Below, piece by piece: positions 1-37,116 of a DNA stretch of 37,116 nt. This DNA is from Lachnospiraceae bacterium (GTDB lineage Bacteria > Bacillota > Clostridia > Lachnospirales > Lachnospiraceae). The position numbers and the translations under genes are program-made. The stretch is taken from assembly GCA_017614155.1 (NCBI GenBank), contig JAGACK010000045.1:1-37116 (forward strand), in the 5' to 3' direction. Every line of letters starts with the position of its first letter. Within the stretch, counting starts at the first letter, position 1. The notes under the pieces were generated by a model. That model had not been told where the DNA came from and did no database searches. It saw nothing but the letters and a program-made list of their open reading frames with translations.

Positions 1-108
1 GTAAATGCATTATCATGTACTGTTCTGCATCTACAATTGGAACTATTGTGGCACTTTTGTGGTACCTAAGTTCCTTTTACCACTTGAAACCCTTGATTTT
101 ACCGGGGT

Positions 109-228
109 TTACTTGCCTGTTGACTTCAAGGTCGGGAACAACAACACATCCCTAATTGCAGTACTTTTCATAATAAGTGCCAATAACCTGTCTATTCATC
201 ATCCGATCATACCGTACAATGGCATTTT
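109..228 (-). pseudogene. Displaced 3' remnant of lysS
   Basis: Read on the minus strand from the ATG at 225, this stretch translates as a decayed copy of the LysRS C-terminus. MPLYGMIG, two stop codons, then [17 protein letters not shown] and a stop at 109-111 align without gaps to [27 protein letters not shown] in intact lysS. About 22 of 35 residues match, including the class II motif 3 region. Two in-frame stops replace the YG of motif 3, so it cannot be functional. Homology stops abruptly at the shared 6-mer GGCATT (221-226 here, 3621-3626 in lysS). Beyond this point the toxin gene begins. This is what a displaced gene end at an integration site looks like. The alternative is a remnant of an unrelated second lysS. 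Confidence 0.8.
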
Positions 229-230
229 TA

Positions 231-788
231 CTACAGTTTCAGGTCTTTATACCACTGAGGAGTATTCCTGACCGACCACTCGCATTTGCCGTTACGAAAA
301 ATCGATATTCTGGTCAGTTTGAGCGAATTATCATAGATTGTCGCCATATTGCATATGGGCAGTATCAGTTTAAGGTTCTTCAAGCTTTCATGGTATCTTC
401 TCTCGATATCTTCTTCCGAAATACCGTGTCCTCCCTGTGATACCCTGTGATCAACCCTGTCCTTTGCCGTTTTTGAACAGTCAAGGCCGATATAATACAG
501 TTCTAGTTCATATCCAAGTTTTTCAGCCCTTTTCATGTTGTTGATAATGCTTCTTCCGCACAAAGTGGTTTCCTGGCTGAAAGAAGCACCGTTTGTGAAA
601 CACTCCTCTATCTTTTCCAGTACGATCTTTCCTGCCTTTTTTACATCTGACGGATTGTGCCAGCTGCCGAAGGATCTGACTGTTTCATCAAAATTGATCT
701 TTACTATATCCGAAAAAACATCTTCTGTTGAGTAAAATGTCGTTTTTCCTGCGCCATTTACTCCGGCTATGACAACAAATCTCTTCAT
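231..788 (-). CDS. Zeta-toxin-like P-loop kinase
   Basis: A 185-residue protein resembling the zeta toxin/COG4185 group of small P-loop kinases. Residues 9-17 (GVNGAGKTT) form a Walker A loop. Further on are the FDE acidic segment, an ETTL segment like the substrate-recognition loop of zeta toxins, and the RVSQGGHGI...RYHESLKNL block typical of the family. Characterised zeta/PezT toxins phosphorylate UDP-N-acetylglucosamine and poison cell-wall synthesis; that this one does so is inference. I start it at the ATG at 788, which overlaps the upstream stop codon (TGATG) and follows a GAGGA site. A longer version starting at 812 would run into the upstream gene. It is the second gene of a two-gene unit and ends directly beside the lysS remnant. 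Confidence 0.8.
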   Translation of the reverse strand: MKRFVVIAGVNGAGKTTFYSTEDVFSDIVKINFDETVRSFGSWHNPSDVKKAGKIVLEKIEECFTNGASFSQETTLCGRSIINNMKRAEKLGYELELYYIGLDCSKTAKDRVDHRVSQGGHGISEEDIERRYHESLKNLKLILPICNMATIYDNSLKLTRISIFRNGKCEWSVRNTPQWYKDLKL

Positions 789-967
789 CAGAAAACATTC
801 CTCGCAATGCATTCATCCTGTTTTCTTTGCAGAAAAAAGTCTCCTACCATAGCATAGAAGTTTTTTTCTTCCTCTGTCTTTGCTTCAAGGATCAGTTGTG
901 TTGTATCTTCTTTTGTCAGTTTTTTTACATCGTTGTAGATCTCTTTGTATCTGTTTACATCGCACAC
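788..967 (-). CDS. Probable antitoxin of the zeta-like toxin
   Basis: A 59-residue charged, mostly helical protein encoded immediately upstream of the toxin, with stop and start overlapping (TGATG). I choose the GTG at 967 because an excellent GGAGG site lies 8 bases upstream. The longer TTG start at 1021 would fall in the -10 box of the promoter described here, so it is probably not transcribed. The C-terminal EKNFYAMVGDFFLQRKQ segment resembles small partners commonly found in front of COG4185-type ATPases in Clostridia; that is from memory. Position, size and tight coupling fit an antitoxin. No DNA-binding motif is evident, and no experiment supports neutralisation. Confidence 0.6.
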   Translation of the reverse strand: MCDVNRYKEIYNDVKKLTKEDTTQLILEAKTEEEKNFYAMVGDFFLQRKQDECIARNVF

Positions 968-1020
968 GTTGATCACCTCCGGCCCGATCTGCTTCCCGGC
1001 TTTCTGATATCTTCTTATCA

Positions 1021-1049
1021 ATTATAATGTAATTTCCGTGCAGACTCAA
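1021..1049 (-). promoter_or_regulatory. Sigma-A-type promoter of the toxin-antitoxin pair
   Basis: On the minus strand TTGAGT (1049-1044) is separated by 17 bases from a perfect TATAAT (1026-1021). The promoter overlaps the recombinase stop codon, so the TA pair can be expressed independently of the recombinase. The predicted transcript starts near 1014 and includes the GGAGG site and GTG of the antitoxin. Confidence 0.65.
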
Positions 1050-3493
1050 CCCGGTCTGTTGGGATCAGATACCATTACCCCCTCTTTCAGTCTCTCTATC
1101 TTTTTTCTTACTGATTCCCTGGTCGGAAAACTGTATTTTGTCGTCCACCCCGTAATAGTTTCCTTTGATTCTTCTCTATCCCTTATGCCCTCCGCTTTAT
1201 ATCGTTTTTCTGAGTAGGACTCCTTCCAATCCGGAGACATAAGCTGGAATCCGCTCTTTGTCCACTTGATTATTCCATTCAGATAATCCCATCCTTCTAC
1301 AGGGGTTATCCCGCTTTGGATGAGTTGTCTGATAAATGACGGGTCATACATCCTGTCTTCATAATCATGGATTGACAGATCATCCGGACAGAGTTTGTCG
1401 TCGTTTTCAAAATAGACCGCCCTGCTCCTGTTCTCAACTTTTCCCGTCGTCTCAGTATCATTATAGTCAAAGCTTTCGTACTCTTCTTTTTTGAGGATAT
1501 CAGGCATAACCTCCACTTCCAGGAAACGCTTCGAGGCATTCTGCACTTCTTCCTGATCAGCTCTCCTGTTAGTATTTACAGATACTATAGGATCTGTAAG
1601 ATCAAATATCAGATACTTTGCACCACATATGCTACAGACATCTCCAAGTATTTTATACTTACTCTCCTTATCCCACTCTTCTGATTCAAATATAGCTTTG
1701 CTGAGTGCACCTGCAGGACACCTCACCATACTGATCTCCCCGGAATCCTTTATCCACCTGAGAGTCTGTGCTTTGGATGACTCCGATCCCGCAAGACGGA
1801 TATAAATATCTTTCCTTACAGGATTAAACAGGATCTCAACCCTGTCTGCTCTTCCATCCGGTACCAGCCTTTTATAGCACTCTTTATTGAAAAAAATACC
1901 GCATTTGTCGATAGTGACCACAGGCTTTCTCTGTATACTGAAGAGTCTCCCGCTCACGGGAAGGCATCCTTCATGACCATTATTGTTTTTTACTGATATT
2001 TTGCTCCTGATACTCTTTAACAGGATCTCCAGTTCTGATTCCACCTCTTCAGGTATCTCTTCCTCCGGTTCTTTCTGATCTTCACCTGTATATGCCGGGG
2101 CAGAATCAAATTCCTCTTTAGAAACAGCATAGAAATGACTGATAGTTTTTTCGTCATCTTCATCCGACACAAGACCATCTTCTTCAACATCATTCTGACC
2201 GGCAGAGCTCATAGCACTCATAACATAGTCAGGATATAAGGACTCTTCTTTCATATCGATACCATATCCCCGGAGAGAAGCTCTTAAATAGTCTGAAAGA
2301 CAGAATCCATGCCATCTCGGAACGGTAAGGACACATCCCTGAAGAGCACCGGCATTATACGTTTTCAGCACCTGTACCCCCTCCGCCCATCCGCCCCTGT
2401 TGCCTCTTTTGATCTTAAGTGCCAGATAATAGTCCTCCCGGGAGATTATTGCCGGATGCTGATCCAGTCCATAATACTGTTTGATATTTCTGTAATTTTT
2501 TCTGACTTTATGCTCCAGGCAGTCTATGGTGTATGTCTTTTGCGCAAGAACATCTCCGCATTTCTTTTCGTTTTCAAGAACGTTCAAAACCGATGACGCT
2601 GTCCAGTCATAGTTTCCCTCTTTCCTGCTGCCGTCAAAATAAACATGTGTATGCTTTCTTCTGCGAAGTTCTCTGAGAGTATCTGCGATCTCAGCAGGGA
2701 TAAACCCGGCCAGATACATATCATAGATCAAACGTATCGTTTCTGCCTCTTCTTCATTAACGCTGATCTCATTGACTCCGCTCCTGTCATACCCAAGTGA
2801 ATCGGGCACAAGAAAAAAGCCCTCATCATACCTCATACGCTGCGCTGAGGTTATGGCTTCAGACTTCTTTACGCTTTCCTGTTCCGCAAATATCGCCAGC
2901 ATGGATATCGCAAGATCCATAGCAGGATCAAATGTACTGAGAGTTTCTGTCTCAAAGTAGATTTCCACCGGCGGGCTCAATGATTTCAGCTTTTTTATCA
3001 TAAATCTGAAATCATTTGAATTTCTGCTGAATCTTGATACGCTTTTGGTGACGATCATATCGATCTTTCCGGCCTCAGCATCCTGAAGCATCATCTGCAG
3101 ACCTCTTCTGCCTTTGATCGTAGTAGCAGAAAGACCCTCATCTGAATACAATCCTATCAGATTCCACCCGGGATGATTTTTTACATAGTTTATATAAAAA
3201 CTTTTTTGTGTTTCAAATGATTGTGTCTGGGAAATCCCATCCGTAGACACTCTGCAGTATATCGCTACTTTACGTGCTTCCTGCTGCCCCTTATCCTGAT
3301 CTCCCGAAACCGGTTTGATAACACTTATCTTACTTAGATCTTTACCTTTTCTGTGAAGCTCCCTTAGTGTTTTATACTGTTCGGTAGATAATTTGCCATG
3401 GGAATATGATAGCAGTAAAAATTTGCATTTAGTGCAAATTATAAAAAAAGCTGCCACAATTTCTGTGGCAGCCTGATCGGGCAAATTCCGCAT
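1046..3493 (-). CDS. Large serine recombinase (start uncertain)
   Basis: A large serine recombinase. The resolvase-type catalytic domain spans about residues 75-220, with nucleophile Ser83 in YCRVSTDG and the VSRFSRN arginine motif at 151-157. It is followed by the recombinase domain (EAETIRLIYDMYLAG region). The usual CxxC zinc-ribbon is not visible. Instead there is a GCVLTVPRWHGFCLSDYL segment, an acidic linker and a second conserved-looking domain (IFFNKECYKRL...VEILFNPVRKDIYIRL), as in some clostridial recombinases. The start is doubtful: the only canonical in-frame start is the ATG at 3493, which has no clear ribosome site and lies upstream of the lysS terminator. No in-frame ATG, GTG or TTG occurs between that terminator and the catalytic domain. 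An ATG at 3399 (ATGGC then AAATTATCT) is one base out of frame with the plausible N-terminus KLSTEQ. The gene may be 5'-damaged. Confidence 0.75.
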   Translation of the reverse strand: MRNLPDQAATEIVAAFFIICTKCKFLLLSYSHGKLSTEQYKTLRELHRKGKDLSKISVIKPVSGDQDKGQQEARKVAIYCRVSTDGISQTQSFETQKSFYINYVKNHPGWNLIGLYSDEGLSATTIKGRRGLQMMLQDAEAGKIDMIVTKSVSRFSRNSNDFRFMIKKLKSLSPPVEIYFETETLSTFDPAMDLAISMLAIFAEQESVKKSEAITSAQRMRYDEGFFLVPDSLGYDRSGVNEISVNEEEAETIRLIYDMYLAGFIPAEIADTLRELRRRKHTHVYFDGSRKEGNYDWTASSVLNVLENEKKCGDVLAQKTYTIDCLEHKVRKNYRNIKQYYGLDQHPAIISREDYYLALKIKRGNRGGWAEGVQVLKTYNAGALQGCVLTVPRWHGFCLSDYLRASLRGYGIDMKEESLYPDYVMSAMSSAGQNDVEEDGLVSDEDDEKTISHFYAVSKEEFDSAPAYTGEDQKEPEEEIPEEVESELEILLKSIRSKISVKNNNGHEGCLPVSGRLFSIQRKPVVTIDKCGIFFNKECYKRLVPDGRADRVEILFNPVRKDIYIRLAGSESSKAQTLRWIKDSGEISMVRCPAGALSKAIFESEEWDKESKYKILGDVCSICGAKYLIFDLTDPIVSVNTNRRADQEEVQNASKRFLEVEVMPDILKKEEYESFDYNDTETTGKVENRSRAVYFENDDKLCPDDLSIHDYEDRMYDPSFIRQLIQSGITPVEGWDYLNGIIKWTKSGFQLMSPDWKESYSEKRYKAEGIRDREESKETITGWTTKYSFPTRESVRKKIERLKEGVMVSDPNRPG
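3420..3440. repeat. Perfect inverted repeat (8-bp arms, 5-base loop)
   Basis: AATTTGCA, a 5-base loop, then TGCAAATT. It lies just downstream of the lysS terminator on the transcribed strand and is followed there by a short T run. It could be a weak second terminator or a recombinase or regulator binding site near the island's right end. Confidence 0.5.
3443..3472 (-). terminator. Intrinsic terminator of greA-lysS
   Basis: On the minus strand a perfect 9-bp stem (GCTGCCACA / TGTGGCAGC) with a 5-base loop is followed by seven T residues, about 43 bases past the lysS stop. It falls within the extended reading frame of the recombinase, which argues against that frame being translated from 3493. 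Confidence 0.85.
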
Positions 3494-3514
3494 AAATACT
3501 GGATTTTCTTGATT

Positions 3515-4975
3515 TTACAGACTTTTCAAAGTTGGGAAGAGCAGCACATCCCTGATCGCCGGACTGTCTGTCAGCAACATGGTGAGACGGTCTATCCCGT
3601 AGCCTATTCCTCCGGTAGGCGGCATTCCGATCTCGAGGGCGTTGAGGAAATCCTCATCCGTGTGATTGGCTTCTTCATCGCCCGCTGCCGCTGCCGCATC
3701 CTGTGCCGCAAAACGTTCCCTCTGATCTATGGGATCGTTCAGCTCCGAATAGGCGTTGCACATCTCCCAGGTGTTTATGAAGAGCTCAAACCTTTCGACC
3801 AGATCCGGCCTGTCGGGCTTTCTCTTTGTAAGCGGTGATATCTCTACCGGATGATCCATCACAAACGTGGGCTGGATCAGTTTCTCTTCAACATACTCCT
3901 CAAAGAAGAGATTTATGATATCGCCCTTCTTATGATAAGGCTCATAGTGGATGTTTTTCTCATCCGCCAGCTTCTTTGCAGCCTCTGTATCGGGTATCGT
4001 ATCAAAATCTATATCTGCGTACTTCTTGATCGCATCGATCATCGTTATACGCTCAAAGGGCTTTCCGAAATCAAGCTCGATCTCACCGTACTTAAACTTC
4101 GTTGTACCGAGTACTTCCTCTGCAACATGACGGAACATATTCTCTGTCAGGTCCATCATCCCGTTATAATCCGTATACGCCTGATACAGCTCCATCAGGG
4201 TAAACTCGGGATTGTGCCTGGTATCAAGTCCTTCGTTACGGAAAACGCGGCCTATCTCATAAACCCTTTCCAGGCCTCCGACTATCAGTCTCTTGAGGTA
4301 AAGTTCCAGGGATATGCGAAGCTTGAGGTCCTCATCGAGGGCATTGAAATGCGTATTGAAAGGCCTTGCCGCTGCCCCGCCCGCATTTGAAACGAGCATT
4401 GGAGTCTCAACCTCCATGAAGCCTTGTCCGTCCAGATACTTTCTGATGGATGAGATGATCTTTGACCTTTTGATGAAGGTATCCTTCACATCCTCGTTCA
4501 TTATCAGGTCGACATACCTCTGTCTGTACCTGATATCCGTATCAGTCAGTCCATGGAATTTTTCGGGCAGATTCTGCAGGTTCTTTGAAAGGAGAGTGAT
4601 GACCTCGGCATGAATCGAGATCTCCCCTGTCTGTGTCCTGAAAACTTTTCCTTCAACGCCTATGATATCCCCGACTTCAAGTATCTTTTTGAAATCCTCA
4701 TAGGGAGCCTCTCCTATGCTGTCGCGCGCCACATAGACCTGTATCCTGCCGTCCCTGTCCTGGACATTGCAAAACGATGCCTTGCCCATCTTGCGTTTGA
4801 ACATCATCCTGCCGGCTACACGCACGGTCTTGTCCTCTAGTTCCTCAAAGTTATCCTTTATCTCCTTTGAGTGATGGGTGACATCATATTTTGTGATCTG
4901 AAAAGGATCTCTCCCTTCGTCAACAAGCGTCTTCAGTTTTTCTCTTTTTACAGCAAGTAAGTCCTGTTCGGGCAT
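3515..4975 (-). CDS. lysS: Lysyl-tRNA synthetase, class II
   Basis: LysRS charges tRNA-Lys with lysine using ATP. The 486-residue protein is close to the usual bacterial length. It shows the N-terminal OB-fold tRNA anticodon-binding domain (about residues 50-150, including [20 protein letters not shown]), class II motif 2 ([25 protein letters not shown] region) and motif 3 ([10 protein letters not shown]). The start ATG overlaps the greA stop (TAATG), so the two are translationally coupled and share the greA promoter. A strong terminator follows. By the island model the last ~36 codons came with the integrated element. The encoded protein end (FPTLKSL) is intact and functional-looking, and the older end is the remnant at 109-228. 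Confidence 0.97.
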
Positions 4976-5469
4976 TATTTTGACCTCTCTATGTTCAGTA
5001 TCTTGTACTTGATCTTTCCGGACTGGGTATCGACCTTTACGGTATCACCTATCTTGTGTCCGAGGAGCGCCTTTCCGACAGGCGACTCATTTGATATCTT
5101 TCCGCCCAGGCTGTTCGCCTCCGTGCTTCCGACGATCTTAAACTCCATCTCATCATTGAATTCCAGATCCATTATCTTTACCTTGCAGCCGATGCTGACT
5201 TTTCCCAGATCCACATTGTCTTCCACAACAACCTCGGCATATTTGAGGATCTGCTCGATCTCCTCGATACGGTTCTCGTATTCAAGCTGCTCGGCCTTTG
5301 CCGCATCATACTCGGCATTCTCGGAAAGGTCACCCTGCTCGCGGGCTTCGGCTATCTTTTTTGCCACTTCCTTTCTCTTTACGGTCTTCAGATCTTCAAG
5401 CTCATCCTCAAGCTTTTTTAACCCTTCATATGTGAGTACGTTTTTCTTTGCAATTACTTCCTCTGCCAT
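4975..5469 (-). CDS. greA: Transcription elongation factor GreA
   Basis: GreA rescues backtracked RNA polymerase by stimulating cleavage of the extruded RNA 3' end. The 164-residue protein has the N-terminal coiled coil (about residues 12-80, [17 protein letters not shown], with the acidic tip residues characteristic of Gre factors) and the C-terminal FKBP-like domain ending with the [16 protein letters not shown] signature. A GGAGGATAGGAGAAA ribosome site precedes the ATG. It is first in a two-gene unit with lysS, an arrangement common in Firmicutes, and has its own consensus promoter. Confidence 0.97.
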
Positions 5470-5519
5470 TTTTTCTCCTATCCTCCTGCCCCTTTCCGGA
5501 GCCTGATAAAAACTATGGT

Positions 5520-5548
5520 ATTATATGTCAAAACCGCCTGTATGTCAA
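5520..5548 (-). promoter_or_regulatory. Perfect consensus sigma-A promoter of greA-lysS
   Basis: On the minus strand TTGACA (5548-5543), a 17-base spacer and TATAAT (5525-5520) match the consensus exactly. The start site would be about 40-45 bases before the greA ATG. It separates greA-lysS from the dusB run upstream, although I see no clear terminator between them. Confidence 0.85.
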
Positions 5549-5561
5549 GGATTTGCCCACT

Positions 5562-6497
5562 TTACATCTCGTCTATGAGTAATAAAAGCTCCTCGAGCGA
5601 GGTCACATTATTGATCTGCCTTCGAAACCTCGCCGAATGAGGCATCCCGGTCGTGTACCAGGATATGTGCTTTCTCATCTCCCTGACCCCGATATACTCT
5701 CCCTTTATCTCCTTTTGCATCCTGCAGTGCTCTTTCATAATTTCCTTCAATTCGCTGACAGGAGGCCTGTAATCCGCCCCTTCAGCCAGTGACCTGAATA
5801 TCCACGGGTTTCCCTTTGCTGCCCTGCCCACCGCAACGGCATCGCACCCGGTCTCCTCAAGCATTTTCCGGCAGCTTTCAACATCCTTCACATCGCCGTT
5901 TCCGATAACGGGAATGCTCACGGCTTCCTTCACTTTTCTTATGATCTCCCAGTCCGCGCTTCCCTCGTAGTACTGCTCTCTCGTTCTTCCGTGCACCGTT
6001 ACGGCTGCCGTTCCCGACTCAGCACAGACATGTGCCATCTCGACCGCATTTATGTGCTCCTCATCAAAACCCGATCTGATCTTAACCGTGACCGGTTTTT
6101 TTATCGCCCCCGCCACACTTTCCACTATCCTTCCCGCCAATACCGGATCCTTCATGAGTGCGCTGCCTTCGCCGTTGTTTACTATCTTCGGCATCGGACA
6201 GCCCATGTTGATGTCCAGGATATCAAAGGGCTGTTCCTCTATCTTTTTTGCCGCTTCTGCCATGATCTTTGGATCCGAACCGAAAAGCTGCAATGAAACG
6301 GGATGTTCATCCTCTGATATCTTCATCAGGTCGTAGGTTTTTTTATTATCATAGGTTATTGCCTTTGCGCTTATCATCTCCATACATACCATTCCGGCTC
6401 CGTAACGGGAGCACAGCAAACGAAATGGCAGGTCACTGACTCCTGCCATCGGTGCGAGTATGTATTTATTCTTCAGCTCAACATTTCCTATCTTCAA
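5562..6497 (-). CDS. dusB: tRNA-dihydrouridine synthase (DusB family)
   Basis: A flavoenzyme that reduces specific uridines of tRNA to dihydrouridine with NAD(P)H. The 311-residue protein has the N-terminal FMN-binding APMAGVSD motif (15-22), the catalytic cysteine at residue 100 in the NMGCP motif, the [10 protein letters not shown] strand, the HGRTREQYY loop, and the GNGDV and [10 protein letters not shown] phosphate-binding motifs of the TIM barrel. A C-terminal helical domain follows. The ATG overlaps the stop of the upstream small gene by four bases, so the two are probably co-translated. A dus gene just before other translation genes is common in Firmicutes. Confidence 0.95.
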
Positions 6498-6868
6498 TCC
6501 GGCATCTCTTCTCCGAAGAATATCACCCTGTAAAAAAGGGTCAGTTCCTCAAAGAGCTCCTTCCTGTTTTTCTGTATCTCCTTGACGAGGAGTCCGGCGC
6601 CTATCTCGTCATAGAGGATGTCTTCCTCTGCTGCCTCTGTGACCAGCTCCAGGTCGCCTTCTTCGTTAAACTCCATCCTGAAGAGGCCGCCAACCTCCTC
6701 CGTGAAAAGGACGCAGATTATCTTTATATCTTCCTTTACCTGATCGGGCAGCATATTAAACTGCGGGTTCAGATAATACTTTTTGTCATAGGAATTGGAC
6801 CCGCACAGGACTACCCGGTCCACATAGTTCATATCATTTAAACTCATCTCATCGTTGTTCATTGCCAT
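6494..6868 (-). CDS. Conserved small acidic protein (DUF6145-like)
   Basis: A 124-residue acidic protein. [32 protein letters not shown] and the C-terminal [18 protein letters not shown] resemble the Lachnospiraceae family I recall as DUF6145; this is from memory and function is unknown. No signal peptide or membrane segment is visible, so it is probably cytoplasmic. It sits 6 bases after birA and overlaps dusB by 4 bases, so it belongs to the same operon. I cannot assign a role. Confidence 0.75.
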
Positions 6869-6874
6869 GATCCT

Positions 6875-7852
6875 TTATGTATATCCGTACATACCTCTGA
6901 CTGAGACTTCGCCGGCATATACGGCTGTCTCTTCCCCGTCGTCTTTTGTTACCAGGAGCTCTCCCCTGTCATCTATCCCTTTGGCGAGGCCCTCAAAGCT
7001 GCCCTTCGGATCCATCACGCAGACCCTTTTGCCCGCATTGACGCAGCGGCTGTTGTAAAGCTTTGAGAAAGCTCCCAGATCTCCTCTTTCCTCAAACAGC
7101 TCATAGTTTTTCTCGAATGCATTTATTATGGCGGCAGTCAGTTTCGACCTGGAATACTTTCTTCCTCCTTCAAGGTAAAGCGATGTCGCCATCTCCCTGA
7201 TCTCATCCGGAAAGGATTCCGTGTTTACATTCACTCCGGTCCCTGTCACGACATAATGTATGTAGTCCGGCTCGGCTGACATCTCCGTGAGGATGCCTAC
7301 ACATTTTTTACCGTTTATCACTATGTCATTCGGCCATTTTATGAAAGGCTCAAGGCCTGTTATCTCCTCTATCCCCTGCAGGGCGGATATCGCCATGACC
7401 ATTGTCAGCATTGGCGCGATATCAGGTGAGAACGAAGGCCGCAGCAGACAGCTCATGGCGATGTTTTCTCCTCCGGGGGTTTCCCAGGTCCGCCCTCTTC
7501 TGCCTTTCCCCTTCGTCTGCCTGTCAGCAACAGCGACCAGTCCTTGTGCCGCACCCTGTTCTGCTTTTCTTTTTATCTCATCATTTGTGGAACCTGTCTC
7601 CTCAAAAAAAGTGAGATCCCTTCCCAGCCACTTTGTTTTCAAAAAGCTCTGTATAGAGATCTCACCAAAAGCATCTTCGTTGCTTTTCAGCCTGTAGCCT
7701 CTCCCGGTGACAGCTTCTATGTCAAATCCTTCCCTTCGGATCTTTTCGACAGCCTTCCATACTGCGTTCCTTGAAACCCCGAGGGTATCGGCTATCTGCT
7801 GCCCCGAAACAAATTCATTTTTACTGAGCAGATCTGTCAGATCTTTGTTCAT
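6875..7852 (-). CDS. birA: Biotin ligase / biotin operon repressor BirA
   Basis: A bifunctional 325-residue biotin protein ligase. It makes biotinyl-AMP, transfers biotin to carboxylase carrier domains, and can repress biotin genes. Residues 1-60 form a winged helix-turn-helix ([22 protein letters not shown]). The catalytic domain contains ETGSTND, the biotinyl-AMP loop KGKGRRGR (114-121) and KWPNDIV. A small C-terminal SH3-like domain completes the group II architecture. The start overlaps argF by four bases (ATGA). No biotin synthesis or transport genes are in the window, so its operators must lie elsewhere. Confidence 0.95.
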
Positions 7853-8847
7853 ATATCCCAGTCCTTCAGAGTGGCTGCCATTACGGCTTTGATGGTGTGC
7901 ATCCTGTTTTCTGCCTCATCAAATACCGATGCTTCATATTTCCGGAACACCTCGTCCGTTACCTCCATCTCTTTGATGCCGTATTTCTTTTCTATCTCTC
8001 TTCCTATGCCGGTACCCAGATCGTGAAAGGCCGGCAGGCAGTGAAGGAATATCGACCCCTGCGCTGTATTGTTCATCACATCCATCGTCACGCGGTAGGG
8101 CGTCAGGTCGTGTATCCTTTCCTCCCATACCTCTTCCGGCTCTCCCATGGAGACCCATACATCGGTATAGACGATGTCCGCATCCTTTGTCCCTTCTTTT
8201 ACATCACTAGTCAGCAGTATGCTTCCTCCGCTCTCCTTTGCCCATTCCTCACACTGCGATACAAGCTCCTTTGCAGGGAAGTATTTCTCCGGCGCTACAG
8301 CCCTGAAGTTCAGTCCGAGTTTTGAACACCCTACCATCAGGGAGTTTCCCATGTTGTATCTGGCATCTCCTAGATAGGCAAGGGTCTTTCCCTTCAATGA
8401 TCCGAGATGCTCCCTGATCGTGAGCATGTCGGCAAGTATCTGTGTGGGATGATATTCATTGGTCAGTCCGTTCCATACGGGCACATCCGAATACTCCGCC
8501 AGGCACTCCACTATTTCCTGCCCGAAGCCCCTGTATTCTATCCCGTCATATATCCTCGAAAGGACCTTTGCGGTATCGGCTATGCTCTCCTTCTTTCCGA
8601 TCTGTGAGCCTGACGGATCCAGATAAGTCGTGCCCATGCCGAGATCATGCGCCGCAGTCTCAAATGAGCACCTCGTACGCGTTGATGTCTTTTCAAAGAT
8701 CAGCGCGACATTCTTTCCGCGAAGCTCGTCTGTCAGCTCACCGTTTTTTTTCTTTTTTTTGAAAGCCGCTGCCAGATCGAGCAGATACAGGATCTCCTGT
8801 TCGGAGAAATCCTTCAGCGTCAGAAAGTCACGTCCTTTTAATGTCAT
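7849..8847 (-). CDS. argF: Ornithine carbamoyltransferase
   Basis: Transfers the carbamoyl group from carbamoyl phosphate to ornithine, making citrulline, in the cytoplasm. The 332-residue protein has the carbamoyl-phosphate signature STRT (55-58, in STRTRCSFE), the HPTQ motif in the [11 protein letters not shown] segment, and HCLP with its catalytic cysteine near the C-terminal end. Sequence alone does not separate the anabolic (argF) from the catabolic (arcB) enzyme. No arcA or arcC lies nearby, so a biosynthetic role is the default. It is wedged between an SPFH protein gene and birA with four-base overlaps on both sides, an unusual neighbourhood for arginine synthesis. Confidence 0.93.
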
Positions 8848-9755
8848 TTGATAAACTCCTTGATAGATGTTGCTACCGATGCAACATTTGAAAGCTGGGC
8901 AGGAACTATGATCTTTGTTGCCTGTCCGTCAGCTGCCTTTTCAAACGCTTCGATAGATTTCAGCTTGAGCACCGCATCATCTGCTCCTGCTTCCTTCAGA
9001 GCCCTGATACCTTCAGCGGTGGCCTGCTGCACCTCGAGTATAGCCTTTGCCTGTCCCTGAGCGACCTTGATCTCTCTTTCCTTTTCAGCCTCAGCTGCAA
9101 GTATGGCTGCCTGCTTCTCGCCTTCTGCATGGAGCACCATTGACTGCTTGTGTCCCTCTGCCTCAAGGATTGCTGACTGCTTCTGTCCTTCTGCCTCAAG
9201 GATCGCTGCTCTCTTGTCACGCTCTGCCTTCATCTGCTTTTCCATTGATTCCTGGATGGGCTTGGGCGGAGTGATATCCTTGAGCTCGACTCTGGTCACC
9301 TTGATGCCCCAGGGATCGGTCGCTGTATCGAGAGTGGATCTCATCTTTGTATTGATGGTCTCCCTTGATGTGAGCGTCTGGTCAAGCTCCAGGTCGCCTA
9401 TGACATTTCGAAGAGTCGTAGCCGAAAGGTTCTCGATAGCCATTATGGGATTCTCCACGCCGTATGCATAGAGTTTCGGATCGGTTATCTGAAAGAATAC
9501 GACCGTATTGATCATCATCGTGACATTATCCTTTGTGATGACCGGCTGCGGAGGAAAGTCCGCCACCTGTTCCTTCAGTGAGACTCTTCTGGCCACCCTG
9601 TCAATGATCGGCAGCTTGAAATGAAGTCCGACCGACCAGGTCGCCACATATGCGCCGAGTCTTTCCACTACGGCTGCCTGGGCCTGGGGAACTATCTTTA
9701 TACAGCTTCCCAGTACCATGATCACGATCAGTATCAGCACAAGAAATACATACAT
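8844..9755 (-). CDS. SPFH/band 7 (stomatin-like, QmcA-type) membrane protein
   Basis: A 303-residue SPFH-domain protein of the QmcA/stomatin type, anchored by an N-terminal hydrophobic segment (1-17) and forming large rings linked to membrane microdomains. The band 7 domain spans about 25-180 ([39 protein letters not shown]). It is followed by an alanine/glutamate-rich coiled coil built from 11-residue repeats and a C-terminal helical region. It lies 3 bases after an NfeD gene, the classic NfeD-SPFH pairing in which NfeD partners the SPFH ring. It overlaps argF by 4 bases. Confidence 0.93.
9075..9206 (-). repeat. Four 33-bp (11-residue) repeats in the SPFH coiled coil
   Basis: Residues 184-227 of the SPFH protein are four in-frame 11-residue units: [33 protein letters not shown] and [11 protein letters not shown]. 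The first two are also near-identical at the DNA level. Hendecad repeats fit the long rod of SPFH rings, and this tract could expand or contract by slippage. Confidence 0.75.
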
Positions 9756-9758
9756 TTT

Positions 9759-10232
9759 CTATACCCCCTCTTTTTCCTTTAGTATGAGTTTGACGCCTTC
9801 TATGCTGTCTATATTGCAAATACTCCCCTTGGAGCATTTACCTTCCTTTTCCTTCATCCTGGCAGTCCACACCACTCCGTCCACCGTTGCTTCACCCTTT
9901 CCTGCAACATTGTCGATGTCCTCGGTCACGACCGCATCCTTTCCGATGAGGCTTTCCACATTTGTCCTTATACCCATTTTCCCGAAATATCTGACCGAGA
10001 TAGGCCTGATAAGAAGCAGCAGCGCAAGCGCCGCCACGAGAAATAATACGACCTGCAGCCAGAACGGCGCTCCGAGCAGCGCTGCTATGAGTGCAGCCAG
10101 CGCGCCTGCCGCAAACCATAATGATGTCAGAGATACAGTCGATGCTTCCACTATAAGCATCGCTATCAAAACTACGAGCCAGATACCACTCTGGTTTCCG
10201 GCTCCTGAAAGATTGCTGAATATTTCGTTCAT
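9759..10232 (-). CDS. NfeD-family membrane protein
   Basis: A 157-residue short-form NfeD. Two to three transmembrane segments (about residues 14-70: SGIWLVVLIAMLIVEA, LWFAAGALAALIAALLG, LQVVLFLVAALALLLLI) are followed by a soluble OB-fold domain (VESLIGKDAVVTEDIDN...GVVWTARMKE). The protease domain of long NfeD proteins is absent. Short NfeDs are partners of SPFH proteins, and the next gene, 3 bases away, is one. The upstream hydrolase gene ends 9 bases before the start, consistent with one transcript. Confidence 0.92.
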   Translation of the reverse strand: MNEIFSNLSGAGNQSGIWLVVLIAMLIVEASTVSLTSLWFAAGALAALIAALLGAPFWLQVVLFLVAALALLLLIRPISVRYFGKMGIRTNVESLIGKDAVVTEDIDNVAGKGEATVDGVVWTARMKEKEGKCSKGSICNIDSIEGVKLILKEKEGV

Positions 10233-10241
10233 ATCATTATC

Positions 10242-11534
10242 CTACCAGAAAACATGATGTCCTACCACCACACCTGCATGCCCCGATCTGGCATTTCTGA
10301 AGTGTGATGCCGTTCCGATATTTGATACGCCGCTTATGGCGTCCTTTGCAGCCTGCCTGGCGACCGGACCTATGGCACCCGTTGAAAGTGTCACGGCCAG
10401 CTTTCCGCTAGATGCAGGTCCGAACTGTCCCGGAGCATATATAGCGTTCCTGATGCTTCCATAGGAACCCCTTGCCCTGTTCATGACCACAGCGCCTACT
10501 GCCAGCTGTCCTTCATATATATCATTTCCGCATTCGCACTGGATCAAAGCCGCAAGAAGCGTCTCATCATCAACTGATGCGCTCGCAGCTCCGTTGTTTG
10601 TAACATTTGTTGCCGTAGTCTGGGCTGCGTTATTATTTTCTGCGGCAGATGCCACTGATTCCTTTGCCTTTTCCGCTGCCGACTTGGAATTCTTCTTCAG
10701 CTTTTCAGATGCCTTTGCTGCAGCTTCCTTCTGTTCCTTCTCCTTCTTTTCCCTGGCGTTTACCTCTTCCATGGTCTCGCCCTGAAGGAAATCATATCCT
10801 ATGGAAATATAATCGTTTGAAACATAGCCCTCTTCGGATCCTTCGGTTCCGTCATCAAAACGGACCTTTGTCCATTCATCCTCGGATTCCACGACCCTGA
10901 CCTCGACACCCTGTCCGAGCAGGGCAGTGATGTCAGCATTTTCATCAGCATCTGCACGGACTCTTAAAGTCTCTGTCGTTATCGTCGCTATCTTGCTGTT
11001 TCCTTCTTCTATCTTTGTCCTTGCCTCGTCCCCGAAAACAAGAAAATCATCCTTTGCCCAGCCTTCAAGATTTCCGGATCTGACATGTGTCCATCCATCC
11101 TTCTGCTCGATGATCTCGGCAACACAGTCCTTGTAGAGATATCCTGCAAGCAAAGCATCCTCTGTCGGTTCTTTCCGGACATTCATGTTGTTTTCCACAT
11201 TTGCCACGCAGAGTCCCGAAAGTTCATCCTTTTCCTCTTCGGGCTCGCTTTCACCGGTTACAGCAAGGGTGTCAAATGTCACTACATCTGCGGACTGGTC
11301 GACAACAGTCATTGCCTCTCCGCCGGCTCCGGCCGAAAGCACCTCTGTCATAGCCGTCCTGCCTGAAGATGGATTGCCCGCATCCGGTACTTCATGCATT
11401 GAATAGGCATACTTTCCTGCGCCTGCAGAAACCCCATCCAATACTTCCGATGCAGCCACAGTGTATTCAGTTGTTATGGCAAACAGCAGGCTGAGAGCAA
11501 ACGCTGTTGCCGTCATCATACACTTCTTCATCAT
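10242..11534 (-). CDS. Secreted cell-wall hydrolase with SH3 domains (SleB-like)
   Basis: A 430-residue exported protein. Residues 1-28 are a signal peptide (MMKK, hydrophobic core, VAA). Two bacterial SH3 domains follow at about 108-168 (MNVRKEPTEDALLAGYL...WTHVRSGNLEGWA) and 185-246 (LRVRADADENADI...GYVSNDYI). A lysine/alanine/glutamate-rich linker spans 255-300. The C-terminal hydrolase_2/SleB-type domain (322-430) begins ETLLAALIQCECGND, where Glu334 is the likely catalytic acid. The family cleaves peptidoglycan glycan strands. SleB is a spore-cortex enzyme, but the SH3 wall-binding modules and co-location with metabolic genes suggest vegetative wall turnover. A good promoter lies so close that the mRNA may be leaderless. 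Confidence 0.9.
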   Translation of the reverse strand: MMKKCMMTATAFALSLLFAITTEYTVAASEVLDGVSAGAGKYAYSMHEVPDAGNPSSGRTAMTEVLSAGAGGEAMTVVDQSADVVTFDTLAVTGESEPEEEKDELSGLCVANVENNMNVRKEPTEDALLAGYLYKDCVAEIIEQKDGWTHVRSGNLEGWAKDDFLVFGDEARTKIEEGNSKIATITTETLRVRADADENADITALLGQGVEVRVVESEDEWTKVRFDDGTEGSEEGYVSNDYISIGYDFLQGETMEEVNAREKKEKEQKEAAAKASEKLKKNSKSAAEKAKESVASAAENNNAAQTTATNVTNNGAASASVDDETLLAALIQCECGNDIYEGQLAVGAVVMNRARGSYGSIRNAIYAPGQFGPASSGKLAVTLSTGAIGPVARQAAKDAISGVSNIGTASHFRNARSGHAGVVVGHHVFW

Positions 11535-11540
11535 AGGTGC

Positions 11541-11569
11541 ATCTTAACAAATTTGTAACATTATGTCAA
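11541..11569 (-). promoter_or_regulatory. Promoter of the cell-wall hydrolase run, with possible operator
   Basis: On the minus strand TTGACA (11569-11564), a 17-base spacer and TAAGAT (11546-11541). The predicted start lies at or within a few bases of the ATG at 11534, leaving little or no 5' leader. The palindrome ACAAATTTGT (11547-11556) lies in the spacer, where a repressor could bind. A second, isolated TATAAT (11583-11578) upstream lacks a good -35. Confidence 0.55.
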
Positions 11570-11694
11570 ATTGACCAATTATAACGCATGTATTTTCACT
11601 ACATCTTGTGGTCAGTTTTGTAACAAATACGAAATATTTGATTGTAACTGTCAGATTATTCGAAAAAACGACAAAATTCGCAGACAAAATCTCT

Positions 11695-12732
11695 CTATTG
11701 TCTCATCAGATACACATCCTCTTTCAGATGAAATCCGCTGTCGATGATTACCTCGTCCATATTATCCTTTGTAACCGCAACCGGATCTATCTTGACATAG
11801 GGTACGCTGTACCTGCCGTCCTCTATCGTATCCTCCGTGTCCGGCTTTTCGCCCGATGCCAGCTTTACCGCGCACTCGGCAGCTTTTTTTGCCAGCTTTT
11901 CTATAGGCTTGTACACGGTCATTGTCTGCGTTCCCTCAACTACTCTCTGGCAGGCGTCCAGATCGGCATCCTGGCCTACGACGGCAACCTGGCCGGCTTT
12001 TCTTTTGACCGAGTAGTATCTGACCGCCTGACCGGCCAGAGTATCGTTTCCGCACATCACCCCATCCACCGAATCAGCCAGCGTCTGATGCTCCTCGAGA
12101 TATTTGAAGGCTTCCTCTCCGTTCCACTCCGATGCGTAATACTCGTCCTCAACTATTATGTTCCGGCCCGCCATGGTATCATCAAACCCCTTGTTGACCA
12201 GGGAAACATTGTTGTCCTTTGCAGGTCCGTTTATCTTCAGTATCCGTCCCTTGCCGGAAAGCGTGGTCAGCAGAGCCTTTGCCATATAGTGTCCGACCAT
12301 CTCATTGTCAAAGGAGATATACAGATCGGCTCCCGCGTTTCTTATCAGTCTGTCATAGGCTATCACCGGTATATTTTTGGCCTTTGCCTCCCGTACCTCG
12401 CTTGTGATCGCGTTGCTGTCCACCGCGACTATAACTATGACATCGACCCCCTTTTCCGTGAAATACCTGATCTGATCCTTCTGCCTGTTGACATCACCGT
12501 TGGCATTCTGCACATTTACCTCTGCGCCCATATCCTTTGCGGTGGTCACAAATATATCCCTGTCTCTCTCCCATCTTTCTATGACGAAGCTGTCAAAGGT
12601 CACCCCTATCTCTATCGGCGAATCTTTTCCCCCGGTCTTTTTCTGCTGATCATCCGTCTCCACGCCCGAGCTGCATCCGAAAAGCATCACCGCGCATAGG
12701 ATCAGCGATATTATTATCCTTCCTGTCTTCAT
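11695..12732 (-). CDS. Xylose-binding-like sugar-binding lipoprotein
   Basis: A 345-residue substrate-binding lipoprotein with a lipobox at 17-20 (LFGC, Cys20 lipidated). The mature part is a type I periplasmic-binding fold (Peripla_BP_4) closest in look to D-xylose-binding XylF: GVTFDSFVIERWERDRDIF, VIVIVAVDSNAI, VIAYDRLI, YISFDNEMVG and a GNDTLAGQA hinge segment. No permease or ATPase gene lies nearby, so it either serves transporters encoded elsewhere or feeds the adjacent sensor system. Its ATG overlaps the response regulator stop by four bases, and it is last in the four-gene unit. I see no clear terminator in the 160-base gap that follows. Confidence 0.88.
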   Translation of the reverse strand: MKTGRIIISLILCAVMLFGCSSGVETDDQQKKTGGKDSPIEIGVTFDSFVIERWERDRDIFVTTAKDMGAEVNVQNANGDVNRQKDQIRYFTEKGVDVIVIVAVDSNAITSEVREAKAKNIPVIAYDRLIRNAGADLYISFDNEMVGHYMAKALLTTLSGKGRILKINGPAKDNNVSLVNKGFDDTMAGRNIIVEDEYYASEWNGEEAFKYLEEHQTLADSVDGVMCGNDTLAGQAVRYYSVKRKAGQVAVVGQDADLDACQRVVEGTQTMTVYKPIEKLAKKAAECAVKLASGEKPDTEDTIEDGRYSVPYVKIDPVAVTKDNMDEVIIDSGFHLKEDVYLMRQ

Positions 12733-14027
12733 TTATTCTCCTTCATGCTCTCACGGTACTCCGTAGGCGTGACTCCCTCCGACTTTTTGAATATCCTCGA
12801 AAAATAGTTCGGATCCGAATAGCCCACTCTCGCGCAGATATCCTTTATGGAATTGTCCGGATCCTTCATCAGTTCCATGGCTTTTTTCATCCGAAGCGAT
12901 GTCAGGTATTCCATGAAGGTCTCGCCTGTCTCCTCCCTGAAAAGCCTTGACAGATAATAAGGACTTACTTCAACATGACCTGCCACATCATCAAGCGAGA
13001 TATCTTTATCAAAATTATCTTCTATGAATCTCTTTGCAGCCTCTGCCGTACTTTCGGACCTTTCGGTCCTTCTTGAAGGATCTCCCTGACTCCTGTAGCC
13101 TTTTGGCAGCTCGCTTGCGTGAACCACCCGGCCTTCAGCATAGCCCAGGGCATCGAGCGCCAGGCTGTAGGATTCATAAAGAGAACGAAGAGGCCTTGCC
13201 GGGCCTATCCCAACCCTGAACTCCGTTCCTGTTTTCTCGCTGAGCTCATCTGTCAGTTTTTCTACCTTTTCGGTGAACGCTTCGGTCTCCGTCTGATCCT
13301 TTCCGTCATCCTTTACCGAAAAGAAGCAGATTATCTTGTTCGAGAGCAGCGGCCCCACGATACAGTTCAGCCTTCCTTTGATCAGTTCCCTGATCCTCTC
13401 ATACTTGGGCGATATCCTGATGCCCGCGCCTACGGGCCCTGTATCTTCCTTATTATTTTCTCCGCGGGCTTCTATCACGATCATGTATCCCCTGTTCTCT
13501 TCTATGCCCAGAAGCGAGCGGTAGTTATCAGCCTCATTCCCGTAGTCTTCCTGAAAAAGGATGGAGTAAATGAACCCGGATTCTATCATCGGGATGACGC
13601 TTTCCATCTTTTCCATGATGAGCAGTTCGTTATTTCTCTTTTCACGGAGCTCGTCAATCTTTGCCATGGCCCTTTTCAGGACATCGACTATCATATCTTT
13701 GCTGAAGGGCTTATTCAGATAATCAAGGACATTCAGGTTGATGGCTTCTCTTGCGTAATCGAACTTGTCATACGCGCTCATGATTATCAGCACTATGGAC
13801 GGATTGGACTTGCGAAGCTCCTTCATTGCTTCGATCCCGTTTATGCCGGGCATCTGTATATCCATGAAGGCTATATCGGGCCTGAAGCTTTCCGACATTT
13901 CTATGACCTGTCTGCCGGTCTTTGCGATACAGATCTCACATTTATCCTGAAACTTTTTTTCTATTATGAACTTCAGGGAATCCGTCACTATCCCTTCATC
14001 ATCTGCAAGCAGAAGTTTATACATCAT
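12729..14027 (-). CDS. YesN-type response regulator (REC + AraC HTH)
   Basis: A 432-residue response regulator. The receiver domain (1-120) has the phospho-acceptor Asp56 in FMDIQMPG, the acidic DDE patch (10-11) and the conserved KPF lysine (NKPFSK). A long middle region of about 200 residues, typical of YesN proteins, precedes two AraC-type helix-turn-helices (about 330-428, ISLDDVAGHVEVSPYYLSRLF and VGYSDPNYFSRIFKKSEG). It probably activates sugar-utilisation promoters when phosphorylated by the neighbouring kinase. Two ATG codons are adjacent (14027 and 14024); the GGAGG spacing slightly favours 14024. It overlaps the kinase by 11 bases. Confidence 0.93.
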   Translation of the reverse strand: MMYKLLLADDEGIVTDSLKFIIEKKFQDKCEICIAKTGRQVIEMSESFRPDIAFMDIQMPGINGIEAMKELRKSNPSIVLIIMSAYDKFDYAREAINLNVLDYLNKPFSKDMIVDVLKRAMAKIDELREKRNNELLIMEKMESVIPMIESGFIYSILFQEDYGNEADNYRSLLGIEENRGYMIVIEARGENNKEDTGPVGAGIRISPKYERIRELIKGRLNCIVGPLLSNKIICFFSVKDDGKDQTETEAFTEKVEKLTDELSEKTGTEFRVGIGPARPLRSLYESYSLALDALGYAEGRVVHASELPKGYRSQGDPSRRTERSESTAEAAKRFIEDNFDKDISLDDVAGHVEVSPYYLSRLFREETGETFMEYLTSLRMKKAMELMKDPDNSIKDICARVGYSDPNYFSRIFKKSEGVTPTEYRESMKENK

Positions 14028-15330
14028 CTCCTCCGTTACCCTCAGGTATGAACAGCGTCACCGTAGTGCCTTTGTCCTTTCCCCCGCTTTCAAGCTTCAG
14101 GACCTCTTCTGTTCCATAATAAAGGCGCATCCTTGATATCACATTCAAAAGACCGACTCCGTTCGAATCCTTCATTATCTTTTCTTCACCGGCAGTTCCC
14201 GACATGACCTCCTCTATCTTCTGCTGCGTCATTCCTGCCCCGTTATCCGTAACCTTTACCTCTATCATTCCATCCGTCCTCTGCACCGAAAGTATTATCA
14301 GCTTTTCCCTGTCGATATTGCGCACTCCGTAGTTTACCGCGTTTTCGACTACAGGCTGAAGTATCATCCCGGGAACGACCACTTTCGTGCAGCTTTCATC
14401 CACATCCTTTTTGAAGTGGATCTCGCCGGAAAACCTGACATTCAGGATGTAGATATAATTATCCACCAAACCTATCTCCTGTGCAAGCGTGGTATCCCCG
14501 TCGGCTCCCTTGATCCTGTATCTGAAAAATGCGGCCATGTTCTGTATATAATCATAGGTCCTGTCGGCTCCTTCGAGCATGGCAAGCTGAGCTCCGGCAT
14601 TCAGGGTATTGAACAGGAAGTGCGGGTTTATCTGTGCCTGAAGGTATTTCAGCTCGGCATCCTTCAGGTGGGTCTCCATCATTATCTGTCTCTCACGCAC
14701 AGGATCCATGATGTTCTTTGTGTACAGCCCCGTCACGACTATATTAAAGATGCTCATTATGACGAGAACCAGGATCGTGATATATTCCAGCGATCTGAAG
14801 GTGCCCATGAGTCCGGAATAGTTCTTTGTGTTCTGCTTGAACCTCTCATTGTTCAGGCTGTATATATATGAATTGATATATCCGTATATTTCTTCGGCCG
14901 TCTCATAGGACTGTCTGTATTTCTCGATCACCCTTCCTCTTTTTGACTGTATGGTCCGTGAAGTGTAATTGAGATAGGTATCGGACATTTTGAGTATATT
15001 GCTCTGGATCACCCCGAGATCTCCGCCGTTATTCAGTTCGGCCAGTTCCGCCAGGCGGTCCTTATATGTCTGCTCGGCCTCAAAGTATTCCTCTATGGCA
15101 TATGTGGACTTGGTATTCAGATATTCCGTCATGCTCCTCTGCACGGTATCCAGGGCATCCTTTGCTTCGTTGATCAGATAGTTGGTATAATAAACCCTGT
15201 TCATGCTGTCGATCGCATTATTGATATTTATGAACATTATGATGTTCACGGCTATGACCAGCGCAGATGTGATAAAGAAAAATATGGTCAGCTTCATCTG
15301 CACCGAAAGGGGTTCGCGTTTTTTATTCAA
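14017..15330 (-). CDS. YesM/LytS-type sensor histidine kinase
   Basis: A membrane sensor kinase of the His_kinase (YesM) family, about 437 residues from the preferred start. Counting from a longer TTG start at 15354, membrane segments lie near 21-45 and 190-212, with a ~140-residue helical extracytoplasmic domain between them. The phosphorylated His is residue 245 in QINPHFLFN, the N-box is PVVENAV (334-340) and the G-box is DNGAG (370-374) plus NGVGLLN. I prefer the TTG at 15330 because GGAGGGGGTGA sits just upstream; it overlaps the preceding stop by eight bases. No PAS or HAMP domain is obvious. The helical outer domain fits an interaction with a binding protein rather than direct ligand binding. 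Confidence 0.9.
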   Translation of the reverse strand: MNKKREPLSVQMKLTIFFFITSALVIAVNIIMFININNAIDSMNRVYYTNYLINEAKDALDTVQRSMTEYLNTKSTYAIEEYFEAEQTYKDRLAELAELNNGGDLGVIQSNILKMSDTYLNYTSRTIQSKRGRVIEKYRQSYETAEEIYGYINSYIYSLNNERFKQNTKNYSGLMGTFRSLEYITILVLVIMSIFNIVVTGLYTKNIMDPVRERQIMMETHLKDAELKYLQAQINPHFLFNTLNAGAQLAMLEGADRTYDYIQNMAAFFRYRIKGADGDTTLAQEIGLVDNYIYILNVRFSGEIHFKKDVDESCTKVVVPGMILQPVVENAVNYGVRNIDREKLIILSVQRTDGMIEVKVTDNGAGMTQQKIEEVMSGTAGEEKIMKDSNGVGLLNVISRMRLYYGTEEVLKLESGGKDKGTTVTLFIPEGNGGDDV

Positions 15331-16351
15331 TACCGTCACCCCCTCCGTCTTCAATATATCTGCCTACATTGCTTCCGTCTATCACGCGGATGTCAGCCGG
15401 CATATATTCGTTCACATATCCGTATTTATTGTATTCTGAAAGCGCTTCCACGCAGTATCTTCCCATCTGGTTCGTATCTATCGTGACCGTGGCCGTTATG
15501 ATGTTCTTCTCAATGGATGAAAGGATGGTGCTGTTTGTATAGAACCCGTATACACGGACATCTCCGACCCTGTTGTAATCGACAAGCGCCTGGCAGACGC
15601 AGGTCGTGTTTACCTCGCTTAAACACACGATGATATCAGGCAGTTCTTCTCCCATTATCAGGCTGCTTATCGTTTCTTCCGCGCCGAATGCGGATGTATC
15701 CGAGACAGCCATCGTTTTGATATTCACTCTGTCGAGGGCTTCTGCCTTGTTCAGCGTATCCATTATGCCCTGGCATGTGATGTTCTGGTTTGTATTATTC
15801 GCATCCGGGCTTGTCAGGACCAGGACGCTGGAATTCTTTCCGGTGTCATGTTCAAGGATCTGCGTGCCGTAGGCTTTTCCCAGCTCATAGTAGGCAAATC
15901 CCACAAACGACTTTCGAAGGGATGATGCATTATCCCTTCCGACGGTGATGACCGGAACACCCATCTTGTCTGCCCAGTTTATAAGTTCCTTTGTCTTCTG
16001 TGTCTCATCTGCCTGAAATATGATCCCGTCCATCCCGGCATACACGGCGATCTTTAAAAGCTCTGCGCTGTTATAGTTCTCTGTCAGGTTCTTTCCCATG
16101 AACTCTATATATGTCCCGCTGCCGGCAGATGCATTTACCGCCTCCCCGTATATGGCGTTATACATGTTATCGTCCCTGTCATCACAGATGAAGGCATAGT
16201 GACGCTCATAGCTGTCCTCCCCGCCGGGATCCAGCTCCAGCTGTCCGGTCTGCCGCCTGAAATACACCACGATCAGGATGGATATGGCGGCCATCAGGAT
16301 AACGAAAAGAATTATGACCCTCAGGGTATTTTTGTTCTCGCTCTTGTTCAT
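15323..16351 (-). CDS. Membrane-anchored sugar-binding sensor protein
   Basis: A 342-residue protein with a single N-terminal transmembrane segment (about 9-30, not followed by a cleavage site or lipobox) and an external type I periplasmic-binding fold (YAFICDDRDDNMYNAIYGEAV, GMDGIIFQADET, VPVITVGRDNAS, TIDTNQMGRYCVEAL). It is anchored rather than free and is encoded immediately before a YesM-type kinase, overlapping it. This is the layout of the XylFII-LytS systems known from solventogenic Clostridium, where the anchored binding protein presents the sugar to the kinase. The ligand is unknown. The start has only a weak ribosome site and follows the T run of the isomerase terminator closely. 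Confidence 0.85.
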   Translation of the reverse strand: MNKSENKNTLRVIILFVILMAAISILIVVYFRRQTGQLELDPGGEDSYERHYAFICDDRDDNMYNAIYGEAVNASAGSGTYIEFMGKNLTENYNSAELLKIAVYAGMDGIIFQADETQKTKELINWADKMGVPVITVGRDNASSLRKSFVGFAYYELGKAYGTQILEHDTGKNSSVLVLTSPDANNTNQNITCQGIMDTLNKAEALDRVNIKTMAVSDTSAFGAEETISSLIMGEELPDIIVCLSEVNTTCVCQALVDYNRVGDVRVYGFYTNSTILSSIEKNIITATVTIDTNQMGRYCVEALSEYNKYGYVNEYMPADIRVIDGSNVGRYIEDGGGDGIE

Positions 16352-16372
16352 CTGTTACAGGTATTTTTCCAT

Positions 16373-16421
16373 GAAAAAATCCTCCCCGCCTGATCCGTTT
16401 TGAAAGACCGGCGGGGAAGGA
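16373..16421 (-). terminator. Intrinsic terminator of the isomerase gene
   Basis: On the minus strand TCCTTCCCCGCC pairs with GGCGGGGAGGA (one bulge) across a ~19-base loop and is followed by TTTTTTC. It sits 20 bases after the isomerase stop. Any transcription of the sensor operon from upstream must read through it, or start from a promoter I could not identify. Confidence 0.85.
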
Positions 16422-16440
16422 TATGCTTGCTTCGTTTTTA

Positions 16441-17925
16441 TTATGCGAAAGGATTTTCTGTGGGATACCTCATGCCCTTCGGCTGATTGAATCCGATCTC
16501 TGAGGGATCAACTCCGATGTACTTGTATACTTCATACAGCGGTTTTCCATAGTGTCCGAACATGACAGCTCCGTGATGAGGGAAGTTCTTCTCTATGAGC
16601 ACATGTCTGTAGAACCTTCCCATCTCGGGGATCGCGAACACTCCGATGCCTCCGAATGACTTCGTTGCTACCGGAAGAACCTCGCCTTCTGCCAGATATG
16701 CGCGAAGCTTTGCATCAGCTGTGGACTGAAGCCTGAAGAAGGTGATATCGCCGGGCGCTATGTCTCCCTCAAGCGTTCCGTTGGTAACCTCTCTCGGAAG
16801 CGCGCGGGCCATGATCTTCTGGAACTTCATCTCACAGTTGCCAAGCCTTGATGAGCAGGTATTTCCGCAATGGAATCCCATGAATGTATCGGTATGGGTA
16901 TAATCAAACTTGCCCTTGATCGATTCATTGTACATATCATCGGGCACTGAATTGTTGATATCAAGGAGAGTCACGCTCTCACCCGATATGCAGGTTCCGA
17001 TGTATTCTGAAAGGGCTCCGTAGATATCAACCTCGCAGGATACGGGGATTCCCCTTCCGGTAAGTCTGGAATTTACATAGCAGGGCACGAACTTGAACTG
17101 GGTCTGGAATGCAGGCCAGCACTTTCCTGCTATGGTCACATACTTCCTGTAGCCCTTGTGAGCCTCAACCCAGTCAAGGAGAGTCAGCTCATACTGGGCA
17201 AGCTTCGGCAGGATCTCAGGTATCTTGTTTCCTGTGCCGAGCTCTTTTGCCATATCTGCCGTAACATCAGCGATCCTCTTGTCATCCGCATGTTTGTTGA
17301 AGGATTCGAAAAGATCCAGCTCTGAATTCTCCTCGATCTCCACATCAAGATTGTAAAGCTGCTTTACGGGAGCGTTGCAGGCAAGGAAGTTGAGCGGTCT
17401 GGGACCGAATGATATAACCTTGAGGTTCTTTAATCCGTCTACCGCACGTACAACGGGAACGAATTCATTGATCATCTTTGCGCATTCATCAGCCGTTCCT
17501 ACAGGATACTCGGGGATGAAGGCCTTGATGTTCCTGAGTGCAAGGTTGTAGCTCGCATTCAGCATACCGCAATATGCATCTCCTCTGCCGTCGGAAAGAT
17601 CGTTCTGGCTCTCCTCTGCAGCAGCGATGAACATAGCCGGTCCGTCATAGTGCTTTGCAAGAAGTGTCTCGGATATCTCAGGTCCGAAATTTCCAAGATA
17701 TACAACAAGTCCGTTACATTCATTTTTCTTTATATCTTCAAGTGCCTGAACCATGTGGATCTCGCTCTCTACTATGCAGATGGGGCACTCATAGATATCG
17801 GAAGCATCATAATTCTTTTTGTATGCCTCCACCAGCGCCTTGCGGCGGTTTACTGCCAGTGACTCGGGAAAACAGTCACGGGATACTGCTACGATACCAA
17901 TTTTGGCTTTAGGGATATTTTGCAA
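16441..17925 (-). CDS. L-fucose/L-arabinose isomerase-family protein
   Basis: A 494-residue cytoplasmic protein of the L-fucose/L-arabinose isomerase superfamily, whose members interconvert aldoses and ketoses with a divalent metal. The N-terminal half has alternating strand-helix segments (KIGIVAVSRDCFP, GLVVYLGNFGPE, GPAMFIAAAEE). The C-terminal half carries HCGNTCSS and GHYGKPLYEVYKYIG, regions that in the family help form the metal and substrate site. The exact sugar cannot be told, and family members outside true FucI/AraA have uncertain roles. The start is a TTG, 9 bases after a perfect AGGAGG. It stands alone between its own promoter and terminator, next to the sugar-sensing genes, and is a natural candidate for their regulon. 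Confidence 0.88.
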   Translation of the reverse strand: MQNIPKAKIGIVAVSRDCFPESLAVNRRKALVEAYKKNYDASDIYECPICIVESEIHMVQALEDIKKNECNGLVVYLGNFGPEISETLLAKHYDGPAMFIAAAEESQNDLSDGRGDAYCGMLNASYNLALRNIKAFIPEYPVGTADECAKMINEFVPVVRAVDGLKNLKVISFGPRPLNFLACNAPVKQLYNLDVEIEENSELDLFESFNKHADDKRIADVTADMAKELGTGNKIPEILPKLAQYELTLLDWVEAHKGYRKYVTIAGKCWPAFQTQFKFVPCYVNSRLTGRGIPVSCEVDIYGALSEYIGTCISGESVTLLDINNSVPDDMYNESIKGKFDYTHTDTFMGFHCGNTCSSRLGNCEMKFQKIMARALPREVTNGTLEGDIAPGDITFFRLQSTADAKLRAYLAEGEVLPVATKSFGGIGVFAIPEMGRFYRHVLIEKNFPHHGAVMFGHYGKPLYEVYKYIGVDPSEIGFNQPKGMRYPTENPFA

Positions 17926-17965
17926 TTTACGGTTCCTCCTTTACGTAAATAGATTTATACGTTTA

Positions 17966-17994
17966 ATTGTATTGCTAAATCTGTCGGAATTCAA
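17966..17994 (-). promoter_or_regulatory. Promoter of the isomerase gene
   Basis: On the minus strand TTGAAT (17994-17989), a 17-base spacer, then TACAAT (17971-17966). Between it and the ribosome site lies the palindrome TTTACGTAAA (17940-17949), placed where an operator or activator half-site could act. Confidence 0.6.
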
Positions 17995-18022
17995 CAAAAA
18001 TATCTTTGGATCCGGGGATTTT

Positions 18023-18574
18023 TTATTCACTTTTTCGGATAGTTTCCATATGCGCATCCCATATTGTATTTCCGTCTTCGACCATATCAAAATATTGTTC
18101 CCTGAATATTTCATACAGCTCCCTGCTGTCTTCTCCGTAGCCGAATCTTTCGGGGGCTCTTCTGAGGACCGTATCTATATCCTCGATGATCATATGCGCC
18201 ACTTTTTCATCGCTGAGGGTGATCATCCCTGAAAGGGCGCTTCTGTACTGATGGCTTGTCAGGCAGCTCTTCAGGTAGACCTTCGCGAAATCCTTCCATT
18301 CCTCCTTCAGGAGCTCATCCCTTTTCTGATCAAGGACTCCCATCTGTCTCAGGTTTTTCTCCAGCTCTTTTTTTTCATCGTTCAGATTGATGCCGTGCAG
18401 ATTGTTCCTGAATGATACATTTATCATCATGAAAGACCTGATGAAAAGATCCGCCTTTTTCTTTCCGGGCTTTTTCCCGTATCTGAGACACTTTATCTCA
18501 TGCTCCCTCGTTCCGGGAACCGTGTCCACGCTATCCTGTATTTCTTCTTTTTCGTTTCTCTTCTTAAAAAACAT
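18023..18574 (-). CDS. Unrecognised charged cytoplasmic protein
   Basis: A 183-residue protein I do not recognise. It has no signal peptide or membrane segment. It begins with a basic/acidic, probably disordered stretch (MFFKKRNEKEEIQ) and is otherwise predicted largely helical, with many Lys, Glu, Asp and Arg residues. KKADLFIRSFMMINVSFRNNL and ILKSCLT-type hydrophobic patches suggest a small helical bundle. It starts 3 bases after the TrmH-family gene stop and so is the last gene of the murA-to-here run. The composition resembles its neighbours and does not suggest recent transfer. Confidence 0.7.
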   Translation of the reverse strand: MFFKKRNEKEEIQDSVDTVPGTREHEIKCLRYGKKPGKKKADLFIRSFMMINVSFRNNLHGINLNDEKKELEKNLRQMGVLDQKRDELLKEEWKDFAKVYLKSCLTSHQYRSALSGMITLSDEKVAHMIIEDIDTVLRRAPERFGYGEDSRELYEIFREQYFDMVEDGNTIWDAHMETIRKSE

Positions 18575-18577
18575 CCC

Positions 18578-19321
18578 TTACTCCAGGTACATGAGAAGCG
18601 CTGCAGCCACTGCGGCATTGAGCGACTCTACCTTTCCCTTCATCGGTATTCTTATCTTTCTGTCGCACAGATCCGATATTTCCTTCGAGAGGCCGGCTCC
18701 TTCGTTTCCGATGACAAATGCCCTCTTTTTTTCAAGCGTTATCCCGCGCATGTCCTCTCCCGAAAGATCTGCGGCATACAGTTTTATGCCCCGTTTCTGA
18801 AAACCCGTAAGTGTCTCTTTGAGATCATCCGTATAAAAAAAAGGGACCCTGAAGATCGATCCCATGGTGGATCTGACCACCTTTGGCGAATAGATGTCTG
18901 CCGTGTTCCTGTCCATTATGACACAGGCAGCGCCCGCAGCCTCCGCGGTCCTGATTATGGTCCCGAGATTTCCCGGATCCTGGATCCCTTCCAGGACTAC
19001 TGCCGTGCCCTCATCATTTCCAAAAGAGATCCCGGCTTCTTTTCCGGTCTCCGGTTTTTTTATGACCGCGAGTATGCCCTGCGGATGCTTCGTATCACAG
19101 AGTTTCCTGTACGCTTCATCATTAAGGACATAAGCATCGGTATCCGGATGCTTTTCATGGTATGTCCCGGAGACAACCACGGTCTCGATCAGGCTTTCCG
19201 GTATCTCCTCAAAGAACCTCTCCCCTTCACCCGTGAAAAGACCCGTCTTTTTTCTTGCGCTTCCTCTTTCGATCAGTGCCCGGATCTCTTTGTACTGTCT
19301 GTTCGTCAGTTCCTTTTTCAT
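18578..19321 (-). CDS. TrmH/SpoU-family RNA 2'-O-methyltransferase
   Basis: A 247-residue SPOUT-class RNA methyltransferase using S-adenosylmethionine. The N-terminal domain (about 1-90) is an RNA-binding substrate domain. The C-terminal knotted domain has all three SpoU motifs: LEGIQDPGNLGTIIRTAEA (motif 1), VIGNEGAGLS (motif 2) and IPMKGKVESLNAAVAAAL (motif 3). The target (23S rRNA or tRNA) cannot be told from the sequence. It lies one base after pfkA, and metK, which makes its cofactor, is further upstream in the same run. Confidence 0.93.
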   Translation of the reverse strand: MKKELTNRQYKEIRALIERGSARKKTGLFTGEGERFFEEIPESLIETVVVSGTYHEKHPDTDAYVLNDEAYRKLCDTKHPQGILAVIKKPETGKEAGISFGNDEGTAVVLEGIQDPGNLGTIIRTAEAAGAACVIMDRNTADIYSPKVVRSTMGSIFRVPFFYTDDLKETLTGFQKRGIKLYAADLSGEDMRGITLEKKRAFVIGNEGAGLSKEISDLCDRKIRIPMKGKVESLNAAVAAALLMYLE

Positions 19322-19322
19322 C

Positions 19323-20303
19323 CTATTTCGAGATTGCCTTTGCTATCTCATACTGATATTCGGAAAGCTCTTTTTTCATTGCAAGAGCTTCATCTATGTC
19401 AAAATCAGTGAACTCACCGTTCTTGTAGCTTATCACCCTGTTCAGCACACCCTTTGAAAGAAGATCTGCGGCCATTGCGCCCATCATGGATGCATAGTAC
19501 CTGTCCTTGCAGGTAGGAGATCCTCCTCTTTGCATGTATCCGAGAATGGTCGCCCTGGTCTCCATTCCCGTCGCCGCCTCTATACGTCTTGCCATTGAAG
19601 TGGAATGCCCTATGCCCTCCGCATTTATTATCAGATGATGGGTCTTTCCGGCTTTGCGGCTTTCTATGATGTGATTTATTATCTCCTGCTCATCAAAATT
19701 GTAGTTCTCCGGTATCAGGATGTCCTCGGCTCCGCTGGCGACCCCGCACCAGAGCGCGATATAACCTGCATTTCTTCCCATTACCTCTATGATCGAGCAT
19801 CTTTCATGGGATGAGGATGTGTCCCTGACCTTGTCTATAGCCTGAAGAGCAGTGTTTACCGCAGTATCAAATCCTATGGTGTAATCCGTGCATGCTATAT
19901 CAAGATCGATAGTCCCCGGCAGGCACATGACAGGTATGCCTTCCGTGCTCAGAAGCTGCGCTCCTCTGTAGGATCCGTCTCCTCCTATCACTACGACTGC
20001 ATCGAATTTATGCTTCCTGCAGATCGCCGCTGCCTTCTTTCTGCCTTCTTCTGTCCTGAACTCGTCACTCCTCGCCGTACGGAGGATGGTCCCTCCCTTC
20101 TGTACGCTGTCGGAAACGCTCCTGGGTCCCATCTCGATGAATTCCTCCGACAGCATGCCCTGATATCCCTTCTGTATGCCGGTCACCTCGATGCCGTTTA
20201 CGATGGCCTTCCTGACAACCGCTCTGATCGCCGCGTTCATTCCCGGCGCATCACCGCCGCTGGTCAGAACCGCAATCTTTTTTATCTTCTTATTTTCTGC
20301 CAT
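19323..20303 (-). CDS. pfkA: 6-phosphofructokinase (ATP-dependent)
   Basis: Phosphorylates fructose 6-phosphate to fructose 1,6-bisphosphate, the committed step of glycolysis. At 326 residues it is a standard PfkA subunit. The ATP site SGGDAPGMNA (15-24) and GGDGS, with glycine where PPi-dependent enzymes have aspartate, and PGTID (glycine rather than lysine) indicate ATP use. The catalytic TIDxD motif reads TIDLD, keeping both aspartates but with Leu in place of the common Asn. The MGRNAGYIA and RATILGYMQRGGSP motifs are present. Its start overlaps the dnaE stop by 14 bases. Confidence 0.96.
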   Translation of the reverse strand: MAENKKIKKIAVLTSGGDAPGMNAAIRAVVRKAIVNGIEVTGIQKGYQGMLSEEFIEMGPRSVSDSVQKGGTILRTARSDEFRTEEGRKKAAAICRKHKFDAVVVIGGDGSYRGAQLLSTEGIPVMCLPGTIDLDIACTDYTIGFDTAVNTALQAIDKVRDTSSSHERCSIIEVMGRNAGYIALWCGVASGAEDILIPENYNFDEQEIINHIIESRKAGKTHHLIINAEGIGHSTSMARRIEAATGMETRATILGYMQRGGSPTCKDRYYASMMGAMAADLLSKGVLNRVISYKNGEFTDFDIDEALAMKKELSEYQYEIAKAISK

Positions 20304-23300
20304 TGGAACCCTCCTTTACATTCTCATCACCCAGCATTTCCTGAAGGTCTTTTATTATCCCGTCCAGATCGACAGTTTCCTTCAGGACTTTTTGTTTCTT
20401 TTCCTTTTTCAGATATATCACTACAGCGTCTCTTCCCCTGCAGCCCCTCAGCTTGGAAAAGAGCTCGCCCTTTTTGCTGTCGTAGCTTTCCCTGTCCTCA
20501 AATCTGATGAAAAGCTTTTTGGGAGCCTCATCGAGAGGATAGACTTCATCCGCGATCAGCTGTCCGTCCTTTTCATCATCCGTCTTGACCCTGCCTTTCA
20601 CGAACACCTTGCTGTCCTCCGCAAGGATATCCTTTATCTCATAATAAACATTCGGCCAGACGATCACTTCAACGCTCCCTACCAGATCCTCCAAAGTGAT
20701 TATTGCCATAGTGTCGCCCTTTTTCGTCTGCCTGACATTCACATCCAGTATAAGGCCTCCTATTGTCTGTACGCTGCCTTCGTCAAGGTTTGTGACGCCA
20801 AGCTCGGGATCGTACATAAAGTCCGTGCTCATGGCCGTGATGTTGTTTTTCCAGAGCGTTTCATATTCTTCAAGAGGATGGCCCGTAATGTATGCGCCCG
20901 TGACCTCTTTTTCATAAGCAAGCCGTGTCTGCCTGTCAAAGTCCTCTACATTGGGAATCGTTATATCATAAGGCCCGGTACTGTCTTCGCTCCCGTTTCC
21001 GAGTATATCCGCAAATGACATCTGCCCGTCTATGTTCTTTTTCTTTTCTTCGGCGACGCTGTCTGCCATCAGGCCATGTATCATCATGAAGGCCCGTCTG
21101 TTTGATCCGAGAGAATCCAGTGCGCCGGCCTTGATGAAGCTTTCGACCGCTCTTTTGTTTACTTCTTTCCCCGAAACCCTTTTTATGAAATCATACAGAT
21201 CCCTGAAGCGTCCGCCTCTTTCTCTTTCTTCTATTATGGTAGATATGACCGGTCTGCCGACTGACTTGACTGCACAGAGCGCATATCTGATCGAATCATC
21301 TCCTGCGACCGTGAAATCCGCGCCGCCCTCGTTGATGTCGGGCGGAAGTATCTTTATCCCCATGTTCCTGCATACAAGGATATATTCCGATACCTTCACA
21401 CTGTTGTCAATGAAGCTTGTCAGAAGCGCCGCCATGTATTCAACAGGATGATAGTATTTCAGATAAGCGGTCTGCATCGTGACATAGGCATAGCTTGCGG
21501 CATGTGATTTATTGAAGGCGTATTCCGCAAAATCCATCATGTCGCCGAATATCTTTTTGGCGACATTTTCCGGAATCCCGTTTGCAAGGCAGCCCGGGAC
21601 ATTCTGCCCGCTGTTTCCGTAAACGAAGTTTGCCTCCTCTTCCTCCATCACCTTCTTTTTCTTTTTGCTCATGGCACGCCTGACCATGTCTGCCCGTCCC
21701 AGGGTGTATCCTCCCAGCTTCTGGACGATCTGCATGACCTGTTCCTGATATACTATGCAGCCATAGGTGGGAGCAAGTATGGGTTCAAGCTCCGGACAGT
21801 CATAGGTGACCCTGTCGGCATTGTTTTTTCCTTCGATGTATTTGGGAATGAAATCCATGGGGCCCGGCCTGTAGAGCGCGATGCCCGCGATGATATCCTC
21901 TATGCTCTTCGGCTTCAGCTTCTTCATGAAGGATCTCATCCCGTCCGACTCTATCTGGAAGATGCCCTCCGTATTTCCGGTGCTGATATAATCCATTACC
22001 TTCGGATCATCATAGTCTATCTTTTCGATATCAAGATGCTCCTCAGGATGTCTTTCGTTGATGCATCTGACAGCATCGTCTATAACGGTGAGAGTCCGAA
22101 GTCCCAGAAAGTCCATCTTCAGAAGCCCGAGTTCTTCTATCGTGGTCATAGTGAACTGCGTTGTGATCTCCCCGTTCACGGCTCTCGAAAGGGGCACATA
22201 CCTGTCCACATCCTCAGGCGTGATAAGAATCCCCGCCGCATGGATGGATGTATTGCGCAGAAGTCCTTCAAGCCTCCTGCTCATGTCTATGATCTCCTTT
22301 ACTTCATCGTCGGATTCATAGAGCTGTCTTAAATCCCTGCTTTCCTCAAGAGCTTTCTCCAGTGTGATGTCCTTAATATTGGGTATCATCTTTGAAAGCA
22401 TGTCACCGCGTGAATAAGGCAGGTCCATGACCCTGCACACATCCCTGATGACTCCCTTTGCCGCGAAAGTGCCAAAGGTGATTATCTGCACGCATCTTGT
22501 CTTGCCGTATTTTTCTATCACATAATCTATGACCTTCTGCCTGTCCTCATATGCAAAGTCCACATCTATATCAGGCATAGATACTCTTTCCGGATTGAGG
22601 AACCTTTCAAAGAGAAGATCGAACCTTATCGGATCGATGTCGGTAATCTCCAGGCAGTATGACACCAGCGATCCCGCAGCGGAACCCCTTCCGGGTCCAA
22701 CCGGTATGCCGTTCTTTTTTGCAAAATTGATATAGTCCCAGACGATGAGGAAGTAATCGACAAAGCCCATCGTTTTTATTATGCCAAGCTCTTCCTCCAT
22801 CCTTGAGCGCAGGGTCCCGTCATCATCCGGATATCTTTTTTTCAGACCCTCTGAGGCAAGGTGGTTCAGGTATCCCCACGAATCATATCCTTCCGGCACA
22901 TCAAAATGAGGAAGCTTTGTATTGTGGAACTCTATGTCTATATTGCAGCGGTCCGCTATCTTTTGCGTATTTTCAACCGCCTCCAGCGCATAGGGAAAGA
23001 TATCCCTCATCTCCTGTTCGGACTTCACATAGAACTGTCCGCCCTCATAGCGCATCCTGTCTTCATCTGAAAGCTTCTTTCCGGTCTGAAGGCACAGCAA
23101 TATGTCATGCGGCTTTACATCATCTTCGTATGTGTAGTGGCAGTCATTCGTGACTATGAGAGGGATCCCCAGTTTTTCCGACATGCTGACGAGGGTCTGG
23201 TTTACCAGCGTCTGCTCCTGCAGGCCGTGATCCTGCAGCTCCAGGAAATAATTGTCTTTTCCGAATATCTCCCTGTACTCCAGAGCAGCCTTTTCAGCCT

Positions 23301-23760
23301 CCGTGTTCATGCCCTTCATGATGAAGGACGCGACCTCTCCCGCAAGGCAGGCCGATGAACAGATGATCCCCTCGTGATACTCTTTGAGTACTTCTTTGTC
23401 AACCCTCGGTTTATAATAAAAGCCTTCCGTAAATCCAAGCGAGACGATCTTCATCAGGTTGTCATAGCCCTTATTATTTTCTGCCAGCAGTATCAGGTGG
23501 TGATATCTGTCCTCGCCATGACCGGCTTCTTTGTCAAATCTCGATCCCGGAGCGACATATACCTCGCAGCCCAGTATCGGCTTGATGCCGGCAGCAATAC
23601 ATTCCTTATAAAAATCAATCACACCGTACATGACGCCGTGATCTGTGATTGCTGCAGCATTCATACCGAGTTCTTTGACTCTTGCCACATACTCTTTTAT
23701 CTTGTTGGATCCATCCAGAATTGAATATTCTGTATGCGAATGAAGGTGAACAAATGACAT
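20290..23760 (-). CDS. dnaE: DNA polymerase III alpha subunit (DnaE)
   Basis: A 1156-residue replicative polymerase. The N-terminal PHP domain begins HLHSHTEYSILDG and includes AAITDHGVMYG. The polymerase core has the PGRGSAAGSLV motif and the catalytic palm aspartates in PDIDVDF. The HhH DNA-binding region (residues about 800-900) and the C-terminal OB-fold (VEVIVWPNVYYEIKD) follow. It lacks the 3'-5' exonuclease insert of PolC. Clostridia usually carry both PolC and DnaE, so this may extend RNA primers or share synthesis. The ATG overlaps the HD-GYP stop (TAATG), and it is in one run with pfkA, as in many Firmicutes. Confidence 0.97.
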   Translation of the reverse strand: MSFVHLHSHTEYSILDGSNKIKEYVARVKELGMNAAAITDHGVMYGVIDFYKECIAAGIKPILGCEVYVAPGSRFDKEAGHGEDRYHHLILLAENNKGYDNLMKIVSLGFTEGFYYKPRVDKEVLKEYHEGIICSSACLAGEVASFIMKGMNTEAEKAALEYREIFGKDNYFLELQDHGLQEQTLVNQTLVSMSEKLGIPLIVTNDCHYTYEDDVKPHDILLCLQTGKKLSDEDRMRYEGGQFYVKSEQEMRDIFPYALEAVENTQKIADRCNIDIEFHNTKLPHFDVPEGYDSWGYLNHLASEGLKKRYPDDDGTLRSRMEEELGIIKTMGFVDYFLIVWDYINFAKKNGIPVGPGRGSAAGSLVSYCLEITDIDPIRFDLLFERFLNPERVSMPDIDVDFAYEDRQKVIDYVIEKYGKTRCVQIITFGTFAAKGVIRDVCRVMDLPYSRGDMLSKMIPNIKDITLEKALEESRDLRQLYESDDEVKEIIDMSRRLEGLLRNTSIHAAGILITPEDVDRYVPLSRAVNGEITTQFTMTTIEELGLLKMDFLGLRTLTVIDDAVRCINERHPEEHLDIEKIDYDDPKVMDYISTGNTEGIFQIESDGMRSFMKKLKPKSIEDIIAGIALYRPGPMDFIPKYIEGKNNADRVTYDCPELEPILAPTYGCIVYQEQVMQIVQKLGGYTLGRADMVRRAMSKKKKKVMEEEEANFVYGNSGQNVPGCLANGIPENVAKKIFGDMMDFAEYAFNKSHAASYAYVTMQTAYLKYYHPVEYMAALLTSFIDNSVKVSEYILVCRNMGIKILPPDINEGGADFTVAGDDSIRYALCAVKSVGRPVISTIIEERERGGRFRDLYDFIKRVSGKEVNKRAVESFIKAGALDSLGSNRRAFMMIHGLMADSVAEEKKKNIDGQMSFADILGNGSEDSTGPYDITIPNVEDFDRQTRLAYEKEVTGAYITGHPLEEYETLWKNNITAMSTDFMYDPELGVTNLDEGSVQTIGGLILDVNVRQTKKGDTMAIITLEDLVGSVEVIVWPNVYYEIKDILAEDSKVFVKGRVKTDDEKDGQLIADEVYPLDEAPKKLFIRFEDRESYDSKKGELFSKLRGCRGRDAVVIYLKKEKKQKVLKETVDLDGIIKDLQEMLGDENVKEGSNGRK

Positions 23761-24845
23761 TATATTATCTCTTCTACATAAAGGCCGTGTTCATGAGACA
23801 GATCTATATAACGGTTCCCACAGTGTACCATGGGATGCGACAGATCGAGTTTGTTTATCAGAACGATCTCTCCTTCCATCCCGTTTGAAAGTCTGACGCG
23901 GTTATTCAGATATGTATTGACTATGTATTCCAAAAATATAAGTATGTATTCGGAATCATATTTCTGAAGGCCCTCTGACTCAAAGACGCTTATTACCTTG
24001 AACGGACACAGCGGACCTCTGTATACTCTGGCGCTTGTCATGGCATCATAAACATCGGCTATGGCAACGATCTTTGCGAACGGATCAATCCTGTTGCCTA
24101 AAAGTCCCATCGGGTAGCCGGATCCGTCGCATCTTTCATGATGCATCAGCGCGGCATTTTTTACCCTGTCATCAAGATCATACTGCTTCAGCATATTAAA
24201 GCCCTCTATCGTATGGGTCTTGACCAGATCGTATTCATCATCTGTCAGGCTGGCAGCTTTGCCGATCACATTATCCGGGATCTTCAGTTTTCCGACATCA
24301 TGAAGAAGTCCGGCCAGTGTCAGTGTCTGGACATCCCTGTCGGTAAGTCCGAGCCACTTTCCAAACACATTGCAGATCAGTGCCACATTGAGACTGTGGG
24401 CATAGGTGGGATCGTCATAGTTTCGCATGTTATGAAGCATGTCAAAGACATGGTATCCCGATTTAGCTTCACTGACCAGCGACATCGTTTCCCCGAGCAT
24501 TTCTTCCGATTTGATGCTGCCTGCCCTCTGGGTCACTATATCATTGACCTTGTCCTTCATGGATGTAACGGTATTGTCAAAGTCGTTTTTAAACTGTTTG
24601 AATTCTTCGCTGTTCTTTATCTTCTGGGAATAGGAAAGCTCTCCCGTGGCTTCACCGTCCTCGGGAACAGTCACCATCGAATCCTCTTTGATCCTCACGC
24701 TCAGGATCGAATAGAATTCGAGTTTTGTTATAGTCTTGTCCGTAAGCTCCGTGTCCTTCAGAAGCACAAGCTGATTGTTGTAGGTATAAACATCCTCAGC
24801 CGTGACCATCCCCGGGACCAGATCCTGCGTCAGAATTCGAGGCAT
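23760..24845 (-). CDS. HD-GYP cyclic-di-GMP phosphodiesterase
   Basis: A 361-residue protein. After an N-terminal region of ~140 residues with no clear membrane segment lies an HD-GYP domain: HSLNVALI, the metal-binding HD pair (182-183 in LLHDVGKLKIP), HT at 211, HHE (235-237) and the signature GYP (243-245 in DGSGYP). A further ADVYDAMT motif follows. These residues are intact, so it should degrade cyclic di-GMP or a related dinucleotide. A regulatory C-terminal segment of ~60 residues follows. It sits between metK and dnaE, and no diguanylate cyclase is in the window. Confidence 0.92.
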   Translation of the reverse strand: MPRILTQDLVPGMVTAEDVYTYNNQLVLLKDTELTDKTITKLEFYSILSVRIKEDSMVTVPEDGEATGELSYSQKIKNSEEFKQFKNDFDNTVTSMKDKVNDIVTQRAGSIKSEEMLGETMSLVSEAKSGYHVFDMLHNMRNYDDPTYAHSLNVALICNVFGKWLGLTDRDVQTLTLAGLLHDVGKLKIPDNVIGKAASLTDDEYDLVKTHTIEGFNMLKQYDLDDRVKNAALMHHERCDGSGYPMGLLGNRIDPFAKIVAIADVYDAMTSARVYRGPLCPFKVISVFESEGLQKYDSEYILIFLEYIVNTYLNNRVRLSNGMEGEIVLINKLDLSHPMVHCGNRYIDLSHEHGLYVEEII

Positions 24846-24878
24846 AAGCTTCCCCCTTAAGCTTTCCTGTCTGCTGTC

Positions 24879-26072
24879 TTACAGATACTTCTTCAGTGCT
24901 TCTGCTCTGTCCGTTTTCTCCCACGGAAGATCCACATCAAGCCTTCCGAAATGACCGTATGCGGCGGTCTGCTTGTATATCGGCCTGCGAAGATCGAGCA
25001 TCTTTATGATGCCGGCGGGACGAAGATCGAAATTCTCACGGATGATCTCAACAAGCTTCTCATCCGAAACCTTTCCGGTACCTGAAGTATCCACCATTAT
25101 GGAAGTAGGCTGCGCAACACCTATCGCATATGAAAGCTGTATCTCACATCTGTCCGCAAGACCCGCTGCCACAATGTTCTTTGCTACATAGCGCGCAGCA
25201 TATGCAGCGCTGCGATCAACCTTTGTGCAGTCTTTTCCGGAAAATGCTCCGCCGCCGTGACGGGCATATCCGCCATAGGTATCTACTATGATCTTCCTTC
25301 CGGTGAGGCCTGCATCTCCGTGAGGACCTCCGATAACAAACCTTCCGGTGGGGTTGATGAATATCTTTGTCCTGTCATCGATCAGTTCTTTGGCCACTAT
25401 CGGATCTATCACATATTTTCTCACATCTGCATGTATCTGTTCCTGTGTGACATCTTCATCATGCTGGGTCGAGATGACAATAGCCTCAAGCCTGACCGGC
25501 TTTCCGTTCTCATCATACTCGACTGAAACCTGGCTTTTTCCATCGGGCCTGAGGTACTTTAATGTGCCGTCCTTCCTGACCTTTGTAAGCTGCCTGCAGA
25601 GCTTATGCGCCAGAGCTATGGAATAAGGCATGTATTCAGGTGTCTCATTTGTCGCATAACCAAACATCATTCCCTGATCGCCTGCTCCGATCGCTTCTAT
25701 CTCTTCATCCGTCATCTGTTTTTCTCTTGCTTCCAGGGCCCTGTCAACTCCCATCGCGATATCCGATGACTGCTCATCGATAGCGACCATGACGGCACAG
25801 GTATTTCCGTCAAAGCCGTATTCCGACTTCGTGTATCCGATCTCATTTACGGTATCTCTTACCACCTTTTGTATATCTACATAAGCCTCGGTTGTGATCT
25901 CTCCGGTAACCAGGACAAAGCCTGTACAGGTAGTGGTCTCACAGGCAACCCTGCTCATAGGGTCCTGCTTCATGCACTCGTCAAGGATCGCATCCGATAT
26001 CGCGTCGCAGACCTTATCGGGATGTCCTTCCGTAACCGATTCTGAAGTAAATAATCTCTTTTCCATAGCCAA
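24879..26072 (-). CDS. metK: S-adenosylmethionine synthetase
   Basis: Makes S-adenosylmethionine from methionine and ATP. The 397-residue protein has the N-terminal [20 protein letters not shown] motif with catalytic His17, the central [12 protein letters not shown] loop and the C-terminal [16 protein letters not shown] loop. It starts 17 bases after the murA stop, preceded by an AAAGGA site, so the gap cannot hold a SAM riboswitch. It is second in the murA-metK run. Confidence 0.98.
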
Positions 26073-26089
26073 ATATCCTTTCTTATATA

Positions 26090-27397
26090 TTATGAAATAG
26101 CCTTGAAATCTTCTCTTGAAACCTTTCCGCTTACCTTCTCTACATCTATATGCGCTCCCAGTTTCCTGAGCTTGATGTCAAAATCTTCATATCCTCTCTG
26201 GATATACTTGATATCATCTATCACCGTAGTTCCGGATGCGGCAAGTCCGGCTATGACCAGCGCGGCCCCGGCCCTGAGATCGGGAGCTTTTATGTGCGCG
26301 CCCGTAAATCCCTCTACGCCTTCGATGAATGCGGTGTTTCCTTCAACCCTGATGCTGGCTCCCATGCTGACCAGCTCGTCCACATATTTGAAACGGTTTT
26401 CAAATATACTCTCTGTTATCGTGCTTACGCCGTCCGAAAGTGCGAGAGCAACACCTGCCTGTGGCTGCATGTCAGTAGGATATCCGGGATACGGAAGCGT
26501 CTTTATCTGCGTGGGGCGCAGTCTTTTTGTTGCCACCACCCTGACTGCGTCATCAAATTCCTGTATCTGACAGCCGATCTCCAGAAGCTTTGCGGAGATT
26601 GACTCCAGGTGCTTGGGGATCACATTCTTTATCAGTACATCTCCCTTTGTGACAGCCGCCGCATACATAAACGTTCCTGCTTCAATCTGATCCGGGATGA
26701 CAGAATATGTACACTTCCTGAGTTTTGAAACTCCGGAGATCCTGATGATATCCGTTCCGGCTCCCTTTATGTTCGCGCCCATGCTGTTGAGGAAGTTTGC
26801 CACATCAACGACATGCGGCTCCTTTGCGGCGTTTTCTATTATGGTCTTTCCCTCTGCCATTGAAGCAGCCATCATTATATTGATCGTAGCTCCGACAGTA
26901 ACCACATCCATGTAGATATGGGCTCCGACAAGCTTGTCGGCAGACGCCTTCACTATACCGCCCTTTATATCAACGGTAGCTCCCAGCGCCCTGAAGCCCT
27001 TTACATGCTGGTCGATCGGACGGCTTCCTATGTCGCAGCCGCCGGGAAGGGGTACTTCGGCTCTTTTATACTTCCCGAGGAGCGCTCCGAGCAGATAATA
27101 GGAAGCCCTTATCTTTCTGATGCTCTCGGTATCTATATTCACATTCTTGACCATCGAGCCGTTGATCTTTACCGTATGACGGTCGATCCTGTCAACATTG
27201 ACGCCTATGCTCTGCATGGCCTCAAGCATTACATTTGTGTCCCTCACATCCGGCATGTTTTCGATGGATACAGTTTCATCAGTCATGATCGAAGCTGCCA
27301 CGATCGCAAGCGCGGCATTTTTGGCGCCGCCGATCTCCACCTCTCCGACCAGAGGATTCCCTCCGCTTATGACATAACGCTCATTCTCTTCCGACAC
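26090..27397 (-). CDS. murA: UDP-N-acetylglucosamine 1-carboxyvinyltransferase (MurA)
   Basis: The first committed enzyme of peptidoglycan synthesis, adding enolpyruvate to UDP-GlcNAc. At 435 residues it has GGAKNAAL (Lys26, Asn27) and the fosfomycin-target cysteine at 121 in [11 protein letters not shown], so it should be fosfomycin-sensitive in principle. The start is a GTG, preceded by GGGAG. It heads the run murA-metK-HD-GYP-dnaE-pfkA-trmH. The zeta toxin family acts on the same substrate, UDP-GlcNAc. Confidence 0.97.
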
Positions 27398-27442
27398 TGT
27401 CTTTCTCCCAAAACAATAACATCTTAAATCCGAACCGGTTTT

Positions 27443-27451
27443 ATTATACCA
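27443..27451 (-). promoter_or_regulatory. Extended -10 promoter of the murA run
   Basis: On the minus strand TGGTATAAT, an extended -10 box with a perfect hexamer, overlaps the stop codon of the upstream coiled-coil gene. No good -35 is visible. The predicted leader to the murA GTG is about 40 bases. Confidence 0.45.
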
Positions 27452-28010
27452 GTCCGAAAAAATGTGCTATGACAAACGCCAGCCCTGCCAGGTTCATTAT
27501 CAGCAGGATCAGTATTGCCGTAAGGATCCCTTTGACACCGGATGTCCGTCCGGCTACGACTCCCTCGATGGATTCGATATCATCGAGGCGGCTTTTCAGC
27601 TTCTCCATGTCCTCCCTGTCGAGCAGCTCTTTCAGTTCCTTTATCCCTTCAAGAGTCTTGCCGCTCTCATCGAGAACAACCGCCTGCACATTCCTGTACA
27701 GCTTCACATCTTCTTTATGTATGACATCGCTGACCAGGCTCTTTATCTTTTCCGGATCGTTTTCCCCTATCTTTTCGATGCTGTCTGCCAGCTTCTGCGT
27801 GCTTTCCTTCAAAAGAGCCTTTGTCTCCTCGATATCCTCGTGAGAAGCAGCCTCTTTCCTCAGGTTTTCTATATCCTCGTGGGTGGAATTCCTGAATTCT
27901 TCTATCCTGATCCCGGTATTCCTGTATATCTCTTCTTCATTTCTGTCCCGGCGGGTCCTGCTGTTCTGCATATTGATCTTCTCAACCAGCCTGTCCATGA
28001 AATTATCCAT
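27444..28010 (-). CDS. Tail-anchored coiled-coil protein, unrecognised
   Basis: A 188-residue protein I do not recognise. Residues 1-160 are very hydrophilic, helical and rich in Glu, Lys and Asp, with heptad-like segments (IEEFRNSTHEDIENLRKEA, ETKALLKESTQKLADSIEKI, IKELKELLDREDMEKLK). A single transmembrane segment (about 165-186, LTAILILLIMNLAGLAFVIAHF) ends the protein. There is no signal peptide, so the coil is probably cytoplasmic and tethered to the membrane. It has its own promoter and a weak ribosome site (AAGGGTTTATT). It could be a scaffold or sensor, but nothing in the sequence decides this. Confidence 0.75.
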   Translation of the reverse strand: MDNFMDRLVEKINMQNSRTRRDRNEEEIYRNTGIRIEEFRNSTHEDIENLRKEAASHEDIEETKALLKESTQKLADSIEKIGENDPEKIKSLVSDVIHKEDVKLYRNVQAVVLDESGKTLEGIKELKELLDREDMEKLKSRLDDIESIEGVVAGRTSGVKGILTAILILLIMNLAGLAFVIAHFFGLV

Positions 28011-28044
28011 AATAAACCCTTTCCCTTATTCACATACAAAACTA

Positions 28045-28073
28045 ATTTTAGCATTAAACCTCTATGTTAGCAA
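28045..28073 (-). promoter_or_regulatory. Promoter of the coiled-coil protein gene
   Basis: On the minus strand TTGCTA (28073-28068), a 17-base spacer and TAAAAT (28050-28045), about 35 bases before the ATG at 28010. Confidence 0.55.
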
Positions 28074-28103
28074 TTAATAGTTTGAAACAGGGGTATATGG
28101 TCG

Positions 28104-28130
28104 TTTGTGCAATATGCACAAAACTTTTTT
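28104..28130 (+). terminator. Terminator-like hairpin on the plus strand
   Basis: TTTGTGCA, a 3-base loop and TGCACAAA form a perfect 8-bp stem; on the plus strand a run of six T residues begins two bases later. No plus-strand gene ends here. It might end an unannotated plus-strand transcript, or be a regulatory palindrome for the minus-strand gene. Confidence 0.35.
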
Positions 28131-28253
28131 ATGATTTTCTGCTTTTTTGTGGAAATTTACTAAAAATTCACAGCGAGTTCATAGTTTGTTCACATATTTT
28201 GGTTAACATGGGTACAAAGATAAGACAAATAGAAAGATAATTTTTTCATAATA

Positions 28254-28306
28254 GCCTCGGTGTTCCGCAAGGGACACCGGGGCACTCCTCATTTATGGGG
28301 TTTTTT
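28254..28306. repeat. Strong hairpin plus short hairpin and T run after the alarmone synthetase gene
   Basis: GCCTCGGTGTTCC and GGGACACCGGGGC (28254-28283) form a long GC-rich stem with two mismatches and a GCAA loop. On the plus strand it is followed by a 5-bp hairpin (28287-28300) and six T residues. On the minus strand it follows the alarmone synthetase stop but lacks a clean T run. It probably ends the atp-to-alarmone transcript. The rest of the 28011-28253 gap holds the 28104 hairpin and the 28045-28073 promoter, and I see no gene in it. Confidence 0.6.
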
Positions 28307-28973
28307 ATTTGATAAGCCTGAGACTTGCGATAGCGCCTTCGTCCTCAGTGCCGTCCTTGATCTCTTCGTTCAGGGACATCATCTTGGCATCCAGATCCGA
28401 TACCATCTCGGCACATTCAGAAAGCTCTCTCTTGATATGCTCGGGGACTTCTCCCTCATATTTGTAATTAATCTTATGCTCGAGACTGGCCCAGAAATCC
28501 ATGGCGACAGTCCTTATTTGGATCTCCACCTTTGTATCGGTTCTTCCGTCAGACAGAAAGATCGGCACTGACACTATCATGTGATAGCTCTTGTATCCGC
28601 TCTCCTTGGGATTCTTGATATAATCCTTGATCGACAGGACACGGATATCGCTCTGCTTTGCAAGCATATCAGCGATCCGGTAGATATCCGCAGTAAAGGA
28701 GCAGATGACCCTGATTCCCGCGATGTCATTCACATACCTGACCATGTTATCTATGGACGACTCATACCCCCGCCTTCTCAGCTTCTTTACTATGCTTTCC
28801 GGCGTCTTGATCCTTGATTTGATGTGTTCTATCGGGTTGTACTGATGAATATGCTGGAATTCGTCATTGAGTATCTCAAGCTTTGTGCCCACTTCCTTCA
28901 ATGCCGAATTGTACAGAAGTATGATATTTTTCCAGCTGTCCACTCCCTCGCCTTCGTAATTGATCCTGTCCAT
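28305..28973 (-). CDS. Small alarmone synthetase ((p)ppGpp synthetase, RelQ/RelP type)
   Basis: A 222-residue stand-alone RelA/SpoT synthetase domain that makes (p)ppGpp or pGpp from ATP and GDP/GTP/GMP. The hydrolase, TGS and ACT domains of long Rel proteins are absent. Motifs include NDIAGIRV (82-89), KDYIKNPKESGYKSYH (116-131, with the substrate-contacting Lys/Tyr residues) and EIQIRT (150-155), then a C-terminal helix as in RelQ tetramers. The ATG follows a GAGGGGAA site. It lies 25 bases after a small unknown gene that itself follows atpC by 9 bases, so stress-alarmone synthesis seems tied to the ATP synthase transcript. Confidence 0.9.
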   Translation of the reverse strand: MDRINYEGEGVDSWKNIILLYNSALKEVGTKLEILNDEFQHIHQYNPIEHIKSRIKTPESIVKKLRRRGYESSIDNMVRYVNDIAGIRVICSFTADIYRIADMLAKQSDIRVLSIKDYIKNPKESGYKSYHMIVSVPIFLSDGRTDTKVEIQIRTVAMDFWASLEHKINYKYEGEVPEHIKRELSECAEMVSDLDAKMMSLNEEIKDGTEDEGAIASLRLIK

Positions 28974-28998
28974 TTTCTTCCCCTCTTTTATTATCCCC

Positions 28999-29265
28999 TC
29001 AGTCCTCTTCTATCACATGTATCTCCAGATAATCAAAACCTGTATCCTCCATAAAGGATTCCGGCCTGAACCTGGTCTTTGAATTGCGTTTGAAATCTTC
29101 TATGTTTGCTTCAAGCCATATCGGAACCGGCAGATCAAGCCGGCTGCAGGCCTCATTGAGCGCATTCACAACCTTGTGTGTCCTCGTATCGTCTGAATCG
29201 TCAGCGACAACAATATCCCGGAGCATATGATTGTCTTTCCATTCCCTGATCCATATCCGAAACAT
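28999..29265 (-). CDS. Unrecognised small protein after atpC
   Basis: An 88-residue cytoplasmic protein with no membrane segment. It contains DIVVADDSDDTRTHKVVNALNEACSRLDLPVPIWL and ends in FDYLEIHVIEED. The strand-helix pattern suggests a small alpha/beta fold. It has a GAGGG ribosome site, starts 9 bases after atpC and precedes the alarmone synthetase by 25 bases, which supports it being expressed. I do not recognise a family with confidence. Confidence 0.7.
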   Translation of the reverse strand: MFRIWIREWKDNHMLRDIVVADDSDDTRTHKVVNALNEACSRLDLPVPIWLEANIEDFKRNSKTRFRPESFMEDTGFDYLEIHVIEED

Positions 29266-29274
29266 ATGCCGCCC

Positions 29275-31081
<1,807 letters not shown>

Positions 31082-31104
31082 TTATTCTCCCTTTGGAGCT
31101 TTCG

Positions 31105-31989
31105 CTAATTGTGTAAATTGCCTGACCTGGCTCCGGCGCTCACCTCAGTTATCTCCTGGGTAATGCCTGCCTGTCTCTTTCTGTTGTATCTGACCTTCAG
31201 CTCCTGGACTATCTCATCCGCGCTGTCATTTGCCGCCCTCATTGCCTGCATGCGGCTGTTCTGCTCACAGCAGTAGGATTCCACCAGCGCGCTGTAGACA
31301 AGTCCGGCCACATATGGCGGGATGATGGCGCTCAGGACCTCTTTCGGCGACGGATGTATGATAAACTCCTCCCTGGGAACATCTGAAGGTATATCCTTTA
31401 GCGGCATTTCCTTTTCAAGCGGCATGAGCTTCATAACTCTCGTTTCCGTTTCCAGGGAATTCTTCATTGCCGTGAAAACCACGGTCAGATCGTGTATCTT
31501 TTCCTCTTCGAAATCCTTCAGGAATGTGTTCGTTATGACCCTGGCTCTTGCTCTCGTGGGATTCTGGACTGTATAGGTAAAGTTTTCCTCTATGGATATC
31601 TTTCTCTGCTCAAAAAATCTTCTGCCCGCCTCTCCGACAACATAAAGGCGGGATGACTTTCCCTTCATCAGCCTGCCTGTCTCTTTGAGCACATTGGCAT
31701 TATAGGATCCGGCCAGACCCTTGTCTGCGGTCACAACGAGAAAACCATGCGTCGTCTCGCTTTCCGGTCTCTCCTCATCTCCTCTCAGATACGGATGCGT
31801 CATATCCGGAAAATGTCTCATCATCCTCTGCATCAGGCTCTGAAGGCCGTAAAAATACGGCTCGATATCTTCCATGCTTTTTTTTGCGCGGCGAAGCTTG
31901 GTGGATGATATCAGATACATGGCATTGGTGATCTTTCTCGTATCCTGAATGCCTTTTATTCTGTTTTTGATGTCTGCTGAGCCAGCCAT
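31105..31989 (-). CDS. atpG: ATP synthase gamma subunit
   Basis: The rotor shaft of F1, 294 residues. It has the N-terminal helix (DIKNRIKGIQDTRKITNAM), the central Rossmann-like domain (FLVVTADKGLAGSYNANV) and the C-terminal helix (MRAANDSADEIVQELKVRYNRKRQAGITQEITEV). The ATG lies 34 bases inside the alpha gene's end and follows AAGGA; no later in-frame start exists that keeps the conserved N-terminal helix. The overlap is therefore probably real. Confidence 0.97.
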   Translation of the reverse strand: MAGSADIKNRIKGIQDTRKITNAMYLISSTKLRRAKKSMEDIEPYFYGLQSLMQRMMRHFPDMTHPYLRGDEERPESETTHGFLVVTADKGLAGSYNANVLKETGRLMKGKSSRLYVVGEAGRRFFEQRKISIEENFTYTVQNPTRARARVITNTFLKDFEEEKIHDLTVVFTAMKNSLETETRVMKLMPLEKEMPLKDIPSDVPREEFIIHPSPKEVLSAIIPPYVAGLVYSALVESYCCEQNSRMQAMRAANDSADEIVQELKVRYNRKRQAGITQEITEVSAGARSGNLHN

Positions 31990-33761
31990 TTTTCCTTATA
32001 TTCCCTGACCGTTTTTATTATCACATCCCTGAATCCGTCCGGCAGTTCTTTTTTTATGTTCAGTTCGCTGATGATCGTTTCATGATTTTCCCTTATCTCT
32101 TTTAAGAGATCTGTCTGGAACTGCTTTACCTGATCGATGGGTATCCCCATGAAGAGCTTCTCGTTAGCCGCGACGAGTGACACAACCTGCTCAGGCATGG
32201 AAAGCGGATTTCCGACATTCTGTTTCAGTATTTCTATCAGAGCTCTTCCGTTATCGAGCTGTTCCTTTGTTGCAGGGTCCAGATCCGATGAAAACTGTGT
32301 AAAAACTTCCATTTCCCTGTACTGTGCCAGATTTATCCTCAGCGCCCCGGTTGCCTTTTTCATTGCCTTGCTCTGGGCCGCTCCGCCGACACGTGAAACC
32401 GATAGTCCCACATTTACCGCCGGTCTGATTCCTTCAAAAAAGAGATCTCCCTCGAGGAATATCTGTCCGTCAGTTATGGAAATGACATTTGTGGGGATAT
32501 AGGCTGATACATCTCCTTCCAGGGTTTCGATTATCGGAAGCGCCGTTATCGATCCGCCCCCCAGGCTCTCCTTCAGGCGGCTCGATCTTTCAAGAAGCCT
32601 TGAATGAAGGTAGAATACATCCCCGGGATAAGCCTCTCTTCCGGGAGATCTGCCCAAAAGCAGGGATATCTCCCTGTATGCGACCGCATGCTTGCTCAGA
32701 TCATCATAGACTATCAGAACATCTTTTCCCTGCTGCATGAAGTATTCTGCTATGGCAGTCCCTGCGTAGGGAGCGACATACTGTAATGATGCAGGTTCGC
32801 TTGCGGTGGCGCTGACTATCACGGTATGGTCCATCGCGCCGTTCTTTTCAAGTATCTGTGCCACTTTTGCAACCGTGGATGCTTTCTGTCCTATTGCGAC
32901 ATATACACAGATCACTCCCTTATCTTTCTGGTTAATGATCGTATCCACGGCTATTGAGGTCTTTCCGGTCTGTCTGTCCCCTATGATCAGCTCCCTCTGT
33001 CCGCGTCCTATGGGGAACATGCTGTCGATAGCCAGTATCCCCGTTTCCATCGGTGTGTTCACCGGATGTCTTTCTATAATGGCGGGGGCAGGATGTTCTA
33101 TGGGCCTGAATCCCATCTTTTCTATCTTTCCCTTGCCGTCGATCGGCTCGCCCAGCGCGCTGATAACTCTCCCGGGCAGATTGTCTCCGACCTCGATCCC
33201 CGCTTCGGACATGGTCCTTGCAACCTTCATGCCCTCAGTGATGTCATCCTCATCGCCAAAGAGCATGACACCCATCCTTTTCCTCTCTATGCTCATCACC
33301 ATGCCTTTTATGCCGTTGTCAAAAAGCACTACTTCCCCGTAAAAGGCATGGTCGATTCCTTCTATGAGCGCAACGCCGTCGCCGACCTTTGTCACGAATC
33401 CTATCTCACGGCTCTCAGCCTGCAGTTCAAAATTCTCCACCTTCTCACGAAGTACGGATACGATGTCTGCAGCTGCGTTCTCGGCAGTTTCATCTATATC
33501 ACTTTTTTCAAGAAGGCTTCGAAGCTGTCTGAGTCTCCCTCTGTTGCTCCAGTCATACTCCTCGTTTTCAACACGAAGAATGAAGCCGCCCTTGAGCGAC
33601 CTGTCTTCTTTTATCTGTATCTCAACTTCGGGAACCCCGTATTTATTCTTTATGAACTCTTCTATGCCCTGAAGCCTGTTCTCGTCAGGCTTTGTGACAT
33701 ACAGAAGCGTTGCGGTTATATGATCTTTGACCTCGTCAAACACTTCCGGATCATCCGTCAT
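31956..33761 (-). CDS. atpA: ATP synthase alpha subunit with fused delta C-terminal domain
   Basis: A 601-residue alpha subunit with a ~92-residue N-terminal extension. From residue ~97 it is standard alpha (ADIVSVLREKVENF..., P-loop GDRQTGKT at 261-268, VSRVGGAAQ arginine-finger region). E. coli alpha has its P-loop at 169-176, which gives the offset. Residues 1-88 resemble the C-terminal domain of the delta subunit (AtpH): TATLLYVTKPDENRLQGIEE, then SLKGGFILRVENEEYDWSN and GRLRQLRSLLEK, matching the SLIGGxIxRxxDxxxDxSxRGRLxxL delta signature. The fusion is in frame with no break. The start is secure: GGAGG is 7 bases upstream and the ATG overlaps the atpF stop. No separate atpH lies between atpF and atpA, and the delta N-terminal domain is missing. 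Confidence 0.9.
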   Translation of the reverse strand: MTDDPEVFDEVKDHITATLLYVTKPDENRLQGIEEFIKNKYGVPEVEIQIKEDRSLKGGFILRVENEEYDWSNRGRLRQLRSLLEKSDIDETAENAAADIVSVLREKVENFELQAESREIGFVTKVGDGVALIEGIDHAFYGEVVLFDNGIKGMVMSIERKRMGVMLFGDEDDITEGMKVARTMSEAGIEVGDNLPGRVISALGEPIDGKGKIEKMGFRPIEHPAPAIIERHPVNTPMETGILAIDSMFPIGRGQRELIIGDRQTGKTSIAVDTIINQKDKGVICVYVAIGQKASTVAKVAQILEKNGAMDHTVIVSATASEPASLQYVAPYAGTAIAEYFMQQGKDVLIVYDDLSKHAVAYREISLLLGRSPGREAYPGDVFYLHSRLLERSSRLKESLGGGSITALPIIETLEGDVSAYIPTNVISITDGQIFLEGDLFFEGIRPAVNVGLSVSRVGGAAQSKAMKKATGALRINLAQYREMEVFTQFSSDLDPATKEQLDNGRALIEILKQNVGNPLSMPEQVVSLVAANEKLFMGIPIDQVKQFQTDLLKEIRENHETIISELNIKKELPDGFRDVIIKTVREYKEKWLAQQTSKTE

Positions 33762-34255
33762 TTGTTTCCTCCGTCTGTATGGACTGTATTTTCTATGAAG
33801 CGATCATACAATTCATTGTCATTTGCCGTTCCTTTTGATCCTGCGATTTTGGACGCTGCGGAAAGGATCAGGGATCTCATCTCCTTTTCCTGTTCGACTA
33901 CCGCACGGCGGGTCTCATATCTGGCAGTATCCCTTGCCTTTTTTATGATGTCTCCGGCCTTTTCATTTGCCTCGCTTATCAGCCTGTTGTACTCGACGGC
34001 AGCCCTGAGGTCCTCTTCCTTTTTCTTCTTTTCTCCCTCAAATGTCAGCTCGGCAAGATGCGTCCTGTATTCCTCTTCTGCTTTCTCTGCTTCCTTTTTC
34101 TTTTCCTCAACCTCAAGAAACCCATTTTCTATTTCCTTTTTTCTTTCATCAAGGATCCTGTTAACCCTTCCGAAAAGAAACTTTTTCATCAGAAAATAGA
34201 GTATGAGCAGGTTTATGATCATGCAGACAAAATTAAACCAATCAAAGCTTAGCAT
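33758..34255 (-). CDS. atpF: ATP synthase b subunit
   Basis: The peripheral stalk subunit of Fo, 165 residues. An N-terminal membrane helix (about 6-25, WFNFVCMIINLLILYFLMKKF) is followed by a long charged coiled coil (RVNRILDERKKEIENG, EEKKKEAEKAEEEY). The C-terminal helix (LILSAASKIAG, then LYDRFIENT) is where b binds delta. There is no delta N-terminal domain at the end, unlike the b-delta fusion of actinobacteria. Its stop overlaps the delta-alpha start by four bases. Confidence 0.95.
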   Translation of the reverse strand: MLSFDWFNFVCMIINLLILYFLMKKFLFGRVNRILDERKKEIENGFLEVEEKKKEAEKAEEEYRTHLAELTFEGEKKKKEEDLRAAVEYNRLISEANEKAGDIIKKARDTARYETRRAVVEQEKEMRSLILSAASKIAGSKGTANDNELYDRFIENTVHTDGGNK

Positions 34256-34296
34256 TACACCCTCCTGCTTTTACGGTACAAAACCCACGGTTCATA

Positions 34297-34518
34297 TCAC
34301 TGCAAAAAGAACACTATCAGTATTCCGATGAGAAGACCATAGATAGCTGTCGCTTCAGCAAGCGCGCATCCGAGCAGCAGTATCTTCATGATCTTTCCGT
34401 CTGCTTCCGGCTGTCTGGCCACTGCATCCACAGCCTTTGCCGTCGCTATGCCTATTCCCACTCCGGCTCCTATTCCGGTCATCGCTGCTATACCGGCTCC
34501 TAACGCTGTCAAACTCAT
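34297..34518 (-). CDS. atpE: ATP synthase c subunit
   Basis: The ring-forming proteolipid of Fo, 73 residues. Two membrane helices (about 6-27 and 46-72) are joined by the polar ARQPEADGK loop. The ion-carrying carboxylate is the Glu in [11 protein letters not shown]. The Na+-type residues of Ilyobacter (Gln32 and Ser66) are replaced by Ile and Ala, so the ring is more likely proton-coupled; this is inference. A GGAGG site precedes the ATG. Confidence 0.96.
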
Positions 34519-34562
34519 ATCTTTTTCCTCCGTAATTTTCTAAGGTGCTTTTATCACCTTGC

Positions 34563-35249
34563 CTATTCAATCGCTTCCTTGATGTACAAAGATGTCAGAA
34601 ATACAAACACATACGCCTGTATCAGGCCGTCAAAAAGATCAAAATACAGACAGAGCGCTGCCGGCAGCACTATCGGAACAGCCATCTTTACCAGCTCCAT
34701 TATCACAAACGCAGCAAAGACATTTCCGAAAAGACGCATGCACAATGACAGCGGCTTGATACCCAGTTCAAGCACATTCATCGGTGCTACAACTGCCATG
34801 GGTTCCGCAAATGACTTGAAGAACTTTTTCGGACCCTTTTTTTTGAAGGCAGCAGCCTCGATCAGGACAATGCTCATGAGAGCGAGCGCCACAGTCACCC
34901 TGAGATCTCTCGTCGGCGGTGTCACATTGAATATGCCTACCACATTCGCGATCCCCAGATATATCAGAATAGTGCTGATATACGGCACATATTCCCTTGC
35001 CTCTTCACCGAGCATGTCTCCCGTGAGATTCTGAATCCATACAACAAAAGACTCTATCATTATCTGCTTTTTTCCGGGATTTCTGACCTTCAGATCACTC
35101 GTCATGATAAGCGTGACCACCAGAAGCAGAGCCATGATGCACCATGTGACCAGCACCGACTGATTCACATCAATCCCTCCGAAAAGAGGAATCGTAAATG
35201 CCGTCTTTATTTCAAGCTCTTCCATCAGTTTTGCCGATAGATCTCCCAA
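34563..35249 (-). CDS. atpB: ATP synthase a subunit
   Basis: The Fo channel subunit, 228 residues, with five to six membrane segments. The essential arginine is in LSLCMRLFGN. Other conserved regions are VVWIQNLTGDMLGEE and GIFNVTPPTRDLRVTVALAL. The start is a TTG at 35249, chosen because GGGGAGGTGA lies 9 bases upstream; an ATG eight codons on has no such site. It is the first gene of the atp operon. No atpI is visible upstream. Confidence 0.95.
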   Translation of the reverse strand: MGDLSAKLMEELEIKTAFTIPLFGGIDVNQSVLVTWCIMALLLVVTLIMTSDLKVRNPGKKQIMIESFVVWIQNLTGDMLGEEAREYVPYISTILIYLGIANVVGIFNVTPPTRDLRVTVALALMSIVLIEAAAFKKKGPKKFFKSFAEPMAVVAPMNVLELGIKPLSLCMRLFGNVFAAFVIMELVKMAVPIVLPAALCLYFDLFDGLIQAYVFVFLTSLYIKEAIE

Positions 35250-35269
35250 GCTGTCTCACCTCCCCTGTC

Positions 35270-35291
35270 CAGGAAATATCCGTATTTCCTG
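35270..35291. promoter_or_regulatory. Perfect inverted repeat before the atpB ribosome site
   Basis: CAGGAAATA, TCCG, TATTTCCTG: 9-bp arms around a 4-base centre, ending just before the AGGGGAGG ribosome site of atpB. As RNA it would be a leader hairpin, and as DNA an operator. It has no T run on either strand, so it is not a terminator. Confidence 0.6.
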
Positions 35292-35321
35292 CTTTGGATT
35301 CTTTTGCGTTTTCTTCGTCAG

Positions 35322-35358
35322 AAAACGACTATACGGAAACCTGTTCCAGTATAGCCGT
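35322..35358 (-). terminator. Terminator after the MFS transporter gene
   Basis: On the minus strand ACGGCTATACTGGAA pairs with TTCCGTATAGTCGT (one bulge, one G-T pair), followed by TTTTC, about 30 bases past the transporter stop. A second small hairpin (CGTTTTC / GAAAACG) overlaps its tail. Confidence 0.65.
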
Positions 35359-35387
35359 CTTTATTCTGAAATAATCCTGTCAATCCG

Positions 35388-36740
35388 TCACGCAGACTTC
35401 TTTTTCGCTGCCTTTGCCTCAAGCGCCTTGTCGGTGGGCTTCACCAGGATCAGGCATGCCAGCAGAGCTACAACATAAAGAGCCAGCGTCGCATACAGCA
35501 CATTCTGATACCCTACCGGATTCACCTTGATTCCGTCATGTTCCACGAACTCTCCGGTATGATTGACGATATATGTCGCCATCTGATTTCCCGTCAGTCC
35601 GGCAAATGCCCACGCCGAAAGAGTAATACCGTGTATCGCGCTGATGGATCCCATTCCGTAGTGATCCGAAAGCAGCGTGGGAACATTTGAAAATCCTCCG
35701 CCGTAGCCCGCGTTCACTACAAAGATCAGTCCTACAACCAATGCGATAAGGAGAACATTTCCCTCACCGTTGACTATACCCTTTGTCAGCATCACGATAC
35801 CCGTGAATGCGATTGAAAGGATGAATATCAGTTTATAGATCGTGTTTCTGTCCTTCAGCAGATCAGCCCATGCTGAAAAACCAAGCCTTCCGCCGGCATT
35901 GAAGATCGCGGAAATCGATGATATCAATCCAACCGAACCGGCAAGGCCGATACATTTGACTATGGGCTTTTCCTGAGATATGAGCGCCAGACCGCAGGTA
36001 ATGTTGATATAGAACATCAGCCAGATACCGATGTAGTTTGATATCGGCTTGGTCTTTATCGTCTCAAGGATGCCGGGCTTCTTTTCACCCTTGCTCGGCT
36101 CATGCCAGCCGTCGGGTTTCTTCAGGAGAAGATGTCCGATCATCATCATTACAAAATAAACCATTCCCAGGAACCAGAACATCTTGTATACTCCGCTCCC
36201 GTCATCCCATGTCTTCAAAAGAGAAGTCATGATGGGGCTCGCTATGGCCTTTGCTGCTCCGAATCCGGCTACTGCAAGCCCGGTTGCCAGTCCCTTTTTA
36301 TCCTGGAACCACAGCATCAGCGTCTTTACGGGTGAAAGGTATCCTGTTCCGAGACCCACTCCCATAATAAAACCGTAACTGACATATATACCAACCAGAG
36401 CAAGCGGACTTCCCTTATGGTTTCCGCCATATGCGATGAACACGCCGGTCAGCAGCATTCCTGCCGTAAAGCAGATCGTTGCGATAAGAGAGGACTTGTG
36501 GATATCCTTCTCAACAACATTTCCCAAAAATGCAGCCGACATGCCCAGGAAGAATATGGCAAAACTGAATGCCCATTCAACACTCGCTTTTCCGAACCCG
36601 ATGTGGTCCGCGATCTCCTGGCTGAAGACAGACCAGCAATAAACGGTACCTATGCTGCAATGTAATAATAACGCCGGTATGGCCGCTCTGACCCATTTGT
36701 TGGTACGCCATCCTCCGGACTGTTTTGATGAATCACTCAT
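35388..36740 (-). CDS. OFA-family MFS transporter (oxalate/formate antiporter type)
   Basis: A 450-residue major facilitator with 12 predicted membrane helices. The first loop TVYCWSVFSQ and the long hydrophilic stretch between helices 6 and 7 (KPDGWHEPSKGEKKPG) fit the OFA family, named for the oxalate/formate antiporter OxlT. Other members carry lactate or other monocarboxylates, so the substrate is open. It has its own promoter and terminator and lies just upstream of the ATP synthase operon. Carboxylate exchange can build proton-motive force for that enzyme, but the link here is only positional. Confidence 0.88.
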   Translation of the reverse strand: MSDSSKQSGGWRTNKWVRAAIPALLLHCSIGTVYCWSVFSQEIADHIGFGKASVEWAFSFAIFFLGMSAAFLGNVVEKDIHKSSLIATICFTAGMLLTGVFIAYGGNHKGSPLALVGIYVSYGFIMGVGLGTGYLSPVKTLMLWFQDKKGLATGLAVAGFGAAKAIASPIMTSLLKTWDDGSGVYKMFWFLGMVYFVMMMIGHLLLKKPDGWHEPSKGEKKPGILETIKTKPISNYIGIWLMFYINITCGLALISQEKPIVKCIGLAGSVGLISSISAIFNAGGRLGFSAWADLLKDRNTIYKLIFILSIAFTGIVMLTKGIVNGEGNVLLIALVVGLIFVVNAGYGGGFSNVPTLLSDHYGMGSISAIHGITLSAWAFAGLTGNQMATYIVNHTGEFVEHDGIKVNPVGYQNVLYATLALYVVALLACLILVKPTDKALEAKAAKKKSA

Positions 36741-36796
36741 TTTCAGGACACCTCTCTTTGTTTCTGTTATCGAAAAAATAATTGCCGTACTGTCCT

Positions 36797-36825
36797 ATAA
36801 TACGCTTAAAACGGGTTTATTTCAA
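36797..36825 (-). promoter_or_regulatory. Promoter of the MFS transporter gene
   Basis: On the minus strand TTGAAA (36825-36820), a 17-base spacer, then TATTAT (36802-36797). It starts directly after the T run of the tRNA terminator. Confidence 0.7.
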
Positions 36826-36826
36826 G

Positions 36827-36863
36827 TAAAATAAAACTGCCATACCTTTCGATATGACAGTTT
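36827..36863 (-). terminator. Terminator of the tRNA cluster
   Basis: On the minus strand AAACTGTCATATC pairs with GGTATGGCAGTTT (G-T pairs allowed) around a GAAA loop, followed by TTTTATTTTA. It lies 9 bases past the tRNA-Cys end. Confidence 0.8.
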
Positions 36864-36871
36864 ATCTTTAG

Positions 36872-36942
36872 AGGCGACAACCAGATTTGAACTGGTGATC
36901 AGGGTGTTGCAGACCCACGCCTTACCACTTGGCTATGTCGCC
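36872..36942 (-). tRNA. tRNA-Cys (anticodon GCA)
   Basis: A 71-base cloverleaf with acceptor stem GGCGACA/TGTCGCC, a T arm with TTCAAAT, anticodon GCA (36910-36908) and the U discriminator expected of tRNA-Cys. No CCA is encoded, so it must be added after transcription. Confidence 0.95.
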
Positions 36943-36991
36943 ATATGAGCAGTGCAATTTCGAGCATGAAGCATTTGTATAATAAAAAAAA

Positions 36992-37063
36992 TGACCCGGA
37001 CGGGAATTGAACCCGTGTTACCGCCGTGAAAGGGCGATGTCTTAACCTCTTGACCACCGGGCC
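36992..37063 (-). tRNA. tRNA-Glu (anticodon UUC)
   Basis: A 72-base cloverleaf with acceptor stem GGCCCGG/CCGGGTC (one G-U pair), a T arm with TTCAATT and anticodon TTC (37030-37028). CCA is not encoded. It is separated from tRNA-Cys by 49 bases in the same transcription direction. Confidence 0.95.
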
Positions 37064-37076
37064 TTAACATTTTAAG

Positions 37077-37116
37077 CTCCCCGAGCTGGGCTCGAACCAG
37101 CAACCCTTCGGTTAAC
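37077..37116 (-). tRNA. tRNA-Asn, 3' part (cut by the window edge)
   Basis: The visible part starts at the anticodon GTT (37116-37114) and includes the rest of the anticodon arm, the T arm (CTGGTTCGAGCCCAG), the acceptor half TCGGGGA and the discriminator G expected of tRNA-Asn. The 5' half lies beyond the window. Confidence 0.85.

What the first reader, a model, noticed from the sequence alone, without database searches (positions are those of the whole stretch)
31956..33761. ATP synthase alpha carries the delta C-terminal domain; delta N-terminal domain and atpH are absent
Seen: an unbroken 601-codon gene whose first ~92 residues resemble the b-binding C-terminal domain of delta (SLKGGFILRV, GRLRQL), followed by complete alpha. 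The b gene overlaps its start by four bases, so no atpH can hide there. Known: delta normally has an N-terminal six-helix domain that binds the alpha N-termini and a C-terminal domain that binds b. Inference: covalent fusion replaces the alpha-delta interface. But F1 has three alpha chains and normally one delta, so fusion gives three delta tails per F1. Either only one is used, or three contact the b stalk or the membrane, or the extra ones are cleaved. This would be a different way to build the peripheral stalk.
Basis: partly seen in the sequence, partly recalled or inferred. Interest (0 to 1): 0.88.

Follow-up and report, generated by a model that had tools for sequence, protein, structure and literature searches.

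The report
ATP synthase with stalk socket on alpha
In this gut-type bacterium the socket for the outer support stalk of the ATP-making motor, normally present once, is built into a subunit that occurs three times, so the natural enzyme may carry up to three stalks, as a laboratory-engineered version of the same layout was recently shown to do.

Summary
Confirmed. On the minus strand (33761..31956) a 601-codon gene joins the C-terminal, b-binding domain of ATP synthase delta (Pfam OSCP 95-171 of 172) to a complete alpha. The operon is a-c-b-(delta CTD-alpha)-gamma-beta-epsilon, without room for atpH. No other delta and no delta N-terminal domain (NTD) was found in the 94.7% complete genome.

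The layout is the one Ueno et al. [quoted passage not shown] Their discussion already names natural cases (Acidaminococcus fermentans, two UniProt entries), so the kind is in print.

What my searches did not find in print:
- the fusion is widespread in the window's family (at least 75 of 397 sampled genomes);
- it has two sharply separate forms, whole delta on alpha and CTD only;
- the tree asks for repeated NTD loss: 21 CTD-only origins on the best tree, 14 on supported branches, if the NTD is never regained; one locus shows an in-frame 81-codon deletion;
- one genome has a b-delta CTD-alpha triple fusion (one assembly).

Most likely each F1 has three b-binding sites and more than one stalk. 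Stalk number in a natural enzyme is untested.

The parts
31956..33761 (-). delta CTD-alpha fusion gene, 601 codons plus stop
33513..33743 (-). delta C-terminal (b-binding) domain, residues 7-83
   Evidence: Pfam OSCP; fold match to delta CTDs
33411..33473 (-). retained alpha N-terminal helix region, about residues 97-117
   Evidence: alignment; helix at model residues 86-96 = residues 100-110
31986..33473 (-). complete alpha, residues 97-592
   Evidence: TIGR00962
33758..34255 (-). b subunit gene; overlaps the fusion start by 4 bases
   Evidence: Pfam ATP-synt_B
34297..34518 (-). c subunit gene
34563..35249 (-). a subunit gene (first start listed is TTG)
31105..31989 (-). gamma subunit gene
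29684..31078 (-). beta subunit gene
29275..29709 (-). epsilon subunit gene, both Pfam domains present

Best explanation
An F-type ATP synthase whose alpha subunit carries the delta C-terminal domain, the socket for the b2 stalk, while the single-copy delta N-terminal domain, which in ordinary enzymes sits on the threefold axis and limits the enzyme to one stalk (Ueno et al.), is gone. Shown here: the fusion, its conservation under selection, no separate delta or delta N-terminal domain detected, and relatives in which that domain was lost after fusion. Inferred from the engineered PS3 enzyme of the same layout: a b2 dimer can dock on any of the three sockets, each b2 brings an a subunit, and the enzyme works with more than one stalk. 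That would raise the number of ions per ATP and lower the proton-motive force needed for ATP synthesis.
Against: No enzyme of this family has been studied as protein. In the engineered enzyme 66% of cryo-EM particles had one stalk or none. Relatives keep the whole delta on alpha with the N-terminal domain under purifying selection (dN/dS 0.098, one pair, L119 versus L138), so fusion alone does not force a symmetric enzyme. a and b are encoded once each in the operon; dosage could not be tested. The model's C-terminal CTD helix and linker are of low confidence, and the superposition on whole 9jc1 chains is poor (rmsd about 17 A), so domain placement is not predicted.
Confidence: 0.58

Rival explanations
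1. Single-stalk enzyme: only one of the three fused CTDs binds b2, because one a/b2 unit is limiting or fills the space; the other two CTDs only cap the alpha N-termini.
For: 51% of the engineered PS3 particles have one stalk. a and b are each encoded once in the operon, and one b is over the Pfam cut-off in the genome. Whole-delta fusions exist, in which three N-terminal domains could hardly all use one axis site.
Against: Biochemistry of the engineered enzyme gives about two functional a subunits. The domain said to enforce one stalk was lost repeatedly.
Confidence: 0.3
2. Mixed alpha pool: internal translation start or proteolysis yields plain alpha, so that each F1 carries about one fused and two plain alpha chains.
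For: 16 of 76 NTD-less and 5 of 37 whole-delta loci have an in-frame start with a Shine-Dalgarno-like stretch before the alpha helix (18 loci without the motif and 2 cut at the 5' end were not scored). The window's nearest relative L035 has an ATG and a GTG there, without such a stretch. The linker evolves fast (dN/dS 0.24-0.33 in the 4 of 10 pairs with unsaturated values).
Against: The window, L036 and L066 have no start codon there; 17 of 76 NTD-less loci have none even through the helix. Proteolysis is not testable here.
Confidence: 0.1
3. Artefact: a frameshift, wrong start or mis-assembly joins two genes, or an atpH lies in the missing part of the genome.
For: Draft genome of 59 contigs, 94.7% complete.
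Against: Same frame in 32 of 37 congeners and at least 75 of 397 family genomes; sharply bimodal geometry; purifying selection; 0 of 22 like genomes with a delta N-terminal domain.
Confidence: 0.02

Closest known systems
Engineered deltaDeltaN-alpha FoF1 of Bacillus PS3 (Ueno et al. 2025, PMC12229609; PDB 9jc1)
   Same: Delta CTD fused by its C-terminus to the alpha N-terminus, delta N-terminal domain deleted, no separate delta; one-stretch alignment over window 20-594.
   Different: Man-made, and also lacks the epsilon C-terminal domain; the window operon keeps an epsilon with both Pfam domains and has a linker of its own.
Natural fusions named by Ueno et al.: Acidaminococcus fermentans, UniProt G4Q3K6 and A0A1I2C5T3
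   Same: Described in their discussion as delta-alpha gene fusion with the delta N-terminal domain missing.
   Different: Those sequences were not in reach and were not compared here; common or separate origin is unknown.
Mycobacterial b-delta fusion
   Same: Delta joined covalently to a stator subunit (recalled).
   Different: Joined to b, not alpha (recalled). The b/delta model PRK13428 scores the window's b at 15.8 against cut-off 328.
N-ATPases
   Same: F-type enzymes without a delta subunit (passage read in PMC5706428).
   Different: There b is longer and E-like; here the delta CTD sits on alpha, and the N-ATPase alpha and b cut-offs are not reached.
V-ATPase with three peripheral stalks
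   Same: Three stalks on one head (passages read in PMC6131620).
   Different: EG stalks on subunit B with a collar of other subunits; not the delta/b system.

Membership tests
F-type ATP synthase alpha | TIGR00962 over its curated cut-off | tested here: met
   732.4 bits, cut-off 484.45
ATP synthase delta/OSCP | C-terminal domain by sequence and fold | tested here: met
ATP synthase delta/OSCP | N-terminal helical domain | tested here: not met
   absent from the gene; not found in the genome at E <= 10, controls 8 of 8
deltaDeltaN-alpha FoF1 (Ueno et al. 2025) | delta CTD fused to the alpha N-terminus, N-terminal domain missing, no separate delta | tested here: met
deltaDeltaN-alpha FoF1 (Ueno et al. 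2025) | more than one peripheral stalk and a subunit per F1; raised H+/ATP | not testable with these tools
   needs purified enzyme
N-ATPase | alternate F1F0 alpha and b models over cut-off | tested here: not met
   TIGR03324 601.5 of 750.5; TIGR03321 75.3 of 224.7
b-delta fusion (PRK13428) | b and delta in one chain | tested here: not met
   b is its own 165-aa gene; model score 15.8 of 328

The most novel reading that the evidence does not exclude
[quoted passage not shown] They arose by fusing delta to alpha and then, over and over, deleting the one domain that keeps ordinary enzymes at a single stalk; one lineage went further and put b on the same chain. Ions per ATP would then be tuned by stalk number, not only by c-ring size.
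Probability: 0.45. Interest if true: 0.92.

Novelty: new member of a known kind. Interest (0 to 1): 0.74.

Why it matters
Ueno et al. state that all ATP synthases so far have a single a subunit, and that FoF1 with several had not been identified in nature. If these natural enzymes have several stalks, the H+/ATP ratio is set by stalk number as well as by c-ring size, which would change how energy budgets of gut and rumen anaerobes are reckoned. The three forms seen here (separate delta, whole-delta fusion, CTD-only fusion), some in sister branches, give natural pairs for a direct test. Records named as strains carry two of the forms: Absicoccus porci YH-panp20 (CTD only) and Clostridium fessum SNUG30386 (whole delta).

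Tried and rejected
Separate delta or delta N-terminal domain elsewhere in the genome: none found. Internal start: not in the window. N-ATPase: cut-offs not reached.

Hidden N-terminal domain between b and CTD in NTD-less relatives: no room in 78 of 78. 13 NTD-less loci and 1 whole-delta locus had no recognised b and were left out of that count. The loci hold near-copies, because one genome can come in by two tools.

Separate deltas inside the fusion clade (older state or re-fission): not resolved. In FastTree they nest among fusions; in the careful trees the forks around them are weak.

Swapping of N-termini between lineages instead of loss in place: of 14 NTD-less rows tested, the CTD is nearest to a whole-delta row in 10, mostly by narrow margins, and clearly so only in L189 (0.68 against 0.46). 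In 4 (L161, L170, L178, L181) it is nearest to another NTD-less row. The number of independent losses is therefore an estimate.

Tree limits: (FastTree) 48 of 152 inner branches are under 80; bootstraps had not settled. Before, loci with broken, open or short alpha or beta were dropped (191 of 240 used, 155 after removing near-copies). L213, L182 and L238 were dropped as long branches. L193 was wrongly labelled whole-delta and corrected; L122 was re-labelled separate by hand. In one search the whole-delta label is hardly clustered (shuffles as low in 122 of 500).

The count is a lower bound: its list was cut. In one search only matches at E <= 1e-27 were looked at. The empty genus search held one genome, so the triple fusion could not be cross-checked.

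Literature: (open-access papers; no preprints). Among the titles and abstract starts listed I saw no delta-alpha fusion other than in Ueno et al. 2025. Of that paper I read parts 1-4 of 7; of PMC5706428 and PMC6131620 passages only; of the rest, listings. The mycobacterial b-delta fusion is recalled.

Full report
Observation. The interval holds, on the minus strand, one unbroken 601-codon gene. Pfam finds delta/OSCP in residues 7-83, only over the last part of the profile (95-171 of 172; 37 bits, cut-off 22.3), then the three alpha domains; TIGR00962 scores 732 bits against 484. The operon runs a, c, b, fusion, gamma, beta, epsilon, and b overlaps the fusion start by four bases. The alpha N-terminal helix region is kept after the CTD (alignment).

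Whose genome. Congener loci are the same contigs as records named Lachnospiraceae bacterium: L063 has the contig length of G001's contig, L065 that of G029's. So the window's family f1 is taken to be Lachnospiraceae.

Is delta elsewhere? The genome (2.64 Mb, 59 contigs, 94.7% complete) has one OSCP match, this one. A profile of 27 delta N-terminal domains of relatives (A4) finds nothing at E <= 10. The same profile rings in 8 of 8 control genomes of the family at E <= 2.2e-24; four of them (G069, G287, G325, G419) had a row in the profile, the other four (G308, G146, G352, G423) rang at 2.1e-24 to 5.9e-29. Of 22 other fusion genomes picked for one weak OSCP match, 0 have such a domain at E <= 0.01. 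Other matches to the alpha/beta nucleotide-binding family in the genome are frames of 593 and 465 aa side by side (V/A-type by size, not tested), 462 aa and 478 aa. One b is over the Pfam cut-off.

Selection. In the 6 of 10 pairs with unsaturated synonymous change, CTD dN/dS is 0.06-0.15; alpha is 0.02-0.08 (9 of 10 pairs) and the linker 0.24-0.33 (4 of 10) (simple counting method). Nine CTD residues, P25, G59, F60, L62, D70, W71, S72, G75 and R76, are invariant in 26 sequences.

Distribution. Genus: fusion frame in 32 of 37 genomes, own included. 2 of these (G003, G014) carry most of the delta N-terminal domain, 8 also hold a separate full delta, and one (G026) is cut by a contig end; 5 genomes have no fusion match. 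Family sample: at least 75 of 397 (list cut; counted; G149 and G207 are cut by contig ends). Of the 74 fetched, 47 have the CTD alone, 26 the whole delta and one a third form. Phylum sample: of 398 genomes 31 have a match at E <= 1e-27; besides four of the family, two have a frame without stops, G722 and G538. The collection scan gave 116 stretches encoding a relative of the CTD, 80 kept; many of them are separate deltas.

Three forms. Of 242 loci, 240 have an alpha, three of them broken in frame. The extension before alpha is under 30 residues (separate delta), 71-143 (CTD only, 91 loci) or 171-198 (whole delta, 41 loci); L193 stands apart at 268. From the b stop to the CTD there are -38 to 61 nt in 78 CTD-only loci and 244-290 nt in 40 whole-delta loci. 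Whole-delta forms keep a recognisable N-terminal domain: all 41 match the A4 profile, in which 17 of them or their like have rows.

Order and number of events. In alpha+beta trees the two fused forms are interleaved. The careful tree of 68 rows needs 16 changes for the CTD-only label, 12 forced by starred branches. If the N-terminal domain is never regained there are 21 origins of the CTD-only form on the best tree and 14 on supported branches alone, 13 within the 63-row fusion clade plus L262. L262 (G538) falls with ordinary separate-delta operons, so its fusion looks independent. L263 (G722) pairs with L207 and Absicoccus (L113) with L190, inside the fusion clade, which suggests transfer. 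The clearest single case is L189. Its sisters L119 and L138 are whole-delta; L189 has counterparts of their first eleven codons and then, in frame, their CTD, 81 codons shorter. The likely route is whole-delta fusion first, then removal of the N-terminal domain, many times. Swapping of N-termini is not excluded for some rows.

How it most likely works. In ordinary enzymes one delta binds three alpha N-termini, with its N-terminal domain on the threefold axis (Ueno et al.). They removed that domain and fused the CTD to alpha. The product had a and b at 2.2 and 1.8 times wild type, an equilibrium pmf of 68 instead of 133 mV at Q = 2.5, H+/ATP 5.8 +/- 0.4 against 3.0 +/- 0.2, and particles with 0, 1, 2 and 3 stalks at 15, 51, 26 and 8%. 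They conclude that the delta N-terminal domain restricts the number of stalks to one. The window protein has the same order of parts. Three sockets per F1 follow from stoichiometry (inference); use of more than one is my best-supported expectation (by analogy, 0.58). With c-ring size n and k a subunits, ions per turn would be nk (their relation), or nk/3 per ATP. The main rival is a single-stalk enzyme with two idle sockets.

What is in print. Ueno et al. say that Acidaminococcus fermentans and two UniProt entries show the fusion without the N-terminal domain and may be multi-stalk. The kind is therefore known, and the window gene is a new member. The spread in Lachnospiraceae, the whole-delta form, the repeated losses and the triple fusion did not come up in the searches named under Tried and rejected.

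Triple fusion. L193 (genome G128) has one 778-aa frame with Pfam b (residues 9-137), OSCP and the alpha domains, no other b in the operon, and none over the cut-off in the genome. If real, every alpha brings exactly one b. It rests on one assembly, the only genome held for its genus, and the joint lies in an A-rich stretch, so an indel error is possible.

Noticed in passing
L193:3156-5492 (+): b-delta CTD-alpha triple fusion of 778 aa; the only b over the Pfam cut-off in that genome. Single assembly, unconfirmed.
   Followed up: partly
L189 (G244:C23:249500-259500): In-frame 81-codon deletion of the delta N-terminal domain relative to sister whole-delta fusions L119/L138, with counterparts of the first 11 codons left.
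   Followed up: yes
L141, L119, L032 and other whole-delta loci: Whole delta fused to alpha with the N-terminal domain still constrained (one pair tested); three such domains per F1 would have to share one axis site.
   Followed up: partly
L262 (G538): CTD-alpha fusion in another family of the phylum, without the DWS motif, falling with ordinary operons in the tree: apparently an independent origin.
   Followed up: partly
window 35388-36740 (-): MFS transporter gene upstream of the a gene (best NCBIfam SfMCT 221.9 bits, under its cut-off of 320); same neighbour seen in L036/L065, L038/L064 and L066.
   Followed up: no
window 28305-28973 (-): 222-aa RelA/SpoT-domain protein downstream of epsilon (PF04607, 122 bits), a likely small alarmone synthetase.
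   Followed up: partly
window 1046-3493 (-): 815-aa large serine recombinase (Resolvase and Recombinase domains), a possible mobile-element gene.
   Followed up: partly
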